Shown in pieces: positions 1-64,000 of a stretch of 64,000 bases of DNA. A program made the translations under genes and the position numbers. The stretch's first letter is position 1. The number at the start of each line of letters is the position of its first letter. Origin of the DNA: Corynebacterium confusum (GTDB taxonomy: Bacteria > Actinomycetota > Actinomycetes > Mycobacteriales > Mycobacteriaceae); contig NZ_CP047202.1 of NCBI RefSeq assembly GCF_030408715.1, positions 124,001 to 188,000 on the forward strand, given 5' to 3'. The notes under the pieces were generated by a model. The model made no database searches. It had not been told where the DNA came from and saw nothing but the letters and a program-made list of their open reading frames with translations.

Positions 1-2
1 AG

Positions 3-1049
3 GTCCTCTTCGACGGCCAGAAGGCCATCGGCGTGGAATACGAGTGGGAAGGCGGCGTCCACCGCGTCTACGCCAAGAAGATCGTGCTGTCCGCCGGCGC
101 CATCAACACCCCGCAGTTGCTGCAGGTCTCCGGCATCGGCGACCGCGAGCTGCTGGAGTCCCACGGCATCGAGGTCGTCAAGCACCTGCCGGGCGTGGGC
201 GAGAACCTGCAGGACCACCTTGAGGTCTACATCCAGTACGAGCTGACCAATAACACGGATTCCTCCCAGCCGTACCTGGACAAGTGGCGCTGGCCGTTCA
301 TGGGCCTAGAGTGGCTGCTGACCAAGAAGGGCCCGGTGGGCACCTCCCACTTCGAGGCCGGCGGCTTTGTGCGCTCCAACGACAAGGAAGCGTACCCGAA
401 CCTGATGTTCCACTTCCTGCCGATGGCAGTGCGCTACGACGGCCAGAAGGCCGACGTCAAGCACGGCTTCCAGTGGCACGTGGGCCCGATGTTCTCGGAC
501 ACCAAGGGCTACGTGCGCATCAAGAGCGCCGACATCCACGAGAAGCCGGAGATCCTGTTCAACTACCTGCGCACCGATCAGGACCGCCGCGAGTGGGTCG
601 AGGCCGTGCGCGTGGCCCGCTCCCTGCTGGACACCAAGGCCATGGAGGAGGTCGGCGCCCGTGAGTTTAGCCCGGGCCCTGACGTCCAGAGCGACGAGGA
701 CATCCTGGAGTGGGTCCGCAACGACGGCGAGACCGCGCTGCACCCGTCTTGCACCACCAAGATGGGCTCCAAGGACGACGAGATGGCTGTCGTCGACCCG
801 GAGACCATGCAGGTCTGGGGCATCGAAGGCCTCTACATCGCCGACGCCGGTGTCTTCCCGAACGTCACCAACGGCAACATCTACGCCCCGACCATGATGG
901 TGGGCGAGAAGGCCGCCGACCTGATTGCCGGCCGCACCCCGCTGGAGCCGGAGTACACCTCCTGGTACAAGGCCGGCGAGGACATGCCGCTCTACGCCGA
1001 GGGCGAGAAGGTCCGTGACCACAAGGACGCCATCGAGGGCGCCTGGTAA
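3..1049 (+). CDS. betA: Choline dehydrogenase, C-terminal part (5' end outside window)
   Basis: FAD-dependent GMC oxidoreductase that oxidises choline towards glycine betaine, an osmoprotectant. The frame is open from base 3 with no start, so the N-terminal FAD-binding region lies upstream of the window. Visible family marks are the GMC signature around SAGAINTPQLLQVSGIG, the catalytic-His region LHPSCTTKMG, and the closing block VTNGNIYAPTMMVGEKAADLI. The GTG at 33 is internal valine, not a start. A strong terminator follows 30 bases after the stop, so this is the last gene of its transcript. The choline assignment rests on overall resemblance to BetA; another GMC alcohol oxidase is possible but less likely. 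Confidence 0.88.
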   Translation, partial: VLFDGQKAIGVEYEWEGGVHRVYAKKIVLSAGAINTPQLLQVSGIGDRELLESHGIEVVKHLPGVGENLQDHLEVYIQYELTNNTDSSQPYLDKWRWPFMGLEWLLTKKGPVGTSHFEAGGFVRSNDKEAYPNLMFHFLPMAVRYDGQKADVKHGFQWHVGPMFSDTKGYVRIKSADIHEKPEILFNYLRTDQDRREWVEAVRVARSLLDTKAMEEVGAREFSPGPDVQSDEDILEWVRNDGETALHPSCTTKMGSKDDEMAVVDPETMQVWGIEGLYIADAGVFPNVTNGNIYAPTMMVGEKAADLIAGRTPLEPEYTSWYKAGEDMPLYAEGEKVRDHKDAIEGAW

Positions 1050-1078
1050 GCCCACGGAAAACGCTCCGCTACACTAAA

Positions 1079-1115
1079 ACCGTCACCTGCCACCCCGGCA
1101 GCGTGGCGGTTTTTC
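1079..1115 (+). terminator. Rho-independent terminator after betA
   Basis: Outer stem ACCGTCAC/GTGGCGGT (one G-U pair) encloses an inner stem CTGCC/GGCAG with loop ACCCC. It is followed by TTTTC. Confidence 0.85.
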
Positions 1116-1153
1116 AATGACTGCCCCCTTAAATGTCGGAAGGTGGAAACCCC

Positions 1154-1792
1154 ATGAGCATGGCCTCCCTGCTGACGCTCATCGGCGTGTGGATAGTCCT
1201 GCTGGTAACCCCGGGCCCGGACGTGGTGCAGGTGATCCGCACCGCGCCGCGCTCGCGCCGGGCGGGCCTTTTGTGCGCGGCCGGGATCGCCACCGGCACG
1301 GGCGTGTGGCTGGCGGCCTCCCTGGCGGGCCTGTCCGCGCTGATTGCCGCCCGCCCGGAGCTGCTCAGCGGTTTGCAGGTTATCGGTGGCGGGGTGCTTA
1401 TCTACATGGGGCTTAGCTCCCTGCGCGGCGGGCTGCGCACGAGCCAGCCCGAGGCCGCGCAGCCCGAGCGCGTCCAGGGGGTACTCACTGCCGGCAAGGC
1501 CTATCGCCTGGGGCTGATGACCAACCTGTCCAACCCGAAGGCCCTGGTATTTTTCGGCGCCGTCTTCGCCCAGTTCCTTTCCCCGGGGATGTCCGCGCTG
1601 TGGACCGTGGCGGTCGGCCTCATCCTCTTGGCCATCTCTTTCGCCTGGTTCGGCGGCTTTTCCCTCGTCGTGCGCACCGCCGCGCGCTGGTTGGCCCGGC
1701 ATGGCAACTGGCTGGACATCGTCGCCGGCATGATCTTCACCATCTTCGGGCTTGTCATGCTGGTGGAAGGGGTCATGGGCCTGGTTAATTAG
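1154..1792 (+). CDS. LysE/RhtB-family amino-acid exporter (copy 1)
   Basis: Small integral membrane exporter of about 212 residues, the usual LysE/RhtB size, with about five to six hydrophobic segments. Family marks are the N-terminal block VTPGPDVVQVIR and the mid-protein LSNPKALVFFGAVFAQF. An ATG at 1133 is in frame, but the ATG at 1154 sits eight bases after GGAAGGTGG and gives the standard family N-terminus, so I prefer 1154. The next gene is a paralogue with the same block order, suggesting tandem duplication. Substrates in this family are amino acids such as lysine, threonine or homoserine; which one cannot be read here. Confidence 0.85.
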   Translation: MSMASLLTLIGVWIVLLVTPGPDVVQVIRTAPRSRRAGLLCAAGIATGTGVWLAASLAGLSALIAARPELLSGLQVIGGGVLIYMGLSSLRGGLRTSQPEAAQPERVQGVLTAGKAYRLGLMTNLSNPKALVFFGAVFAQFLSPGMSALWTVAVGLILLAISFAWFGGFSLVVRTAARWLARHGNWLDIVAGMIFTIFGLVMLVEGVMGLVN

Positions 1793-1888
1793 CCCAGTAA
1801 ACAAACCTGTTTCCCACTAGGTGGTATGGCGCGTACCTTCGGTGGCAATATCAACTCCGCCGTTTGTGGAGCCAAAGAGAGCTCATCC

Positions 1889-1915
1889 AAGGTCCCGATT
1901 TGCGGTCGGGGCCTT
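1889..1915 (+). promoter_or_regulatory. Leader hairpin before second LysE gene
   Basis: A ten-base stem AAGGTCCCGA/TCGGGGCCTT (one G-U pair) with loop TTTGCGG lies 25 bases before the start codon, just ahead of the AGGAGGT ribosome site. No T-run follows. It may shape leader folding; the function is not known. Confidence 0.4.
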
Positions 1916-1940
1916 GAAATCGTTTCTACAGGAGGTGCGC

Positions 1941-2618
1941 GTGTCTTTAGTCTCTTTGCTCACGCTGATGGGGGTGTGGCTGGTGGCCATGGCCTCGCCG
2001 GGGCCCGACGTCATCCAGATCATCCGGCTGGGGTCCCGCTCCACCCGGGCGGGGCTGTGGGCGGCCTTGGGCAGCTCCACCGGCTTGCTGCTCTGGGTGG
2101 TGGCCTCGCTGGCGGGCCTGTCCGCCCTGATCGACTCGCACCCGGGGATTCTCATCACGCTCCAGCTGCTGGGCGGGACCTACCTGCTGTGGATGGCCTA
2201 CAGCGCCATCAAGTCCGGGCTGGCGCAGCGCCGCGTGCCCGCCCGCGTGGTGCAGACGGAGACCTTCCAAGAGCGCAACCCGGACTCGGCGCCGCGGGTG
2301 TGGATCACCGCCGGCAAGGCCTACCGGCTGGGTTTTATCTGCGATCTGTCGAACCCGAAGGTCGTCATCTTTTTTGGCGCGGTCTTCTCGAATTTCTTGG
2401 AGCCGGGCATGAGCCTGGGTTGGTCGGTGCTGCTGGTGGTGCTGTTGGTGGGCGAGTCCCTGGCGCTTTTCGGCGCCGTCGCGCTGACCGTGCGGGCGTT
2501 TTCGCGCTGGATGTCGCGCCACTCCTCGTGGGTGGATCTCTTTTCCGGGGTGGTCTTCCTGCTGCTGGCCGGGTTTATCCTCTACGAAGGTGTGCGCGGG
2601 GCAATCGGGGTAGCCTAA
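1941..2618 (+). CDS. LysE/RhtB-family amino-acid exporter (copy 2)
   Basis: Paralogue of the gene at 1154, about 225 residues, with the same signature blocks: ASPGPDVIQIIRLG near the N-terminus and LSNPKVVIFFGAVFSNF in the middle. The GTG at 1941 directly follows the near-perfect AGGAGGT at 1930-1936. A longer frame back to 1821 would add 40 non-family residues across the leader hairpin, so I reject it. Predicted inner-membrane exporter of amino acids or similar small solutes. The gap of about 148 bases and its own leader suggest expression separate from copy 1. Confidence 0.85.
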   Translation: MSLVSLLTLMGVWLVAMASPGPDVIQIIRLGSRSTRAGLWAALGSSTGLLLWVVASLAGLSALIDSHPGILITLQLLGGTYLLWMAYSAIKSGLAQRRVPARVVQTETFQERNPDSAPRVWITAGKAYRLGFICDLSNPKVVIFFGAVFSNFLEPGMSLGWSVLLVVLLVGESLALFGAVALTVRAFSRWMSRHSSWVDLFSGVVFLLLAGFILYEGVRGAIGVA

Positions 2619-2622
2619 AGGC

Positions 2623-2952
2623 ATGATTTTCACGACGACGAACACAGTAGAAGGCCGCGAGATCGACACGTACCTGCGCGTCATCGCCGGCGAGACCGTT
2701 TCCGGCATCAATTTCTTGAAGGACTTCGGCGCGGGCATCCGCAACATCACCGGCGGGCGCTCCGCCGGCTACGAGGAAGAGGCCGTGCGGGCGCGCGAGT
2801 CCGCCCTGAATGAGCTGTGGAACCGCGGCCAGGAGCTGGGTGCGGACGCGGTGATCGGCATTGCCTTCGACTACACGGTGCTGGGCACGTCCAACAACAT
2901 GCTGATGGTCACGGCCTCGGGCACCGCGGTGACGCTGAAACCCCAGCGGTAG
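2623..2952 (+). CDS. YbjQ/UPF0145-family protein
   Basis: A 109-residue protein matching the YbjQ (UPF0145) family across its length: the N-terminal TTTNTVEGREI block, the core SGINFLKDFGAGIRN and the C-terminal GADAVIGIAFDY segment. The family has been linked to metal binding, but no biochemical role is firmly established, so I give none. The ATG lies four bases after the stop of the LysE gene, with AAAGG just upstream. A TAGCCT box six bases before the start could be a leaderless promoter, although it overlaps the end of the previous gene. Confidence 0.85.
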   Translation: MIFTTTNTVEGREIDTYLRVIAGETVSGINFLKDFGAGIRNITGGRSAGYEEEAVRARESALNELWNRGQELGADAVIGIAFDYTVLGTSNNMLMVTASGTAVTLKPQR

Positions 2953-2955
2953 ACT
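2950..2955 (+). promoter_or_regulatory. Leaderless-type -10 box (TAGACT) for the S4 gene
   Basis: TAGACT lies seven bases before the ATG at 2963, and no Shine-Dalgarno sequence is present. It overlaps the stop codon of the preceding gene. Confidence 0.5.
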
Positions 2956-2962
2956 GGTCCGC

Positions 2963-3256
2963 ATGGCGGAAATTCTAGTGCCCATTGCGGGCGAGTCCAT
3001 CAAGATTGGCCAGTTCCTCAAGCTCGCCAGCGCGGTGGCCACCGGCGGCGAGGCCAAGGAGCTCATCGCCGCCGGCGAGGTCACCGTTAACGGTTCGGTG
3101 TGCCAGACGCGTGGCGAGAAGATCGTGCCCGGCGATCAGGTGCAGGTAGCCGACACCGTCTTCGTGGTGAGCCAGGCCGACGACGCGGACGACGACTTTT
3201 TCGACGAGGCCACGGCCGATGATGATTTTGACCCCGAGAAGTGGAGGAACCTGTAG
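2963..3256 (+). CDS. Small S4-domain RNA-binding protein
   Basis: A 97-residue protein with one S4 domain in residues 12-60. It shows the KLASAVATGGEAK helix, AGEVTVNGSVCQTRGEKI and GDQVQV strands typical of YlmH/RlbA-like S4 proteins. Such domains bind structured RNA, often rRNA or tRNA. After the domain comes a very acidic tail rich in Asp (residues 73-92). The stop codon abuts the ATG of the VOC gene, so the two are probably co-transcribed. The actual RNA partner cannot be inferred from the sequence. Confidence 0.8.
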   Translation: MAEILVPIAGESIKIGQFLKLASAVATGGEAKELIAAGEVTVNGSVCQTRGEKIVPGDQVQVADTVFVVSQADDADDDFFDEATADDDFDPEKWRNL

Positions 3257-4072
3257 ATGCCAGCATTCGAGGCCGAGGTAGGTCTGCCCTTCTGGATCGA
3301 CTTGACCACCGCAGACCAGCCGTCCTCGGCGGAGTTTTACCGAGCCGTGCTGGGCTGGGACATCGAGGGCGAGCCGGGCGGCTACCAGACCGTGACGGTA
3401 AAGGGTCTGCCCATCGGCGGGTTTATCCCGCAGCCGGACGGCGCCCAGAATCCGGATACCTGGGTCACGCATTTCCTGTCGGCGGATATCGCGGCCGACT
3501 GCGAGCGCGCGGAGCGCCTCGGCGGCAAGGTGATGGCGGATCCGCGCCCCATCGAGCGCGGGCAGATGGCGCTGTTGGTGGATCCCACCGGCGGCCTCTT
3601 CGGGCTGATCCAGCCCGCGGCACCCACCAGCTTTACCGCCGGCGGTGAGCCCGGCTGCGCGGTCTGGCACGAGCTGAGCGTCACGCGGGATTTCTCCCCG
3701 GCGCTCGACTTCTACGGTGAGCTCTTCGACTGGGAGCTGCGCACCAGCCCGGGCCGCGCAGGGGAGATCGAATACGCCACCGCGGAGGCCGAGGGCGCGG
3801 CCTTTGCCGGCTTCTGGAACGCGCAGGGACAGTTCCCGGACCATGTCAATAGCTTCTGGCAGACCTTCCTGGGAGTCGCGGACCTCGACGCCGCGATGGA
3901 GCAGGCGCAGGCCCACGGCGGGGAGGTCATCCGGCCCGCCGAAGAGTCCCCGTTCGGCCGCATGTGCCTGCTGGCCGATGCCACCGGAGCGACGGTCACC
4001 CTGGTCGAGACCCCGCCGGCGCCGGAGGAAGAGCCGCGCGAGTCCGACGACGTGCTCAACCTCGGCCTCTAA
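3257..4072 (+). CDS. Two-domain VOC (glyoxalase-fold) protein
   Basis: A 271-residue protein with two vicinal-oxygen-chelate domains: one from about residue 8 to 120 (FWIDLTTADQPSSAEFYRAV onward) and one from about 130 to 255 (CAVWHELSVTRDFSPALDFY onward). The layout resembles the mycobacterial CFP32/Rv0577 type, for which the enzymatic role is unclear. The start ATG touches the upstream stop and is preceded by GGAGG at 3244. An acidic Pro/Glu-rich tail ends the protein. VOC proteins handle small carbonyl compounds, extradiol dioxygenation or antibiotic binding; I cannot choose between these. Confidence 0.82.
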   Translation: MPAFEAEVGLPFWIDLTTADQPSSAEFYRAVLGWDIEGEPGGYQTVTVKGLPIGGFIPQPDGAQNPDTWVTHFLSADIAADCERAERLGGKVMADPRPIERGQMALLVDPTGGLFGLIQPAAPTSFTAGGEPGCAVWHELSVTRDFSPALDFYGELFDWELRTSPGRAGEIEYATAEAEGAAFAGFWNAQGQFPDHVNSFWQTFLGVADLDAAMEQAQAHGGEVIRPAEESPFGRMCLLADATGATVTLVETPPAPEEEPRESDDVLNLGL

Positions 4073-4369
4073 GTGAAAGAGACGGTCCGCAGCGTCTGCG
4101 CGGCCATCCCGGCCGGCAACGTCACTTCCTATGGCGAGGTGGGCAAGGTCGCCGGCGTAGGCGCCCGCTACGTCGGCTGGTTTTTGAGCCGGCACGGCGC
4201 GCAGCTGCCGTGGTGGCGCGTGGTGCGCGCTGACGGCACCTGCCACGATCCGGACCGCGCGCGGGCCCACTGGCAGGCGGAAGGAATTGCGTTTTCTGCA
4301 GGTAGAGTGGATATGCGGCAGTGCGGTATTGCCGCCGAAGAATTACAGTCCATTTGGCAAAGGGGCTAA
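4073..4369 (+). CDS. MGMT-family alkyltransferase-like protein (ATL), no acceptor Cys
   Basis: A 98-residue protein equal to the C-terminal DNA-binding domain of O6-methylguanine methyltransferase: IPAGNVTSYGEVGKVAG and the helix GARYVGWFLSRHG. At the active site the family motif PCHRV reads PWWRVV at residues 43-48. The methyl-accepting cysteine is therefore replaced by tryptophan, as in ATL proteins that flag alkylated guanine for nucleotide excision repair instead of repairing it. It starts with GTG immediately after the VOC stop and ends one base before the SMR gene, so it is translationally coupled on both sides. Confidence 0.85.
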   Translation: MKETVRSVCAAIPAGNVTSYGEVGKVAGVGARYVGWFLSRHGAQLPWWRVVRADGTCHDPDRARAHWQAEGIAFSAGRVDMRQCGIAAEELQSIWQRG

Positions 4370-4729
4370 GTGTTTGTGCGCTGGGTTTTCCTCCTGCTGG
4401 CGATTGCCAGCGAGGTGGTCGCCACCTTAGGACTGAAAATCGCCCTGGATCATCCGTGGGTCTACGCGGTGGTGGTGGCCGGCTACGCGGCGGCCTTCGC
4501 GCTGCTGCATAGGGTCCTCAAGCTGGGCATGGCCATCGGGGTGGCCTACGGCATGTGGGCCGCCGGCGGGGTAGTGGCCACCGCCGCGCTGTCGGCGGTG
4601 CTGTTCGGGGAGACGCTGACCTGGTTGAAGATGACCGGCATGGCGCTCATCGTGGCCGGCGTCGCCTGCGTGGAGATGGGGGCTAGGCCGCGCCTGCAGT
4701 CGGCCCCCGCGGAGGTGGATACCGTATGA
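4370..4729 (+). CDS. SMR-family efflux subunit A
   Basis: Small multidrug resistance transporter of 119 residues with four hydrophobic helices and the conserved Glu in helix 1 (AIASEVVAT) that binds cation substrate and proton. It starts with GTG directly after the ATL stop. Its last four bases, ATGA, overlap the start of the second SMR gene, a layout typical of two-component SMR pumps such as EbrAB or YkkCD, where two subunits of opposite topology form one exporter. The substrate is probably a lipophilic cation or guanidinium-type compound; this is inference. Confidence 0.85.
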   Translation: MFVRWVFLLLAIASEVVATLGLKIALDHPWVYAVVVAGYAAAFALLHRVLKLGMAIGVAYGMWAAGGVVATAALSAVLFGETLTWLKMTGMALIVAGVACVEMGARPRLQSAPAEVDTV

Positions 4730-5043
4730 GCTGGGCGTATATCATCCTCGCGGTGCTCTGCGAGGTCGCCGGCACGATGAGCCTGCGGATGTCCGCGGTG
4801 CGCGGCGGGCGCTGGTGGCTGTTGGCCGTCATTGCGGGTTATGTTGCGGCCTATGTCTTTTTGTCCCTGGCCCTGCTGGAAGGAATGGCCCTAGGCGTGG
4901 CCTACGGGATCTGGTCCGCGGTAGGGGTGGCGCTGACGGCGGTGCTGTCCTTCCTCTTTTTCAAAGAGCCTTTCACCTGGCTGAAATCCCTGGGCGTGGC
5001 GCTGATTATCGGCGGGGTGCTGCTCGTGGAGATGGGGGCTTAA
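4726..5043 (+). CDS. SMR-family efflux subunit B
   Basis: A 105-residue SMR protein with four helices and the helix-1 Glu in AVLCEVAGT. It overlaps the partner gene by four bases, so equal co-translation is expected. The C-terminal helix block WLKSLGVALIIGGVLLVEMG is standard for the family, and the partner carries a close variant. Together the two genes most likely encode a heterodimeric proton-driven exporter. About 60 bases separate it from the next gene, which has its own -10 box. Confidence 0.85.
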   Translation: MSWAYIILAVLCEVAGTMSLRMSAVRGGRWWLLAVIAGYVAAYVFLSLALLEGMALGVAYGIWSAVGVALTAVLSFLFFKEPFTWLKSLGVALIIGGVLLVEMGA

Positions 5044-5089
5044 GTAGACGGTGGCACCGGTGGGGTCGTCGCTAGTCTGTTAACTCGCC

Positions 5090-5095
5090 TAAGCT
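5090..5095 (+). promoter_or_regulatory. Leaderless-type -10 box (TAAGCT) for the M13 peptidase
   Basis: TAAGCT sits eight bases before the ATG at 5104. This supports 5104 rather than the GTG at 5098 as the start. Confidence 0.5.
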
Positions 5096-5103
5096 GGGTG
5101 GGT

Positions 5104-7038
5104 ATGAAAGACCTTTACCAGTTTGTCAATGGACCTTGGCTCGACGCACACGTCATCCCGGACGATCGCGGCGTGGACGGTACGTTCCACGGCCTGCGCG
5201 ATGAGGCCGAGGAGATGGTGCACGAGATCGTGCAAAGCGATGACTCCCGCCCGGGCGCGCTTTACGCCTCCTTCATGGACGTCGACGGCGTCAACGGCGC
5301 CGGCCTCGCCCCGCTGGATAAGGACCTAGACCGCCTGGCCGTCGAGGACATGGACGCCCTGGCGGAAGTCCTGGGCCAGCTCGAGCGCGAGGGCGTGGGT
5401 GCCCCGGTGACCTTCTGGGTGGAAAAGGATTCCGGCTCCGAGGACGCCGTCCCTTACCTCATCCAGTCGGGCCTGGGCCTGCCGGACGAGGCCTACTACC
5501 GCGAGGAGGCGCACGCGGACACCCTGCGCGCCTACACCGAGCACGTGGCGCAGATGCTGGGCTTTTTGGATCCGGCCCGCCTCTTCGGGCTTGGCGCGGA
5601 GGTCGCCGCGCAGCGCGTGGTGCAGCTGGAGACCGACATCGCCGCCGGGCACTGGGACGTGGTCGCCACCCGCAACGCGGTGGAGACCTACAACCCGGTT
5701 GAGCTGAAGGACGTGCCCCGCGTGGCGCAGACCATCGTGCGCGCCGGGGGAATCAAGGACGGCCGCGTGGTCTCCATGATGCCGTCCTACTTCGACCACC
5801 TGGCCGGACTGTTTACCGAGGATCGGATCGCCGACTGGCAGCTGTGGGCCACCTGGCACATCCTGCTCTCCCGCGCCGCCCTGCTGCCGGAGAAGGTGGG
5901 GGCGAAGAACTTCGAGTTCTACGGCACCCGCCTGTCCGGGGCTACCCAGCAGCGCGACCGCTGGAAGCGCGCGGTTGGCTTGGCGGAGAGCTTCGTGGGC
6001 CAGGAGATCGGCCGTGCCTTCGTGGACAAGCACTTCCCGGTGTCGTCCAAGCGGGAGATGGACGAGCTGGTGGACTACCTCATCGCCGCCTACCGCGAGC
6101 GGATTAGCACCCTGGAGTGGATGACCCCGGCCACCCGCGAGCGGGCGCTGGAGAAGCTGGGCCAGTTCAAGGCGAAGATTGGCTACCCGGATACCTGGCG
6201 CGACTACGGGGACTTAAGCTTTAGCCCTGCGGGCGCCGACCTGGTGGACAACGCGCGGCGCGGCGCGGCCTTCTCCCACGACTACGAGCTGTCCAAGGTG
6301 GGCAAGCCGGCCGACCGCGACGAGTGGGTCACCACCCCGCAGACCGTTAACGCTTTCTACAACCCGGTGGTCAACGACATCACCTTCCCGGCGGCCATCC
6401 TGCGTCCGCCGTTCTACAACCCGGAGGCGGACGCCGCGGAGAACTTCGGCGCTATCGGCGCGGTCATCGGCCACGAGATCGGCCACGGCTTCGACGACCA
6501 GGGTTCGCAGTACGACGGCCTGGGCAACCTGAACTCCTGGTGGACGGATGAGGACCGCGCCGCGTTTGAAAAGCTCACCACCCAGCTGGTGGAGCAGTTC
6601 GACGGCCAGGTGCCCACGGTGCTCAAGGACAACGGGATCGAGTCCTCCGGCGTCAACGGCAAGTTCACCCTGGGGGAGAACATCGGCGACCTGGGCGGGC
6701 TGGGCATCGCCGTGGTGGCGTACCAAAACTACTGCCGCGACAAGGGCACTGATCCGCACGAGAACCTCGCCCCCTTCGAGGTCGACGGCGCCGAGCCGGA
6801 GCTCTACGAGCAGAACTACTCCGGCCTGCAGCGCCTGTTCCTGGCCTGGGCGCGAGTCTGGCGCACCGCCATCCGCCCGGAGATGGCCACCCAGTACCTG
6901 GCCATCGACCCGCACTCCCCGGCGGAGTTCCGCTGTAACCTGATCGCCGCCAACGTCGCGGAGCTCTACGAAGCCTTCGACGTCCCGGCCGATTCCCCGA
7001 TGTACGTCGCCCCCGAGCAGCGCGTGACCATCTGGTAG
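5104..7038 (+). CDS. pepO: M13-family (neprilysin-type) zinc metallopeptidase
   Basis: A 644-residue zinc endopeptidase. The zinc motif HEIGH starts at about residue 457, within IGHEIGHGFDDQGSQYDG. The third ligand lies in ENIGDLGG, and the upstream NAFYNPVVNDITFPAAIL block is also diagnostic. No signal peptide or N-terminal anchor is seen, so it is probably cytoplasmic, like other actinobacterial PepO proteins, and cleaves oligopeptides. The next gene starts two bases after the stop, so the peptidase and hydrolase probably form one transcript. Confidence 0.92.
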   Translation: MKDLYQFVNGPWLDAHVIPDDRGVDGTFHGLRDEAEEMVHEIVQSDDSRPGALYASFMDVDGVNGAGLAPLDKDLDRLAVEDMDALAEVLGQLEREGVGAPVTFWVEKDSGSEDAVPYLIQSGLGLPDEAYYREEAHADTLRAYTEHVAQMLGFLDPARLFGLGAEVAAQRVVQLETDIAAGHWDVVATRNAVETYNPVELKDVPRVAQTIVRAGGIKDGRVVSMMPSYFDHLAGLFTEDRIADWQLWATWHILLSRAALLPEKVGAKNFEFYGTRLSGATQQRDRWKRAVGLAESFVGQEIGRAFVDKHFPVSSKREMDELVDYLIAAYRERISTLEWMTPATRERALEKLGQFKAKIGYPDTWRDYGDLSFSPAGADLVDNARRGAAFSHDYELSKVGKPADRDEWVTTPQTVNAFYNPVVNDITFPAAILRPPFYNPEADAAENFGAIGAVIGHEIGHGFDDQGSQYDGLGNLNSWWTDEDRAAFEKLTTQLVEQFDGQVPTVLKDNGIESSGVNGKFTLGENIGDLGGLGIAVVAYQNYCRDKGTDPHENLAPFEVDGAEPELYEQNYSGLQRLFLAWARVWRTAIRPEMATQYLAIDPHSPAEFRCNLIAANVAELYEAFDVPADSPMYVAPEQRVTIW

Positions 7039-7040
7039 TT

Positions 7041-7952
7041 ATGAGCACTCCGGATAACGCGCGCCCCCTGGACGAGGGCCAAGAATGGTTCATCGGCGGC
7101 CAGGACCGGCAGCTGGACGACGACGCGCAGCTCGAACAGCTGGCCTCCTATATCGACGCCCACTACGAGCTACCGGACTTCACCCCGCCGTGGAAGGGCG
7201 GGGCGGGGGATCCGGCCCCGGCGGACAACTACTGCGCCCAGCTGCCCGACCGCGTCACCCACGCGGCCATGATGGTCCTGGGCACCGGGGTGGACCACAG
7301 CCTGCCGGGCGTGGCTTTCACCCGCGACGTGGAGCAGACCGACCTGCCCGAGCTCCCCGCCTGCCAGTTCTCCTCCACACAGGAGACCGCGCATTCGGGC
7401 ACCTGGGTGGTCAGCCTACACTCGGGCGGCTGGTGGCGCGGTTCCGGTAGCGCCCTGGAAATGCAGTGGCGTCCGGAGGTCGCCGCCGCGGTCGGTCTGA
7501 GCGGGGCTTACGCCGTGGACCTGGACTACCCTCTGGCGCCGCAACACACGGTCGGGCAAATGCTCGAGGCGGTAGCCAAGGCCGTCGAGTACTGCCGCGC
7601 CCAGGGCGCGGACAAGGTCGTGGTCTGGGGTTATTCCTCCGGCGCCGCACTCGCCGCACTCGCCGCCCCGCTTGCCGATGCCCTCGTGCTCACCTTCCCG
7701 GACTTCGACGCCTTGGCGGCTCTGCCGGACGAGCTGCGCGCAGGACACGCGCTCCCCGACCCGAAGAGCTGGCCGACAACCTTCCTCCAGCTCGCCCGCC
7801 AGGACGAGGTCGCCGCCCACCCGGACGTTAAGGGCAGCCACATCACCACCCGGGACTACGCCGGGCGGCACCGCTTCCAGACCCCGACTGTCATGCGTCA
7901 GCGCGTCAGTGACGTTGCGGAGTTCCTCCGCGGGGTGAGCTACCGGAATTAG
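7041..7952 (+). CDS. Alpha/beta-hydrolase (esterase-like)
   Basis: A 303-residue alpha/beta-hydrolase. The oxyanion-hole segment LHSGGWW at about residues 128-134 resembles the HGGG motif of hormone-sensitive-lipase-type esterases, and GYSSG at about 196-200 is the nucleophile elbow with the catalytic Ser. YPLAPQHTVGQML matches the substrate-pocket block of acetyl-esterase relatives. The C-terminal His is probably the one in GRHRFQTPT. It follows the M13 peptidase by two bases and has no signal peptide. The substrate is unknown. Confidence 0.78.
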   Translation: MSTPDNARPLDEGQEWFIGGQDRQLDDDAQLEQLASYIDAHYELPDFTPPWKGGAGDPAPADNYCAQLPDRVTHAAMMVLGTGVDHSLPGVAFTRDVEQTDLPELPACQFSSTQETAHSGTWVVSLHSGGWWRGSGSALEMQWRPEVAAAVGLSGAYAVDLDYPLAPQHTVGQMLEAVAKAVEYCRAQGADKVVVWGYSSGAALAALAAPLADALVLTFPDFDALAALPDELRAGHALPDPKSWPTTFLQLARQDEVAAHPDVKGSHITTRDYAGRHRFQTPTVMRQRVSDVAEFLRGVSYRN

Positions 7953-8092
7953 CTTTCCTGGGTAGCAGGTGCGACATCCATGGTCCGGCCATAGAGTTTC
8001 ACCTGCTTCGCGTTGTTCGGGATGACGAACTCCCGGTAGATGCGGGACTTCTCGCCCACGGTGACCCCTCTGCTGCGCTGGCGCTTGTTCAT
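7949..8092 (-). CDS. Possible small protein of 47 residues
   Basis: This short frame starts with MNKRQRSRGVTVGEKSRIY, is basic, and uses codons that look genuine for this genome (many third-position G/C). It overlaps the hydrolase stop by four bases and runs convergently. It lies just beyond the terminator-like hairpin of embC and has no clear ribosome site. I do not recognise it. It may be a real small gene, the tail of a decayed gene, or chance. Confidence 0.33.
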   Translation of the reverse strand: MNKRQRSRGVTVGEKSRIYREFVIPNNAKQVKLYGRTMDVAPATQES

Positions 8093-8114
8093 GGACCAAG
8101 CGTTTCAAGAATTA

Positions 8115-8148
8115 ACCCGCCTCAGCCGGGGTTTTAGCTGAGGCGGGT
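8115..8148 (-). terminator. Terminator of the aftA-embC transcript
   Basis: Perfect 12-base stem ACCCGCCTCAGC/GCTGAGGCGGGT with a ten-base loop, nine bases past the embC stop. On the minus strand it is followed by TAATTCTT. It lies between embC and the hydrolase end. Confidence 0.75.
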
Positions 8149-8156
8149 GCGGAGGG

Positions 8157-11100
8157 TTATTCCTCGCCCTCGGGGCGGACGTTCATCTCGGAGTTCTTCC
8201 ACCAGCCGGAGCGGGTGATGTCTTCCAGATTGATGTCGGCCTTGTCTGGGGCGATGCCCTCGGAGTTGGTGCGCAACTCGTATTTGTAGATGGAGCCCCA
8301 GTCGCGGTCCCAGTCGTTGTTGAGGTAGCTGGGGATTTCGTACGAGTAGTTCACGGCCTCCGAGGTGGACATGGCGCCGCCGCCGCTGAAGGACTGGAAG
8401 TCGGTCAGGGAGGTTTGCGCCGGAGCGTCCGGCAGGATGCGGAATTCCGGAATCTCGGTCACGCCGGCGTAGTGGTCGAAGGTGCGCTGGCAGGGGAACT
8501 GCAAGGCGGTGGACCAGTCCAGCAGGGCCGGGCGGGAGCTGTCGAAGCGAGAGGTCATGTTGGTCAGCTCCGGCACGCGGGGCGGGGTCACGGCGACCCA
8601 GTCGTCCTCGTTGGTGGAGTCGTCCACGGCGACGATGCGCACGACGTTGGCCTCGTCCGGGATGTCGGCCAGCGGGTAACGCAGGTTACGCCACTTCGGG
8701 GTGGCGCCGACGTCCATCATCTCAATCTCGCCGGTGTTGGAGACGCGCCCGGTCTCGTCCGCGGTGCCGTACTCGAGGGTGACGTCCATGCCCTCCTGCT
8801 TAACGCCGTTGACGTCGTGGTGGTGGATCTTGCCGGCCACGCCGACGGTGATCAGCGGAGAGTTTTCCTTCTCCTCCGGCAGGTTAAACCACTTGGTGGT
8901 CAGCTTCGCGGTCGAGTTCTGACCCTCGTTGTAGGAGCCTAAGACCGGTACCTGGTTGTAGTCGAAGTTGAACGGCAGGTGCTTGACCGAGCCGTTGACG
9001 CCCGTGGTGTCGCGGGAACCGCCCTCGGAGGCGCCGGATTCCTCGGCTGCCTTGCTAGCGGAGTCCTTGTGGCTGGAGTCCTCGGAGTCATCGGAACCGG
9101 TAGCGTCCGAGTCGGAGACGTCCCCGCCGGCGGAACGGTTGCCGCCGGAGGTGGCGGAACCGGCCGAGCCGGAGTCACCGATAGCGCCGACCGACGCGGA
9201 GTTCTGCGCCTCCTGCTCGATATCCTCCGGGATGCCGTTGGGGTCGAAACCGTAGTTGTCCTTGTCCGGATCAATTAAGGAGTCACCGAAGCCGCCGTCC
9301 ATCGGGGAGAGGAAGGCGTCGTTGGTATTGGTCTCGATCATGGCTTCATCCGACAGCGAGCAGGTCTTGCCCGCCAGGGCCTGGGTGTTGCCCTTGCCCA
9401 CGCTGTAGGCCGGGTACTGGTCGACATAGGCCTTGGCGAAGGAGGCCACGGAGATACCCACGATGAACGCGCAGGCCAGCGCGATAGGCGCCGACATGAC
9501 GCCGGCCCAGCGGGACACCCGGTCGGCCTCTTGGCGTGCGAACTCATCGGTGGCGCCGGCGGCCGCGGCTTTCGTCTTGCGCGAGTTGTGGCGGAAGGAC
9601 TGCCAGATGCCGATCCCCACGAGGATCAGCCCGATGGCCAGCAGCACGGTGTTGGCCTCGATGGCCCGGAACTGGATGGTGCGGTCCCACCACGGCACGC
9701 CGAAGGAGGAGACGTACCACCAGGCGTTCCAGCCGGCGGTGGAGAAGGCCAGCAGGATAACCACAGCGGCCAGGGAGAAGGTCCTCGCCCGCGGCGACTT
9801 CAGCGCGATCTGGGACAAGACCACCGCGCCGAGCGCGGCGATTACGCCGGCCACCCCGGCGTAGATGCCGAAGTGGTGGGTCCACTTGGTCGGGGTGAAC
9901 AGCAGGAAGAACATGGACATGGCCACGATGAGCAACAGGCGCCGGGTGATGTCCTGCGGCGCGCCTGCCACGCGGTGGTCCTTGATGTAGGCGTAGATGA
10001 TGAGCACCAGGCTAAACAGCATGGTGAACATAGCGAAGCGGCGGGTCATGGAGCCGTCCACGGACTGCTGGAACAGCGTGGAGTAGCGCACGTACTCGGA
10101 GTACCACGGCAGCGCCGGGCCGACCTCGGAGCGCACGCGGATGGACTCCATCACCGCGGCCAGGGTCTGGTCGCCGAATACAGCCACGAAGATCGCCGTG
10201 CCGGAGGCCAGGAAGGGAGCGATCATGCCAAGCCAGCCGGTGGCCCCGCCGCCCAGCAGCGGCAGGCGCTCGCGCATGATCTTGAACAGCTGCGGCAGGC
10301 AGACCAGGAAAACACCGACGGCGAACAGGCCGGTCGGGCCCGCGCCCAGGGTCAGCGTGGCGGCGATGGTGCCCACGGCCGCGGGCAGCAGGCGGCGCGT
10401 GGCGATGGCGCGCTCAAAGGAGGCCCAGGTGAAAATCACGCCGAGCGCGATGACCGGTTCCGGGCGGACACCGTTGTTGTACGGCAGCCAGAAGGCCAGG
10501 AACATCAACGCCGCGGTCCAGTGGGCCACGCGGCGAGAGTCAATCAGCTCGCCGAAGCGGGGGAGCAGTTCGCGCGAGAGGATGAACCAGATGAGAAACG
10601 CGGAGACCAGCGCTGGCAGGCGCATGAAGACCGAGGTCGCGGAAATCTGGGACAGGAAGGCCACCAGGTCGTAGTACGGGGAACCGAACGGTGACTCCGG
10701 CACGCCGTACCAGCGGTAGTAGTTGGCCATGTAGTCCGCGTTCTCCGAGACCCGCCCCATGGTCAGGATGAAGCCGTCGTCGGAGGTGTTGGCGCCGAAG
10801 ATATGCCAGAAGACCAGCACCGCGGCGACCATGCCGTCCAGCGGGCGGATCTTCTTCCAGGATTCCGGCATGAAGCCTGGGCGCTTGCCATCCAAGCGGT
10901 CGATGCGCCACAGCGTGAACAGGCTGATCAGTACCATCGCGAGGCCGCCCCACATGGCCAGCGACTTGATCAGGGTGGGCGAAGAGGTAAACCGCGAGTT
11001 GATTTCGACCTGGACGTCGAGCCCGTCCGCGCGCAGCTGGGCGAGGTTTTCCGGGGTGTCTTCGATCTCCGAGTAGGCGCCGGTGACCTGCGGGCGCAGG

Positions 11101-11615
11101 TCGTCGTCATCGATCGACTGGGAGAACGGGCCCACCTCAACGGTGGTCTCGTCCTCGGTTGAGGAGATGTGGATGACGTCCTTGTCGTCTAGGCGCTCCA
11201 TCTGAACCGGGGTCAGGGAGAGCACGACCTCGTTCAGGGAGCTGACCGACAGGCCGAAGTCGCCCGCGTTGACGAAGAGGCCGCGGTCGGTGGCTTCCTT
11301 GGAGGAGGCCGGCAGCGTGCCGAAGAGTTGGGTCTGCCCCTCGCGCAGTTGGTCGATAGCGGAGACCGGAATATCGGCCTCCAGCTGTTCCGGCGCCAAG
11401 GAAATAAGCGGCGCGTTGACCGAGTTCAGTGAGTCGTCGCTGGGCCAGCTGAACGAGGACTGGACCTGGTTGACCGGCAGCAGAGGCGTGGCGATAAATA
11501 GCACGAAGCCCACCAGGCCCGCCACGATGGCGCAAAGACGGAGCCACCCGGGGGCGGGGGAGCCGTGGCTGGTGGGTTCGGCTGGCATATACGGAGTTGC
11601 GAGGCTATCTGACAC
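8157..11615 (-). CDS. embC: Arabinosyltransferase EmbC/Emb (ethambutol-target family)
   Basis: A 1152-residue GT-C (GT53) glycosyltransferase that extends the arabinan of arabinogalactan from decaprenyl-phospho-arabinose at the outer face of the membrane. There are about 13 hydrophobic segments. The catalytic-loop motif SDDGFILTMGR lies near residue 280, followed by the EmbC-type loop DYMANYYRWYGVPESPFG. The C-terminal third is the periplasmic carbohydrate-binding part. Residues around 800-872 form an unusual Ser/Gly/Asp-rich low-complexity stretch. Start is GTG with a TAAACT box seven bases upstream, so it can be transcribed independently of aftA. Only one emb gene is present, as in corynebacteria rather than mycobacteria. 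Confidence 0.93.
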   Translation of the reverse strand: MSDSLATPYMPAEPTSHGSPAPGWLRLCAIVAGLVGFVLFIATPLLPVNQVQSSFSWPSDDSLNSVNAPLISLAPEQLEADIPVSAIDQLREGQTQLFGTLPASSKEATDRGLFVNAGDFGLSVSSLNEVVLSLTPVQMERLDDKDVIHISSTEDETTVEVGPFSQSIDDDDLRPQVTGAYSEIEDTPENLAQLRADGLDVQVEINSRFTSSPTLIKSLAMWGGLAMVLISLFTLWRIDRLDGKRPGFMPESWKKIRPLDGMVAAVLVFWHIFGANTSDDGFILTMGRVSENADYMANYYRWYGVPESPFGSPYYDLVAFLSQISATSVFMRLPALVSAFLIWFILSRELLPRFGELIDSRRVAHWTAALMFLAFWLPYNNGVRPEPVIALGVIFTWASFERAIATRRLLPAAVGTIAATLTLGAGPTGLFAVGVFLVCLPQLFKIMRERLPLLGGGATGWLGMIAPFLASGTAIFVAVFGDQTLAAVMESIRVRSEVGPALPWYSEYVRYSTLFQQSVDGSMTRRFAMFTMLFSLVLIIYAYIKDHRVAGAPQDITRRLLLIVAMSMFFLLFTPTKWTHHFGIYAGVAGVIAALGAVVLSQIALKSPRARTFSLAAVVILLAFSTAGWNAWWYVSSFGVPWWDRTIQFRAIEANTVLLAIGLILVGIGIWQSFRHNSRKTKAAAAGATDEFARQEADRVSRWAGVMSAPIALACAFIVGISVASFAKAYVDQYPAYSVGKGNTQALAGKTCSLSDEAMIETNTNDAFLSPMDGGFGDSLIDPDKDNYGFDPNGIPEDIEQEAQNSASVGAIGDSGSAGSATSGGNRSAGGDVSDSDATGSDDSEDSSHKDSASKAAEESGASEGGSRDTTGVNGSVKHLPFNFDYNQVPVLGSYNEGQNSTAKLTTKWFNLPEEKENSPLITVGVAGKIHHHDVNGVKQEGMDVTLEYGTADETGRVSNTGEIEMMDVGATPKWRNLRYPLADIPDEANVVRIVAVDDSTNEDDWVAVTPPRVPELTNMTSRFDSSRPALLDWSTALQFPCQRTFDHYAGVTEIPEFRILPDAPAQTSLTDFQSFSGGGAMSTSEAVNYSYEIPSYLNNDWDRDWGSIYKYELRTNSEGIAPDKADINLEDITRSGWWKNSEMNVRPEGEE

Positions 11616-11622
11616 GGCGAAT

Positions 11623-11628
11623 AGTTTA
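11623..11628 (-). promoter_or_regulatory. Leaderless-type -10 box (TAAACT) for embC
   Basis: Read on the minus strand, TAAACT is seven bases before the GTG of embC. No Shine-Dalgarno sequence is present in the 58-base aftA-embC gap. Confidence 0.55.
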
Positions 11629-11673
11629 CGGCACCGCGGCTAAAACTCCATGTCGCGGCATACCCTCCGCCGG

Positions 11674-13656
11674 CTAATCCGTGCGGACGGCGACCACGAA
11701 GGGGCCGACCTGTTCCATCGCCCAGTGAGCCTCGTCGAAGACCTCGGAGTCGAAGAAGACGGCCCGGTAGCGCACGTTCGGCTGGTTGGGGTAGATGTCC
11801 TCGGCCAGGTGGGTCTTGAAGCCGTCGGCGGAGTCTTCCATGCTGCCGCGGAAGAGCATGGCGTCCGGCCCGCGCCAGGGGGCCGAGTCCAGGGCGTCGA
11901 GGAACTCCTCCGGGGTCTGGTCCCAGGAGTCGTTGGCCCAGGTCTCGATCTGCTCGTTGCGGGCGTCGAACTGGCCCAACGGGTTGGCGTAGTGCGCGGT
12001 GAAGGCGTTAAAGCCCCAGTAGGGGTGGTAGGCCATGAACAGCCTTTCGTCGGTGAGCATCACGGATTCGTTGGGCACTACCCCGTGGTCCTCCAGGAAG
12101 TGCTGGATCTCCTGGTAGTGGCCGGAGGAGTCGCTGGTGTAGCGGTCGGCGCGCTCGCCGTAGCCGTCGGTGTCCGTGTAGGCGTGATCGATGGCGGACT
12201 CGTTTTCCTCGGGAATGCGCTGGGCGTAAAAGACCCCGCTCAGCACTAATACGGCCATGAACGCGGCGGTGATGCGGCGGTTCGTGGCGGGGCTAAAGCC
12301 CTGCGGCCAGAGCTTGTCGATGCCGTGCATGCGCACCTCGGCCAGCGCCAGGACGCCGGCGGTGGCCATGATGAGGACCACGAGGATTTCCAGGCGGAAG
12401 CCGAGCAGCGTGCTGCCCAGCAGGGTCAGCACCATCGATGCCGCGATCCACAGGTAGGTGCCGCCGAGCGCCCAGCCCAGGGTCCGGATGTCGCGGTTGT
12501 TCTGGCGCAGGAACAGGTACACCAGGCCGATGAGGCAGAGCAGCCCGATGATGGTCGGGGCCAGGAAGGGCACCGGGATCTGCGTGCCCTCTTCCGGCAG
12601 GTAGTGCTGCGCGGTGGAGTTGATGGGGACATCGGAGCGCAGGACGCCGAGGACGTATGGGCCCCAGCAGATGGCGGCCAGGGCCAGCGAGCCGACGCCG
12701 ATGCAGATCAGGCGCACGATGGGCTCCCAGCGACGCTCCAGCACCGCGGTAATGATGGCCACGAAGCTGACGACGGTCAGGGAGATCGCGCCGGTGAACA
12801 GGGTGTAGAAGGAGGCCGAAGCGCCGAGGAAGAGCGCCAGGCCCAGCGTGGACAGCCAGGAGCCATGGAAGGCCCGGGAGCACAGGAAGGCCGCCGCCGG
12901 AACGCCCATCGCGATGACGGCGGAGTAGGGCTCCTCGGCGGCAATGGTCAGCGTCACCGCCGTGGTGGTCAGCGCGATAGCGGTGGCTACGGGCAGGGAG
13001 CCGACTAGGCGCTGCCACAGCGGCACCAGGAGGCACCCGCACATGGCCAGGGAGATTAGCGCCCAGGGCTGGAAGACCTCCCAGCCGGGAATACCCAGCA
13101 CGTTGGCCAGGCGCCCGCCCAGCCAGAACCAGCCCATCGGGTAGAAGGTGGGCAGATCCAGGTAGTTCATGTCCGCGTGCGTGGCGGTATCCGCCATCCG
13201 CGTTAGGAACTGCGTGCGGAAGCTCTGGTCGACCTGGATGCCGTCCAGCCACAGGCGGCTGGCCGACAGCGGCAAGCCGATGGAGGACAGCACCAGCAGC
13301 GCCGGGGAAAGGTAGGACACGACGGCGGTCAGCCAGGCGCGCCAGCGCGGGCGCGGGCCGGCCGAGTGCTTGTCCCGGATCCAGAAAAACAGTAGGACGC
13401 CTACCACCATCAGCGTAGCGACAATACCTACCGTGGCCAGCGCGCGCGTGACCATCGAGGTCGAAAACGCCGGCAGGGACACCGTGCGGAAGACTACCCA
13501 GCCGGCCAGGGTGACCAGCCCGCCGCCCAGCGCGGTGAGCAGGATGGCCAGCAGCGCCGGCCCACGGCTGAGCTCATCGCGATGATCGCCGAACTGGGAC
13601 AGCGGCCGGGCGGAGGCAGGTGCGGAAGGAGTTGTCACGGTGGACTCAGTGGACAT
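11674..13656 (-). CDS. aftA: Galactan 5-O-arabinofuranosyltransferase AftA
   Basis: A 660-residue GT-C (GT85) membrane enzyme that puts the first arabinose on galactan, which EmbC then extends. It has about eleven hydrophobic helices and a C-terminal extracytoplasmic domain from about residue 490, including a segment beginning YHPYWGFNAFTAHYANPLGQ. I choose the start MSTESTVTT at 13656 (AGAGAGC just upstream) over a 15-residue longer frame. Position between dprE2 and embC on the same strand matches the conserved order in Corynebacteriales. The paralogous region of EmbC is not alignable by eye; context supports the call strongly. Confidence 0.9.
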   Translation of the reverse strand: MSTESTVTTPSAPASARPLSQFGDHRDELSRGPALLAILLTALGGGLVTLAGWVVFRTVSLPAFSTSMVTRALATVGIVATLMVVGVLLFFWIRDKHSAGPRPRWRAWLTAVVSYLSPALLVLSSIGLPLSASRLWLDGIQVDQSFRTQFLTRMADTATHADMNYLDLPTFYPMGWFWLGGRLANVLGIPGWEVFQPWALISLAMCGCLLVPLWQRLVGSLPVATAIALTTTAVTLTIAAEEPYSAVIAMGVPAAAFLCSRAFHGSWLSTLGLALFLGASASFYTLFTGAISLTVVSFVAIITAVLERRWEPIVRLICIGVGSLALAAICWGPYVLGVLRSDVPINSTAQHYLPEEGTQIPVPFLAPTIIGLLCLIGLVYLFLRQNNRDIRTLGWALGGTYLWIAASMVLTLLGSTLLGFRLEILVVLIMATAGVLALAEVRMHGIDKLWPQGFSPATNRRITAAFMAVLVLSGVFYAQRIPEENESAIDHAYTDTDGYGERADRYTSDSSGHYQEIQHFLEDHGVVPNESVMLTDERLFMAYHPYWGFNAFTAHYANPLGQFDARNEQIETWANDSWDQTPEEFLDALDSAPWRGPDAMLFRGSMEDSADGFKTHLAEDIYPNQPNVRYRAVFFDSEVFDEAHWAMEQVGPFVVAVRTD

Positions 13657-13806
13657 GCTCTCTAGTTTCTCATATAGCGCGGATCGTTCCTCATAGCGCA
13701 CGCTGCGAACGGGGATACTGGTCGAGGCTGCGGATGTCGCTATACAGCGCCAGGGATCTTAGGTACGGTTATTCGCGGTCACCGTGATCAGAACTAGGGA
13801 GAGACT

Positions 13807-14142
13807 ATGAAGCGAGGATACGCAGTCGCAGCGGCGGGCGCGGTCGCGGCGGTGGCTATCGCCGTCCCCGTGGTCAGCCAGTCCTTTGGCGAAGATGAGT
13901 CGGAGTCGGTGCCCGCCCAGAAGGTGGGAGTGACCGTCGAATGCGCGGTGGAAGGCCCGGGAGCGACCGGGGACACGCGCGTTGTGGGCTCGGTGATTGG
14001 CAACGGCCAGACAGAAAAAGAGGCCCAGCGCGATGCGGGCCTCTACGTCAGTCGTTTCGGCGATGCCGAGCAGCAGGAATGTCGCCAGCTGCCCCGGAAC
14101 GAAAGCTCCGGGGCCTATGCCTCAACCGGCGAACCGATTTAG
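13807..14142 (+). CDS. Small secreted protein of unknown function
   Basis: A 111-residue protein with a Lys/Arg start, a hydrophobic stretch AVAAAGAVAAVAIAVPVV and a likely signal-peptidase site near residues 24-27, so probably exported. There is no lipobox cysteine. The mature part has two Cys (VECAVEG and QQECRQL) that could form a disulfide. A GGGAGAG ribosome site precedes the ATG. It is encoded opposite to the flanking cell-wall genes, overlaps the dprE2 stop by four bases, and starts divergently from aftA. I do not recognise a family. Location hints at an envelope role, but that is inference only. Confidence 0.72.
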   Translation: MKRGYAVAAAGAVAAVAIAVPVVSQSFGEDESESVPAQKVGVTVECAVEGPGATGDTRVVGSVIGNGQTEKEAQRDAGLYVSRFGDAEQQECRQLPRNESSGAYASTGEPI

Positions 14143-14897
14143 AACGGCAGCTTCCGGAAAACCGGCTGCGGGATGAACTTGAAGGCCAAGCTCACGTACT
14201 TGAACAGCGGGTGGACGAAGATGGACTGCTTGCCGTCGAGGACCGCCTGCACGGTGTCCTTCGCGACATCGGAGACGTTGACGGTCAGCGGGGCATCGCC
14301 AGCTTCGGCGGACATGCGGGTGCGGACCTGGCCGGGGCGGACCACCAGCACGTTGACGCCGTCGCCGCGCAGGGCCTCGCCCAGGTTGACGTAGAAGCCG
14401 TCAAGGCCGGCCTTGGAGGCGCCGTAGACGAAGTTGGAGCGGCGCACGCGCATGCCGGCCACCGAGGACAGCACCACGATGGTGCCATGGCCCTGCGCCT
14501 TGAGCCGCTGGCCCAGCAGCACGCCGACGGAGACCGGCGCGGTGTAGTTGACCTGGGCAGAAGCCACAGCCTTGGCCTGGTCCTGCCACAGCTGTTCCTG
14601 ATCGCCCAGGGTGCCGAAGGAAACGATGGCGACGTCGACGTCGCCGCGGGCGAAGGCGGCATCGATAACCGCCGGGTGGGATTCGAAGTCGGTGGCGTCG
14701 AATTCGATGACCTCTACGTCCGCGCCCTTGTGGGCCAGCTCCGCGCGGGCGGCCTCCAAGTGCTGGGAGCCCGGGCGGGCCGCCAGGGTGACCTTGGCCG
14801 GACCGCGGTCCAAGAATTCTTCGACGATGCCCAGGCCGATTTCGCTGGTGCCGCCGAGAAGGAGAATGTGTTGTGCTTGGCCTACTGCGTTAAGCAT
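14139..14897 (-). CDS. dprE2: Decaprenyl-phospho-2-keto-erythro-pentose reductase DprE2
   Basis: A 252-residue short-chain dehydrogenase that reduces the 2-keto intermediate made by DprE1 to decaprenyl-phospho-arabinose, the only arabinose donor for arabinogalactan. The NADH-binding motif is GGTSEIGLG at residues 15-23, with catalytic SS...YGASKAG at about residues 137-156. The AAAGGAC ribosome site is good. It begins 12 bases after the dprE1 stop, so the two are one operon. It is followed by an oppositely oriented small gene rather than directly by aftA. Confidence 0.93.
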   Translation of the reverse strand: MLNAVGQAQHILLLGGTSEIGLGIVEEFLDRGPAKVTLAARPGSQHLEAARAELAHKGADVEVIEFDATDFESHPAVIDAAFARGDVDVAIVSFGTLGDQEQLWQDQAKAVASAQVNYTAPVSVGVLLGQRLKAQGHGTIVVLSSVAGMRVRRSNFVYGASKAGLDGFYVNLGEALRGDGVNVLVVRPGQVRTRMSAEAGDAPLTVNVSDVAKDTVQAVLDGKQSIFVHPLFKYVSLAFKFIPQPVFRKLPF

Positions 14898-14909
14898 GAG
14901 TGTCCTTTC

Positions 14910-16325
14910 TTAGTGCAGCTCGAGGCGCCGCGACATATCGGAGGCAAAGACGCCGGTCGGGTCGATTTCGTTGCGGGTTTTCAGCCAGCCCTCCAGGCCG
15001 GGGTACATGCGGTGGAAGTTCTCCGCCGAGGTACGCGACTCCTTGGCCAGATAGAGTCGGCCGCCGAATTCCATGACGCGGCGGTCCAGGTCGTCCAGGA
15101 AGGAGCCCAGGCCCTCGCGGATGGGGAAGTCCACGCAGACGTTCCAGCCCGGCATCGGGTAGGACAGTGGCGCGCGGTTGCCTTCGCCAAAGAGCTTGAA
15201 GACGTTCAGCGCGGAGTAGTGGCCGGAACGCTGCATGTCCCGGATGATCTCCTTGAACGGCTCGACCGCGTCCATGGGGACCACGAACTGGTACTGCAAA
15301 AAGCCCTTGGAGCCGTAGCCGCGGTTCCATTCGCCGATGAGATCCAGCGGCTGGTAGAACTGCGTGAGGTTCTTGACTTGGTTCCGGGCGGGAGCGCCCA
15401 TCAGGTAATAGGCCTCACCGATGGCGGACAGCGTCAGCTTGTTCATGGTCCAGGACGGGAAGATGTCCGGCACGGTCATCAGCTGCGGCGCGTTGAACTT
15501 CAGTGGATCCTGCGCCAGCTTCGGCGCGAATTCCTTGAGCTGGTCCAGTGTGGCCAGGCTGCCGCGGGAGATGGTGGAGCGGCCCAGCTTCGGCTCCGGG
15601 GAGATGACGTCGAACCAGGCGGAGGAGTAGGTGTAGTTCTTCTCCGAGCCGTCCGAGTGGAAGGCGATGGTCTCTTCCAGGTTCTCGGTGCGGTCCGTGT
15701 CCGCGATGAAGTAGGCGGTCTCCGTCTTGGTCATGCGGATCTGCGCGCGAAGGATGATGCCGGTCAGGCCCATGCCGCCCACGGTGGCCCAGAACAGGGT
15801 GCCGTCCGGGTCATCGGAGCTGCCCTCCGGCTCCAGGTGGAGCACGCGGCCGTCGGCCACCAGCAGCTCCATGGAGACCACGTGGTCACCGAAGGAGCCT
15901 GCGGAGTGGTGGTTCTTGCCGTGGATGTCCGGGCCGATGGCGCCGCCGATGGTCACCTGGCGGGTGCCCGGCAGGACCGGGACCCACAGGCCGAACGGCA
16001 GGGCGGCCTTCATCAGCTGGTCCAGGTTGACGCCGCCGTCGACGTCCACGATGGCGCTGTCAGGATCGATGGAATGGATCTGGTTCAGTGCCTGCATGTC
16101 GATGACGAGGCCGCCACCGTTTTGGGCCGGGTCGCCGTAGGAGCGGCCCATGCCGCGGGCGATGACGCCGCGGCGCAGATGCTGCGGGGCGTCGGCGTTG
16201 GCGTCCGCAACCTGTGCGACCGCGTTTTTGATGACATCTACATCCGGGGTGGACAGCACGTGCGCGGTGGTCGGCGCGGTGCGGCCCCAGCCGTGGAGAG
16301 ACTTCTCAGTGGTGTGTAATTCCAT
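14910..16325 (-). CDS. dprE1: Decaprenyl-phospho-ribose 2-epimerase oxidase subunit DprE1
   Basis: A 471-residue FAD-dependent oxidase of the vanillyl-alcohol-oxidase fold. It oxidises decaprenyl-phospho-ribose at C2, and DprE2 completes the epimerisation. The FAD domain shows [16 protein letters not shown] near residues 57-72 and [20 protein letters not shown] near 127-146. The cysteine attacked by benzothiazinones in mycobacteria is conserved here: PGWNVCVDF, Cys at about residue 397. The gene heads the dprE1-dprE2 operon. A TAGGCT box lies in the upstream gap on the minus strand. Confidence 0.95.
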
Positions 16326-16423
16326 CTTTCAACTCTTTGCTTGACGGATAGTTCAATGTCCTAGCCTACCTAGTGCCGATCGGTATAGGTGTGAAAGCCA
16401 GCGCGGCGAGTTCGTGATATTCG

Positions 16424-16461
16424 GAACAAAACGGGCAGTACAACCGTATTATTTGTGCCCG
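16424..16461 (-). terminator. Probable terminator upstream of dprE1
   Basis: On the minus strand a six-base stem CGGGCA/TGCCCG with an 18-base loop is followed by TTTTGTT. It would end the transcript of the gene at 16487-16762 before dprE1. Confidence 0.4.
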
Positions 16462-16486
16462 GATTCTATCTTTTCGGGAAGGAAGC

Positions 16487-16762
16487 CTAGAGATCCATGA
16501 GCTCGCGGATCTCGGCGGGAAGCTCCTCCTGGGAGCAGATCACCGGGCCGTCGTAGGCCTTGATGATCTCCATGACTCGGGTGCGGGAGGCCGAGTCCAA
16601 CATCGGCAGCTCCTCGGCCATCAGCCGCGTCACGAACCCGTCGAAGGGAAGGTTGGTGTGCTCGGTGGCCAGAAAGTGGCCGTGGCGGTGGTCGTCCTCG
16701 TTGGTCTGGTCTTTCCCCGCCTGCTGCGCCGGGGTGAGGTGTTGCGGATCCGAAGAATACAT
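16487..16762 (-). CDS. Conserved hypothetical protein, 91 residues
   Basis: Soluble acidic protein starting MYSSDPQHLTPAQQAG, with a His-rich patch DHRHGHFLATEHTN and an acidic Leu-rich C-terminus ending in EELPAEIRELMDL. I do not recognise a family. A longer frame to 17302 exists, but it reads antisense through the neighbouring membrane gene. The ATG at 16762 is preceded at seven bases by TAGAAT, a leaderless start. It is divergent from the membrane-protein gene at 16796, the two start codons being only 33 bases apart. Confidence 0.7.
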   Translation of the reverse strand: MYSSDPQHLTPAQQAGKDQTNEDDHRHGHFLATEHTNLPFDGFVTRLMAEELPMLDSASRTRVMEIIKAYDGPVICSQEELPAEIRELMDL

Positions 16763-16769
16763 GCGCCCA

Positions 16770-16775
16770 ATTCTA
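16770..16775 (-). promoter_or_regulatory. Leaderless-type -10 box (TAGAAT) for the gene at 16487
   Basis: TAGAAT on the minus strand, seven bases before the ATG. It lies back to back with the -10 box of the divergent gene. Confidence 0.5.
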
Positions 16776-16783
16776 GCCCTGCC

Positions 16784-16789
16784 TACAGT
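16784..16789 (+). promoter_or_regulatory. Leaderless-type -10 box (TACAGT) for the gene at 16796
   Basis: TACAGT lies six bases before the ATG at 16796, and no Shine-Dalgarno sequence is present. Confidence 0.5.
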
Positions 16790-16795
16790 GGTGTC

Positions 16796-17290
16796 ATGAC
16801 TTCTACCGACCGCGAACGGACCGCCACCACGGTCAGCGCCGACAAGCAAGCAGACAATACTGACAACACTGACAACTACGCCCTGGATGACACGCTCGCC
16901 GGAAGGATCGCCCAATCGGCGATCATCGGCGCGGTGACTGCCTACCCGGACTGGATCAAAAACCGCACCGTGCTCATCGGCGCCTACGCCCTGTCCGCCG
17001 CCGGCTTTTTGGGCCTGGTGGGCTACCTGAACGCCCAGGACGAAGACGAGGAGGAGTTCGGCCAGGTCCCGGACGACGCCCCGAGCCTGCCCGCGTGGTC
17101 CATCGTGGCCGGCGTGGCGGTCTTCGCCCTCGGCGCGGCGCTGGACATCGCGGTCACCCGCCGGGTGGCCGGCTGGCTGCGCAAGCGCGGGGTCACCAAG
17201 CCGTGGACGCTGCTGGGGGCCATCGGGGCGGGGTTGACCTTCGTGGTCAGCGAGGCAGAGGCCCGGGAGATCGCCCGCCGCGCGGATTAA
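16796..17290 (+). CDS. Hypothetical three-helix membrane protein
   Basis: A 164-residue protein with a Thr/Asp/Asn-rich cytoplasmic-looking N-terminus (residues 1-45). Hydrophobic segments follow at about 58-77 (LIGAYALSAAGFLGLVGYL), 101-121 and 140-155, with an acidic loop DEDEEEFG between the first two and a basic loop RRVAGWLRKRG after the second. No family recognised. The start is fixed by the leaderless -10 box and by the divergent neighbour; the frame open further upstream reads through that neighbour's coding region. Confidence 0.7.
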   Translation: MTSTDRERTATTVSADKQADNTDNTDNYALDDTLAGRIAQSAIIGAVTAYPDWIKNRTVLIGAYALSAAGFLGLVGYLNAQDEDEEEFGQVPDDAPSLPAWSIVAGVAVFALGAALDIAVTRRVAGWLRKRGVTKPWTLLGAIGAGLTFVVSEAEAREIARRAD

Positions 17291-17334
17291 GATCCGTCTC
17301 AACTGGGGTAACGGTTAGCTAGCGGCGAAAGCGC

Positions 17335-17340
17335 TACGCT
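17335..17340 (+). promoter_or_regulatory. Leaderless-type -10 box (TACGCT) for the gene at 17348
   Basis: TACGCT ends seven bases before the ATG at 17348. Confidence 0.5.
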
Positions 17341-17347
17341 GGGGCCT

Positions 17348-18250
17348 ATGTCAGAGATGGCCAGCGTCACCGATATCCGCGCCGCCCGCGGCCGCGGGGA
17401 TCAGCTGGTGCGCCTTGCGCGCGAGCCGCTGACCGTCATCTGCCAGGTCTCCAACGTGCGTGCCGACGCGGAGGTCCACCGCCAGATCGGGCTGAACGAC
17501 GCCCTGTCCTTCCACGACCTCCACGACGTCCTCACCGTCTGCTTCGATCTGCCGGACGAGGACTCGCCCTGGCACTTCTTCGAGCACCTCGACGCCCGCG
17601 GCAAGCGCATCGATCCCACCCACCAGGTCTCGGAGTTCCTGTGGCGCGTGGGCTCGCAGGTGGACTACACCTGGGGGCTGTGGGACTTTTCCCTGGTGGT
17701 CGCTGATATCTACCCGCGAGACGCGGGCTCGCCCCGGGCGCTGTGCGTGGGCGGTTCGGGTTCCTTCCCGGGCTCGAGCTTCAACCTGACCGCGGTCAAT
17801 GCGGCGCTGACCGGGCAGGACACTATCGACGAGGTCCTGGAGCTGGTCACCGGAGAGGTGCGCCAGATAGTCGAGCGCACCCGGCTTTATGATTTCGTGC
17901 CTCTGCTGCAGGCGCTCGACTTGGAGCGCGAGGGGGATATCAGCCCGCAGGCGCAGCGGGTGCTGGCGAGCCTGCCGCGGGAGGTGACCTCCCAGGGCAA
18001 GGACGCCTTCTGGTCGACGGTGCTGGGGCTGGCCTGCCTGTCCGGGCCCGAGGTCACCGACAGTGTCATCGAGACTACCATGAACGCCCTGGGCTGGGTC
18101 GATGACGACGGCTCCGAGCTCGCCGCCGACCAGGCCCGCCACGAGTGCGAGGCCTCGCTGAGCGCCCTGGCGGAGATTGGCGGGCTGGGGGAGCAGAAGG
18201 CCTCCCCGGTCGAACGCCTGGATATCTACCGCGCCCTGCTGCGGCGCTGA
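17348..18250 (+). CDS. pRiA4b ORF-3-like domain protein
   Basis: A 300-residue soluble protein. Residues about 24-155 resemble the plasmid pRiA4b ORF-3-like domain: a repeated LHDVLTVCFDLPDED helix region, VDYTWGLWDFSLVV in place of the usual Tyr-Asp-Phe-Gly-Asp-Trp block, and PRALCVGGSGSFPGSSFN like the Cys-x-Gly-Gly loop. The C-terminal half is helical and unassigned. The family has no firm biochemical function. The call is by motif resemblance only; the domain's typical charged residues are partly replaced. Confidence 0.55.
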   Translation: MSEMASVTDIRAARGRGDQLVRLAREPLTVICQVSNVRADAEVHRQIGLNDALSFHDLHDVLTVCFDLPDEDSPWHFFEHLDARGKRIDPTHQVSEFLWRVGSQVDYTWGLWDFSLVVADIYPRDAGSPRALCVGGSGSFPGSSFNLTAVNAALTGQDTIDEVLELVTGEVRQIVERTRLYDFVPLLQALDLEREGDISPQAQRVLASLPREVTSQGKDAFWSTVLGLACLSGPEVTDSVIETTMNALGWVDDDGSELAADQARHECEASLSALAEIGGLGEQKASPVERLDIYRALLRR

Positions 18251-18276
18251 TCGTCAAGCCGCGGGGCGGAAGGCGG

Positions 18277-18282
18277 TAGGCT
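18277..18282 (+). promoter_or_regulatory. Leaderless-type -10 box (TAGGCT) for first gtrA-like gene
   Basis: TAGGCT ends eight bases before the GTG at 18291. Confidence 0.45.
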
Positions 18283-18290
18283 AGTGACCC

Positions 18291-18716
18291 GTGAATGACA
18301 TGCCGGAGAACACCGAAGTCCAACGCGGATCCCTGAAACAGCAGCTGGGGCGCTTCATCGCGGTGGGCGTTTTCACCGCTGCCTTGGACTACGGGCTGAC
18401 CATGGTGCTGATCGCGCTCGGCCTGCACCGCTCCGCGGCCAAGGCCATCGGCTGGGTCTTCGGCACCATCGCCGCCTACATGGCGAACGCGCGCTGGACC
18501 TTCGGCGCGCAGGTGACCGGTCGTACCGCCGCGACGGTGGCGGTGCTCTACGGCTGCACCTTCGCGGTGCAAAACCTGCTGTTCTGGCTGCTCAACTCGC
18601 CGCTGATGGCGCTGGGCCTAGACGGCGCGGTAAAAAACACCGTGGCCTTCGTCATCGCCCAGGGCGTGGCGACGGTGACCAACTTCGTCGTCCAGCGAGT
18701 GTTCGTGTTCAAGTAG
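18291..18716 (+). CDS. GtrA-family membrane protein (1)
   Basis: A 141-residue GtrA-like protein with four hydrophobic helices. Family marks are FIAVGVFTAALDYGLT in helix 1, the AKAIGWVFGTIAAYMANARW block at residues 44-63 and the closing TNFVVQRVFVFK. GtrA proteins move or help use polyprenyl-phosphate sugars; mycobacterial Rv3789, beside dprE1, is such a protein tied to arabinan synthesis. A second GtrA gene follows after 19 bases, so both are probably expressed together. Which one corresponds to Rv3789 cannot be settled by eye. Confidence 0.85.
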   Translation: MNDMPENTEVQRGSLKQQLGRFIAVGVFTAALDYGLTMVLIALGLHRSAAKAIGWVFGTIAAYMANARWTFGAQVTGRTAATVAVLYGCTFAVQNLLFWLLNSPLMALGLDGAVKNTVAFVIAQGVATVTNFVVQRVFVFK

Positions 18717-18735
18717 GGAAGTAGCGGAGAAACTA

Positions 18736-19212
18736 GTGGCTGGTCAAGCAGACCTAACGAAGATGGCGGGGCGGCTGTCCCAGTCGAACTCGCTGCGCGC
18801 TCAGTCCGCCAAGTTTATTATCACCGGCGGCATCTCCGCGGTCGTGGACCTGGGGATTACCTGGCTGCTGCAGATCGCCCTCGGCATGCTGGGGGAGACT
18901 GGGGCGCGCTCCGTCGGCTTCGTCGCGGGCACGCTCACGGCCTACCTGCTCAACCGCAAGTGGACGTTCAACGCGCGGCCGAGCTTGCGGCGCCTGCTGG
19001 CGGTGGCCGCCACCTACGCGCTGACCTTCCTGATCAACATCACGCTCTACCGCTGGGGCTTTGGCTTCCTCGATCACAGGCTGGAGTGGCCATCCACCCC
19101 GGCGTTGGTGGTGGCCTACGCCGTCTCCCAGGGGCTGGCCACCTTCGTGAACTTCTGGGTCCAGCGCTGGATCATCTTCCGCTCCACGCGCAAGAGCTTT
19201 GAGGTGGACTAG
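18736..19212 (+). CDS. GtrA-family membrane protein (2)
   Basis: A 158-residue GtrA protein starting at GTG after GGAG. Four helices; conserved FIITGGISAVVDLGITWLL, RSVGFVAGTLTAYLLNRKW and FVNFWVQRWIIF. It is a distant paralogue of the preceding gene. It lies between the DPA-synthesis genes and the galactan genes, which supports a role in handling a lipid-linked sugar for arabinogalactan, such as moving decaprenyl-phospho-arabinose across the membrane. The convergent glfT1 ends 25 bases away. Confidence 0.85.
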   Translation: MAGQADLTKMAGRLSQSNSLRAQSAKFIITGGISAVVDLGITWLLQIALGMLGETGARSVGFVAGTLTAYLLNRKWTFNARPSLRRLLAVAATYALTFLINITLYRWGFGFLDHRLEWPSTPALVVAYAVSQGLATFVNFWVQRWIIFRSTRKSFEVD

Positions 19213-19237
19213 GCGCTAGCTACTAGGGGCTTAAACG

Positions 19238-20149
19238 CTAATTCTTGGGCCGGCGGAAGTCCTCGGTGCGGCCGCGGTTGTGTAGCTTTAACCACTCGAT
19301 GAAGCCGGCCGGGTCGCGGCGCTGGATGAGGAAGAACCAGCCGAAGCGGGCGAATTCCTGCGGTAGCAGCTTGCGCATGCCGCGCTGCCACAGCAGGTAG
19401 CCGCGGTTGCGGTAGGTGAAAAAGCGCTTGAACTCGCCTTCCGGGTACTGGGTGTGCATCCGCCCGCCCAAAATCGGCTTGAACTCGTCCGAGCCGTCTG
19501 GGTGCAGGTAGGCGCAGTTCAGCGCGGTGCCGAAGGGCAGGCCCGAGCCGACCAGCCGGCGGTGGTACTCGACCTCATCGCCGCGGATGAACAGGCGGTA
19601 GTCCGGCACGCCGATGACCTCCATCGCCTTGGCGGAGATCAGCGCGCCGTTGAACAGGCTAGCGATGCCGGGCAGGAAGTCGCCCTCCAGCTCGTCCAGG
19701 CGGCGGCGCCAGACCAGGCCCTGGCGCAGCGGGAATGCCAGGCGCTGCGGGTCGTCGATATTGCAGACCGCTGGGGAGACCTCCGCCAGGTGGTGGTCTT
19801 CTGCCACGCGGTAGAGGGTTTCCAGCACGGAGTGGTCGGCTGGCCGGCCGTCGTCGTCGGCGCACCAGATGGCGTCCGCGCCTAGGGACAGCGCGGTCAA
19901 AAAGCCCAGAGCGAAGCCGCCGGCCCCGCCCAGGTTGGTTTCCGAGGGCACGTAGACCGCGCGCTCGCCCGCGAGCTCGTCGAGGGAGTCGCGCACGGCG
20001 TCTTCTGCCCCGTTGTCCACCACGATCACCCAGTCGACCGGGTGGGTCTGGTTGACCACCTGATCCAGCGATAGGCGCAGCAGCTCGGCGCGCTGGTGGG
20101 TGACGATGACGGCGGCGGTGGTGCCGGAGGAATGCAAGGTGGCAGTCAT
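19238..20149 (-). CDS. glfT1: Galactofuranosyltransferase GlfT1
   Basis: A 303-residue GT2 enzyme that adds the first galactofuranose units to the rhamnosyl-GlcNAc linker lipid on the cytoplasmic side. GT-A features are the N-terminal VIVTHQRAELLRLSLDQVV, NLGGAGGFALGF, and the acidic metal motif CADDDGRP near residues 97-104. FIRGDEVEYHRRL at about 188-200 holds the likely catalytic acid. It is the third gene of a wzm-wzt-glfT1 run, with 55 bases between it and wzt. This matches the conserved neighbourhood Rv3781-Rv3783 in mycobacteria. Confidence 0.9.
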   Translation of the reverse strand: MTATLHSSGTTAAVIVTHQRAELLRLSLDQVVNQTHPVDWVIVVDNGAEDAVRDSLDELAGERAVYVPSETNLGGAGGFALGFLTALSLGADAIWCADDDGRPADHSVLETLYRVAEDHHLAEVSPAVCNIDDPQRLAFPLRQGLVWRRRLDELEGDFLPGIASLFNGALISAKAMEVIGVPDYRLFIRGDEVEYHRRLVGSGLPFGTALNCAYLHPDGSDEFKPILGGRMHTQYPEGEFKRFFTYRNRGYLLWQRGMRKLLPQEFARFGWFFLIQRRDPAGFIEWLKLHNRGRTEDFRRPKN

Positions 20150-20204
20150 GCGCTCTATTGTGCCACCGGCGGGGTGCCGGCCCGGCTACTGACACCCAGC
20201 GGAA

Positions 20205-21005
20205 CTAGGATTGCGCGTCCTCGTTTTCGAAGCGCTTGCGCAGGTCGCGGACGTATTCGCCCACCTCGGGACCCTCGTAGTCGGCCACCACGTCGGCGAC
20301 CTCGCCGGCCGAGCGGATTTCGCCGTGGTCGATCCACAGGGCGGTGTTGCACAGCTGCGCCAAGAAGTCGTTGGAGTGGGACGCGAAGACCAGGATGCCG
20401 GAGCGCTTGACCAGCTCCTCCAAGCGGACACGCGCCTTGGCCATGAAGGCGGCATCGACAGCGCCGATGCCCTCGTCCAGCAGGAGGATCTCCGGCTCGA
20501 TGGAGGTGACCACGCCCAAGGCCAGGCGCACGCGCATGCCGGTGGAATAGGTGCGCAGCGGCATGGACAGGTAGTCGCCCAGCTCGGAGAACTCCGCGAT
20601 TTCGTCCATCTTCTTTTTCATCTGCTTGATGGTCTGGCCCAGGAACAGGCCGCGGATGATGATGTTGTCGTAGCCGGAGACCTCCGGGTCCATGCCCACG
20701 CCCAGGTCGAAGACGGGCGCGACGAGGCCGCGCACGTCGGAAGAGCCCCGGGTGGGCTCGTAGATGCCGGACAGGAGGCGCAGCAGCGTGGATTTGCCGG
20801 CGCCGTTGTGGCCGACCAGGCCGACGCGGTCGCCCTCCCGCAGGTGCAGGTTGATGTCCTTTAGGGCCTCGACCACCACGGTGTTGTCCGAGTTCTTGCC
20901 GATGGCGCCGCCGGCGGAGGAGAGCACTGCCTTCTTTAAGGAGCGGGACTTCGCGTCGAAGATGGGGAAGTCCACGCAGGCGTTGTAAGTATCGATAGAA
21001 ACCAT
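20205..21005 (-). CDS. wzt: Galactan exporter ATPase Wzt (RfbE-like)
   Basis: A 266-residue ABC ATPase of the polysaccharide-export type. Walker A GHNGAGKST, signature YSTGMRVRLALG in place of LSGGQ, Walker B EILLLDEGIGAVDA, and switch His in FASHSND. The conserved N-terminal VSIDTYNACVDFPIF block gives the start at 21005, with a good GAAGGAG site. The frame open to 21110 overlaps wzm and is not used. With Wzm it flips lipid-linked galactan across the membrane before arabinosylation. Confidence 0.92.
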   Translation of the reverse strand: MVSIDTYNACVDFPIFDAKSRSLKKAVLSSAGGAIGKNSDNTVVVEALKDINLHLREGDRVGLVGHNGAGKSTLLRLLSGIYEPTRGSSDVRGLVAPVFDLGVGMDPEVSGYDNIIIRGLFLGQTIKQMKKKMDEIAEFSELGDYLSMPLRTYSTGMRVRLALGVVTSIEPEILLLDEGIGAVDAAFMAKARVRLEELVKRSGILVFASHSNDFLAQLCNTALWIDHGEIRSAGEVADVVADYEGPEVGEYVRDLRKRFENEDAQS

Positions 21006-21019
21006 AGTTGGTGCTCCTT

Positions 21020-21910
21020 CTAGACCCAGTAGCTCACGCGGAAGCGCCACTTGCGCATGGCCAGACCGGCGATGAACAGGCCGGCGATAGTGCAGCCGAT
21101 GACGATCCACCAGTGGTAGGCGGCCACCGGCTCACCGATCATCGGGGCGCGCACGACCTCCAGGTAGTGGTACAGCGGGTTGATCTCCGCGATGCGGGCG
21201 CGGTCCGCCACAGCGCCGCCCTGGTCCTTCAGGGTGTTGGTCATCCAGACGATTGGCGTGACGTAGAACAGCAGCTGGGTCAGCGCCTCCAGCAGCGGAG
21301 CCACGTCGCGGAAGCGGGTGGCGATAATGCCGAAGAACATCGCTACCCACACGCCGTTGACCAGCAGCAAGAACAGGCCCGGGATGAATAGGAAGAACTC
21401 CCAGCCTAGGTGGCGGGGGAAGATAAGGATGAGCAGCAGCCAGATAATCATGTTGTGGCCCAAAAACAGCGTCTGCCGCCAGACCAGGCGGTAGACGTGC
21501 ACCGACAGCGGGGCGGGCAGCTGCTTGATGAGCCCCTCGTTGTCGATGAAGATGGTGGAGCCTTCCTTGATGGCTCCGGAGATGAAGTTCCACATAATGA
21601 GGCCCACCGTGACGTGGGGGAGGAACTCCGCGACCGGGATCTGGAACAGCATGGAGTACAAAAGGCCGAGCGCCGCGGCCATCACGCCCGTGGCGATGGT
21701 GATCCACAGCGGGCCCAGCACCGAGCGGCGGTAGCGCTGCTTGATGTCCTGCAGGCCCAACATGAACCACAGTTCGCGCTGCTTAGCGCCTTGGATGAGA
21801 TCTCCGAAAGCGGCGCTGAACGTCATGGACTTCGACTCTGGGGCGGCGCCGCCGTCCGGAGTAGCCGTCATGCGCGCTACGTCTTCCTGCAGTTTATTTT
21901 CGTCTTGCAC
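21020..21910 (-). CDS. wzm: Galactan exporter permease Wzm (RfbD-like)
   Basis: ABC-2 type permease with about six helices. The family core begins near FSAAFGDLIQGAKQRELWF and continues with QRYRRSVLGPLW; the C-terminus is MRKWRFRVSYWV. Two starts are plausible. GTG at 21910 (296 residues) has a TAGGGT box seven bases upstream, fitting leaderless expression. ATG at 21871 (283 residues) has a weakly spaced GGAAG. I list the longer form. The wzt start is 14 bases downstream, so they are co-transcribed. The pair exports galactan for arabinogalactan. Confidence 0.9.
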   Translation of the reverse strand: MQDENKLQEDVARMTATPDGGAAPESKSMTFSAAFGDLIQGAKQRELWFMLGLQDIKQRYRRSVLGPLWITIATGVMAAALGLLYSMLFQIPVAEFLPHVTVGLIMWNFISGAIKEGSTIFIDNEGLIKQLPAPLSVHVYRLVWRQTLFLGHNMIIWLLLILIFPRHLGWEFFLFIPGLFLLLVNGVWVAMFFGIIATRFRDVAPLLEALTQLLFYVTPIVWMTNTLKDQGGAVADRARIAEINPLYHYLEVVRAPMIGEPVAAYHWWIVIGCTIAGLFIAGLAMRKWRFRVSYWV

Positions 21911-21917
21911 GTGAAAT

Positions 21918-21923
21918 ACCCTA
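21918..21923 (-). promoter_or_regulatory. Leaderless-type -10 box (TAGGGT) for wzm
   Basis: TAGGGT on the minus strand lies seven bases before the GTG at 21910. It is the likely promoter of wzm-wzt-glfT1. Confidence 0.5.
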
Positions 21924-22171
21924 TCGCGCTGAAGGGCAAAAGTGGGTCTTGCCGCCCGAGAGTTAACGCACAACTGGCTAAAATAGCGGCCGGTTCCGCA
22001 CGCCTCCAGCGCAGTTAATGGCGGTATAAAGGCGGTGAATATATACCTAATGACAGAGCACATCAGCATTTCCTGGGCATTTCAGTATTGTGGTGAAGTG
22101 GCGTATAAAGTGGGGTGGCATAAGGCGCGAAGCCGCGCCCGCAACAACCACCCAAGGAAGGTTCGAACCGC

Positions 22172-23416
22172 ATGGTCACACGGTACGATGTCGCCAGTGT
22201 GCGCGGCCTATACACCGGCTTGTCGGGCGGTTGGACGTATCTGAATGCACACGACGTGCCGCAAATCCCGGAAAAGGTGATCGCGGGCGTATCCCGTGCT
22301 TTCCGCACCTCCGCCTTGGTGGCGGATCAGGACATCTCCTCCGGCACGCACTCGGCGGCGCCGCAGCCCGGCCGCCTGGAGGGGCAGTACTATATCGACT
22401 CCGCGCGCACCGCCGTGGCAGACCTGGTGGGCGCTACCGCCGACCGCGTGGTGCTGGGCGCCAACCTGCCGGTGCTCTACCAGGCGCTGGCGCGGGCGAT
22501 CGCGCCGCTGCTGCGCGCTAATTCCTCCGTCGTGCTGTCCAAACTGGACCCGCCGGAGCTCTACTCCGCCTTCACGGAGGTCGACGCGCAGGTGCGCTGG
22601 GCGCAGCCGGACCTGGGGACCGGGGAGATGCCGGCCTTCCAGTTTGCCGAGCTCATCGACGGCTCGACCCGCCTGGTCTCCTTGGCCGCCGGCCACGAGC
22701 TGCTGGGCACGGTGGAGCCGGTGGCAGAAATCATCGACACGGTCAACACCCGCTCGCGGGCCTGGACCCTGGTGGATATCTCCGCCACGGCGGGCTACCG
22801 GCCGGTGGATATCGACGCGCTCGGCGCCGACATCCTGGGCGTCGACCTGGGCAAGCTCGGCGGTCCGCAGGTCGCCGCCCTGGTATTCCGGGATACCCGT
22901 ATGTTCAAGCGGATCGACGCGCTGAGCCCCGGCCGCCACGGCGCGGCTAAGCTGGAAACCCCGGTGTCTACGGGCCTGGCCGGCGGCGTCAGCCCGCTCA
23001 TCCATCACTTTGCCGCCTTGGGCGGGGAGGCGGCTGGCCGCGGATCCCGGCGGCGCCGCCTGATTTCCTCGATGCAGCTGCTCGAGCCCTACCTGAACGG
23101 GCTGCGCGACGATCTCTACCAGTTCCTCGGAACCCTGCCCGCCGTCCACATCCTGGGCGTGACTGGGGAAGCAGCCGCGGGCGCGAAGGAGGATCGCCTC
23201 CCGCGCCTGAGCTTTGCGGTCAACGGCGTGCCCGCGGAGACCGTGCACCAGCGGCTCTTTGATAACCGCCTGGTGACCACGCTGGCTCCGTCCACCCCGC
23301 TGCTGAGTGAGATGGGCGCCGACGAAATCGGCGGCGCCGTCACCGTCGCCCTGGGGCCGTTCAACACGGCCTGCGACGTGGAGCACCTCACGCGCGTGGT
23401 GGCCTCGCTGGCCTAA
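22172..23416 (+). CDS. Class V aminotransferase / cysteine-desulfurase-like protein
   Basis: A 414-residue PLP enzyme of the class V fold. The likely PLP lysine is in GVDLGKLGGPQ near residue 231, and SAGHELLGTVEPVAEI stands where NVLG usually occurs. However, the His preceding the PLP lysine is missing, and the C-terminal loop that carries the catalytic cysteine of desulfurases reads TTLAPSTPLLSEMG with no Cys. True cysteine desulfurase activity is therefore doubtful. AAGGAAGG precedes the ATG. It neighbours wzm and a quinone reductase, as the homologous gene does in mycobacteria (Rv3778c/Rv3777). Confidence 0.75.
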   Translation: MVTRYDVASVRGLYTGLSGGWTYLNAHDVPQIPEKVIAGVSRAFRTSALVADQDISSGTHSAAPQPGRLEGQYYIDSARTAVADLVGATADRVVLGANLPVLYQALARAIAPLLRANSSVVLSKLDPPELYSAFTEVDAQVRWAQPDLGTGEMPAFQFAELIDGSTRLVSLAAGHELLGTVEPVAEIIDTVNTRSRAWTLVDISATAGYRPVDIDALGADILGVDLGKLGGPQVAALVFRDTRMFKRIDALSPGRHGAAKLETPVSTGLAGGVSPLIHHFAALGGEAAGRGSRRRRLISSMQLLEPYLNGLRDDLYQFLGTLPAVHILGVTGEAAAGAKEDRLPRLSFAVNGVPAETVHQRLFDNRLVTTLAPSTPLLSEMGADEIGGAVTVALGPFNTACDVEHLTRVVASLA

Positions 23417-24379
23417 TTAGTCCGCGACCTGCAGCACCAGCGTGCCGGTGACCTCGCCGGAATCTAGGGCCGCGTGGGCCTCGGCGGCGTCGGCCAGCGG
23501 GTAGGTGGCGTGCCAGTGGTGGCGCACCGTGCCGTCCGCCAGCCACGGCCAGACGTTGTCCACGGTATCCCGCACGATGGCCGCCTTGTCCTCCAGGGAA
23601 CGCGCGCGCAGCGTCGTGCCCTGCAGGGTCAGACGCTTGGCCACCAGGATGCCCATGTTCAGCTCTTCCTTGGTCCCGCCCTGCAGGCCGATGGTGACCA
23701 TGTGGCCGTCCTTGGCCAGGGCCTTCATGTTTTGCTTTAGGTACTTTGCGCCGATGATGTCCAGGATGACGTCACAGGAGTTCTTGAGCTCCTCGGCGAA
23801 GTCCTGCTCGTGGTAGTTGATGAGGATATCCGCGCCGAGCTTCCGGCAGGCCTCTAGCTTCTCCGCCGAACCGGCGGTGACCGCCACTTCGGCGCCGAGC
23901 GCCTTAGCGACCTGGATGGCGAAGGTGCCGATTCCGCCCCCGCCGCCGTGGATCAGGATGGTCTGGCCCTCGTGCAGGCCGGCCTCCATGGCGATATTCG
24001 ACCACACCGTGCACGCGACCTCGACGACCGAGGCCGCGTGCTCCAGGCTGTAGCCCTCCGGGATGGGCAGCAGCTGACCGGCTGGCACCGCGACGTATTC
24101 CGCGTAGGCGCCGCCGGCGAGCAGCGCGGCGAATTCCTGGCCGACCTCGAGATCGGTGTCGCCCGCGTCCGCGATGGTGCCGGCGCACTCCAGGCCGAGC
24201 AGTTCCGAGGCACCTGGCGGCGGCGGGTAGTTGCCCTGCGTCTGCAGGATATCGGCGCGGTTCACGCCGGCGTAGTGGACCTTGAGCAGGACCTCGCCGG
24301 GCTGCAGCTCGGGCTGGTCGACCTCGGCGAGCTCAAGCGAGCGTGGGGTATCAGGATCTTTTTGAATGATTGCCTTCAT
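23417..24379 (-). CDS. NAD(P)H:quinone oxidoreductase (PIG3-like MDR family)
   Basis: A 320-residue zinc-free medium-chain dehydrogenase. The GroES-like N-terminal part contains VHYAGVNRADILQTQGNYP, the block typical of PIG3/TP53I3-type quinone reductases. The nucleotide-binding loop is GGGGGIGTFAIQVAKALG at about residues 145-162, and GAKYLKQNMKALAKDGHMV follows. It probably reduces quinones using NADPH. The stop abuts the stop of the convergent PLP enzyme with no spacer. GGAAGGG before the ATG is a clear ribosome site. Confidence 0.88.
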   Translation of the reverse strand: MKAIIQKDPDTPRSLELAEVDQPELQPGEVLLKVHYAGVNRADILQTQGNYPPPPGASELLGLECAGTIADAGDTDLEVGQEFAALLAGGAYAEYVAVPAGQLLPIPEGYSLEHAASVVEVACTVWSNIAMEAGLHEGQTILIHGGGGGIGTFAIQVAKALGAEVAVTAGSAEKLEACRKLGADILINYHEQDFAEELKNSCDVILDIIGAKYLKQNMKALAKDGHMVTIGLQGGTKEELNMGILVAKRLTLQGTTLRARSLEDKAAIVRDTVDNVWPWLADGTVRHHWHATYPLADAAEAHAALDSGEVTGTLVLQVAD

Positions 24380-24502
24380 GCCCTTCCACGGTACCGAAAC
24401 TTCCCCAGCTTCCGCAGGTAGAGAATCCGCAGGAAAGGCCCCGCTTTACCGGAGCGGAGCCCCGCTCGGGTAAGGTGAGCATGTCGCCTGCGGGCGGCAG
24501 AG

Positions 24503-24590
24503 GGAGACGTGGCAGAGCGGCCGAATGCACTGGTCTTGAAAACCAGCGTGGGGAAACTCACCGCGGGTTCAAATCCCGCCGTCTCCGCCA
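24503..24590 (+). tRNA. tRNA-Ser(TGA), CCA encoded
   Basis: Acceptor stem GGAGACG/CGTCTCC, anticodon stem CTGGT/ACCAG with loop CTTGAAA (anticodon TGA), long class II variable arm, T-arm GCGGGTTCAAATCCCGC, discriminator G and encoded CCA. A TAAGGT box lies at 24471-24476. Confidence 0.97.
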
Positions 24591-24683
24591 ACGGGGGTTC
24601 GGGGAAATATCGACTTCTGTCCTTTTCGCCGGCGCCCCACCTGGGGAAACGTGTGCCCGGGGCGGCAAAGGTCGATGGTTTCC

Positions 24684-25832
24684 CTAGCCCTTTGAATCCA
24701 ACCAGGCATCAATCCCGCCGCGCAGCGAGTAGAGCGGGCCGGTCAGCCCGCGCTCGCGGAAAAGGTGGACGGCCTCGGCTGAGCGGACGCCACCGGCGCA
24801 GTGGACCACCACGGTCTGATCATTGTCCAGGGCGGCGGTCACCTCGGGCGGGGTGTAGCCCTCGCGCAGGCGGGGCAGGGGGCATTTCACCGAACCGTCG
24901 AGGGCGAAGGTGGCGACCTCGTCCGGGTTGCGCACGTCGAGCACGAGGGCGCCGGCGGGGATGGTCTCGGTTTCGTGCACGTCCGGATAGACCGCGGGCG
25001 AGGAGGCGGTGGGCTCCTCCGTGGCCAGGGCGTCGGTGACCGGCCCGTGCGCGCGGATCCGCTCGGCGACGGAAGGATCGCCGTTCACCGGGATGTATTC
25101 CCAGGTCCCGTCGAGGGCGGAGAAGTACCCGAGCTGGCCGATGAGCGGGTTCCCGACGCCGGTCAGCAGCTTGAGGGCCTCGAGCGCCATGGCGGATCCG
25201 ACGGTGCCGACCACCGGGCCCAGCACGCCGGCCTGCGAACAGCTGGGCACCGAACCGGCCGGCGGAGGGGTGGGGAAAAGATCCTCGTAGATGGGCCCAC
25301 GGCCGGCCCAGAAGACGGTCATCTGTGCGTCGAAGCCGAGGATGGAGGCCCACACGTGCGGGATGCCGCGCCGGGCGCAGGCGTAGGAGGCCAGGTAGCG
25401 GGTGGCGAAGTTGTCGGATCCGTCCAGGACCACGTCGGCATCCGCCAGCAGCTCTTCGGCGTTGTCCGCGTTCAGGCGCGTGGAGACGGCGTTGACCTCA
25501 ACAGTCGGGTTGAGGGCGAGCATGGCCCGCCGGGCCGACTCGGCCTTGGGCGCGTTCGCGCGGGCCGCGGCGTCGGTGTGGATGACCTGGCGGTGCAGGT
25601 TGGATACCCCGACGGTGTCGTCGTCGAAGACGGTAATGCGGCCGACCCCGGCCCCGGCCAGGTACAACAAGGCGGGCGAGCCCAGCCCGCCGGCGCCGAT
25701 GACGGCCACGTGCCCCGCGCGCAGCCGCGCCTGGGCCTTACGGCCGAAGCCGGCCAGGCTGAGCTGGCGGCGGTAGCGCGCGACTTCCGCCGGGCTGAAC
25801 TGCGGATCCGCGCCGGGCTGCTCAGCGCTCAT
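24684..25832 (-). CDS. MoeB/ThiF-like adenylyltransferase with C-terminal rhodanese domain
   Basis: A 382-residue E1-like enzyme that adenylates the C-terminal Gly-Gly of a MoaD-type sulfur carrier, with a rhodanese domain (about residues 285-380) that can supply sulfur. The nucleotide loop is GAGGLGSPALLYLAGAGVG near residues 43-61, with catalytic-Cys region SCSQAGVLGP. The rhodanese active-site loop is HCAGGVRS. The paired CxxC zinc motifs of E. coli MoeB are not visible. The start at 25832 overlaps the moaE stop (ATGA). The frame extending to 26018 is antisense to moaE sense codons and is rejected. Confidence 0.87.
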   Translation of the reverse strand: MSAEQPGADPQFSPAEVARYRRQLSLAGFGRKAQARLRAGHVAVIGAGGLGSPALLYLAGAGVGRITVFDDDTVGVSNLHRQVIHTDAAARANAPKAESARRAMLALNPTVEVNAVSTRLNADNAEELLADADVVLDGSDNFATRYLASYACARRGIPHVWASILGFDAQMTVFWAGRGPIYEDLFPTPPPAGSVPSCSQAGVLGPVVGTVGSAMALEALKLLTGVGNPLIGQLGYFSALDGTWEYIPVNGDPSVAERIRAHGPVTDALATEEPTASSPAVYPDVHETETIPAGALVLDVRNPDEVATFALDGSVKCPLPRLREGYTPPEVTAALDNDQTVVVHCAGGVRSAEAVHLFRERGLTGPLYSLRGGIDAWLDSKG

Positions 25833-26296
25833 TCGATTCCCACCCACTGCACAGAGTCGTCGTCCAGCAGCTGTTCCTTCCAGATCGGAACCTCGGCCTT
25901 CACACGGTCGGCGAGCTCCGCGGCCGCGACGAAGGAGTCCTTGCGGTGGGCCGAGGACGCGATGACCACGAAGGCCAGTTCGCCAATCGTGAGGGGCCCG
26001 GTGCGGTGGGCGGTCCACAGGCGCACCGCCGGGTGCGCGGCGGCGACCTCGCCAGCGATGCGCGCGATCTCCGCATCGGCGCTGGGGTGGGAGGAATAGG
26101 TCAGCAGTTTTACCCGCTGGCCGCCGTCGTGATCGCGGACGATGCCATCGAAGGTCACTGCCGCGCCCATCGCCCGGGTCAGGACTTCTTCGCGGGCGGG
26201 GCCAACCAGTTCTTCCAGGGGCTGTTGCGTCAGGAAAGCGCCCAGGACCTTGCCGGTCTGGGCGTGGACGTAATCCGGATCCCCGTTAGTGCTCAT
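25829..26296 (-). CDS. moaE: Molybdopterin synthase large subunit MoaE
   Basis: A 155-residue catalytic subunit of molybdopterin synthase, which inserts two sulfurs into precursor Z using thiocarboxylated MoaD. Family blocks are GAAVTFDGIVRDHDGG, HRTGPLTIGELAFVV and AHRKDSF, with the catalytic lysine in VPIWKEQ near residue 140. It overlaps the upstream moaB stop by 11 bases and the downstream moeB-like start by four, so the three genes are tightly coupled. moaD is encoded separately in the divergent direction at 28133. Confidence 0.93.
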   Translation of the reverse strand: MSTNGDPDYVHAQTGKVLGAFLTQQPLEELVGPAREEVLTRAMGAAVTFDGIVRDHDGGQRVKLLTYSSHPSADAEIARIAGEVAAAHPAVRLWTAHRTGPLTIGELAFVVIASSAHRKDSFVAAAELADRVKAEVPIWKEQLLDDDSVQWVGIE

Positions 26297-26759
26297 GTGT
26301 TCCTTCTAGCATGTCAACCAGGGGAACCACTAATTCTTCCAGGACTGAACAACTGTCCTTCACCCCTCCCGTAGAACCGGGCAGGGTCATGGCGAAGGTC
26401 GTGCCGGTCACCCCGGCCACCGCACGGGAGGCCAGGGCCGTGGGCACTGATTCCAGGCCCTTCTGCCAGAAAGCCATGGGGATACCGGGCAGCTCGCGCT
26501 CCAGGTGCTTGGCGACGGCCTCGACGGTGCGGTCGTCCGCGCTCAGGCCGGTGCCGCCGGAGGTCAGGATGACGGAGTGCCCGGCGGCGAAGGCGGCGTC
26601 GACGGCCTGCTCAATATCGGCGTCAGGGACGACCACGGGGTCGGGAGTATCAAAGCCCTTGCGGCGCAGGAAATCCACGGCGATGGGGCCGGAGCGGTCC
26701 TCGTAAATCCCGGCGGCCGCGCGGGTCGAGGCGACGATGACGAGTCCAGTGCGGGTCAT
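26286..26759 (-). CDS. moaB: Molybdopterin adenylyltransferase-type protein MoaB/MogA
   Basis: A 157-residue MPT-binding protein that adenylates molybdopterin before molybdate insertion by MoeA. It shows VIVASTRAAAGIYEDRSGP at the N-terminus and LTSGGTGLSADDRTVEAV, the conserved GGTG loop with the substrate Asp, near residues 65-82. LPGSTGGVKDS is a further family block. The AAGGAGC ribosome site is strong. It lies 45 bases downstream of moeA. Confidence 0.92.
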   Translation of the reverse strand: MTRTGLVIVASTRAAAGIYEDRSGPIAVDFLRRKGFDTPDPVVVPDADIEQAVDAAFAAGHSVILTSGGTGLSADDRTVEAVAKHLERELPGIPMAFWQKGLESVPTALASRAVAGVTGTTFAMTLPGSTGGVKDSCSVLEELVVPLVDMLEGTHEH

Positions 26760-26804
26760 GGCAGCTCCTTCAATTCCTTCACACTCGGGGAAAATTACAA
26801 AGAA

Positions 26805-28004
26805 TTACAGCGGGTAGATGGTTACTTGGGCGCCGGCGTCCAGCTCCGCGGCGATGGGGATGCGGATGAGGCAGTCGGCGCCGATGGCCTGCGCGACCAG
26901 ATGGGAACCCGGCCCGCCGACCTGGCTGACGGTGATGGCGTCGGCCCTGATTGTCATGTGGCCGCGCAGGAAGCACTCGCGGTCGTCCAGCCCGGTCACC
27001 GGGTGCGCGAGCTGGGCGGGCAGGGCCGGCAGGGTGGTCCCCAGCAGGTCGGCGACGTAGAGGTGGAAGCTGACCAGCGAGGAGATCGGGTTGCCCGGCA
27101 GGCAGATGACCGGCGTCCCGGCGAGCTTGGCCAGCCCCTGCGGGCCGCCCGGCTGCTGGTCGACGTGGCCAAACCAGCCGTGCGGTTCCAGCACCTGGCG
27201 CACGACCTCGAACTTGCCGGCGCTGATGCCGCCGGAGGTCACGATGGCGTCCGGCTGCAGCTCCGCGATGGCGGTGTCCAGGTCGCGGCGCAGCTTGTCC
27301 GGATCGTCGTCGGTGCGCACGTGGCCGGCCACGACGATGCCGGCTTCCGCGGCCAGGGCCGTGAGCATGGGCCCGTTCGAGTCCGGGATGGCGGCCGAGC
27401 GATCCGCCAGGTCCGCGCTGCTGCTGCCGATCTCCGCGCCGCCGGTGCAGATCACGATCCGCGCCGGGGCGACCACGTTGACGGTCGGGATGTCCTGGCC
27501 CGCCAGGGTAGCGATGACCGCCGCGTTGATGCGCGTGCCGCCGGTGACCAGCGTGGAGCCGCGGGAGATATCGCTGCCGGCGGCGCGCACGAACTGTCCC
27601 TCCGGCACGGCCGGGGCCGTGACGGTCTCACCTTTAGCCAGAAAGTCCGCCGGCTCGGTGCGCTCGACCGGCACGATGGCGGCGGTGCCGCGCGGGACCT
27701 TCGCCCCGGTCATGATGGGCGCGGCCTGGCCGTCCAGGCCGTCCGCGTAGAAGCGATCCGGATCCGTGCCGGCCGGGATGGTCTCACCGACCGTAAAGGT
27801 CCCGCCCGCCGCGGTGGGCAGGGCGTAGCCATCCATCTGCGAATTATCGAAGCGGGGGGAGTCATAGGCGGCGACCACGTCCGCCGCCAGCGTGGCGCCC
27901 AAGGATTCGCTCAGTGCTACCTCGTGGTGCCGGCTGCGGTGGAGCGCGCCGCAGTCATCCAGCAGTTGCTTGACTTCCGCATGGTGCTGTTCCGGAGTAC
28001 GCAT
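26805..28004 (-). CDS. moeA: Molybdopterin molybdotransferase MoeA
   Basis: A 399-residue enzyme that inserts molybdate into adenylated molybdopterin. Key blocks are SPRFDNSQMDGYALP (conserved DNSxMDG), GAKVPRGTAAIVPVE, and in the MogA-like domain TSGGISAGKFEVV, with PVICLPGNPISSLVSF further on. I place the start at 28004 because TAAGAT lies exactly seven bases before it; an ATG nine bases upstream and a frame back to 28082 are alternatives. It is the first gene of moeA-moaB-moaE-moeB. No moaA or moaC lies in the window, so early steps are encoded elsewhere. Confidence 0.93.
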   Translation of the reverse strand: MRTPEQHHAEVKQLLDDCGALHRSRHHEVALSESLGATLAADVVAAYDSPRFDNSQMDGYALPTAAGGTFTVGETIPAGTDPDRFYADGLDGQAAPIMTGAKVPRGTAAIVPVERTEPADFLAKGETVTAPAVPEGQFVRAAGSDISRGSTLVTGGTRINAAVIATLAGQDIPTVNVVAPARIVICTGGAEIGSSSADLADRSAAIPDSNGPMLTALAAEAGIVVAGHVRTDDDPDKLRRDLDTAIAELQPDAIVTSGGISAGKFEVVRQVLEPHGWFGHVDQQPGGPQGLAKLAGTPVICLPGNPISSLVSFHLYVADLLGTTLPALPAQLAHPVTGLDDRECFLRGHMTIRADAITVSQVGGPGSHLVAQAIGADCLIRIPIAAELDAGAQVTIYPL

Positions 28005-28011
28005 GGGCCCC

Positions 28012-28017
28012 ATCTTA
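28012..28017 (-). promoter_or_regulatory. Leaderless-type -10 box (TAAGAT) for moeA operon
   Basis: TAAGAT on the minus strand, seven bases before the ATG at 28004. Confidence 0.5.
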
Positions 28018-28132
28018 GCCGCCGCGGTGCGGCGGCCGCGGAACAGAGTTGGCCGCGGGCTGAACGAGCGTTCTAGGCGCACTGGGGTGGTGGGTTCGAC
28101 AAGGAAGGACCTAGCCCGGCATAGTAGAGGCC

Positions 28133-28408
28133 ATGTTGGAGGTGCACTATTTCGCGGCCGCCCGCGCCGCTGCCGGGACGGCCCAGGAGCAGATCCCGGA
28201 CGCGCAGGTGCCCGCCCGCCTAGGCGAGCTGCTTGATCAGCTGGTCGCCGCGCACCCGGGGACCACGGAGGCGGGGATGGGACTGGAAGAAATCCTTCCG
28301 CGCTGCACCTTCCTCGTCGACGGTTCGGCCGCCGGGGACAGTTACCGCGAGGTAGCCCTGGCAGGGGTCGCCCGCGTGGACGTCCTGCCGCCGTTTGCGG
28401 GCGGTTAG
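28133..28408 (+). CDS. moaD: Molybdopterin synthase sulfur carrier MoaD
   Basis: A 91-residue ubiquitin-fold protein ending in PPFAGG. The C-terminal Gly-Gly is adenylated and thiocarboxylated by the MoeB-like enzyme, then donates sulfur in the MoaE complex. The N-terminal VHYFAAARAAAGTAQEQ and the mid FLVDGSAAGD blocks fit MoaD. It is divergent from the moeA operon with about 128 bases between starts. Its last four bases overlap the convergent membrane-protein gene. Confidence 0.9.
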   Translation: MLEVHYFAAARAAAGTAQEQIPDAQVPARLGELLDQLVAAHPGTTEAGMGLEEILPRCTFLVDGSAAGDSYREVALAGVARVDVLPPFAGG

Positions 28409-28857
28409 GAGCGGCCGCCGCTGGCCAGGCGCCGGACCGGGCTGGTGAAGAAGTTGACCACGCCGGAGACCAGCGAGAGCACCACCGCGCCCAGGATGGC
28501 CGGCCACCAGCCGTCGATGGCCAGGTTGCCCACGCCCAGATCCAGCTGGTTGAGCAGCCGCTCGACCAGCAGCAGGACGGCGCCGTTGATGACCAGGATG
28601 AATAGCCCCAGCGTCAGGCAGGTAATCGGCGCGCCGAGGATCCGCAGCACCGGGGTAACCACCGCGTTGACCACGATGAAGGCGATGGCCACGGCGATGA
28701 ACGTGCCGGAAGAGCCGGGCTCGTTGGTCGATCCGATTTCGTTGAAGCCGTTGGCCGCCGGCGGGACGATGTCCACGCCCGGCACGAAGGTGACCACGAC
28801 CCACAGGGCGATCGCGATGGCCACCACATTCAGGGCCAGGTTGACGAGGGTACGCAT
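28405..28857 (-). CDS. Phage-holin-family (superfamily IV type) membrane protein
   Basis: A 150-residue protein with four hydrophobic segments: LNVVAIAIALWVVVTFV, FIAVAIAFIVVNAVVTPVL, CLTLGLFILVINGAVLLLVE, and AILGAVVLSLVSGVVNFF. NAVVTPVLRILGAPITCLTL is the hallmark of the 'phage holin family 4' membrane proteins common in actinobacteria. Despite the name there is no phage context here, and the cellular role is unknown. AGGAG lies ten bases before the ATG. Confidence 0.8.
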   Translation of the reverse strand: MRTLVNLALNVVAIAIALWVVVTFVPGVDIVPPAANGFNEIGSTNEPGSSGTFIAVAIAFIVVNAVVTPVLRILGAPITCLTLGLFILVINGAVLLLVERLLNQLDLGVGNLAIDGWWPAILGAVVLSLVSGVVNFFTSPVRRLASGGRS

Positions 28858-28916
28858 GGCGGGACACTCCTAGCGGTTGACGTTTCGCCCCATTCTAGCG
28901 GTCCCGCCGCGCCCGC

Positions 28917-29975
28917 CTAGTCCGCCTGTGCCGTGGCGGCGCGGAAGGCGGCTGCCAGCGCGTCGGTTTCCTCCGCGGTGGTGACGGTGATGCGGATGCC
29001 CTCGTCGAAGGCACGCACCAGCACGCCCTCCGCCGCGATCTTGGCGGCCAGCTCCTGCGGCGTGCCAATATCGGCGATGGCCGGCGCCGGCAGCCACACG
29101 AAGTTGGCCTCAGAGTGCGGGCTGCCGAAATCGGCCAGCTCGGCGGCGACGCGCTCGCGCTGCTCGACGGCCTCGTCGGTGCGGGACTGGAGTGCGGCAG
29201 CATCCGCCAGTGATGCCAGGGCGCCGGCCTGGCCCACGGCGTTGACGGAAAACGGCACGGCCACCTGGTTGAGCGCGGCGATGATATTCGCGGCGCCGAA
29301 GGCGTAGCCCACGCGCACCCCGGCCAGGCCGTAGGCCTTGGAAAAAGTCCGCATGCCCACCAGGTTCGGGTACCGGCGCAGGTACTGGGTGGCGTCCGGG
29401 GTATCCGCGGCGCGGTTGTACTCGAAGTAGGCCTCGTCGAGGGCGACGATGACGTCGCCGGGCACCTTGTCCATGAAGTCGGTGAACTCCTGGTTGGTGA
29501 TGGTGGTGCCCGTCGGGTTATTCGGGTTGCACAGGAAGATCAGGCTGGTGCGCTCCGTGATGGCGCCGGCCATGCCGGCCAGATCCATGCCGTGGTCCGC
29601 GCCCAGCGGGATGGCCACTGGCTGCGCGCCGACCACCTGGACGAAGATCGGGTAGGCCTCGAAGGAACGCCACGGGAAGATGACCTCGCTCTCGGCGGTG
29701 GAGGTGATTTGCACCAGCTGCTGGCAGATGGCCGAGGAGCCGGTACCTACCGCCACCTCGTCGAAGTCCACGCCCAGGTGCTGGGCCAGGGCCTCGCGCA
29801 GGGCCACGGCGCCCATGTCCGGGTAACGGTTGGCTCCGGCGGCGGCACGGTTCATCGCCTCCTGCGCGGCCGACAACGGCGGGTGGCTGGCCTCATTGGA
29901 AGACAGCTTCACGGCGTCGTCGTTGCGCGCGCCGGGCCGGTAGACGGGTAGGGAGGAAAGGTCAGGACGAATCAT
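28917..29975 (-). CDS. pat: Aromatic-amino-acid / histidinol-phosphate-type aminotransferase
   Basis: A 352-residue class I/II PLP aminotransferase. Motifs are KLSSNEASHPP near the N-terminus, IFLCNPNNPTGT near residues 149-160, ALDEAYFEYNR, and the PLP lysine in RTFSKAYGLAGVRVGYAFG. It resembles the actinobacterial Pat/HisC2 group that transaminates phenylpyruvate and related keto acids. Start is at 29975, with TAAGGT seven bases upstream; the frame to 30089 overlaps the next gene. Directly upstream is a remnant of a keto-acid decarboxylase, which would act on the same kind of keto acids. Confidence 0.87.
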   Translation of the reverse strand: MIRPDLSSLPVYRPGARNDDAVKLSSNEASHPPLSAAQEAMNRAAAGANRYPDMGAVALREALAQHLGVDFDEVAVGTGSSAICQQLVQITSTAESEVIFPWRSFEAYPIFVQVVGAQPVAIPLGADHGMDLAGMAGAITERTSLIFLCNPNNPTGTTITNQEFTDFMDKVPGDVIVALDEAYFEYNRAADTPDATQYLRRYPNLVGMRTFSKAYGLAGVRVGYAFGAANIIAALNQVAVPFSVNAVGQAGALASLADAAALQSRTDEAVEQRERVAAELADFGSPHSEANFVWLPAPAIADIGTPQELAAKIAAEGVLVRAFDEGIRITVTTAEETDALAAAFRAATAQAD

Positions 29976-29982
29976 GAAGTTA

Positions 29983-29988
29983 ACCTTA
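29983..29988 (-). promoter_or_regulatory. Leaderless-type -10 box (TAAGGT) for pat
   Basis: TAAGGT on the minus strand ends seven bases before the ATG at 29975. It overlaps the stop codon of the decarboxylase remnant. Confidence 0.5.
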
Positions 29989-30195
29989 GGGGTTGCGGGG
30001 CTCGTGCGGGCCGAAATCGAAATCTGCGGTGGCCGGGCCGAAGGGATCGAGGCGGACCTCGAGGAAGGCGCCGGTCCTGCTGGCCGCAATCTGCTCCAGG
30101 AAGCTTAATTTGAAATCGCCGGGAACGCTGATGATCTCCGTGATGCCGATGGCCTTGAGCCCGTCCAGCAGGAACTCGCCGATGGTGGTGCGCAT
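29986..30195 (-). pseudogene. Internally deleted indolepyruvate/keto-acid decarboxylase remnant
   Basis: A 69-residue frame. Residues 1-38 (MRTTIGEFLLDGLKAIG, then ISVPGDFKLSFLEQI) match the N-terminus of ThDP-dependent indolepyruvate/pyruvate decarboxylases, including the VPGDYNLQFLD-like block. Residues 44-55 (GAFLEVRLDPFG) look like the C-terminal end of the same family. The intervening part of a roughly 550-residue enzyme is missing, which suggests an in-frame internal deletion. A strong AAAGGAC ribosome site remains, so the short peptide may still be made. The N-terminal match is convincing; the C-terminal match is weaker. Confidence 0.65.
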
Positions 30196-30436
30196 AAAGA
30201 AGTCCTTTCCGGTTAAGGTGCGCCAGCACGGCGCGGGGTGGTGGATCGTGCTGTGAGCGTCCTGCCTTCCGACTATGTCGTGCGGCTTTGTCCGAGCTTG
30301 CGGCGCCCCGGGACAGTAGGCGGGATAATAGGGAGGGGCGAGTTTGTTTCTGTTTTGGTTAACAGGTACCCTAAATCTTCGTAACTCATGGTGCGACGGC
30401 TGGTTCGCGCTAGCTAGTAGCACCGCGTTTTACGCT

Positions 30437-30525
30437 GGAGACGTGCCAGAGCGGCCGAATGGGGCTCACTGCTAATGAGTTGCCCTCTTAACGGAGGGCC
30501 GGAGGTTCAAATCCTCTCGTCTCCG
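30437..30525 (+). tRNA. tRNA-Ser(GCT)
   Basis: Acceptor GGAGACG/CGTCTCC, anticodon stem CTCAC? shown as CTCA/TGAG flanking loop CTGCTAA (anticodon GCT), long variable arm, T-arm GGAGGTTCAAATCCTC, discriminator G. CCA is not encoded (CCG follows). Confidence 0.95.
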
Positions 30526-30631
30526 CCGCATTTATAGTCCGCGCTCCGAGGTAGCTTATTCCTCGGGACGCGGGCGTTTTTGGCTTTGTGCAGGCCTTGT
30601 CCCGGCGGATTGCGAATCTGCGCGAGCAGAG

Positions 30632-30637
30632 TATAAG
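30632..30637 (+). promoter_or_regulatory. Leaderless-type -10 box (TATAAG) for the MFS gene
   Basis: TATAAG, one base from TATAAT, lies seven bases before the ATG at 30645. Confidence 0.45.
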
Positions 30638-30644
30638 TAGTGTA

Positions 30645-32147
30645 ATGACAAAATCCGGGCGGCCAGACAAAAACGCATCCACAGGATCGGAGGCGAATGC
30701 CTCGGAGTACCCAGCCGGGCAGGATCCCGCCCGGTGGCGCGTGCTCATCGTCCTGCTCGTCGCGATCTTCATGTCGCTGCTTAGCGTGTCCATCGTCAAC
30801 GTGGCCCTGCCGTCCATCCAGGCCGGCCTGGACGCCAGCGACTCCGACGTGCAGTGGGTGCTGTCCGGTTACGCGCTCACCTTCGGCGTGGTACTGGTGG
30901 CCGCCGGGCGCTCCGGGGACCTGGTGGGACGCGGCGGCATCTTCATCGTCGGCATCGCTATCTACACCCTGGCCAGTGCCTCGGCGGGGTTTGCGCCGAA
31001 TGCCGAGTCGCTCAATCTCTCCCGCTTCATCCAGGGCGTTGGCGCAGGCTTGCTCAACCCGCAGGGCGTGGGCATGATCCAGCAGTACTTCCGCGGTGCG
31101 GAACGCGGCCGGGCCTTCGGCTACTTCGGCTCCACCGTGGGCGTGGCGGTGGCCATCGGGCCGGTGCTGGGCGGCTTCCTCATCCGCATCGGCGGCGCGG
31201 ACCTGGGCTGGCGCCTGACCATGCTGGTCAATTTCCCCATCGGGCTTTTGGCCATCGTCTTAGGTCTCATGTGGTTTCCGCGCCCGCTGTTTTCCAGGGT
31301 GCGCGACAGCGCCGGGGAGAAGGTTGGGGCCTGGCAGGCGTTTAAGTCCCTGGACCCAGTCGGCGCGCTGTTGCTGGGGCTGGCGGTGCTGTGCGTGCTC
31401 TTCCCGTTCGTGGAATCCTCCGGCTCGCGGTGGGTCTGGGCCCTCCTGCCGGCCGGGGCGGTTTGCGTGGCCATCTGGGTGGCCTGGGAGCGCCACCACA
31501 AGTCCACCGGCCACGAGCCGATGGTGGACCTGGGCATCTTCCAGACCTTTACCTTCCGCAACGGCACCATCATCGCCACGCTGTGGTTCATGGGCATTAC
31601 CAGCATCTGGGTGCTGGTCGCGCTGTACTTCCAGAACGGGCTGGGCTATTCCGCGCTGGTGGCCGGCTGTGTGGGCCTGCCCTCGGCGCTGCTGAACTCC
31701 GTGACCGCCACCCTGGCCGGCAAGAGCGTCTCGGTCTACGGGCGCCGCGTAGTGATTATCGGCATGCTGACCACGCTTTTCGGTCTGGTGACGACCATCG
31801 CGGTGATTTGGGGGACCACGCACTGGTCCGTCAGCGAGTGGTGGCTGGTGCTCACCCTGTGCTTCGTCGGCGCCGGTCAGGGCGCGGTGGTCTCCCCGAA
31901 CCAGACGCTGACGCTGGCCGAGGTGCCCGCCAACTACGCCGGCTCCTCCGGCGCGGTCATGCAGACCGGGCAGCGGATCGGCACCGCGGTAGGGCTGGCG
32001 GTGACCACCGCCATCGTCTTCGCCACCCTGGCCAACACCGACGCCGATTGGCCCGGGGCCATCATCATGGGCTTCGCCATGATTACCGCGGTCTGCCTGG
32101 CGGCCCTGGGCTTCGGCGTGGCCGAACGGGTGGGCCGCCGGCGCTAG
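30645..32147 (+). CDS. MFS multidrug exporter, DHA2 (14-helix) type
   Basis: A 500-residue major facilitator with about 14 hydrophobic helices. The first begins at about residue 31 (VLIVLLVAIFMSLLSVSIVN) and leads into VALPSIQAGLDAS and the DHA2 block WVLSGYALTFGVVLVAAGRSGD. Motif C-like GSTVGVAVAIGPVLGGFL identifies it as a proton-driven exporter. The start at 30645 is supported by TATAAG seven bases upstream; the frame from GTG 30588 would add 19 residues. The substrate is unknown; drug or metabolite export is the family role. It stands alone between a tRNA and a convergent gene. Confidence 0.87.
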   Translation: MTKSGRPDKNASTGSEANASEYPAGQDPARWRVLIVLLVAIFMSLLSVSIVNVALPSIQAGLDASDSDVQWVLSGYALTFGVVLVAAGRSGDLVGRGGIFIVGIAIYTLASASAGFAPNAESLNLSRFIQGVGAGLLNPQGVGMIQQYFRGAERGRAFGYFGSTVGVAVAIGPVLGGFLIRIGGADLGWRLTMLVNFPIGLLAIVLGLMWFPRPLFSRVRDSAGEKVGAWQAFKSLDPVGALLLGLAVLCVLFPFVESSGSRWVWALLPAGAVCVAIWVAWERHHKSTGHEPMVDLGIFQTFTFRNGTIIATLWFMGITSIWVLVALYFQNGLGYSALVAGCVGLPSALLNSVTATLAGKSVSVYGRRVVIIGMLTTLFGLVTTIAVIWGTTHWSVSEWWLVLTLCFVGAGQGAVVSPNQTLTLAEVPANYAGSSGAVMQTGQRIGTAVGLAVTTAIVFATLANTDADWPGAIIMGFAMITAVCLAALGFGVAERVGRRR

Positions 32148-32219
32148 GCGCGGGCGGCGTCCGCGTCCGCCGAGGCGACGGCGAAGCCCTGGCCGCAGAA
32201 GAATTCCTCGGCCGGCTGC

Positions 32220-33182
32220 CTAGGACCACTTGGGCCGGGGCGCGACCCAGCGGTCCAGCTGGGCGAAGAGCTCCTCTGCGGTGTCCGCCACGATGAGGCT
32301 GTCCCGGTCGGCGGCGCGCACCAGGCCTTGCTCCACCAGGTGGTCCAGCAGGTCCACCAGTGGGGCCCAGAAGGTCGTGCCGAACAGGGCCAGGGGCGTG
32401 GCGTGCAGGCCCAGCTGCTGGCGGGTCCAGACGTCGAAGAACTCGTCCAAGGTCCCGGCGCCGCCCGGCAGCGCCACGCAGGCGTCGGCCAGATCGCTCA
32501 TGCGCTGCTTGCGCTCGTGCATGGTCTCTACCATCTCCAGCCGGTCGAGGCCCGGGTGGGCGATCTCGCCGTCGACCAGGTGCTGGGGGATGACCCCGGT
32601 GATGGGCGCGCCGGCGGCGTGGGCGGCGTCCGCCACCGCGCCCATCAGCCCGACCTTGCCGCCGCCGTAGATAAGGCGCACCCCGTGCGCGCCCAGCGCG
32701 GTGCCCAGCTCCCGCGCCAGCTCCAGGTTGTGCGGGTCCGTGCCGGTGCTCGCCCCCGTGTACACCGCGAGTGAGCGCGGCGCGGTCCTCGCCGCCAGCG
32801 CCGGGAAGACCTCCTCGGCCAGCAGCGGGGCGAGCGGCTTGTCCGGCGCGTGCGGGTTGATCCAGGCCAGCTCGGTGATCTCGTGGCTGGCCTGGGCGGA
32901 AACCTCGTAAGGGTAGCTAAAGACCGTGGCGGACACGGCGTACCCGGCCTCGTTGGCCGCCGGGGCGTCAAACGTGCCGAGCTCCTTCAACGCCGCGCCG
33001 GCAAGTTCGACGCCCAGTTCCTCGGCCACCTCGCGCACCGCGGCCTGACGGGCGTTTTCGCCCGGCTCCGGCTTCCCACCGGGGAACTGGAAGAGCTCGG
33101 TGCCGGCCTTGCGGACGGTGAGCACCTGGCCGGTGCGGTTGCGGAAAATGACGGCGCTGACGTTAATGGTCGGAGTGGGCAT
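32220..33182 (-). CDS. NUDIX hydrolase fused to LOG-family phosphoribohydrolase
   Basis: A 320-residue two-domain protein. Residues about 5-125 are a NUDIX domain, with Nudix box from GGKPEPGENARQAAVREV to EELGV at 35-57. Residues about 136-315 are a TIGR00730/LOG domain with YGGGKVGLMG at 172-181 and PGGAGTLDEFFDVW at 239-252, the signature of cytokinin-riboside-monophosphate phosphoribohydrolases, which release a base from a nucleoside 5'-monophosphate. The fusion suggests that a nucleoside di/triphosphate-type substrate is cut to the monophosphate and then to base plus ribose-5-phosphate. That sequence is inference. It has a leaderless start with TAGTCT. Confidence 0.88.
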   Translation of the reverse strand: MPTPTINVSAVIFRNRTGQVLTVRKAGTELFQFPGGKPEPGENARQAAVREVAEELGVELAGAALKELGTFDAPAANEAGYAVSATVFSYPYEVSAQASHEITELAWINPHAPDKPLAPLLAEEVFPALAARTAPRSLAVYTGASTGTDPHNLELARELGTALGAHGVRLIYGGGKVGLMGAVADAAHAAGAPITGVIPQHLVDGEIAHPGLDRLEMVETMHERKQRMSDLADACVALPGGAGTLDEFFDVWTRQQLGLHATPLALFGTTFWAPLVDLLDHLVEQGLVRAADRDSLIVADTAEELFAQLDRWVAPRPKWS

Positions 33183-33189
33183 GGGCCAT

Positions 33190-33195
33190 AGACTA
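33190..33195 (-). promoter_or_regulatory. Leaderless-type -10 box (TAGTCT) for the NUDIX-LOG gene
   Basis: TAGTCT on the minus strand, seven bases before the ATG at 33182. Confidence 0.5.
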
Positions 33196-33360
33196 CACCG
33201 CGCCAGGCCGGTTGACGCGGTGCATTTGAAGGCGCAAAAGGCCAGCAGTCGCGTCCGTTGCCCAAATTCCGCACTTTGGGTTTATTCTTAGCAAGGCACG
33301 CCGGGAACCCCGGCACCAAACCAACGCCAATCAGTGTGGATATCAAGGGAGGTGGCGGGT

Positions 33361-34725
33361 ATGAGCAACTCGGTAGACGAGGCCATCGATCGGCTAGAGG
33401 AATTGCTGCGGACCGAAGGGGAAATCGATCCGAAAGCGGCGCCGGACATGCAAAGGCTCCTGGACACGCCTCCCATCCAGGACATCGTGGCGCTGGTCGA
33501 GCGCCAGAACAACGTCCGCGCGGCCGTGGTGCTGCGCCTGTTGCCGCGGGAGAAGTCCATCGAGGTCTTCGACGCGCTGGACTCCGCGCACCAGGCCGAT
33601 ATCATCGACGAGCTGGGCAACGCCGACGTCTACGCCTTCTTCGACGAGCTCGACCCGGACGACCGAGTCTCCCTGCTGGACGAGCTGCCCGCCGAGATCG
33701 CCGATCGCCTGCTGCGCTCGCTGGACAAGACCGAGCGGGATGTTACCGGCGTCGTGCTGGGCTACCCGAAGGGCTCGGTCGGCCGCCGCATGTCCCCGGA
33801 GGTCCCGGAGATCTACCGGGAGATGACCGTGGACGAGGCCCTGGCCAAGCTGCGCGCTACTGCCGATGCCGTCGAGACCATCTACACCCTGCCGGTCACC
33901 CGCAAGGACCGCCGCCTGGTCGGCGTGGTCAGTTTCCGCGAGCTCTTCATGGCCCGCGGCAACCGCATGGTCGAGGATCTGATGCGCGAGCCGGTCTTCG
34001 CCTACGCCTACGACGACGCGGAGGAAACCGCCCGTTGGTTTTTGCCCCTGGACTTGCTGGCGATGCCGATCGTCGACGAATCCAAGCGCCTGGTCGGTCT
34101 GCTGACGTGGGACGACGCCACGGACATCGTGGAGGAAGAGGACTCCGAGGATAGCGCCCGCGCCGGTGGTACTGAGGCCCTGCAGCAGCCGTATATGTCC
34201 ACCCCGCTGCTGAAACTGGTGCGCTCGCGCATCGTCTGGCTGTTGGTGCTGGCGGTTTCCGCCCTGCTGACTGTCCAGGTGCTCGACGCCTTCGAGGAGA
34301 CCCTCGCGGCCGCCGTGGTGCTCAGCCTATTCATCCCGCTGCTGACCGGTACCGGCGGCAATACCGGCAACCAGGCCGCCACCACCGTCACCCGCGCGCT
34401 GGCACTGGGCGACGTGCGAAAACAGGACATCCTGGCGGTGATGTGGCGCGAGCTGCGCGTGGGCATGCTGTTGGGCGCGGTGCTCGGCCTGCTCGGCGTC
34501 GGCTTGGCCACGCTGGCCTACGGCTTCGACATCGGCCTAGTCATCGGGATCACGCTGTTCTTGGTCTGTTCCATGTCCGCCACGGTGGGTGGCATGATGC
34601 CTATTCTGGCCAAGGCTGTGGGCGCGGACCCGGCGGTCTTTTCCAACCCGTTCATCTCCACCTTCTGCGACGCCACCGGCCTCATCATCTACTTCTTCAT
34701 CGCCAAGTCTGTCCTGGGCATTTAG
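33361..34725 (+). CDS. mgtE: Magnesium transporter MgtE
   Basis: A 454-residue Mg2+ channel/transporter. In order: the MgtE-N helical domain (residues 20-130, with LLPREKSIEVFDALD), two CBS domains (about 135-255, including the VVSFRELFMA and LDLLAMPIVDESKRLVGLLT blocks), the plug helix, and five membrane helices from about residue 290 with FIPLLTGTGGNTGNQAATTV, the conserved pore segment. AAGGGAGG precedes the ATG at 33361, preferred over GTG 33334. The 5' leader holds a small GCCGG/CCGGC hairpin at 33301-33315, but I see no known Mg2+ riboswitch. Confidence 0.93.
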   Translation: MSNSVDEAIDRLEELLRTEGEIDPKAAPDMQRLLDTPPIQDIVALVERQNNVRAAVVLRLLPREKSIEVFDALDSAHQADIIDELGNADVYAFFDELDPDDRVSLLDELPAEIADRLLRSLDKTERDVTGVVLGYPKGSVGRRMSPEVPEIYREMTVDEALAKLRATADAVETIYTLPVTRKDRRLVGVVSFRELFMARGNRMVEDLMREPVFAYAYDDAEETARWFLPLDLLAMPIVDESKRLVGLLTWDDATDIVEEEDSEDSARAGGTEALQQPYMSTPLLKLVRSRIVWLLVLAVSALLTVQVLDAFEETLAAAVVLSLFIPLLTGTGGNTGNQAATTVTRALALGDVRKQDILAVMWRELRVGMLLGAVLGLLGVGLATLAYGFDIGLVIGITLFLVCSMSATVGGMMPILAKAVGADPAVFSNPFISTFCDATGLIIYFFIAKSVLGI

Positions 34726-34947
34726 GGGCCGGGGGAGTCCCCGGGCTTAAGCGGGTGTCTGGGCGGCCCTGCGCGGGGGTTTTCGGGGGTGGCTAGGTGG
34801 CCAGGTTGTGGCATATGTGACACAGGTTTTGTAAAGTTCCCCACATTAGGCAACAAAGTGTTGTTTGTTTCCTTGCCCCATATGCGCACACCTAGGCGCT
34901 ATATCACCTAGTCGCGATATCTCAGTCTTACAGATTGGTGTTTCCCC

Positions 34948-36531
34948 ATGACAACTCCACAGACTCACGAGTCCACCGCCCACCCAGAAGGCGAAGAGGA
35001 CAAAGGCGTCAAGAAGGGTGAACTGCGCCGCCAGCTCATCGGGATCGTCGGCGGCCTCGCGCTTGCCATCATCGTCTTCTTCATCTTCCCGGCCAGCTCG
35101 GTGGAGACCGTGATGAACTCCAGCGGCGCGGATCCGGACGCAGACTACAGCCACATGGCCCTGCGCACCGTCGCGGCGGTGACCATCCTGATGGGCGCCT
35201 GGTGGATGACCGAGGCCCTGCCGCTGGCCGCGACCGCGCTCATCCCACTGGCCATCTTCCCGCTGGCCGGGGTCGGTGAGATTTCCGACGTGTCCTCGCC
35301 GTACGCCTCGTCCACCATCTTCCTGTTCCTGGGCGGCTTTCTCGTCGCGCTGTCGCTGCAGCGCTGGAACGTCCACCGGCGCATGGCGCTGATGGTGGTC
35401 AAGCTGGTGGGCACCTCGCCCAAGCGCCTCATCCTGGGCTTCATGATCTCCACCGGCTTTTTGTCCATGTGGGTCTCCAACACCGCGACCGCGGTGGTCA
35501 TGCTGCCCATCGGCATGTCCGTGCTGCAGCTGACCGCCGACACGGTGGGCGGCATGAAGAACCAGAAGCGGTTTGCCACCGCCCTGATGCTGGCGATTGC
35601 CTACTCAGCCTCCATCGGCTCCCTGGGTACCCTCATCGGTACCCCGCCGAACCTGCTGCTGGCCGGCTACATGAAGGAAACCCACGGCATTGAGATCGGC
35701 TTCGCCCAATGGATGCTGGTCGGCATGCCGATGGCCATCATCTTCACCTTCCTGGCCTGGGTCGTGCTGATTACCGTCTTCCCGCCGGAGATGAAACAGA
35801 TCCCGGGTGGCAAGGAGCTCATCGACCAGGAAATCAAGGACATGGGCCCGTGGACCGCCCCGCAGATCCGCGTCGCTATCATCTTCGCGCTGGCCGCCAT
35901 CTCGTGGGTCTTCGTCCCGCTGCTCATCGACTGGCAGGGCTGGGAGGTCGGCTACGACGACGCCATCGTCGGCATTATCGCCGGCCTGCTGCTCTTCCTG
36001 CTGCCCGCCGACAGCAAGAACGGCGTGCGCCTGCTGGACTGGAAGACCGCCAACGAGCTGCCCTGGGACGTACTCCTGCTCTTCGGCGGCGGCCTGTCGC
36101 TCTCCGCCATGTTCACCCAGTCCGGGCTGTCCCTGTGGGTCGGTGAGATGGCCAAGGGGCTGCAGGTCCTGCCGCTGTTCCTCCTCGTGGCCGCCGTCGC
36201 CGCGCTGGTGCTGGTGCTCACCGAGTTCACCTCGAACACCGCTACCGCCGCGACCTTCCTGCCGATTATGGGCGGCGTCGCCGTCGGTATCGGCCTGACC
36301 GACGCGGCCGCCATCAACGTGATGATCCTGACCGTCCCGGTCGCCCTCGTGGCCACGTGCGCCTTCATGATGCCGGTGGCCACCCCGCCGAACGCCATCG
36401 CCTACGGCACCGGCTACGTCACCATCGGCGAAATGATCAAGGGCGGCCTCTGGCTCAACGTCATCGCCTTGGTCCTGGTGACCCTGACGACCTATTTTAT
36501 CGCCGTCCCCGTTTTCGGGATGGTCTTGTAA
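34948..36531 (+). CDS. DASS/SLC13-family sodium-coupled dicarboxylate transporter
   Basis: A 527-residue transporter with about 11-12 helices and a charged, cytoplasmic-looking N-terminus. The two SNT motifs that form the sodium and substrate sites are present: WVSNTATAVVMLPIG near residues 175-189 and FTSNTATAATFLPIMG near 428-443. GTPPNLLLAGYM and ATPPNAIAYGTGY are the matching hairpin blocks. Likely substrates are succinate, fumarate or malate. The upstream gap has a weak CCGGGG/CCCCGG hairpin after mgtE (34729-34744) and a long AT-rich leader. Confidence 0.9.
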   Translation: MTTPQTHESTAHPEGEEDKGVKKGELRRQLIGIVGGLALAIIVFFIFPASSVETVMNSSGADPDADYSHMALRTVAAVTILMGAWWMTEALPLAATALIPLAIFPLAGVGEISDVSSPYASSTIFLFLGGFLVALSLQRWNVHRRMALMVVKLVGTSPKRLILGFMISTGFLSMWVSNTATAVVMLPIGMSVLQLTADTVGGMKNQKRFATALMLAIAYSASIGSLGTLIGTPPNLLLAGYMKETHGIEIGFAQWMLVGMPMAIIFTFLAWVVLITVFPPEMKQIPGGKELIDQEIKDMGPWTAPQIRVAIIFALAAISWVFVPLLIDWQGWEVGYDDAIVGIIAGLLLFLLPADSKNGVRLLDWKTANELPWDVLLLFGGGLSLSAMFTQSGLSLWVGEMAKGLQVLPLFLLVAAVAALVLVLTEFTSNTATAATFLPIMGGVAVGIGLTDAAAINVMILTVPVALVATCAFMMPVATPPNAIAYGTGYVTIGEMIKGGLWLNVIALVLVTLTTYFIAVPVFGMVL

Positions 36532-36576
36532 AAACCCGCCTCCGAAACGCCGGTTTATGTGCAATAAGCTGGTGTT

Positions 36577-36605
36577 TTGGTACTCGACCAAAGGGCGGGT
36601 ATAGT
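36577..36605 (+). promoter_or_regulatory. Promoter of tRNA-Arg
   Basis: -35 TTGGTA at 36577-36582, a 17-base spacer, and -10 TATAGT at 36600-36605. Transcription would start about 40 bases before the mature tRNA. Confidence 0.6.
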
Positions 36606-36652
36606 AATTCTTCGTTGCCGAGAGAACAGCAGTTCTTAGAGTTAAGCAACAT

Positions 36653-36725
36653 GCGCCCGTGGCTCAACGGATAGAGCATCTGACTACGGATCAGAAGGTT
36701 GGGGGTTCGAATCCCTCCGGGCGCA
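36653..36725 (+). tRNA. tRNA-Arg(ACG)
   Basis: Acceptor GCGCCCG/CGGGCGC, anticodon stem CTGAC/ATCAG-type with loop CTACGGA (anticodon ACG, A34 read as inosine after deamination), T-arm GGGGGTTCGAATCCCTC, discriminator A. CCA is not encoded. tadA, which makes that inosine, is in the same window at 39888. Confidence 0.95.
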
Positions 36726-36733
36726 CAACAAAT

Positions 36734-36768
36734 AAGTCCCTAGCTGTGAAAAAGCTAGGGACTTTAGT
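36734..36768 (+). terminator. Bidirectional terminator between tRNA-Arg and butA
   Basis: Perfect 12-base stem AAGTCCCTAGCT/AGCTAGGGACTT with loop GTGAAAA. A/T-rich flanks on both sides suit termination of both convergent transcripts. Confidence 0.75.
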
Positions 36769-36783
36769 CATGCGCGGGTTGGT

Positions 36784-37572
36784 TTAGCGGTAGACCATGC
36801 CACCGTCGGCCAGGATGGCCTGGCCGGTGATGTAGTCCGCGCCGGGGCTAGCCAGGAAGGAGACCAAGTCGGCGACGTCCTCCGGGGTCTGGGCGCGGCC
36901 CAGAGCGATTCCCTCGACGTTCTTCTGGTAGGTCTCGCCCAGCGGGGCGCCGGTGAGTTCGTGGAAGCGCTCGTCAATTTCGACCCACATGTCGGTGCCA
37001 ACAATGCCCGGGCAGTAGGCGTTGACGGTGATGCCGTCTGCGGCGTATTCCTGTGCGGCGGTCTGGGTCAGGCCGCGCACGGCGAACTTGGTGGCAGAGT
37101 AGGCGCCCAGGACCGGGAAGCCGTCGTGGCCGGCGATGGAGGAGGCGTTAATAATCTTGCCGCCGTGGCCCAGCTCCTTGAACTTAGCGGCGGCCGCCTG
37201 GATGCCCCACAGAACGCCCTTGACGTTGATGTCGAAGATGGAGTCGACCTCCCCGTCGGCGATTTCCGCGATGGGCTGGACCTGGGCGATACCGGCGTTG
37301 TTGACCATGATATCGAAGCCGCCGAGCTCCTCAGTGGCCTTGTCGATGGCGGCGTAGATCTGGTCGCGGGAGGAGACGTCGGCGCCAATGGCGATCGCCT
37401 TGCGGCCGGTGCCTTCGATCTTCGCGACGGTGTCCGCGCACTTATCGGCGTCCAAGTCCAGGACTGCCACGTTGGCGCCATCCTCGGCCAGTCGCAGGGC
37501 GATGGCCTGGCCGATGCCGCGAGCGGCGCCGGTCACGAGTGCGACCTTGTCATCAATGCGTTGGTTTGTCAT
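36784..37572 (-). CDS. butA: Acetoin(diacetyl) reductase / 2,3-butanediol dehydrogenase
   Basis: A 262-residue short-chain dehydrogenase. Cofactor loop [17 protein letters not shown] at residues 14-30, NNAG at about 91-94, catalytic Ser in [12 protein letters not shown] and [13 protein letters not shown], and PGIVGTDMW with the C-terminal [13 protein letters not shown]. The overall pattern fits the acetoin-forming diacetyl reductase/butanediol dehydrogenase group that uses NAD(H). GGAGGGAGT lies just upstream of the ATG. It appears monocistronic, bounded by the shared terminator and an imperfect palindrome about 130 bases upstream. Confidence 0.85.
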
Positions 37573-37704
37573 GAAACTCCCTCCGGTAGGCGGGCGGAAA
37601 CCCGCGTTTATTGGTTCACCATTCGAGTATCCGGGAGAATATAACTTCCGTCAATGATGTGGGTCATGTGCCGGGCTTGGTGTGGCGTGGGTAATTAGTG
37701 GGCG

Positions 37705-37793
37705 CTGCGGAAAATATCGACCTTTGCTCCACATCTGACCATTCCACCTGGAAAAACGGCGAAGAAATCTGTCAGAGGTCGATAATTCCGCAG
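37705..37793. repeat. Imperfect 89-base palindrome between butA and DUF1990
   Basis: Outer arms CTGCGGAAAATATCGACCT and AGGTCGATAATTCCGCAG pair almost fully. Inside are TCTGAC/GTCAGA and TTCCA/TGGAA. The nested arms suggest a folded RNA or a small palindromic element. No coding frame was found in it. Confidence 0.55.
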
Positions 37794-37802
37794 AAGGGAG
37801 CT

Positions 37803-38309
37803 CTAACCCAGCGCCCGCAGGTACCGCCGCGAGGTGAGGGCCCGCCGGGCGAGGTCGATGACGGGGCGGGCAAGCCGCAGCCACCGGGTGGCGGGCTCGG
37901 AGCGGGCGAAGATGTCCAGGCGGGCGCGGTTTCCGGGCAGGCGGGTCAGGGTGAAGGTTTCGGCGCCGCGCTCGAGGTGGCCAGGGAGCGTTCCGTAGGT
38001 GAAACCGCAGCGATCGGTCTCGTCGATGACGTCGGTGACGCGGCAATAGAACTTCTTCACCTGTGGGCCAAGGCCGAAGCCGAGCTCAACTACCGCGCCG
38101 GGCAGGGCCGGGCCGGTGGCGCGGACGCGGAAGACGCTGGCTTGGACCCGCCAGCCGCGCAGGCCGGCCGCGGCGGTGTCGAAGTCGACGCCTAGGACGC
38201 GGCTAGCGCGCAGCTGCGGCAGGCGGTAAAGCTCCGCGGGCTGGTAGGTCAGTGGTTGGGCGCGCCGGCGGGCGGCGAGGTGTTGGGGGAGCGGGCTAAA
38301 AAATTTCAA
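37803..38309 (-). CDS. DUF1990-family protein
   Basis: A 168-residue protein with DUF1990 features: PLTYQPAELYRLP near the N-terminus, VVELGFGLGPQVKKFYCRV and the very typical FTYGTLPGHLERGAETF near residues 106-122. The family has no established function. The only reasonable start is a TTG at 38309 that lies inside the last codons of tyrA, 14 bases overlapping. This gives the expected short N-terminus and suggests translational coupling. The open frame further upstream is antisense-free but only shadows tyrA. Confidence 0.8.
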   Translation of the reverse strand: MKFFSPLPQHLAARRRAQPLTYQPAELYRLPQLRASRVLGVDFDTAAAGLRGWRVQASVFRVRATGPALPGAVVELGFGLGPQVKKFYCRVTDVIDETDRCGFTYGTLPGHLERGAETFTLTRLPGNRARLDIFARSEPATRWLRLARPVIDLARRALTSRRYLRALG

Positions 38310-39324
38310 TTCGTCCGCCCAGGGACTGGGACTGGCGCAGCAGCGCGACCCAGCCGTGGCCGCCGGGGTGCAGGCGCAGGACCGGGCGGGAGGAGATCTT
38401 GATGGGGGAGACCGACTCCTTGCGCGCGCCGGAGCGGGCCTCAATGCGGGTGCGGGCGCGGTAGCCGGCATCGGCGAGGTCGGCGATGGACGGCTCTGCG
38501 GAGGACAGCGAGTCGCGGGCGGCCTGGAGGAGCTCGAGGGACTCGTCCAGGGCGTCGACCAAGGCCGGGGCGTTGGTCTCACACATCTGCTGGACGAGAT
38601 CGGGGCGGGTGCCTGCCACGCGGGTGCCATCCTTGAAGGAGCCTGAGGCCAGCGACTGGGCGAGGATGCCGCCGTTGTCGCCCACCACGGCGAGCAGCTC
38701 GGCCAGGATGTGGGGCAGATGGGAAATCCGGGCCACAGCCGCGTCGTGGTTGTCCACGGTCACCGGTACGGCTTCCGCGCCGACCATTTGGGTCATGCGG
38801 GTCACGTCGGCGAAGAGATCGATCCAGAATTGGCCGATCCGCTCGCCGCGGGCCTCGCATTCCTGGGCGTGGTCGAAGGTGATGGCCCAGGCGGCGCGCT
38901 TGAACATGCCGGTCTGGGAGTTATTCCAGCCCGAGTTGGAGGTGCCGGCCATCGGGTGGCCGCCCACGTAGCGGGTCTCCATCTGGCGTTGCTTAATCAG
39001 GTCGTAGACGGCGGTCTTGACGGAGACGACGTCGGTGATGCCGCAGGTAGGGGCGTGTTCAGCGATGGCGTCGAGGACCTCTCCTACGGCCTCCATGGGC
39101 ACGGCCACGACGATGAGGGCCCCCTCGGCTTCGGCGCGGTGGAGGGTAGCTGGCAGATCGTCCGTGACGTCGTAGCCCTGCTTGACTGCGGTGCGGGCGC
39201 CGGACGTGGAGTGGTTGTAACCGAAAACGGAATGTTTACATTCGGTCAAATCGCGCAGCAGGGAGCCGCCGATAAGGCCGAGACCGATAATGCAAATGGG
39301 ACGTTGGACATCTGAAGAACTCAC
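38296..39324 (-). CDS. tyrA: Prephenate dehydrogenase
   Basis: A 342-residue TyrA that converts prephenate to 4-hydroxyphenylpyruvate with NAD(P), or acts on arogenate. Rossmann motif IIGLGLIGGSLLRDL at residues 12-26; VGGHPMAGTSNSGW at about 120-133 holds the catalytic His; NHDAAVARISHLPHILAELL is the dimer/active-site helix. It starts with GTG. An ACT domain is not seen; the last 60 residues are divergent. It is divergent from the tadA pair, with about 40 bases between starts, and overlaps the DUF1990 gene downstream. Confidence 0.9.
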   Translation of the reverse strand: MSSSDVQRPICIIGLGLIGGSLLRDLTECKHSVFGYNHSTSGARTAVKQGYDVTDDLPATLHRAEAEGALIVVAVPMEAVGEVLDAIAEHAPTCGITDVVSVKTAVYDLIKQRQMETRYVGGHPMAGTSNSGWNNSQTGMFKRAAWAITFDHAQECEARGERIGQFWIDLFADVTRMTQMVGAEAVPVTVDNHDAAVARISHLPHILAELLAVVGDNGGILAQSLASGSFKDGTRVAGTRPDLVQQMCETNAPALVDALDESLELLQAARDSLSSAEPSIADLADAGYRARTRIEARSGARKESVSPIKISSRPVLRLHPGGHGWVALLRQSQSLGGRIEIF

Positions 39325-39349
39325 AGTGACAATCTTCCCACATTGCGAC

Positions 39350-39355
39350 TACTCT
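39350..39355 (+). promoter_or_regulatory. Leaderless-type -10 box (TACTCT) for the tadA pair
   Basis: TACTCT ends eight bases before the ATG at 39364. Confidence 0.45.
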
Positions 39356-39363
39356 CACGAGGT

Positions 39364-39888
39364 ATGAGCGACGCAAATTTTTCCGGATACTCCTTCGCGG
39401 TCACGGTTCACCAAGATAACGGCCGCTGGGTGGTGCGCGAATTCGAGGACGACTTTGACGACGCCGAGCGCACCGTGCGGGCCGTGCGGGGCCTGCGCAC
39501 CGAGGGTGCCGCTTTCGGGATGGTGTGCGTCGACGACGACTATTTCGTCATCATCCGCCCCGTGCCCGGCGGGGTCTACATGCTGCTCTCGGACGCCACG
39601 ATGGCGGTCGATGATGAGTACGCGGCGGACTTTCTGGACATGCGGGACTTGGACGTGCCGGATATCGACCCGGATGATTTGGACGACGTGGACGGCTTCG
39701 CCGACGGTGACTTCGACATCCTGGCGGATCTCGGGGTGGGTGAGGACCAGCTCGGCTTCATCGTGGACAACGACGAGGACTGGCCGTCGGACATGTTGCT
39801 GCGCATCGCGGGCGATATCGGCTTCGGCGACGAGCTGGAGGAGGCCATCGACAACCTCGACAGCGACACCGACGACGAGCTCGACTGA
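39364..39888 (+). CDS. tRNA adenosine deaminase-associated protein
   Basis: A 174-residue, very acidic protein of the actinobacterial family that always sits beside tadA (TIGR03941 type). Typical blocks are FAVTVHQDNGRWVVREFEDD, VRGLRTEGAAFGMVCVDDDY and FVIIRPVPGGVYMLLSDATM. The C-terminal half is rich in Asp. Its exact function is unknown; partnership with TadA is inferred from constant linkage. The stop codon TGA shares its last A with the ATG of tadA, so translation is coupled. Start 39364 is preferred over 39343 because of the -10 box. Confidence 0.88.
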   Translation: MSDANFSGYSFAVTVHQDNGRWVVREFEDDFDDAERTVRAVRGLRTEGAAFGMVCVDDDYFVIIRPVPGGVYMLLSDATMAVDDEYAADFLDMRDLDVPDIDPDDLDDVDGFADGDFDILADLGVGEDQLGFIVDNDEDWPSDMLLRIAGDIGFGDELEEAIDNLDSDTDDELD

Positions 39889-40379
39889 TGCCCGCGCCCA
39901 CCCACGGCCTGCCGGACAGTGAGGGGTCGCGCCGGGCAGAAAGCCGCATGCGCCGCGCGCTCGAGGTGGCGGCCGGCACCCCGGCCGGGGACGTGCCGGT
40001 CGGTGCCGTGCTTTTCGATGCCTCAGGGCGCGAGCTGTCCACCGGCGTCAACCGTCGCGAGCAGCGCCAGGACCCGACCGCCCACGCAGAGGTGGAGGCC
40101 ATCCGGGCCGCGGTCAAAGAACACGGGGACGGGTGGCGGCTATCCGGCTGCGAGCTGGTGGTCACCCTGGAGCCGTGCGCCATGTGCGCCGGGGCGCTGC
40201 TGGGGGCGCGGGTTGCCTCGGTGGTCTTCGGCGCCTTCGAGCCGAAGACGGGGGCCTGCGGATCATGGGTCGATCTGGTGCGCGCGCCGGGCGGGCTGCA
40301 CGTCCCGCAGGTGCGGGCGGGGATCCTCGAGGAAGAATGCGCCCAGCTTATGGCAGGATTCTTTGAATCAATGCGCTAG
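39888..40379 (+). CDS. tadA: tRNA-specific adenosine deaminase TadA
   Basis: A 163-residue zinc deaminase that turns A34 of tRNA-Arg(ACG) into inosine. The catalytic motif HAEVEA near residues 66-71 gives the zinc His and the proton-shuttle Glu, and PCAMCAGALLGARV near 96-109 gives the two zinc Cys. GDVPVGAVLFDASGREL is the usual N-terminal strand. Its target, tRNA-Arg(ACG), is encoded 3 kb upstream. Confidence 0.93.
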   Translation: MPAPTHGLPDSEGSRRAESRMRRALEVAAGTPAGDVPVGAVLFDASGRELSTGVNRREQRQDPTAHAEVEAIRAAVKEHGDGWRLSGCELVVTLEPCAMCAGALLGARVASVVFGAFEPKTGACGSWVDLVRAPGGLHVPQVRAGILEEECAQLMAGFFESMR

Positions 40380-40427
40380 TGTGTGAGGTGTGACACTTTT
40401 AGGGCGTCGCAGTCGAGTCTTCACGCG

Positions 40428-40433
40428 TATGCT
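40428..40433 (+). promoter_or_regulatory. Possible -10 box (TATGCT) of csbD
   Basis: TATGCT lies 41 bases before the csbD start. No convincing -35 was seen. A stress sigma factor may be involved, given the gene's family. Confidence 0.4.
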
Positions 40434-40443
40434 GGGGTTACCC

Positions 40444-40456
40444 AAACGAATCGTTT
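40444..40456 (+). promoter_or_regulatory. Short perfect palindrome in csbD leader
   Basis: AAACGA-A-TCGTTT is a 13-base palindrome lying just after the probable transcription start of csbD. It is a candidate operator, for example of a LacI-type regulator. Confidence 0.35.
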
Positions 40457-40474
40457 CTAACAAGGAGGAAAATT

Positions 40475-40681
40475 ATGGCTGATTTCGAGAACGCCAAGGA
40501 CAAGGTCGTCGGTCAGGCTAAGGAGGCTTACGGCGAGGCTACCGACAACGATCAGGTTGCCAACGAGGGCAAGGGCGAGCAGGCCGCTGCTGACGCCAAG
40601 GACAAGCTGTCCGACGCTGCTAACAACATCAAGGACAAGGCCTCCGAGGCCCTGGGCAAGCTGACCGGCGACGACAAGTAA
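40475..40681 (+). CDS. CsbD-family stress protein
   Basis: A 68-residue, highly charged Ala/Lys/Asp-rich protein with the CsbD pattern: AKDKVVGQAKEAYGEATDND near the start and a second KDKLSDAANNIKDKASEALG repeat. CsbD proteins are abundant general-stress proteins of unknown mechanism. A perfect AAGGAGG lies seven bases before the ATG, implying high expression. Codon use is strongly biased, as in highly expressed genes. Confidence 0.88.
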   Translation: MADFENAKDKVVGQAKEAYGEATDNDQVANEGKGEQAAADAKDKLSDAANNIKDKASEALGKLTGDDK

Positions 40682-40716
40682 GTCGTGGACGCGGTGCGGC
40701 GCGCTAACCGGCGATT

Positions 40717-40745
40717 TTGTTAACGCGGGGCGCCTGCCGTAATCT
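40717..40745 (+). promoter_or_regulatory. Promoter of tRNA-Ser(CGA)
   Basis: -35 TTGTTA at 40717-40722, a 17-base spacer, and -10 TAATCT at 40740-40745. The mature tRNA begins seven bases after the -10. Confidence 0.65.
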
Positions 40746-40752
40746 GTTACGC

Positions 40753-40843
40753 GGTGGCGTGTCCGAGCGGCCGAAGGTGATCGCCTCGAAAGCGATTGTT
40801 GGGTAACCCCCAACCGCGGGTTCAAATCCCGCCGCCACCGCCA
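40753..40843 (+). tRNA. tRNA-Ser(CGA), CCA encoded
   Basis: Acceptor GGTGGCG/CGCCACC, anticodon stem ATCGC/GCGAT with loop CTCGAAA (anticodon CGA), long variable arm, T-arm GCGGGTTCAAATCCCGC, discriminator G and CCA. Confidence 0.96.
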
Positions 40844-40847
40844 ACTC

Positions 40848-40893
40848 AATTCCCTATCTGACCGGCGCATTCCGGTGGGATAGGGAATTTTTT
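40848..40893 (+). terminator. Terminator of tRNA-Ser(CGA)
   Basis: Eleven-base stem AATTCCCTATC/GATAGGGAATT with inner stem ACCGG/CCGGT, running into TTTTTT. Confidence 0.85.
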
Positions 40894-41017
40894 GATCCAT
40901 AACTTAGACTAGGGCAATACGGCTATGCAGTCCTTGCCCTAGAATTTCTTTAAACTTCCTTCCCGTTTCTTTCCCGCGCAGCGGTGGGAATATTGATGCA
41001 GAAAAGGTGTTCACCTC

Positions 41018-43432
41018 GTGGCTAAACTCCTGTACCGGTTGGGGCATTGGTCCTACCTGAACAAGTGGAAGGTCATCGTCACCTGGCTTGTGCTCCTGGC
41101 CGCGACCGCGGGTACGGCCGTGGCGCTGATGAAGCCGATGACGAGCGAGTTCTCCATCGCGGGCACGCCGTCCATCGACGCGACCTACCGGGCCATGGAG
41201 CTCTTCCCCGAGGGCGGCAACCCGGCGAACGTGCCCACGGTGAACCTGGTCTTCCACGCCCCGGAGGGCGAGAAGCTCAGTGACCCGGACAACGCGCAGG
41301 CCATTGACCAGGTGGTGGACTACCTCCGGGACAACCTGGAGATGGGCGACACCATGCGCTTTGGCAACCCGCTGGAGGTCTCGCCCAAGCTGCAGGAGCA
41401 GGTCGTCGACCAGTTCACCTCGATGGGGCTGCCGGAGGAATCCGCCCGCCAGGACGCGGACAACCTGGCGATGGTCAGCGAGAACGGGACCATCGCGTAT
41501 ACGACTTTTGACTTCGACGCTGAGAGCCCTTATACGGTGGACTCGGAAGACAAGGAGATTGTAAGCGACGCGATGGATCTGGGCCGCGCGGCGGGCCTGC
41601 AGGTCGAGGCCGGCGGCGCCGGCTTCGGCGACGATATCCGGGTCAACTCGACCTCCGAGGTCATCGGCCTGGGCGTGGCCTTCCTGGTGCTGATCTTCAC
41701 CTTCGGCTCGCTGGTCTCTGCAGGCATGCCGCTCATCTCCGCGGTGATCGGCGTGGGGCTCGGATCGCTGGGCCTGATGATCGCCACCCACTGGGTGGAG
41801 CTGAACAACATGACCCCGGTGCTGGCCGTGATGATCGGCCTGGCCGTGGGCATCGACTACGCCCTGTTCATCCTGTCGCGCTACCGCGCCGAGCGCGAGC
41901 GCATGTCCGGGCCGGAGGCCGCGGGCATGGCCGCCGGCACGGCCGGCTCCTCGGTGGTCTTCGCCGGCACCACTGTCTTCGTGGCGCTATTCGCGCTGGT
42001 GATCGCCCGCATCGGCTTCCTGTCCGCCATGGGCCTGGCCGCCGCCGGCACCGTAGCCATCTCCGTGCTGGTCGCCCTGACCCTGATCCCGGCCCTGCTG
42101 GGGCTGCTGGGCGACAAGGCCTTCGCGGGCCGCATCCCGGGCGTGGCCGGCAACCCGAACCGCAAGGGTAAGCGCTCCCGCCGCCGCACTATGGGCAACC
42201 GCTGGGTGCGCGCGGTCCAGAAGGTGCCGGGGCTGACCATGGCCGGCGTGGTCCTTTCCCTCGGTCTGCTCTCGGCGCCGGTGCTGAACATGGAGCTGGC
42301 GCTGCCGGCGGATACCACCTCGAACCCGGACACCACCCAGCGTAAGGCCGCGGACCTGCTCGCGGAGGGCTTCGGCCCCGGCGTGAACGGGCCGTTCTTG
42401 GTCATCGTGGACGCGGCCGACGTCAACGAGGACTCCGCCGCGCTCCAGCCGCTGATGTCCGCGCAGGAGGGCGACGACGAACATTCCAAGGCCGCGTTCT
42501 CGTCCTTCATGTACGCCACGGATCAGCTCAAGGGCGTGGGCGGGGTCAAGCACGCCCAGCTGGTGGGGCTCAGCCAAGACCAGAACTCCGCGCAGATCAT
42601 GATCACCCCGGAGACCTCGCCCACGGAGGAGGCCACCGTGGGCGTGGCCAACGCCCTGCGGGATACCAACTCTCGGATCGAGGACGCGACCGGCACCGAG
42701 GTCGGCATGACGGGCCTGACCGCCGTGCAGCTGGACATCACGGAACGCCTCGAGCAGGCCATGCCGCTCTACCTGGGCATCGTGGTGGGCCTGGCCATCC
42801 TGCTGCTGCTCGTGGTCTTCCGCTCGGTCTTGGTCCCGCTGGTGGCTGGCCTCGGCTTCCTGCTCTCGGTGGGCGCGGCGTTCGGCGTGACCGTGCTGTT
42901 CTGGCAGGAGGGCCTGTGGGGCCTGGTGCCGGCGCCGGGCCCGCTGATTTCCTTTATGCCGATCTTCCTCATCGGCGTGACCTTCGGCCTGGCTATGGAC
43001 TACCAGGTCTTCCTGGTCACCCGCATGCGCGAGCACTACACGCGCAGCGGCGGCACCTCCCGGCCGGGCTCGCCCTACAACGGGGTCGAAGAGGCCACCA
43101 TCGTCGGCTTCACCCAGGGCGCGCGCGTGGTCACCGCGGCGGCCATCATCATGATCTCGGTCTTCGTGGCCTTCATCAACCAGCCGCTGCCGTTCATCCA
43201 GATCTTCGGCTTCGCCCTGGGCGCGGGCGTGCTTTTCGATGCCTTCTTCGTGCGCATGGCACTCGTGCCCGCCACGATGTTCCTGATGGGCCGCGGCACC
43301 TGGTGGATGCCGCGCTGGCTGGACAAGATCCTGCCCACCATCGACATCGAGGGCAACGAGCTGGAAAAGGAATGGGAAGCTCAGGCCACTAAGCAGAGGG
43401 AATATACTGACCAGCATGACGCACGCAGGTGA
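41018..43432 (+). CDS. MMPL-family RND transporter
   Basis: An 804-residue RND-type membrane protein with the MMPL pattern: one N-terminal helix, a large extracytoplasmic loop, five or six helices, and then the same again. The proton-relay Asp-Tyr pairs are in GLAVGIDYALFILSRY (about residues 275-290) and GVTFGLAMDYQVFLVTRM (about 652-669). Actinobacterial MMPLs carry trehalose mycolates or other lipids; some export small molecules. This one is not near mycolate genes, so its substrate is open. It starts with GTG after AAAGGTG and overlaps tgt by 17 bases. Confidence 0.88.
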   Translation: MAKLLYRLGHWSYLNKWKVIVTWLVLLAATAGTAVALMKPMTSEFSIAGTPSIDATYRAMELFPEGGNPANVPTVNLVFHAPEGEKLSDPDNAQAIDQVVDYLRDNLEMGDTMRFGNPLEVSPKLQEQVVDQFTSMGLPEESARQDADNLAMVSENGTIAYTTFDFDAESPYTVDSEDKEIVSDAMDLGRAAGLQVEAGGAGFGDDIRVNSTSEVIGLGVAFLVLIFTFGSLVSAGMPLISAVIGVGLGSLGLMIATHWVELNNMTPVLAVMIGLAVGIDYALFILSRYRAERERMSGPEAAGMAAGTAGSSVVFAGTTVFVALFALVIARIGFLSAMGLAAAGTVAISVLVALTLIPALLGLLGDKAFAGRIPGVAGNPNRKGKRSRRRTMGNRWVRAVQKVPGLTMAGVVLSLGLLSAPVLNMELALPADTTSNPDTTQRKAADLLAEGFGPGVNGPFLVIVDAADVNEDSAALQPLMSAQEGDDEHSKAAFSSFMYATDQLKGVGGVKHAQLVGLSQDQNSAQIMITPETSPTEEATVGVANALRDTNSRIEDATGTEVGMTGLTAVQLDITERLEQAMPLYLGIVVGLAILLLLVVFRSVLVPLVAGLGFLLSVGAAFGVTVLFWQEGLWGLVPAPGPLISFMPIFLIGVTFGLAMDYQVFLVTRMREHYTRSGGTSRPGSPYNGVEEATIVGFTQGARVVTAAAIIMISVFVAFINQPLPFIQIFGFALGAGVLFDAFFVRMALVPATMFLMGRGTWWMPRWLDKILPTIDIEGNELEKEWEAQATKQREYTDQHDARR
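43403..43408 (+). promoter_or_regulatory. Leaderless-type -10 box (TATACT) for tgt
   Basis: TATACT inside the last codons of the MMPL gene ends seven bases before the ATG of tgt. It matches the TATAAT consensus in five of six positions. Confidence 0.55.
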
Positions 43433-44675
43433 CTTGAGCTTTAAGGTCCGTACCCGCCTGGAACAGGAAGGCGCGGGAAAGCACGGCCGCACCGGGGTGA
43501 TTAGCACCCCGCACGGGGATATCCAGACCCCGGCTTTCATCCCGGTGGCCACCAAGGCCACCGTCAAGACCCTGACCCCGGAGCAGATCCGGGCCACCGG
43601 CGCTCAAGCCATTCTGTCGAACGCGTACCACCTCTACCTGCAGCCCGGCCACGACATCGTGGACGCCGCCGGCGGGGTCGCCGCCTTCGAGAACTGGCAC
43701 GGCCCGACGTACACCGACTCCGGCGGGTTCCAGGTGATGAGCCTCGGCGTGGGCTTCAAGAAGGTGCTGGCCATGGACCTGGCCGACCTGACGGAGCAGG
43801 ACATTCGCGCGGCCAAGAAGGAGCGCATGGCGCAGGTGGATGAAGACGGGGTGGACTTCAAGTCCGTCATCGACGGCTCCAAGCACCGGTTTACCCCGGA
43901 AAAATCCATGCAGATCCAGCACGGGCTGGGCGCGGACATCATGTTCGCCTTCGACGAGTTGACCACGCTCGTCGACACCCGCGCCTACCAGGAAGAGTCG
44001 GTGGCGCGCACGCACCGGTGGGCGCAGCGCTGCATCGATGAGCACACGCGGCTGACCCAGGAGCGCACCCACCGGCCCAAGCAGTCCCTGTGGGGCGTGG
44101 TGCAGGGCGCCCAGTACGAGGACCTGCGGCGCCAGGCTGCCCGCGGCCTGGTGGAGATCTCCGATAAGGCCTGGGCGTCCGGCAGCCGCGGCTTTGGCGG
44201 CTTCGGCATCGGCGGCGCGCTGGAGAAGGAAAACCTGGGCACCATCGTCGGCTGGGTCTGCGACGAGCTGCCGGAGGACAAGCCGCGCCACCTGCTGGGC
44301 ATTTCCGAGCCGGACGACCTGTTTACCGCGGTGGAGGCCGGCGCGGATACCTTCGACTGCGTCGCGCCGACGCGCCTGGCCCGCCGCGGCGGTGTCTACA
44401 CCCTGGACGGGCGGCTGAACCTATCGAACGCCCGCTTCAAGCGCGATTTTGCGGGTGTGGACGAGGAATTCGGCGGCTACGTCTCCGAGAACTACTCGCG
44501 GGCCTACCTCCACCATCTGCTCAAGGCGAAGGAGTACCTGGCCGGGACGCTGTGCACCATCCACAACCTGGAGTTTATGGTCCGCCTGGTGGACAATATC
44601 CGCGCCGCCATCGACGGCGGCTACTACGCGGCCTACCGCGACGAATTCCTGGGGCGCTACTACGCCGGCCGCTAA
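43416..44675 (+). CDS. tgt: tRNA-guanine transglycosylase Tgt, zinc cysteines missing
   Basis: A 419-residue TIM-barrel enzyme that swaps G34 of tRNA(Asp/Asn/His/Tyr) for preQ1 or queuine. The acid Asp lies in TDSGGFQVMS (Asp101) and the nucleophile in FDCVAPTR (Asp314); WGVVQGAQYEDLR and HLLGISEPDD are base-recognition blocks. It is about 40 residues longer than E. coli Tgt. Where other bacterial enzymes carry CxCxxC before NYSRAYL, this protein reads EFGGYVSENYSRAYL, so the three zinc cysteines become Phe352, Gly354 and Ser357; the fourth ligand, His383 in TIHNL, remains. It may have its own leaderless promoter. Confidence 0.93.
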   Translation: MTHAGDLSFKVRTRLEQEGAGKHGRTGVISTPHGDIQTPAFIPVATKATVKTLTPEQIRATGAQAILSNAYHLYLQPGHDIVDAAGGVAAFENWHGPTYTDSGGFQVMSLGVGFKKVLAMDLADLTEQDIRAAKKERMAQVDEDGVDFKSVIDGSKHRFTPEKSMQIQHGLGADIMFAFDELTTLVDTRAYQEESVARTHRWAQRCIDEHTRLTQERTHRPKQSLWGVVQGAQYEDLRRQAARGLVEISDKAWASGSRGFGGFGIGGALEKENLGTIVGWVCDELPEDKPRHLLGISEPDDLFTAVEAGADTFDCVAPTRLARRGGVYTLDGRLNLSNARFKRDFAGVDEEFGGYVSENYSRAYLHHLLKAKEYLAGTLCTIHNLEFMVRLVDNIRAAIDGGYYAAYRDEFLGRYYAGR

Positions 44676-44711
44676 CGCGAAGGGCCTGCGCTGTGACGCC
44701 TAGGCGGGTGT

Positions 44712-44717
44712 TACGGT
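44712..44717 (+). promoter_or_regulatory. Leaderless-type -10 box (TACGGT) for the ABC-class ATPase gene
   Basis: TACGGT ends seven bases before the ATG at 44725. Confidence 0.5.
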
Positions 44718-44724
44718 GGCGGGT

Positions 44725-46500
44725 ATGTCTGGAAGGAATTTTCGCGGTGACTGCCGCTCAGGCGGTACTTTAGAGGACCTCGCTAAGGCCTGCCACGGTA
44801 TCGACGGCGCCGGTTACGGCGCGTACAAGAAGCTCGCCGGCACCTATACTGAGCCCGGCCCGGACGGGCTGACGGTGGCGATCGACAAGGTGCAAAGCGA
44901 TCCCTTCGCCGCCCCGTCCAAGGTGCGGGTGCGCGTGCCCCGCGCGGTGGCCGACCTGCCGGCCGACGTGGTCACCGATGAGCTCGACAAGGTCGCGGTG
45001 GCCGACTTTCTCGCCCGCAGGATTGCGCGCATCGCCGCCGCCATCGGCGGCGGCAAGGGAGGCAAAGGCCGCAAGGGCAGCGGCAAGTCCAACAGCGTGA
45101 GCGTCGGGTTCATCGGCCAAGAGGTACTGGAGCGCAGCGCCGTCGTGGTCACCGACGAGGTTATCGAGGTGCGCCTGCTGGTCGGCCTGCCGGCCCAGGG
45201 CCGCCGCGTCCTCGGCCACCGCGCCGCCGGCCTGCTGGCCGAGGACCTGCCGGACGCGGTGGAAGAGGCCGTGGTGACCGAGGAATTCGACCCGGATGAC
45301 CTGGCTCGTCACGTCTGGCTCCTGCGCGACCAGGAGGCCCTGCGCGCGCAGCTGGCTACCCGCGACCTGGTCGGTTTCGTGGGCAACGGCGCCATCCTGC
45401 CGCGCCGGGCCGGTGATAGCAACAAGCCGATGGACGCGGATACCGCCGCGGCTTTTATCGCCCCGGAGGAGCTCACGCACAGCTTCGAGCTGCCCAGCGG
45501 CCGCACCGTGACGGGCATGGGGGTTCCCGCCGGCCTGACCGTCATTGTGGGCGGCGGCTACCACGGCAAGTCCACGCTGTTGCGCGCCCTGGAGCGCGGC
45601 GTCTACCCGCACGTGGCCGGCGACGGCCGCGAATGGGTCATTACCCGGGCGGATGCCGTCAGCGTGCGCGCCGAGGACGGCCGCCCGGTCACGGACCTGG
45701 ATATCTCCCCGTTCATTACCAACCTGCCGACCGGGGCGGATACCCGCCGCTTTTCCACCACCAACGCCAGCGGCTCGACCTCCCAGGCCGCCAACGTCGT
45801 CGAGGCCGCTGAGGCCGGCGCCACCGCCCTGCTGATCGACGAGGACACCTCGGCGACGAATTTCATGATCCGGGACCGCCTCATGCAGGAGCTCGTCCCC
45901 GGCGACCAGGAGCCCATCACCCCGTACGTGGCGCGGGTGAAGGCGCTCTACCAGGACAAGGGCATTTCCACCGTCCTGATTGCGGGCGGATCCGGCGCCT
46001 ACCTCAGCCTGGCCGACACGGTCATCGCCATGGACCGCTACCAGCCGCACGAGATCACCTCCCGCGCCCATGAGATCGCCGCCGGCTCCCGCCCGCACGA
46101 GCTGGAGCTTGCGCCCGGAATGTTCGAACCCAGCGGCCGCGCCCTGGCCCCGGGCTGCCTTAAGCCCGCCGCCGGTCACAAGGGCAAGCCCCAGGGCGCG
46201 AAGCCGCGCGGGCTAGACACCATCAGCTTTGCCAAAAGCGACATCGACCTAAGCGCGGTCTCGCAGCTGGCCGATGCCCCGCAGACCGCCGCCATCGCGC
46301 TGTGCCTGGAGTGGCTGGGCAAGCACAACGACTCCCGCCCCGTCACCGAGCTGGTCGACGAGCTGCTGGCGACCATCACCGCCGAGTCCCTGACCGCGCT
46401 GACCCCGGGGCGCGCCCACCCCGGGCACCTGTCCCGCCCCCGCAAGCACGAGATCCTGGCTGCGGTGAACCGTTACCGGAGGTTGGATATCAAGCGCTAA
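44725..46500 (+). CDS. Predicted ATPase of the ABC class (PF09818-like), function unknown
   Basis: A 591-residue soluble ATPase. Residues 1-115 form an N-terminal part with a Gly/Lys-rich linker (GGGKGGKGRKGSGKSNS). Walker A GGGYHGKSTLLRALE lies near residue 275. FSTTNASGSTSQAANVVEA stands at the signature position, and Walker B is ATALLIDEDTSATNFMIRD. IRDRLMQELVPGDQEPITPY and GISTVLIAGGSGAYLSLAD are family blocks. There is no partner permease. The C-terminus carries another helical domain. It lies between tgt and a convergent yhhQ. The family's cellular role is not established, so I assign none; start 44725 is preferred for the -10 box. Confidence 0.82.
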   Translation: MSGRNFRGDCRSGGTLEDLAKACHGIDGAGYGAYKKLAGTYTEPGPDGLTVAIDKVQSDPFAAPSKVRVRVPRAVADLPADVVTDELDKVAVADFLARRIARIAAAIGGGKGGKGRKGSGKSNSVSVGFIGQEVLERSAVVVTDEVIEVRLLVGLPAQGRRVLGHRAAGLLAEDLPDAVEEAVVTEEFDPDDLARHVWLLRDQEALRAQLATRDLVGFVGNGAILPRRAGDSNKPMDADTAAAFIAPEELTHSFELPSGRTVTGMGVPAGLTVIVGGGYHGKSTLLRALERGVYPHVAGDGREWVITRADAVSVRAEDGRPVTDLDISPFITNLPTGADTRRFSTTNASGSTSQAANVVEAAEAGATALLIDEDTSATNFMIRDRLMQELVPGDQEPITPYVARVKALYQDKGISTVLIAGGSGAYLSLADTVIAMDRYQPHEITSRAHEIAAGSRPHELELAPGMFEPSGRALAPGCLKPAAGHKGKPQGAKPRGLDTISFAKSDIDLSAVSQLADAPQTAAIALCLEWLGKHNDSRPVTELVDELLATITAESLTALTPGRAHPGHLSRPRKHEILAAVNRYRRLDIKR

Positions 46501-46518
46501 GCCGGATACCTTACGGGC

Positions 46519-47229
46519 CTAGGCGCCCGCCCCGCCGGCAACGTAGTTCTCCTTCTTTTTGACCCACTTGATGACCTGGGTGGTCACTGGCAGGAGGACG
46601 ACCTCGATGAGGGTCTTCCACAGGAAGCCGACGATGACGTAGTTGATGAAGTCGCTGGCGGTGGAGATGCCGATGACGGGCGCCGCGATGGCGCAGAACA
46701 GGAGGGTATCGCCGAACTCGCCCACGACGGTCGAGGCGATGAGGCGGACCGGCAGCTTCTTCTCGCCGTTGCGGCGCTTGAGCACGGACATGACCCAGGC
46801 GTTGAGCAGCTGGCCGACGAGGTAGCCGCAGAGGGAGGCCAAAACGATCTGGGGAACCAGGCCCAGGGTGGCGGCGAAGGCCTCTTGGCCCTCGTAGAAC
46901 TCGGCTTCCGGCAGCCAGATGCCGATGTAGAAGGACAGCACGGCCAGCAGGGCCATGGCGAAGCCGATGTAGATGGCGCGCCGGGTGGACTTAAAACCGT
47001 AGCACTCGGCCAGCACGTCGCCGGTGATATAGGCCAGGGGGAACAGGAAGAAGGCGCCGTCGGTGACTAGGGGGCCAAGCTCGACGCCCTTCGTGGCGTT
47101 GATATTCGAGATCAGGAAGGTGACGACGAACAGCGTGACCAGCCACGGGTACAGGCTGGCCTGCACCGGGATGAATCGGATGCTCTCGCCACCGGGGTTG
47201 GTGGTTGCGGTTGCCGATTGTTTTGTCAT
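46519..47229 (-). CDS. yhhQ: YhhQ-type queuosine-precursor transporter (VUT family)
   Basis: A 236-residue membrane protein with about six helices. Family marks are FLISNINATKGVELGP, the block DGAFFLFPLAYITGDVLAEC with conserved Asp and Glu, and VGEFGDTLLFCAIA near residue 171-184. E. coli YhhQ imports preQ0/preQ1, and other members take up queuine or queuosine. Start ATG at 47229, just after AAGGTGC. It is convergent with the ABC-class ATPase and divergent from gluQ, with 41 bases between starts. Placement beside tgt and gluQ supports a queuosine salvage role. Confidence 0.88.
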   Translation of the reverse strand: MTKQSATATTNPGGESIRFIPVQASLYPWLVTLFVVTFLISNINATKGVELGPLVTDGAFFLFPLAYITGDVLAECYGFKSTRRAIYIGFAMALLAVLSFYIGIWLPEAEFYEGQEAFAATLGLVPQIVLASLCGYLVGQLLNAWVMSVLKRRNGEKKLPVRLIASTVVGEFGDTLLFCAIAAPVIGISTASDFINYVIVGFLWKTLIEVVLLPVTTQVIKWVKKKENYVAGGAGA

Positions 47230-47257
47230 GCACCTTATCGTGCCAGAACGTGGGCGG

Positions 47258-47263
47258 TACGCT
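47258..47263 (+). promoter_or_regulatory. Leaderless-type -10 box (TACGCT) for gluQ
   Basis: TACGCT ends seven bases before the ATG at 47271. Confidence 0.5.
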
Positions 47264-47270
47264 GTAATTT

Positions 47271-48197
47271 ATGAGTTCTGAGACCCTTCCTGTGGCCGGG
47301 CGTTACGCGCCCAGCCCAAGCGGTGACCTGCATTTTGGAAACCTGCGCACTGCGCTGCTGGCCTGGCTGTTTGCGCGCTGGTCCGGCCGGAAATTCTACC
47401 TGCGGGTCGAGGACGTGGACACCCAGCGTTCCTCGCTGGAATCCGCCGCGCGGCAGCAAGAAGACTTGCAGGCTATCGGTCTGGAATGGGACGGTGAGGT
47501 GCTGCGCCAGCAGGACCGTTCTGCGGCGTACGAGGCGGCGCTGGTCCGACTGCCGCACTACGAGTGCTATTGCTCCCGCAAGGACATCCAGGAAGCCGCC
47601 CGCGCCCCGCACGCCATTCCCGGCCAGTACCCGGGCACGTGCCGGGACTTGAGTGATAAAGAGCGGGAGGCCAAGCGGGCGGAGCTGGCCGCGGCTGGCC
47701 GCATGCCGGCGTTGCGCCTGCGCGCCGACCGCGACGAGTATACCGTGCACGACTACCACCGCGGTGACTACACCGGCGAGGTCGATGACTTCATTCTGCG
47801 CCGCGGCGGAAACGCAAACCAGCACCAGGACTTCGCCTACAACCTGGCCGTGGTGGTCGATGACACCTACCAAGGCGTGGACCAGGTGGTGCGCGGCGAC
47901 GACCTGCTTACCTCCGCCCCACGCCAGGCGTACCTGGCGCACCTGCTGGGGAAGGCGGCCCCGGAGTACGTCCACGTGCCGTTGGTACTCAACAGCGACG
48001 GTCGACGCCTGTCCAAGCGCGACGGGGCGGTGACCCTGCGCCAGCTGCTGGAGACCGCCAGCGTCCAGCAGGTGGTGGGGCAACTTGCGGCATCGTTGGG
48101 GCTGGCCGGGGTCCGCAGCGCGGAGGAGATCTTAGAGTGCTTCGACCCGGCACGGATGGGCTGGGATGCGGTTTTCTGGGAGCCGGCAGGAAACTAA
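47271..48197 (+). CDS. gluQ: Glutamyl-Q tRNA(Asp) synthetase
   Basis: A 308-residue class I synthetase paralogue lacking the anticodon-binding domain of GluRS. It attaches Glu to queuosine at position 34 of tRNA(Asp). The HIGH-like motif is [12 protein letters not shown] near residues 13-24 and the KMSKS-like motif RLSKRDGA near 246-253. Zinc-site cysteines appear in CYCSRKDI and [32 protein letters not shown] is the usual core. Its presence implies that mature queuosine is made, although queA and queG/queH are not in this window. Confidence 0.9.
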
Positions 48198-48264
48198 CTT
48201 GTGGCTGCCAGCCCCGCGTCCTACACTTAAAACGTAAAGAGAAAAGGCGCGGGGAGAAGGCGTT

Positions 48265-49821
48265 GTGGAAATAGTCCTAGGGGTAGTGGCGTTGCTGCTG
48301 CTCAGCATCATTTCAGTCGCAGTGGGGGAGAAGTTGAGGCTGCCGTGGCCCGCCCTGCTATCGGTGGTGGCGATGGTCATCGTCTTCATCCCCGGTATCC
48401 CGGCGCTCCGCGTGCCGGCCGATCTCATCCTGCCCATCTTCCTGCCGCCGCTGCTGTGGGCGCTGGCGCGGCGGACCTCCTGGGGAGTTATCCGACAGCA
48501 GTGGCTGACCATCGTGAGCCTGTCCGTGCTGCTAGTGGTGGTGACCACGGCCGCGGTGGGCGCTGCCGCGTACGTCTTCCTGCCCGGCGTCGGGGTGGCC
48601 GCAGCCCTGTTGATTGGTTCGGCCATCGCCCCGCCGGATCCGGTCGCGGTGGACGCGGTGGCCGAGCCCGCCGGCATCCCGCGCCGTATCATCTCGGCCC
48701 TGCAGACCGAGGGCTTGTTTAACGATGCCGCCTCCATCGTCGTCTTCCACATGGCCCTGTTGGCCGTAACCCGTGGCGCGGAGCTTTCCGTGGGGGAGGG
48801 CATCTTAAAGTTCGCCTACTCCGCCGTGGTGGCCAGCGTCATCGGCCTGCTGGTCGGGCGGGTGGCCAGCTGGTTTATCAAGCACGTGCACGATGTCACC
48901 GCGCGCAACGCACTGACCTGGGTGATCCCTTTCGCCACCTATATTCTCTCCGAGGAGCTGGGTGCCTCCGGCGTTATCGCCGTGGTCATCGCCGCGGTGG
49001 AGCTGAACTCGCGCGCGCCCATTGAGGCCGAGGACCGCGTCAGCGGCCAGGCCTTCTGGTCCACGGTGGACCTGCTCTTTACCGGCCTGGCCTTCGGGCT
49101 CATCGGGCTGTCCGTCAACGACGCCATCACGCAGGTCGGCTCGGATCTGTGGCACTCGGTCCTGGTGGGCGTCATCCTTTCCCTGGTGGCCTTCGCCGTG
49201 CGCCTGGTGTGGATGTACGTCTTCTACCGGATCAACCTGCGGCGCGGGAAGCCCGGCGTGGCCCCGCTCCGCCTGCAAGAAGTCCTGCTGATGACCTGGT
49301 CCGGCATGCGCGGACTCGTCACGCTGGCCCTAGTGCTGTCGGTGCCGAGCGGGGCCATCCCGTTCTACAACGAGCTCGCCGTCATCGCCCTGACCGTGCT
49401 GCTGGTGACCATGGTGCTGCCTGGCATGCTCCTGCCGTGGCTGATGAGCAAGCTGGATCTGACGGCGGATTCGCAGGCCGCCTCGGACAAAATGCACGCC
49501 GAAGTCACTGAGCGCGCCCGCAAGGCCGCCATCGACAGCCTGCGTAAACAGCACGATGACTTGGAACCGGAGGTCGCTGCCAACATCGACGACTGGTTCG
49601 ACAAGGTCTTCGGTACTGACGACCTCGACGCGGAGGATCAAAAGGCCCGCCTGGAAAAGGCCCATCGCGCCCGCGCCTTCGCGGCCCAGGCCCGCGCTAC
49701 CGCCTTCCAGGCCTCCCAATCCGTCCTGCTGGAGATGCGCAACGATCCCCGCGACAACCCAGCCCTGGTCGACGAGGTTCTCCACGAGGTCGACCGCATG
49801 GTGCTCGCCGCCCGGAAATAA
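48265..49821 (+). CDS. CPA1-type Na+/H+ antiporter
   Basis: A 518-residue antiporter with about 12 helices followed by a soluble C-terminal tail of about 110 residues with coiled-coil character (residues 405-515). The ion-binding Asp lies in TEGLFNDAASIVVFH near residue 153, after GSAIAPPDPVAVDAVAE; MTWSGMRGLVTLALVLS near 340 is the late-helix Arg block. It probably exports Na+ or K+ in exchange for protons for pH and salt control. It starts with GTG after GGGGAGAAGG. Confidence 0.88.
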   Translation: MEIVLGVVALLLLSIISVAVGEKLRLPWPALLSVVAMVIVFIPGIPALRVPADLILPIFLPPLLWALARRTSWGVIRQQWLTIVSLSVLLVVVTTAAVGAAAYVFLPGVGVAAALLIGSAIAPPDPVAVDAVAEPAGIPRRIISALQTEGLFNDAASIVVFHMALLAVTRGAELSVGEGILKFAYSAVVASVIGLLVGRVASWFIKHVHDVTARNALTWVIPFATYILSEELGASGVIAVVIAAVELNSRAPIEAEDRVSGQAFWSTVDLLFTGLAFGLIGLSVNDAITQVGSDLWHSVLVGVILSLVAFAVRLVWMYVFYRINLRRGKPGVAPLRLQEVLLMTWSGMRGLVTLALVLSVPSGAIPFYNELAVIALTVLLVTMVLPGMLLPWLMSKLDLTADSQAASDKMHAEVTERARKAAIDSLRKQHDDLEPEVAANIDDWFDKVFGTDDLDAEDQKARLEKAHRARAFAAQARATAFQASQSVLLEMRNDPRDNPALVDEVLHEVDRMVLAARK

Positions 49822-49873
49822 GTTGCCGAAAAACCACCGGCGAGCAGGTCAGCGGCGAGCAGGCCAGCGGCGG

Positions 49874-50242
49874 CTAGGATTCGCGGCCGGTCAGCTTGTC
49901 GATTTCACGGCGGATCGGGCTTAAATCAAAGCCGTCTTCGCGCAGCCACTCCACCTGCGGCGGGGTGTTCATTCCCCACTCCGCCCGGCAGAAGACGTAC
50001 GCCTGCTCCACCTCCGCGGTGTCGAATCCACCGTCGGCAAGGTACTGGCGGAAGCCGTTGGCGCCGGAGTCTTTAAACCACAGCCACACGAAGTCCTCGA
50101 GCGAGTCATCCAGCAAGAAGTCCTCCATCCCGGCCGGGATGTAGCGCAGCTCGTCTTTAATCCGTGCCAGCAGGTCAGAATCCAAGAACGCGTAGAGATA
50201 GTCCAGCGAGTCTTCTAAACCGGCGTAGGTGAGGGCGTCCAT
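49874..50242 (-). CDS. Hypothetical protein, 122 residues
   Basis: Acidic soluble protein starting MDALTYAGLEDSLDYLYAFL, with repeated helical segments and an aromatic core (FVWLWFKDSGANGFRQYL and YVFCRAEWGMN). I do not recognise the family with confidence; it loosely recalls DUF4375/DMP19-like small helical proteins. The start at 50242 is supported by TAAGCT seven bases upstream. A frame reaching 50506 runs antisense through the GNAT gene and is rejected. It is convergent with the antiporter gene. Confidence 0.7.
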   Translation of the reverse strand: MDALTYAGLEDSLDYLYAFLDSDLLARIKDELRYIPAGMEDFLLDDSLEDFVWLWFKDSGANGFRQYLADGGFDTAEVEQAYVFCRAEWGMNTPPQVEWLREDGFDLSPIRREIDKLTGRES

Positions 50243-50249
50243 GAGGCCC

Positions 50250-50255
50250 AGCTTA
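50250..50255 (-). promoter_or_regulatory. Leaderless-type -10 box (TAAGCT) for the gene at 49874
   Basis: TAAGCT on the minus strand, seven bases before the ATG at 50242. Confidence 0.5.
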
Positions 50256-50370
50256 GCGCCTGCCGTACACCGGCCGCGCACGACTGCGAAACAACCAGTC
50301 ACCCGCCCGGCATTTAGTACCCTGAGGCATCCGGCAACCGACGCCGCCTTCAGCCAACGAAGGAGCTGCC

Positions 50371-50874
50371 ATGGCCACCATCCGCCCTGAGAATCCCGCC
50401 GATAGCGCGGGTATCCACCAGCTCGTGGAGGCCGCCTTTGCCCCCGTGGAGCTGTCCGATCACACCGAGCAGCACATCGTCGATGCCCTCCGCGCAGCAG
50501 GTGCACTGACCGTCTCCCTGGTCGCTGAGGACAACAACACCCTGGTTGGTCACGTGGCCACCTCCCCAGTCATCCTGGGCACCAGCGCCGAAGGCGCGCA
50601 CGGGTGGTACGGAATCGGCCCCGTCGCCGTCGCACCGCAGCGCCAAGGCGAAGGAATCGGCAGCGCCCTCATGGAAGCCTCACTAGACCACCTCCGCCAA
50701 GCAGGCGCAGCCGGCGCAGTGGTCCTCGGCGAACCCGCCTACTACAACCGCTTCGGCTTTCACCCCGTACCCGGCCTGGAATACCCCGGCGTACCCGCAA
50801 AGTACTTAACCGCCTGCTCCTTCGGCCCCGAGATTCCACTCGGTGAGGCGCGTTACCACCCGGTGTTCGGTTAG
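50371..50874 (+). CDS. GNAT-family N-acetyltransferase (YhbS-like)
   Basis: A 167-residue GNAT enzyme. The acetyl-CoA loop is VAVAPQRQGEGIGSALMEAS at residues 87-106, and GEPAYYNRFGFHPVPGLEYP is the YhbS-type C-terminal block. AAGGAGC precedes the ATG. The substrate is unknown. It is the last core-like gene before the accessory pocket, and codon use shifts slightly at its 3' end (more CCA and GGA codons). Confidence 0.87.
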   Translation: MATIRPENPADSAGIHQLVEAAFAPVELSDHTEQHIVDALRAAGALTVSLVAEDNNTLVGHVATSPVILGTSAEGAHGWYGIGPVAVAPQRQGEGIGSALMEASLDHLRQAGAAGAVVLGEPAYYNRFGFHPVPGLEYPGVPAKYLTACSFGPEIPLGEARYHPVFG

Positions 50875-51010
50875 CCTGCACACTAACCACCGTGTAGGGA
50901 AAGGCGTCGACAACTTATCCACGTCCATGTCTAAACCGCGAAGACTGGAGTGGAAAAGTTTCCGAGGATGCCTTGTACTAAATGGCGACACAAAGACAAC
51001 AGAAAACGAG

Positions 51011-51039
51011 GTCAGCGCCCCGCGTATGCGGGGAAGACG
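51011..51039 (+). repeat. Solitary CRISPR-repeat-like hairpin
   Basis: Complement of the segment starts GTCTTCCCCGCATACGCGGGG, with hairpin CCCCGC-GTAT-GCGGGG at 51018-51033. Length and sequence style match type I-E repeats. Only one copy exists, and no cas gene or spacer series is in the window. Confidence 0.35.
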
Positions 51040-51111
51040 TCGGACCTGACCCCTTGGTGGTGGACACGTTGAAACCAGCATCTAGCTGGGGAAGTGAGGT
51101 ACCTTTCTACC

Positions 51112-51453
51112 ATGCCGCGCAAGACCTACACCGAGCAGTTCAAGTGTGACGCAGTGTCGTTGTACGAGTCGATCCCCGGAGCCACGATCAACGCGGTCGC
51201 CTCCGATCTCGGGGTCAACCGCAACTCCCTGGGCACCTGGCTCGACGCCTTCGGCACCGGCACTAAAACCAACGCCAGCGGTGAAAAAGTCGCCAGCCCG
51301 ATCGTCGCAGCCAACAGCGAACGCACCCCGGCTGAAGGACTCTCCGATGCCGAGCGGATCCGCGTGTTGGAACGCGAGAACGTCAAGCTCCGGGAGGAAC
51401 GAGAGATTCTGCGCAAGGCGGCCAAATATTTCGCGGAAGAGACGAACTGGTGA
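51112..51453 (+). CDS. IS3-family transposase OrfA
   Basis: A 113-residue DNA-binding subunit. An N-terminal helix-turn-helix (KTYTEQFKCDAVSLYES, then INAVASDLGVNRNSLGTW) is followed by a leucine-zipper-like segment (RIRVLERENVKLREEREILR). The start is placed at 51112 (ATG CCG CGC). It ends in GTGA, overlapping the OrfB start in the -1 frame, so OrfB may be made by coupling or by frameshifting into a fusion transposase. No classical A6G slippery run is seen. Confidence 0.85.
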   Translation: MPRKTYTEQFKCDAVSLYESIPGATINAVASDLGVNRNSLGTWLDAFGTGTKTNASGEKVASPIVAANSERTPAEGLSDAERIRVLERENVKLREEREILRKAAKYFAEETNW

Positions 51454-52361
51454 ACCGCTTTCAGTTCGTTGATGACCACCGAGACTTCTACGAGGTCAAG
51501 CGGTTATGTGAGGTTCTGAAGATCAACCGGTCCTCGTATTACACATGGAAATCTGCTGCTCCTGCTCGCCGGCGACGCCTGGTTGCTGACGCGGTGCTGG
51601 GAGCGAGGATCAAGGCCGTGTTCACGGCCGGGAACGGCTGTTACGGGGCGAAACGTGTGACTGCGGCCATCAACGCCGATCCCGCTAACGACCGGGGCAA
51701 TGGTGACCGTCTCAATCACAAGCACGCTGCCAGGTTGATGCGGCAGATGGGCCTTTTCGGCTACACCAGGAAACGCTGGGTGAAGACCACCGTGTCCGCG
51801 AAACGTGCGCCTAAATTCCCTGACCTTCTGAAACGCCGGTTCACCGCGGAGAAACCGAACAAGGTCTACGTCGGCGATATCACGTACCTGCCGATCGCGG
51901 ACGGGTCGAATATGTACCTGGCCACGGTTATCGATTGCTATTTGCGGCAGTTGACCGGTTTCGCGATCGCCGACCACATGCGCACCGAGTTGGTCGAAGA
52001 AGCCCTCACGATGGCTCACGGGGTCCGAGGTAGCCTTGACGGGGCGATTTTTCACTCGGATCACGGCAGTGTCTATACCTCTGAGCAGTACCGGAGGTTA
52101 TGTGAGCGGTTCGGTGTCACCCAGTCGATGGGTACGATCGGGACGAGCGCGGACAACTCGTTGGCGGAGTCGTTCAACGCCTCGTTGAAGCGGGAAGTCC
52201 TGAAAGACGAGCCTGTTTTCGCCAGTCAGCTGGTGTGTCGCCGGGACGTGTTCCAGTGGTGCATCCGGTACAACACCCAACGGCTGCACTCGTGGTGTGG
52301 CTACCGCTCGCCGAACGCCTTTGAAGCCGCCGAATCAGCTACACTTACTATCGCATCTTGA
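51450..52361 (+). CDS. IS3-family transposase OrfB (DDE integrase)
   Basis: A 303-residue rve-type catalytic subunit. HTH_21 region near residues 45-105; DDE residues are visible as VGDITYLP (first Asp), FHSDHGSVYTS (second Asp) and SADNSLAESFNASLKRE (Glu). All three catalytic residues are intact and no frameshift is seen, so the element could be active. Start is a GTG overlapping the OrfA stop. Confidence 0.88.
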   Translation: MNRFQFVDDHRDFYEVKRLCEVLKINRSSYYTWKSAAPARRRRLVADAVLGARIKAVFTAGNGCYGAKRVTAAINADPANDRGNGDRLNHKHAARLMRQMGLFGYTRKRWVKTTVSAKRAPKFPDLLKRRFTAEKPNKVYVGDITYLPIADGSNMYLATVIDCYLRQLTGFAIADHMRTELVEEALTMAHGVRGSLDGAIFHSDHGSVYTSEQYRRLCERFGVTQSMGTIGTSADNSLAESFNASLKREVLKDEPVFASQLVCRRDVFQWCIRYNTQRLHSWCGYRSPNAFEAAESATLTIAS

Positions 52362-52431
52362 TTAAATCCCCGTGTCCACTTTCCGGGGTTCGGGCCCAGA
52401 TGACTATACTTAAGAACCGGGAAAGGTTGAA

Positions 52432-52767
52432 ATGACTATATTTTCAATTATTATGGCAGCAACGTGGCTAATTGCTGGGGTCTGCGTTTTGATGTTAGGC
52501 ATAAAAGCTGGTCAGGGGACCCTGGCCAAAAATAAACTAATTGGTATCAGAACCCCGGAGCTTCTGGCCAGTGAAGAAGCGTGGTTTAAAGGTCACAAAG
52601 CCGCCTCTCCCTATTTAAAAATCAGCAGTGTACCGCTATTTATCGGCGGAATCATCTGTCTATTTGCCGATGATGATCTGATTGGTTGGGTGAGCATACC
52701 CGTGGTGGTACTTTTAACTATCATGATCCTAATTTCTTCCAAGAAAGCTCATTCTTCCATAAAGTAG
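52432..52767 (+). CDS. SdpI-family membrane protein, AT-rich
   Basis: A 111-residue protein with three hydrophobic helices. NKLIGIRTPELLASEEAWFKGHKAA is represented by the SdpI/YhfL hallmark GIRTPELLASEEAW at residues 38-51. SdpI in Bacillus confers immunity to the SdpC toxin; relatives are often of unknown role. The DNA is clearly AT-richer than the rest of the window, with codons such as ATA, TTA and AAA that neighbours avoid, which points to transfer from a low-GC source. It sits between two IS3 elements and has a GGGAAAGG ribosome site. Confidence 0.78.
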   Translation: MTIFSIIMAATWLIAGVCVLMLGIKAGQGTLAKNKLIGIRTPELLASEEAWFKGHKAASPYLKISSVPLFIGGIICLFADDDLIGWVSIPVVVLLTIMILISSKKAHSSIK

Positions 52768-52863
52768 AAATCGGCATTCCTTTGGAGTGTCTTAGGTTTT
52801 TAGGTCCGGGTGACTTGAGTGTTGTCCATTGATGCCCTGCCTGTGGGTGGAGAGAATGGATAA

Positions 52864-53148
52864 ATGGTGAAGAAGTTCAGTAAACACACTCCCGAGCAGA
52901 TTGTTCGCAAGCTGGATAAGGCTCGAGAACTCAGAGAATCAGGATCGACCACGGCTCAAATCCTCACCGCGCTGGGGATCAGCGAAGCCACGCTGAACAG
53001 GTGGCAGGCAACCTATGGGGCGATGACCAAGAGCGAAGCTAAAGAGCTCCAGCGATTGCGCGAGGAAAACACGCGCCTCAAACGTCTCCTTGGGCAGGCA
53101 GAGCTGGAAAAGGCGGCGTGGAAAGAATTATCGGAGGGAAACTTCTAA
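52864..53148 (+). CDS. IS3-family transposase OrfA (element B)
   Basis: A 94-residue OrfA with an N-terminal helix-turn-helix (KHTPEQIVRKLDKARELR, SGSTTAQILTALGISEATL) and a C-terminal zipper (LREENTRLKRLLGQAELE). This resembles the IS407/IS51 branch. It overlaps orfB by 31 bases in the -1 frame; GGAAAAGG and GGAAAG lie near the overlap and could allow frameshifting, but this is not demonstrated. Confidence 0.83.
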   Translation: MVKKFSKHTPEQIVRKLDKARELRESGSTTAQILTALGISEATLNRWQATYGAMTKSEAKELQRLREENTRLKRLLGQAELEKAAWKELSEGNF

Positions 53149-53999
53149 GCCCAGCTCGCCGTCATGATGCCGTCTGGCATCTCGTTGGGCTGGGCTACTC
53201 CCAAAGGCGTGCCTGCCAGATCGTTGGACTCTCTCGTAGTGCTTATCGGCGCGCTAGGATCCGTCAGGGCAAGCCGGATAAGTACGCGGACCTAAGGGCG
53301 TGGATGCACGAGTTCGCGCGTGATCACCGCCGGTGGGGACACCGGCGCGCCTGGAGGACCGCCCTCACCGAGGGGTATGGGATATGCCGGGAAACCTTCC
53401 GGAGGATTTGGCGTGAAGAAGGCCTGCGCGTCCTACCCAGGAAGAAGCGCAAACGCGTCGATGGTCACGGCCAGCGCGATGTTCCTGCCGGCCAGTACCC
53501 GAACGACGTGTGGGCGCTGGATTTCCAGTTCGATTCAACATGGCACGGCAAGACGATCAAGATCTGCAACATCATCGATGAATACACTCGCGAGCACGTC
53601 GCCTTCACGGTCGACAAGAAGATCGACGCGGACTCGGTGATCGAGCTGCTCGACCTCGCTTGTTGTGACCAAGGCGGGCGCCGGCGGGTGATCCGGATGG
53701 ATAACGGCCCCGAGTTCATCGCTCATGCGCTCAACGAATGGGCTGGGGAGGATGAAACGATTCAGGCGTTTATCCCGCCAGGCCAGCCCTGGCATAACGG
53801 GTATGTCGAGTCTTTCCACAACCGAATGCGTGACGAACTCTTAGAAGACAACAGCATCGAGAATCTCGAACATGCACGGATGCTCGTGGCCCAGTGGTCG
53901 CAGCGGTACAATGACTTCCACCCGCATTCCTCGCTGGGCTACCTCAGCCCGCGGAAGTATGCGGAACAATGGCAACATGAAAACACGGTCAACGCTTAA
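53118..53999 (+). CDS. IS3-family transposase OrfB (element B)
   Basis: A 293-residue DDE transposase of the IS407-like branch. Catalytic residues are visible in WALDFQFDST (Asp), VIRMDNGPEFIA (Asp) and QPWHNGYVESFHNRMRDE (Glu). The end block HPHSSLGYLSPRKYAEQW is typical. It is intact and could be functional together with OrfA. The GTG start lies inside orfA. Confidence 0.87.
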   Translation: MERIIGGKLLSPARRHDAVWHLVGLGYSQRRACQIVGLSRSAYRRARIRQGKPDKYADLRAWMHEFARDHRRWGHRRAWRTALTEGYGICRETFRRIWREEGLRVLPRKKRKRVDGHGQRDVPAGQYPNDVWALDFQFDSTWHGKTIKICNIIDEYTREHVAFTVDKKIDADSVIELLDLACCDQGGRRRVIRMDNGPEFIAHALNEWAGEDETIQAFIPPGQPWHNGYVESFHNRMRDELLEDNSIENLEHARMLVAQWSQRYNDFHPHSSLGYLSPRKYAEQWQHENTVNA

Positions 54000-54021
54000 A
54001 CCAACTGGACCGAATTCTTAG

Positions 54022-54543
54022 GCCACCCCAGCATCCCTGTCAGCTAATGAACAACGCGCAATCATTGCTGCAGTTGAACGTGCCAGGGTCACTGACATCA
54101 ATCCTCAGGTAGCGCCTTTTGCGACCGCCCAGTCGGACCCCTACCGGATATATATCCAGGGCCTTGAAATGCTGTCCTGCATCGCGCTGGTCGATGTAGT
54201 ATCATGCGGCATCGCCAATCAGGCAGCCACAACCGCGAGTATGGAAGCGCAGAACCGGTTTCCTGGCGCCACATCACTCCGCAATGGAAAGGGCGATGCT
54301 TTTCGGCACTGCTCGTGGAATGCCCTGATGACAATGAGAATCGGTGCAGATGCAGCTGAACGCATTGCTACTAACCACGAAACTGTCGCTCAGGGGCCAG
54401 CGGATTAGACCAGAATGGACCTGTATAACAATGCCCAAGGTCGATTTCTTGGATCTGCTTTCGCAAGTAGTGGCGACGAAGCTTCTGCTTTGAACCAGTG
54501 CGCCCTCTGGGCTAGAATTGGACTGCTATCTACACTTTCCTAG
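54022..54543 (+). pseudogene. 5'-truncated gene with in-frame TAG (DUF6973-like domain)
   Basis: One reading frame runs from the IS right end to 54543 and is interrupted only by TAG at 54406-54408. Before the stop it encodes ANEQRAIIAAVERARV and NGKGDAFRHCSWNALMTMRI; after it, MDLYNNAQGRFLGSAFASS continues what looks like the same domain. The order 'NGxGDAFRHxxWNAL ... MDLxNNxxGR' recalls the DUF6973 domain found in some secreted or toxin-like proteins; this name is from memory. The N-terminal part was removed by IS element B. Base composition is lower in GC than core genes. Confidence 0.62.
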
Positions 54544-54565
54544 GATAGGCACGAGAAGGGGGGTT

Positions 54566-55030
54566 ATGTTAATGAGACGCATGATGGCGCGGATAGGGTT
54601 CATTAGTATTGTCTCCTTATTACTCTCCTCTTGTAGTTTTGATGACCCATTGGCTTCTCATCTCGCGTCCCTAGGACGATCGGGACATGCAATCCCCGTT
54701 ACTGAGTCCATCACACTGGAGGAACTCTACGGACCAGAGTGGACTGAGTTTTCGCTCGTGTGCCCATACACTCCGTATCAAACAGTCAAAGAAACACTTA
54801 TGGCTGATGATCCCCCTGTTCCAGAACACGGCTTCTCCGATCACGAAAACTTCCTCTTTCTTAGAGGAAAGGGCGACAGCGAACAATGGGTGAGGTTCTC
54901 TCGACAGGCTCTCGATCTGTGTTCTCCATCAAGTCCGTCTTCTTTAATCATGGAGTCAACGACAGTTGCTCTCACTTTTTCTCTGGATAATCCGGGTAGT
55001 GCTTGGATTCTAACCGGCTTGAACAAGTAG
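54566..55030 (+). CDS. Putative lipoprotein of unknown function
   Basis: A 154-residue protein with basic start MLMRRMMARIG, hydrophobic stretch and lipobox LLSSC (Cys at residue 23), so probably a membrane-anchored lipoprotein. The mature part begins FDDPLASHLASLG and has two more Cys. GAAGGGGGG precedes the ATG at 54566. It lies 23 bases after the broken DUF6973-like gene and probably formed an operon with it; a partner or immunity role is only a guess. The GC content is lower than in neighbouring core genes. Confidence 0.62.
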   Translation: MLMRRMMARIGFISIVSLLLSSCSFDDPLASHLASLGRSGHAIPVTESITLEELYGPEWTEFSLVCPYTPYQTVKETLMADDPPVPEHGFSDHENFLFLRGKGDSEQWVRFSRQALDLCSPSSPSSLIMESTTVALTFSLDNPGSAWILTGLNK

Positions 55031-55089
55031 TCATATGGGCTCGCTGCTCCTGGGCAGTATCGGGAACACTCAGATTGGGGTCAGGTCCC

Positions 55090-55344
55090 ACACACCGCGG
55101 AAGACGCGGAGAACACCAACGACGAATGCTGGAGTGGTGGCTGTATCTAAAAACAGAACTGCCCGACGACCCCGTAGAAATCGCCAGACAGTCCAAATGG
55201 GGCCAGGGCCAACTCGCCAAAGTACAAACCCTGACCCACAACGAGAACCAAGCCGACCACGAAACAGGACGACCAGCCCTCTACGACAACGCTATCGACA
55301 CCAACTACACCCATTCAATCGGCGTCCGAAAAGGCCAAATCTAG
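55090..55344 (+). pseudogene. IS1249-like transposase C-terminal remnant
   Basis: The frame encodes EWWLYLKTELPDDPVEIA and later NQADHETGRPALYDNAID then THSIGVRKGQI, which resembles the C-terminus of IS1249-type transposases common in corynebacteria. There is no N-terminal part, no catalytic region and no start in a sensible place. Sequence between 55031 and 55090 is unassigned. I regard it as the tail of a lost element; the family match is by memory. Confidence 0.5.
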
Positions 55345-55414
55345 CCCCAGCGACACGCCGAACCAGACACACATTTTGACCCTTAACCCTAGCCCGTCAT
55401 GCTTTGGTTAACGC

Positions 55415-55448
55415 AAAGAAAAACGCGCCTCACCGAAGTGAAGCGCGT
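55415..55448 (-). terminator. Terminator of tRNA-Ser(GGA)
   Basis: On the minus strand an 11-base stem ACGCGCTTCAC/GTGAGGCGCGT (one G-U pair) with a TTCG loop runs into TTTTTCTTT, directly after the tRNA 3' end. Confidence 0.85.
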
Positions 55449-55450
55449 CG

Positions 55451-55539
55451 TGGCGGAGGATGTGGGATTTGAACCCACGAGGGGCGTGAGCCCCGCACGC
55501 GTTCCAGGCGTGTGACATAGGCCGCTAGTCGAATCCTCC
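55451..55539 (-). tRNA. tRNA-Ser(GGA), CCA encoded
   Basis: Read on the minus strand: acceptor GGAGGAT/ATCCTCC, anticodon stem CACGC/GCGTG with loop CTGGAAC (anticodon GGA), long variable arm GGGGC/GCCCC, T-arm GTGGGTTCAAATCCCAC, discriminator G, CCA. Its 3' end faces the accessory pocket. Confidence 0.96.
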
Positions 55540-55547
55540 GAGAAGAA

Positions 55548-55576
55548 ACTCTAGCAGCCCCGGCAAGTGGCGACAA
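55548..55576 (-). promoter_or_regulatory. Promoter of tRNA-Ser(GGA)
   Basis: Minus strand: -35 TTGTCG (55571-55576), a 17-base spacer, and -10 TAGAGT (55548-55553), just upstream of the tRNA. Confidence 0.6.
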
Positions 55577-55700
55577 AATCGGCAGGTCAGCTTGGGAAAT
55601 GGGTGGGTGTTCTAGGGCTATAAAAAGTGGCTGTCGGGTAGGCGGTTGTCGGGGCCGGCGGTGGTGGCGCGCGTGGGCGCCTGGGTGGGGAGTGGACTGT

Positions 55701-55730
55701 TTGGACTATCGCCGGAATCCCGGCTAGAGT
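55701..55730 (+). promoter_or_regulatory. Promoter of SRP RNA
   Basis: -35 TTGGAC at 55701-55706, an 18-base spacer, and -10 TAGAGT at 55725-55730. Confidence 0.6.
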
Positions 55731-55732
55731 AT

Positions 55733-55826
55733 GGGGCAGGATCTCGCGTGGCGTCCATCCTGTGAACTCCCCCAGGGCAGGAATGCAGCAAGGGTCAGCA
55801 GGCTCTGACGGGTGCGCGAGGTCCCC
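55733..55826 (+). ncRNA. ffs: Signal recognition particle RNA, small bacterial type
   Basis: About 94 bases folding into one long hairpin. The ends GGGGC/GTCCCC and CTCGCG/CGCGAG pair. The conserved domain IV core reads AGGGCAGGAATGCAGCAAGG, with the symmetric and asymmetric internal loops and a GGAA tetraloop-like tip that bind Ffh. It lies just upstream of a gntR operon and close to dnaX, the usual actinobacterial neighbourhood. Confidence 0.93.
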
Positions 55827-55838
55827 TTAATCTTTGTT

Positions 55839-55867
55839 GCCATCCGGTTAGTGCTGGGTGGCTTTTT
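55839..55867 (+). terminator. Terminator after SRP RNA
   Basis: Stem GCCATCC/GGGTGGC (one G-U pair) followed by TTTTT. Confidence 0.7.
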
Positions 55868-55891
55868 CTATGTCTGGTCCGCTTTTGGGTC

Positions 55892-55940
55892 TTGACGGGG
55901 TGGGTAGTCTGGGTTAGGTTTACTACCTACCTAGTAAACC
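55892..55940 (+). promoter_or_regulatory. Promoter and operator of the gntR-ABC operon
   Basis: -35 TTGACG (55892-55897), a 17-base spacer, and -10 TAGGTT (55915-55920). The -10 runs into a perfect palindrome, GGTTTACT-acctacct-AGTAAACC (55917-55940), that covers the start site. This is a strong candidate for autorepression by the GntR protein. Confidence 0.75.
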
Positions 55941-55987
55941 ATGTTGGTAGGTCGGTTTGCTGCGGGAACAACAAGGAAGGTGACGGG

Positions 55988-56356
55988 ATGGCTATAACGG
56001 CTAAGGATCCCCGCCCTATCTATCAGCAGATAGCGGAGGAGTTGCGCGGCATGATCTTGTCCGGGCAGCTGCCCGAAGGCGACAGGACACCGTCGACGCA
56101 CGAATTAGCAAATTTTCATGAGGTCACGCCGACTACGGCATCGAAGGCGCTCACGGCGCTGGCGCAAGCCGGGCTCGTGGAAAGCCAGAGAGGACGAGGG
56201 ATGTTTGTCATGCCCGGGGCGCGCGAGCGCATCAGGGACCAACGGAAGAAGGCGTTCGCCCAAGACTTTGTCCGCCCGTTGGTGGCGGAGGCCAGTGCCC
56301 TGGGCTTGGGGGAAGACGACATTGCCCAGATGATCGCTAAGGAGTTAAAACCATGA
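55988..56356 (+). CDS. GntR-family regulator, YtrA type
   Basis: A 122-residue short GntR protein: winged helix at residues 8-76 (PIYQQIAEELRGMILSGQLP, TPSTHELANFHEVTPTTASK, GLVESQRGRGMFVM) and a short helical dimerisation tail, as in the YtrA subfamily that controls ABC transporters. AAGGAAGG precedes the ATG at 55988. It is the first gene of a three-gene operon, with an ATGA overlap to the ATPase gene, and a palindromic operator covers its own promoter. The effector is unknown; many relatives respond to cell-wall-active antibiotics. Confidence 0.9.
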   Translation: MAITAKDPRPIYQQIAEELRGMILSGQLPEGDRTPSTHELANFHEVTPTTASKALTALAQAGLVESQRGRGMFVMPGARERIRDQRKKAFAQDFVRPLVAEASALGLGEDDIAQMIAKELKP

Positions 56357-57111
56357 CCAGCACGCAAGATACTGGGAGCCCGCGGCCCATCATGGGGTTG
56401 ATCGGGCCGAACGGCTCCGGCAAGACCACGTTTTTCCGCCGGCGCAGCACGGAGTCCGGTGTGGCCTTCGGCCAGGCCAGCGCTGATATTCACTTCTTCG
56501 GCACCACGCCCCGAGACCATTTTCGCGTTGTGCAGCGCGGTTGGCAGGGGCTGGACGTGGGCGAAGCGGAGAAAACGCTGGGCTTCGACCCGACCACGCC
56601 GCTGGCAAAGCTGAGCGTGGGCCAGCGCCAGCTGGTCATCGTCGGCAGCGTAGTGGCCGCCGGCAAACCGGTGTTGCTGCTGGACGAACCCTTCAACGGT
56701 TTGGACGCACCACACCGCAACCAGGTGCGGGAGCGGCTGCGGCAGGCCGCAGAAACCGCCGAGGTGTGGGTGAGTTCCCAGCACTCGCAGGACCTGGCGG
56801 GCCTGGTTGATGCGGTGGTGGTCATGCGTGATTTCCACGCCCAGGCTCCTGTGACCATGGATGAACTGCGCGAGACCCACCCCGTGCTGAGCGGGCCGGC
56901 CGAGGCGGTGGCGGAGGTCATCGGCAACGCGCCGGTGCTATCCGACAAGGCGCTGGGTGGGCACCGTCGGGCGGTGCTGGGTACCGGTCTTTCGACCTCA
57001 GCCCGGGATTTTGCCCAGTCCCGCGGCGTAGACGTGACGTATCTCGAAGCCAGTGAGCTGCTGGACGTAGTGGTAGCGGGTGCGCTGGTGCAGAAACAAG
57101 GGGAGGAATAA
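56353..57111 (+). CDS. ABC transporter ATPase of a GntR-linked exporter
   Basis: A 252-residue ATPase. Walker A GLIGPNGSGKTTFF at residues 15-28, signature LSVGQRQLVIVGS, Walker B VLLLDEPFNGLD, and SQHSQD as the switch. The N-terminal half is shorter than normal: the region between Walker A and signature lacks part of the usual helical subdomain. It is co-translated with gntR and followed two bases later by the permease gene, so it probably energises that membrane protein. Confidence 0.85.
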   Translation: MTSTQDTGSPRPIMGLIGPNGSGKTTFFRRRSTESGVAFGQASADIHFFGTTPRDHFRVVQRGWQGLDVGEAEKTLGFDPTTPLAKLSVGQRQLVIVGSVVAAGKPVLLLDEPFNGLDAPHRNQVRERLRQAAETAEVWVSSQHSQDLAGLVDAVVVMRDFHAQAPVTMDELRETHPVLSGPAEAVAEVIGNAPVLSDKALGGHRRAVLGTGLSTSARDFAQSRGVDVTYLEASELLDVVVAGALVQKQGEE

Positions 57112-57113
57112 CA

Positions 57114-57842
57114 ATGAAGATGCCAGTATTTATCGCCAGCCAACCGTGGCTGATCATCGGGTGCATGGCGGTGGCCCTGGGGCTGGCCGCCGGCGGCCGC
57201 TTCCTCTTTATGGACGGCGGGTCGTGGACCATCCTGGCCGTCGTGGCCACGACCGTGATTTTCACCCTCGCTGCGGCGGATTCGGCCCACCTGCTTGACT
57301 ACCAGGTCGCACCCGGCCGCTGGTTGGGTTCCGCGGTCGTGTGCGCAGTAGTCGCAGCCGCGGTGGCCGCGGGCGTGCTTGGTGTGGCGATGTTTGTCAT
57401 GCAGGATGACTCGCCGTATTACTCCGGCTACGACAGCTTCATCGTCACTTCCGGCCCAGTGGAATGGCTTGATACCAATGGGCAGCCCTATATCGTCCTC
57501 GACGCCGGGGTAGGCGGGTGCGAAGTGGTCCTGACTCTCCTGGTGGTCTTCACCATCTTCCTTGCCGCCGCGCTCGTCGGGGTGGGGCTGGGCGCGGTGC
57601 GCGCCCGTCGCTCGGCCCGCGCGCAGTGGGTGGCGGTCTTCGCCGGTATCGCGGTTGCCATCGTCGTCGCGTGGTTCATCGACCAGGTGCTGGGCATTTC
57701 CGTGCCCGCGCCGCTGCCGGGGGTGTTCCTCTTTTGCATCCCGGTAGCCGTGGTGGGGGTAGTGGTGGCCGGCGTGAGTATCCAACGGTCCCGCACACGC
57801 TGGGCGGGTAGTGCGGATAGGGTTAAACTCGCCCGCAGCTGA
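57114..57842 (+). CDS. ABC transporter membrane subunit (GntR-linked)
   Basis: A 242-residue membrane protein with about six hydrophobic segments (for example WLIIGCMAVALGLAAGGRFL, VVCAVVAAAVAAGVLGVAMF, VVLTLLVVFTIFLAAALVGV) and an extracytoplasmic loop around residues 97-133 (YYSGYDSFIVTSGPVEWL). No family motif recognised; the role as permease is inferred from the operon. The ribosome site is AGGGGAGGAA. The transported compound is unknown. Confidence 0.72.
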   Translation: MKMPVFIASQPWLIIGCMAVALGLAAGGRFLFMDGGSWTILAVVATTVIFTLAAADSAHLLDYQVAPGRWLGSAVVCAVVAAAVAAGVLGVAMFVMQDDSPYYSGYDSFIVTSGPVEWLDTNGQPYIVLDAGVGGCEVVLTLLVVFTIFLAAALVGVGLGAVRARRSARAQWVAVFAGIAVAIVVAWFIDQVLGISVPAPLPGVFLFCIPVAVVGVVVAGVSIQRSRTRWAGSADRVKLARS

Positions 57843-57865
57843 GTGCTAAGTCACGTAGGCGGCGC

Positions 57866-57871
57866 TATGCT
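57866..57871 (+). promoter_or_regulatory. Possible -10 box (TATGCT) of aspT
   Basis: TATGCT lies 64 bases before the aspT ATG. No clear -35 was seen. Confidence 0.35.
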
Positions 57872-57934
57872 AGGGGGTCAATAAGCAACCACTGATCTCT
57901 CCTCGGATACCGGAAGGTAGGCAGACGAGCTCCT

Positions 57935-59206
57935 ATGTCTCTTCTAGATTTGGGCGCGGCAGAGCGCGCCGAACTAGCAACTCAGATTCGTGCCGATTAC
58001 GAAGATTTGAAGGCCAAGGGTCTGAAACTGGATCTGACTAGGGGCAAGCCCTCCAAGGAGCAGCTGGCGCTGTCCGAGGACCTGCTGGAGCTGCCGGGCC
58101 GCAACAACTACACCGACGCCATCGGCGCGGATGTGCGCAACTACGGCAACCTGCAGGGCATCGTTGATATCCGCCAGCTGTGGGGCAAGTTGCTGGGTAT
58201 TAATCCGGACCTGTTGATGGCCGGGGACTCTTCCTCCCTGAACTTCGAGTTCGACGTCATCTCCTGGGCCTACACCTTCGGCACCAACGACTCGGAGCGC
58301 CCGTGGAGCCAGGAAGAAACGATCAAGTGGATTTGCCCGGTGCCGGGCTACGACCGCCACCACAGCATCACGGAGCGCTTCGGCTTTGAGATGGTCACCG
58401 TGCCCATGCTGGAAGATGGCCCGGACGTGGAGGCCATCCGCGAGCTGGTCAAGGACCCGCAGGTCAAGGGCATGTGGGCCGTGCCGATGTTCTCCAATCC
58501 TTCGGGCGTTACCTTCACCGAGGAGGTCGTGCGCGAGCTGGCCTCCATGGACACGGCCGCCCCGGACTTCCGCATTATGTGGGATAACGCCTACGCGGTC
58601 CACACGCTGACCGACGAATTCCCGGAGATCATCGACGTGCTGGGCCTGTCCCGCGAGGTGGGCAACCCCAACCGCTTCTTCGTTTTCTCCTCGACCTCCA
58701 AGATCACCTTCGCCGGCTCCGGCGTGGGCTTCATGGCTTCCTCCGAGGCGAACCTCGACTGGTTCAAGTCGATCGCCGGCAAGCGCGGTATCGGCCCGAA
58801 CAAGGTCAACCAGCTCGCCCACGCGGAGTTCTTCGACTCCGCCGAGGGCGTGCGCGCGGTCATGCGCCGCCACGCCGCGCTGCTGGCCCCGAAGTTCGAG
58901 GCCGTGCTGCGCATCCTGGACGAGCGCCTGGGCAAGTACGAGGTCGCGCAGTGGACCAAGCCCACCGGCGGCTACTTCGTCTCCCTGGACGTCATTGATG
59001 GCACCGCCACCCGCGTGTGGGAGCTGGCCAAGGAGGCCGGCATTGTGCTGACCCCGGCCGGTTCCTCCTTCCCGCTGGGCCAGGACCCGAACGACCGCAA
59101 CATCCGGCTTGCGCCGTCGATGCCGCCGCTGGAAGAGGTCGAGGCCGCCATGGACGGCGTGGCCGTCTGTGTGCTTCTGGCCGCCCTCGAGAAGCTGGGG
59201 GCGTAG
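57935..59206 (+). CDS. aspT: Aspartate aminotransferase (subgroup Ic, AspT type)
   Basis: A 423-residue PLP enzyme interconverting aspartate/2-oxoglutarate and oxaloacetate/glutamate. KLDLTRGKPSKEQLALSEDL at residues 31-50 is diagnostic of the unusual Ic subgroup found in corynebacteria. Further marks are DSSSLNFEFDVISW, VPMFSNPSGVTF, IMWDNAYAVHTL and the PLP lysine in FFVFSSTSKITFAGSG. GGAAGG lies upstream of the ATG. Position just before dnaX agrees with the known corynebacterial order (aspT - hypothetical - dnaX). Confidence 0.92.
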   Translation: MSLLDLGAAERAELATQIRADYEDLKAKGLKLDLTRGKPSKEQLALSEDLLELPGRNNYTDAIGADVRNYGNLQGIVDIRQLWGKLLGINPDLLMAGDSSSLNFEFDVISWAYTFGTNDSERPWSQEETIKWICPVPGYDRHHSITERFGFEMVTVPMLEDGPDVEAIRELVKDPQVKGMWAVPMFSNPSGVTFTEEVVRELASMDTAAPDFRIMWDNAYAVHTLTDEFPEIIDVLGLSREVGNPNRFFVFSSTSKITFAGSGVGFMASSEANLDWFKSIAGKRGIGPNKVNQLAHAEFFDSAEGVRAVMRRHAALLAPKFEAVLRILDERLGKYEVAQWTKPTGGYFVSLDVIDGTATRVWELAKEAGIVLTPAGSSFPLGQDPNDRNIRLAPSMPPLEEVEAAMDGVAVCVLLAALEKLGA

Positions 59207-59792
59207 CGCAATTAACAACACGGATATTGCGTATTGGCTCGATCAGGTAATCCCGGCCTCCCTGGAGTTCCGCGACGTCTCCTCCGCTGACGGCGGCACC
59301 CGCTGGCGGATCGGAACCGCCGAGCTCGGCGACGGCCAGGCGCTGGCGGTGACCGTGGGCTTTAGCCAGGTGGATACCGGCCTGCAGCGCGCCGACGATG
59401 GCGTCGACGTGCGCTGTGAGCTGCTGGCCGTGGGCCGGACGAACCCCGCCACGGTGGCGGCGGCGGTGCAGGCTGCCGCGGATCAGATTGCGGCGGCGGC
59501 CGGGGTCATCCCGGCCCAGCCCGGCGTCCTGCTGCCGAACATGGCCGCGGGCAGCGCCCTGGAGCAGGACGAATCCGTCACGGCCCGGCACGGGCTGCTC
59601 ATCGCCCCCTACCTCTGGGGCGGGCAGACCCCGCAGGTGGCAGAGGACAAACGTCTGACGCTGATCTGCCAGCTGCTGGTGCTCACCGACGCCGAATACT
59701 CCTACGCCGCCGACGAAGGCGTGGGGCCTTTCCAGCAGGCAGTCGCCGACGGCGGGATTGACCTGCTCGACTTCTCCCGGGCCGATGGCTAA
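59169..59792 (+). CDS. Conserved hypothetical protein with unclear start
   Basis: The coding part is convincing from about 59211 (INNTDIAYWLDQVIPASLEF) to 59792 and encodes about 193 residues with a YbjN-like or novel alpha/beta look; no family is certain. There is no ATG near the start. The first canonical start is GTG at 59169, inside aspT, overlapping it by 38 bases. An ATT at 59211, a few bases after GGGGGCG, would fit better. I give the GTG form. It ends 17 bases before dnaX. Confidence 0.6.
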   Translation: MCFWPPSRSWGRSAINNTDIAYWLDQVIPASLEFRDVSSADGGTRWRIGTAELGDGQALAVTVGFSQVDTGLQRADDGVDVRCELLAVGRTNPATVAAAVQAAADQIAAAAGVIPAQPGVLLPNMAAGSALEQDESVTARHGLLIAPYLWGGQTPQVAEDKRLTLICQLLVLTDAEYSYAADEGVGPFQQAVADGGIDLLDFSRADG

Positions 59793-59796
59793 GCGG

Positions 59797-59802
59797 TAGG
59801 AT
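59797..59802 (+). promoter_or_regulatory. Leaderless-type -10 box (TAGGAT) for dnaX
   Basis: TAGGAT ends seven bases before the GTG at 59810. Confidence 0.5.
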
Positions 59803-59809
59803 TTACGGC

Positions 59810-62404
59810 GTGGCTCTTTACCGGAAATATCGTCCCGCAAGTTTCTCCGAGGTGGTAGGCCAAGAACAGGTCACCACCCCGTTGTCGGCTGCCCTGGACT
59901 CGGGGCGCATCAACCACGCCTACCTGTTTTCCGGGCCGCGGGGCTGCGGCAAGACCTCCTCGGCGCGCATTATGGCGCGCTCGCTCAACTGCGTGGAAGG
60001 GCCCACCTCCACCCCGTGCGGGGTCTGTGAGTCCTGTGTCTCCCTGGCCCCGGGCGGGCCGGGCAACCTGGACGTCACTGAACTGGACGCCGCCTCCCAC
60101 AACGGAGTGGAGGACATGCGCGAGCTGCGCGACCGCGCCTACTACGCCCCGGCGGAGTCCCGCTACCGTATCTTCATCATCGACGAGGCGCACATGATCT
60201 CCGCCTCGGGCGCGAACGCCCTGCTCAAGGTGGTTGAGGAGCCGCCGGAGCACGTCATCTTCATCTTCGCGACGACGGAGCCGGAAAAAATCATCGGCAC
60301 CATCCGCTCGCGTACCCACCACTATCCCTTCCGGCTGCTGACCCCGCCGGCGATGAAGGGGCTGCTGCAGCGCACCGTCGCCGCCGAGGGCGTGCAGGTC
60401 GAAGACTCCGTCTACCCCATGGTCATCCAGGCCGGCGGCGGCTCCCCGCGTGACACCCTCTCCATCCTGGACCAGTTGCTGGCCGGCGCCGGCCCGGACG
60501 GCCTGACCTACGAGCTCGCCCGCCCGCTGCTGGGCGTCGCGGACATCACGCTCATCGACGACGCCGTCGCCGCCCTGGCCAGCGGCGACAAGGCCGCCCT
60601 GTTCCAGCTGGTCGATCACGTCATTGAGGCCGGCCACGAGCCGCGCCGTTTCGCCGTCGACCTGCTGGACCGCCTGCGCGATCTCATGGTGCTCCAAGCC
60701 GTCCCGGACGCCATCTCCGCCGGGCTGGTCGACGCCCCCGCCGACCGCGCCGAGGCGCTGACCGATCAGGCGCAGCGCTTCAGCGGCGACCACCTGGTCT
60801 TTCTGGCCGAGACCGTCAGCGAGCAGATTGCCGGCCTGCGCGGGGCGACCTCGCCGCGCTTGCTGCTGGAAATCCTCTGCGCTCACCTGGTCTCCGCCGC
60901 CCGCCCGGCCGTTGGCCCCGCGGCGCCGACCACCAGCGGCCAGCCCCACCTGGCGGCCCAGTCCGGCCAGCCCCACCCGGCGGCCCAGTCCGGCCAGCCC
61001 CACCCGGCGGCCCAGTCCGGCCAGCCGCAGCAGCAACCGCAACAGCAACAGACCCAGTCCCGGCCCGCCGGCTCCGCCCAGGAGGGCGCGGCAGCCGCCG
61101 CGGCCACCGCTGCCCGAATCGCCGCCGCCCGCCGAGAGCGCCAGCAGCAGGGCAACGCTCAAAACCGCGGCCCCGAGCAGTCACCGGCACCGGCACCGGT
61201 CCATGTCGAAAAGCCGGTGCCTGCCGAGCACCCGGGTGAGCAGCCGGCGGAAGCCGCAGCGGCTGACGCGCAGCAGGAGCAGCCCCAGCAGGAACAGGCC
61301 CCGGCCGCCGCGCCGGTAACGCACGGCGCGGACGCCGAGCCGGAGCGCGCACCGCAGCCGACCGAGCAGCCGGAGCGCCCGGCAGCGGAGCCCGCTGAGC
61401 AGGAGGATGACGCCGAGCAGTCTGGGCAGCCCGCAGAATCGGCACCGGAGCAGGCACAGACTGCTGCCGCACCGGAACCGGCTTCCGACCCGGAGGAGCT
61501 GACCGCGGCTATTCGGAACCAGTGGGCCACGCTGCGTGAGCGCGTGGGCGCTACCAACAAGGTCGCCGAGATCATGTTGACCGAGGCGCGCGTGCTGGGC
61601 ATCCGGGACAACACCCTGGTCTTAGGACACACCACCGGGGCGCTGGCGCAGCGCTTGAACGCTCCGGAAAACGCCGGGGACCTGCAGCGGGTCCTGCGCG
61701 AGGAATACCAGGTCGAGCTCGGCATCGAGTGCGTGGTCGGAACCGACCCGGTCCAGCAGGGCTTCAACGCCCAGCCGGGCGCCAAGCCGGCCTGGAACCC
61801 GCAGAAAAACCAGCGCGAATCCAGCGACGATCAGGAGTCCGAGAGGCCTAGCTCTGCTGCGCCCACGCCCGAACCGCAACCAGCGGATAATTCTGGCTGG
61901 GGCAGCCCGCGGCCTTTAGGTGGTCCGGAAGAGCCGGAGAAGGCACCGTCCCCGCAGCCCCAGCAGGCCCCGCCCGCCGCGCCCACGGCGCAGGGGTCCG
62001 GTGCGGGTGCAGGCGGTGGGAATGTCGCTAACGCGCGCCCTAGCTGGCAGGACCGCATTCAGCAGGCGGCGGCGCAGGCGAAAAAGCGCGATGCCAACAC
62101 CTTCAGCAACGGGGTGCCGCTGCCGCCGGACCCGGGCCCGGAGGAAGGCTACGGTGTCCCGCCGGAAGACGACTACGTGCCGCAACAGCCGGCCGGTCAG
62201 CCAGAGGCCCCGCAGCAGGAGCAGGCGCCGCGGCCGGCACCAGGGCAGGGCCAGCCCGGCCCGCAGGACGCTGCGGCGCTGCGGGACGAGGAAGAGCAGA
62301 TGATGGCGGCCGCGGCCCAGGAGACCGGGGAGCGCGACCACCGCAGTGCCTTGGAAGTAGCGATGGAGTTGCTCAGCGATCAGCTGGGGGCGCGTCGCTT
62401 GTAG
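59810..62404 (+). CDS. dnaX: DNA polymerase III subunit tau/gamma (DnaX)
   Basis: An 864-residue clamp-loader ATPase. AAA+ domain in residues 1-240: Walker A SGPRGCGKTSSARIM near 43-57, zinc cysteines in CVEGPTSTPCGVCESC, DEAHM as Walker B, and GGGSPRDTLSILDQ as sensor 2. Domain III follows to about 370. Residues about 370-560 are Gln/Pro/Ala-rich with three near-identical nine-residue repeats. A second folded block (about 563-650, AIRNQWATLRERVGATNK) probably binds polymerase or helicase, and a further Pro/Gln-rich tail ends the protein. It starts with GTG and has a leaderless -10. Confidence 0.93.
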   Translation: MALYRKYRPASFSEVVGQEQVTTPLSAALDSGRINHAYLFSGPRGCGKTSSARIMARSLNCVEGPTSTPCGVCESCVSLAPGGPGNLDVTELDAASHNGVEDMRELRDRAYYAPAESRYRIFIIDEAHMISASGANALLKVVEEPPEHVIFIFATTEPEKIIGTIRSRTHHYPFRLLTPPAMKGLLQRTVAAEGVQVEDSVYPMVIQAGGGSPRDTLSILDQLLAGAGPDGLTYELARPLLGVADITLIDDAVAALASGDKAALFQLVDHVIEAGHEPRRFAVDLLDRLRDLMVLQAVPDAISAGLVDAPADRAEALTDQAQRFSGDHLVFLAETVSEQIAGLRGATSPRLLLEILCAHLVSAARPAVGPAAPTTSGQPHLAAQSGQPHPAAQSGQPHPAAQSGQPQQQPQQQQTQSRPAGSAQEGAAAAAATAARIAAARRERQQQGNAQNRGPEQSPAPAPVHVEKPVPAEHPGEQPAEAAAADAQQEQPQQEQAPAAAPVTHGADAEPERAPQPTEQPERPAAEPAEQEDDAEQSGQPAESAPEQAQTAAAPEPASDPEELTAAIRNQWATLRERVGATNKVAEIMLTEARVLGIRDNTLVLGHTTGALAQRLNAPENAGDLQRVLREEYQVELGIECVVGTDPVQQGFNAQPGAKPAWNPQKNQRESSDDQESERPSSAAPTPEPQPADNSGWGSPRPLGGPEEPEKAPSPQPQQAPPAAPTAQGSGAGAGGGNVANARPSWQDRIQQAAAQAKKRDANTFSNGVPLPPDPGPEEGYGVPPEDDYVPQQPAGQPEAPQQEQAPRPAPGQGQPGPQDAAALRDEEEQMMAAAAQETGERDHRSALEVAMELLSDQLGARRL
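60935..61024 (+). repeat. Tandem 27-base repeats inside dnaX
   Basis: Three consecutive 27-base units (60935, 60962, 60989) plus a partial fourth encode SGQPHPAAQ. Units two and three are identical and unit one differs at a few bases. Copy number may vary between strains. Confidence 0.85.
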
Positions 62405-62424
62405 CGATCAGGGGCACGCAGCCT

Positions 62425-62452
62425 CTTCAACGGTCCAGTTTCGGCGGTAGAC
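62425..62452 (+). promoter_or_regulatory. Promoter of ybaB
   Basis: -35-like TTCAAC (62425-62430), a 16-base spacer, and -10 TAGACT (62447-62452), 50 bases before the ATG. Confidence 0.5.
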
Positions 62453-62502
62453 TCGGGCACTGGCGAATTTATCCCTAAAATTCTTGAGAGAAAGGCATAG
62501 CC

Positions 62503-62853
62503 ATGACCCAGCCGGATCAACCCGCAGACATGAATGAACTGATCGCGCAGGCCGCCCGCGTGCAGGCCGAACTGCAGAAGGCCCAGGAAGAAATCCTGGC
62601 CTCTGAGGTCGAAGGCACCGCCGGCAACGGCCTGGTGACCTGCACCATGACCGGTGGCGCGGAGCTCAAGGACTTGAAGATCGACAAGTCCGTCGTGGAT
62701 CCGGAGGACGTGGAGACCCTGCAGGATCTGGTCATCGGCGCCTTCAAGGATGCCCACCAGAAGGCCGGCGAGCTGGCCCAGGAAAAGATCGGCCCGCTGT
62801 CCCAGGGCATGGGCGGCGGCGCCCCGGGCGACATGGGCAATCTGATGGGTTAG
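62503..62853 (+). CDS. ybaB: YbaB/EbfC-family nucleoid-associated protein
   Basis: A 116-residue dimeric DNA-binding protein. A long N-terminal helix (MNELIAQAARVQAELQKAQ) is followed by the family block EGTAGNGLVTCTMTGGAELK and KIDKSVVDPEDVETLQDLV. The C-terminus is Gly/Met-rich (GMGGGAPGDMGNLMG). The GAGAAAGG ribosome site is good. The dnaX-ybaB-recR order is the classical bacterial arrangement. It binds the nucleoid, possibly guiding recombination repair. Confidence 0.92.
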   Translation: MTQPDQPADMNELIAQAARVQAELQKAQEEILASEVEGTAGNGLVTCTMTGGAELKDLKIDKSVVDPEDVETLQDLVIGAFKDAHQKAGELAQEKIGPLSQGMGGGAPGDMGNLMG

Positions 62854-62890
62854 TCTTGCCCCCGGCTGCGTAACGTAGCCGGCTGTACCG

Positions 62891-62936
62891 GGCCGCGGTT
62901 TGCTTTTGGGAAAAAGCAGGCTGCGGCCTTATTCTT
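62891..62936 (+). terminator. Terminator-like hairpin between ybaB and recR
   Basis: Arms GGCCGCGGTTTGCTTTT (62891-62907) and AAAAAGCAGGCTGCGGCC (62911-62928) pair with a few wobbles around GGG. They are followed by TTATTCTTGTT. The hairpin may attenuate read-through into recR. Confidence 0.6.
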
Positions 62937-62981
62937 GTTCTCGTTGCCTTTCCCGGAGTAAAGAAAGTAGGTCGGTGCCCG

Positions 62982-63638
62982 GTGTTTGAAGGACCTTTGC
63001 AGGATCTCATCGACGAGCTCTCCCGGCTGCCGGGCGTGGGCCCGAAGAGCGCGCAACGGATCGCCTTCCACATTCTGCACATGGAACCCGAGGACATCGA
63101 GCGTTTGCGCAACGCGCTGGCCGCCGTGCGCGACGGGGTAACCTTCTGCCGGATTTGCTGCAATATCTCCCGGGAATCGGTCTGCCGCATCTGCGTGAAC
63201 TCGCAGCGCGACCGCAGCACCATCTGCGTGGTGGAGGAGCCGAAGGACATCCAGGTCATCGAGCGCACCGGCGAATACGAGGGGCGCTATCACGTGCTGG
63301 GCGGGGCGCTGGATCCGTTGGCCAATATCGGCCCGAAAGACCTGAACATCTCCCAGCTGCTGCAGCGCATCGGCGGTGTGCTGCCCGACCGAGAGCTCGC
63401 GGATTCCACGGAGGAGAACCCGCAGTACGACTCCACGCCGGAGATCAAGGAAGTCATCCTGGCCACCGACCCGAACACGGAGGGCGAGGCCACCGCCTCC
63501 TACCTGGTGCGCCTGCTCAAGGACTTCCCGGACCTGCGGATAACCCGCCTGGCCTCCGGCATGCCGCTGGGCGGCGACCTGGAATTCGTGGACGAGCTGA
63601 CGTTGTCGCGCGCCCTGTCGGGCCGCCTGACGGTCTAG
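62982..63638 (+). CDS. recR: Recombination protein RecR
   Basis: A 218-residue recombination mediator acting with RecF/RecO to load RecA at gaps. The helix-hairpin-helix [20 protein letters not shown] lies at residues 11-30. The zinc finger is CRICCNIS...CRIC near residues 53-70. The Toprim domain starts at [10 protein letters not shown] and includes [15 protein letters not shown] and [14 protein letters not shown]. It starts with GTG. The stop overlaps the convergent gatD-like gene by four bases. Confidence 0.94.
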
Positions 63639-64000
63639 GCCAGGCGCTCCGCCCGCAGCTGCTGTACCGCGGGCAGGTCCAGCGGAGCCAGATCCTGGAG
63701 CCGCTGGCCGGTGGAGCGGGCCAGCAGCAGGTCGGCCAGCTGCGGGTTGCGGGCCAGGGCCGGGCCGTGCATATAGGTGGCGATGACGCTGTCCTGGACC
63801 GCGCCCTCGCCGACGCGCTGCTGCTTGGCGTCGGGCAGGTCGGCGGTGGCGGCGGCATCGCTGTTGCCGGTGCCGCGCTTGACGATACCCAGGGGCTGGG
63901 CCGACGGGCCCAGGATGGTCGCGCCCAGGTGGTTTTCGAAGCCGGTCAGCGGCTCGGTCAGCTCGCTGGTGTAGCCGGCCGCCCAGGGGGTGGACTGGAC
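63635..64000 (-). CDS. gatD: GatD-like type 1 glutamine amidotransferase (5' part outside window)
   Basis: The C-terminal 121 residues of a CobB/CobQ-type glutaminase. [19 protein letters not shown] and [20 protein letters not shown] match the GatD partner of MurT, which amidates D-Glu of lipid II; the His in TYMHGP belongs to the catalytic triad. The start and catalytic Cys lie beyond 64000. murT would be expected upstream on the minus strand, outside the window. A cobyric-acid-synthase-like alternative is less likely given the short end. Confidence 0.82.

Follow-up and report, generated by a model that had tools for sequence, protein, structure and literature searches.

Salvage of queuosine precursors has been predicted for most Actinomycetota (PMC11130926). 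The transglycosylase (Tgt) that exchanges the base in tRNA is of the queuine type when its pocket carries the motif GG[LS][AS]G (PMC11570991), and the changes typical of the eukaryote-like enzyme are Cys158Val and Val233Gly (PMC3660597).

The closest described relative of the ATPase treated here comes from a different field. MRB1590 of Trypanosoma brucei is a dimer with an arginine-lined cleft between its N-domains, in which the double substitution R199A-R200A lowers RNA affinity 590-fold and F95A lowers it 10-fold, and ATP has been proposed to shift it towards the closed form (PMC4538832). The same protein has been studied as KRBP72, whose ATPase activity is needed to pass a stem-loop roadblock and whose own RNA binding is dispensable for the role in vivo (PMC11754742). 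The importance of the cleft may therefore have been overrated.

Here we analyse a locus of Corynebacterium confusum in which an ATPase gene of this family adjoins genes of queuosine salvage, a grouping from which a sequence-only reading had proposed the ATPase as a candidate new salvage component. The explanation preferred here, at a probability of roughly 0.6, is that two unrelated things lie side by side: a salvage set and an independent MRB1590/KRBP72-family ATPase gene in a permissive gap.

Genes and promoter-like signals of the locus

The window, a stretch of 64,000 nucleotides of the C. confusum chromosome, contains tgt, a gene for a three-domain ABC-class ATPase, a gene for a QPTR-type importer and gluQ, all intact (Table 1). 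Profile searches upheld both the identities and the coordinates first given for this group: the tgt product scored 411.5 bits against TIGR00430 (cut-off 306.75), and the importer 108.7 bits against TIGR00697, above the cut-off of 50.95, and 58.2 against the preQ0/preQ1 transporter model NF008406, below its 252. As had also been noted, no ABC permease gene adjoins the ATPase gene at the locus.

Table 1. Genes and leaderless-type –10 boxes of the locus, in window positions
Feature	Position	Strand	Remarks
TATACT, leaderless-type –10 box of tgt	43403..43408	+	7 nt before ATG
tgt, tRNA-guanine(34) transglycosylase	43416..44675	+	variant without the three zinc-site cysteines
TACGGT (TAnnnT), likely leaderless-type –10 box of the ATPase gene	44712..44717	+	7 nt before ATG 44725
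PF20446-PF09818-PF21117 ATPase (MRB1590/KRBP72 family)	44716..46500	+	594 aa from GTG 44716 or 591 aa from ATG 44725
Vut_1, QPTR/COG1738-type queuosine precursor importer (yhhQ)	46519..47229	-	PF02592 164.5 bits
TACGCT, leaderless-type –10 box of gluQ	47258..47263	+	7 nt before ATG
gluQ, tRNA glutamyl-Q(34) synthetase	47271..48197	+	NF004315 299.6 bits (cut-off 250)

The claim that each plus-strand gene has its own leaderless-type –10 box is real as a pattern, and all three boxes are identical in the corresponding locus of the sister genome (L075). TAnnnT at a spacing of 7 occurs at 0.27% of the window positions and before 0.56% of ATG/GTG triplets. As consensus matches, the boxes suggest separate leaderless transcription of tgt, the ATPase gene and gluQ. 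At the ATPase gene the spacing of 7 holds only for the in-frame ATG and not for the upstream GTG, so the likely start moves to the ATG. A two-hexamer sigma-70 scan returned 0 sites (0.4 in shuffled sequences), and neither the sigma-70 nor the terminator scans rose above the shuffles.

Probable queuosine salvage in Corynebacterium

Among 131 Corynebacterium genomes, the one of the window included, tgt is present in all and the Vut_1 importer in 100, and gluQ exceeds its cut-off in 119. QueA, QueH and QueG are each found in none; the same searches gave matches to QueA in 9, QueH in 2 and QueG in 7 of 14 control genomes. A universal tgt together with the lack of all three enzymes makes salvage likely, which bears out what the missing queA, queG and queH had first suggested and answers, for these three, the question of whether they lie elsewhere in the C. 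confusum genome. These data support tgt, yhhQ and gluQ as a queuosine salvage set of a known kind, in which an imported base (queuine, or preQ1) would be put into tRNA by Tgt and GluQ would be able to glutamylate queuosine in tRNA(Asp).

The Tgt itself is a variant. It has the motifs DSGGFQ (residues 101-106) and FDCVxPTR (313-320), and at the structural zinc site, the ligands of which we take to be CxCxxC...H, the cysteines are replaced by EEFGGYVS and the histidine, that of THN, is kept in type. The pocket loop aligns as GIGG---ALEKE, although other alignments are possible, and is then three residues shorter than in the Tgt encoded at the far locus L134 (see below); aligned in this way it lacks the queuine-type pattern GG[LS][AS]G, and a leucine occupies the Cys158 position.

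An ATPase of the MRB1590/KRBP72 family

The ATPase consists of PF20446 (residues 20-187), PF09818 (194-462; 398.9 bits) and PF21117 (496-593), in this order and each above its cut-off, and its catalytic motifs, stated earlier to be intact, were located as Walker A GGGYHGKST (279-287), signature ASGST (351-355) and Walker B LLIDED (372-377). Over nearly the whole chain it matches both the Vibrio vulnificus structure 5d6a (E 1.3e-108) and the MRB1590 chains 4yix, 4yiy and 4yj1, the latter with E-values of 4e-105 to 1e-104. An AlphaFold model, computed from a 13-row alignment, has a mean pLDDT of 76.5 and is weak at residues 1-13, 113-122, 321-352 and 380-403; its TM-scores to five 5d6a/MRB1590 chains are 0.77-0.79 over the query (0.79/0.85 for 5d6a), and the next match falls to 0.23. 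MRB1590 was described as having no significant sequence identity to any protein (PMC4538832), in contrast to the strong bacterial matches seen here.

By alignment, with residues counted by hand, F95, R199 and R200 of MRB1590 pair with F64, R163 and R164 of the ATPase. Conservation was followed over an alignment of 188 rows (39 from Corynebacterium, 78 from far loci, 67 from Bacilli and 4 others; 12 of 200 loci had no usable frame and were dropped, and at least two contigs are counted twice). R163 is an arginine and position 64 a phenylalanine or tyrosine in 188 of 188 rows, and R164 is variable (arginine in 44 of 78 far rows and 25 of 67 Bacilli rows). The cleft arginine being invariant in all aligned rows, an RNA role of the bacterial proteins is directly testable.

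The statement that the ATPase has no known function is incomplete in that it overlooks the characterised trypanosome protein. Within the titles and abstract openings covered, which leave most subscription journals aside, no functional work on a bacterial member was found. Among the matches the family is annotated only as 'ABC-ATPase domain-containing protein'. A passing mention in PMC7143038 concerns an ABC transporter. For Spirulina, PMC2743650 lists an 'ATPase of the ABC class' of 66.65 kDa whose level rises at high temperature and which may belong to the MRB1590/KRBP72 family.

On this evidence the protein is most likely an RNA-remodelling ATPase of a known family, and a widespread bacterial family is tied to a characterised RNA-handling member from trypanosomes. 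It would probably work as proposed for MRB1590/KRBP72. In that mechanism two copies of the ABC ATPase pair, and their N-domains make up a cleft, lined with arginines, that accommodates single-stranded RNA; the dimer is closed in the presence of ATP and opens with ADP and RNA, so that ATP turnover may loosen structured RNA or keep it open. For the bacterial protein, both RNA binding and dimerisation are predicted by analogy.

Linkage of the ATPase gene within the genus

If the ATPase were part of queuosine metabolism, for example by opening up tRNA so that Tgt or QueG can act, or by controlling salvage, its place beside tgt, yhhQ and gluQ in C. confusum would be expected to recur. The ATPase gene is present in 42 of the 131 Corynebacterium genomes (among them G241, where the copy is split over three frames) and lies near tgt in two, the genome of the window and its sister G191, the ATPases of which are 96.5% identical. 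The other carriers have it on a separate contig or at a greater distance from tgt, the nearest on the same contig at 38 kb (G227); in G143 both genes are at contig ends, so that this genome counts neither way. The importer is no commoner in carriers (28 of 42) than in non-carriers (72 of 89), the difference going in the opposite direction (p 0.08). Furthermore, the genomes with the five nearest ATPases after that of the sister (G172, G194, G197, G242 and G243) gave no match to Vut_1, and each gave a single match in the GluQ search, with an E-value in the range of GltX matches, so that gluQ too appears to be missing from them. The proposal of a new salvage component is thus not supported by linkage in the genus, which is confined to two sister genomes.

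Comparison of 40 Corynebacterium loci, that is 39 of the 41 other carriers (all except G143 and G147) plus G033, with the ATPase frame uncalled in L089, revealed no neighbour gene common to them. Weak PF09818 matches from other genera of the family were discounted as ordinary ABC proteins, as was a loose match in the C. glutamicum control that disappears at E 1e-20.

The gap between tgt and yhhQ and a proposed arrival of the ATPase gene

The adjacency is explained by the variable gap between tgt and yhhQ. The two genes lie within 10 kb of each other in 86 of the 100 importer-bearing genomes, with a gap below 400 bp in 43, of 400-1000 bp in 13 and of 1 kb or more in 30. The last group includes the window and G191, and 20 of the remaining 28 large gaps were fetched: none of the 20 contains the ATPase gene, and by clustering they hold more than 10 different gene sets, with MFS, ABC-transporter, Schlafen-type, HNH, oxidoreductase and ThrE genes among their contents. 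The guilt-by-association link between the ATPase and queuosine is weakened accordingly, and its origin is visible in a gap that accepts many genes.

The ATPase gene would then be an independent gene with its own promoter, settled between tgt and yhhQ, whose 3' ends face each other, after entering this permissive gap in an ancestor of C. confusum and its sister. Judged by Tgt, the nearest genome after the sister is G181 (Tgt 88% and ATPase 51% identical), with G166 also near, and the ATPases of both are only about 50% identical to that of the window; judged by the ATPase, the nearest are G197, G172 and G242 (ATPase 64%, Tgt 81%). That the two genes point to different nearest genomes suggests that the ATPase gene came from outside. 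This horizontal arrival, which is read from identities, is a tentative conclusion, and the correlation of ATPase and Tgt distances over 39 genomes (Spearman 0.39) counts against it.

Co-occurrence and neighbours beyond the genus

The survey was extended to 80 loci across bacteria (three of them from Corynebacterium), with flanks of up to 8 kb, shorter at contig ends. Near the ATPase gene, tgt was found once (L134), yhhQ never and gluQ once, as a partial match of 67 residues; together with the two of 42 carriers in the genus, these counts do not bear out the expected association with tgt or yhhQ. Of the 123 near-operonic neighbours listed for the 80 far loci, 100 were compared with Pfam, and no family matched more than four of them.

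At the level of whole genomes the two genes do coincide. A Tgt match is present in 39 of 40 carrier genomes outside the genus, the exception being Saccharomonospora saliphila; the 40 represent 40 of 77 such loci, with isolates preferred. Of 296 Actinomycetota genomes drawn, 50 encode the ATPase, 186 give a Tgt match and 45 combine the two, so that Tgt accompanies 45 of 50 ATPase carriers vs 141 of 246 others (odds ratio 6.7, Fisher p 4e-6, uncorrected for relatedness). The carriers in this phylum crowd into a few families. Both counts favour a queuosine role. Against it, five Actinomycetota (G362, G396, G425, G443 and G552) have, like S. saliphila, the ATPase without a Tgt match; draft gaps are possible in such genomes, yet G396 is a single contig (95% complete) and G443 is listed as 100% complete. 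Where both are present the genes are apart: with the window excluded, Tgt lies within 10 kb of the ATPase in 0 of 40 genomes (40 of 44, leaving out G465, G489, G504 and G509), the nearest at 53 kb (G548).

A role in defence was considered and set aside, PADLOC giving no match for the ATPase or Tgt. As regards mobile elements, relatives of the ATPase occur on 11 plasmid records (Vibrio 6, Photobacterium 2, Persicobacter 2 and Staphylococcus 1) and on three unannotated, phage-labelled faecal contigs.

The queG block of Bacilli

A recurrent neighbourhood was found in Bacilli, where 79 of 319 genomes have the ATPase. In 31 of the 79 loci queG follows on the same strand, directly in two of them (L298 and L311, with gaps of 16 and 5 bp) and with an RNase HI gene in between in the other 29; the RNase HI frame was called in 25 loci, and in 22 of these its gap to the ATPase gene is -17 to +53 bp. 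By clustering, 17 of the 31 queG-linked loci have a gene of the UDG superfamily upstream; in L279, L289 and L291 such a gene is found downstream, as part of a different arrangement. An Ogt-type gene comes after queG in 26 loci, and amidase and SpoU-type methylase genes also surround many of the Bacilli loci. Named from one representative each, the clusters count QueG 31, Ogt-type 26, RNase HI 25, UDG 20, amidase 18 and methylase 12. Their fall-off with distance, which comes in part from the 5 kb flanks, looks like synteny shared within a clade; the ATPases in these loci, however, are down to 50% identical (median 64%), a divergence that makes selection to stay together possible.

Nucleic-acid upkeep accounts for such a block no less well than a role in queuosine metabolism does. 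The ATPase might accordingly be a general ATPase of nucleic-acid repair or of RNA:DNA-hybrid remodelling, acting with RNase HI and the DNA repair enzymes, for which the interposed RNase HI gene and the flanking UDG-superfamily and Ogt-type genes speak. Nearly all cases are from Bacilli, however: the 40 Corynebacterium loci gave one Ogt-like match and no match to UDG, RNase HI, QueG or SpoU-type genes, and 29 other actinobacterial loci (flanks of about 1.5 kb) gave none to any of the five, and we hold this explanation to be unlikely, though deserving of weight. Membership in queuosine metabolism draws on the queG linkage and on the co-occurrence with Tgt, and it has to face the same mixed company of genes in the block, the lack of queG throughout Corynebacterium and the unlinked carriers described above; we consider it doubtful, at rather long odds. 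A narrower variant, in which the bacterial members use ATP to open structured tRNA for wobble-base enzymes, namely QueG in Bacilli and Tgt in the Corynebacterium pair, is more speculative still; if it were true, a trypanosome editing factor would be kin of a tRNA-modification helper. Finally, the ABC-type motifs might point to a transporter, of which the protein would be the ATP-binding subunit and a queuosine precursor perhaps the cargo. This is highly improbable given N- and C-domains of its own as in MRB1590, a fold shared with MRB1590 and 5d6a along the whole chain (transporters reach a TM of at most 0.24 over the query among the matches listed) and no ABC permease gene adjoining it.

The preferred explanation, a salvage set beside an independent ATPase gene, has its own price: the queG linkage in Bacilli and the co-occurrence with tgt in Actinomycetota must then be lineage effects.

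Comparison with known systems

The salvage genes agree with the queuine salvage described for Actinomycetota (PMC11130926, PMC11570991), in which, as here, Tgt is present without QueA, QueG or QueH, and the QPTR importer of that system is likewise found in most of the Corynebacterium genomes. The present locus differs in its ATPase, a word that is absent from the main text of PMC11130926. The ATPase, in turn, differs from MRB1590/KRBP72 of T. brucei in being bacterial and free-standing, with no kinetoplast RNA editing to serve, and shares with it sequence and fold over the whole chain, HGKS in Walker A, the Walker B motif and counterparts of the cleft residues. The signature is also the same, reading ASGST in the aligned MRB1590 chain, as here, where the paper prints ASGGS (PMC4538832). 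The predicted ABC-class ATPase 5d6a belongs to the same family and has an aspartate at the position of R164.

Tgt and its surroundings in Corynebacterium

The three cysteines of the zinc site are absent from corynebacterial Tgt, the window protein carrying EEFGGYVS in their place, and these proteins also have a shortened pocket loop and an insert C-terminal to the MSLG motif (fetched loci L040-L069). None of the 12 zinc-site patterns listed for Corynebacterium contains a cysteine; they represent 29 of 31 Tgt rows, two rows being left out and the window's own sequence being counted twice among the 31. Between the convergent tgt and yhhQ genes, the gene slot varies across the genus, and is occupied, depending on the genome, by MFS, ABC transporter, Schlafen-type, HNH, oxidoreductase, ThrE or unknown genes (L374-L393). 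In the window, G+C drops to 0.548 at 52001-56000.

Features of the window
Feature	Position	Remark
tgt	43416-44675 (+)	Tgt variant
Transposase-like reading frame	51094-52361	IS3-like, from sequence alone
Transposase-like reading frame	53118-53999	IS3-like, from sequence alone

The ATPase in other genomes

No Tgt match was found in the ATPase-bearing genomes L122/G252, G443, G396, G425, G552 and G362. In Bacilli, a block is seen in which a UDG-superfamily gene precedes the MRB1590-type ATPase, with RNase HI, queG, an Ogt-type gene, an amidase and a SpoU-type methylase behind it (L254-L329, L136, L144, L168); among the 79 ATPase-bearing loci of this class, queG is present in 31 and RNase HI in 29. 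A second arrangement of the UDG-superfamily/ATPase pair is seen at L279, L289 and L291, where the UDG-superfamily gene is downstream of the ATPase and a small protein, thioesterase-like as judged by its letters, is encoded between the two.
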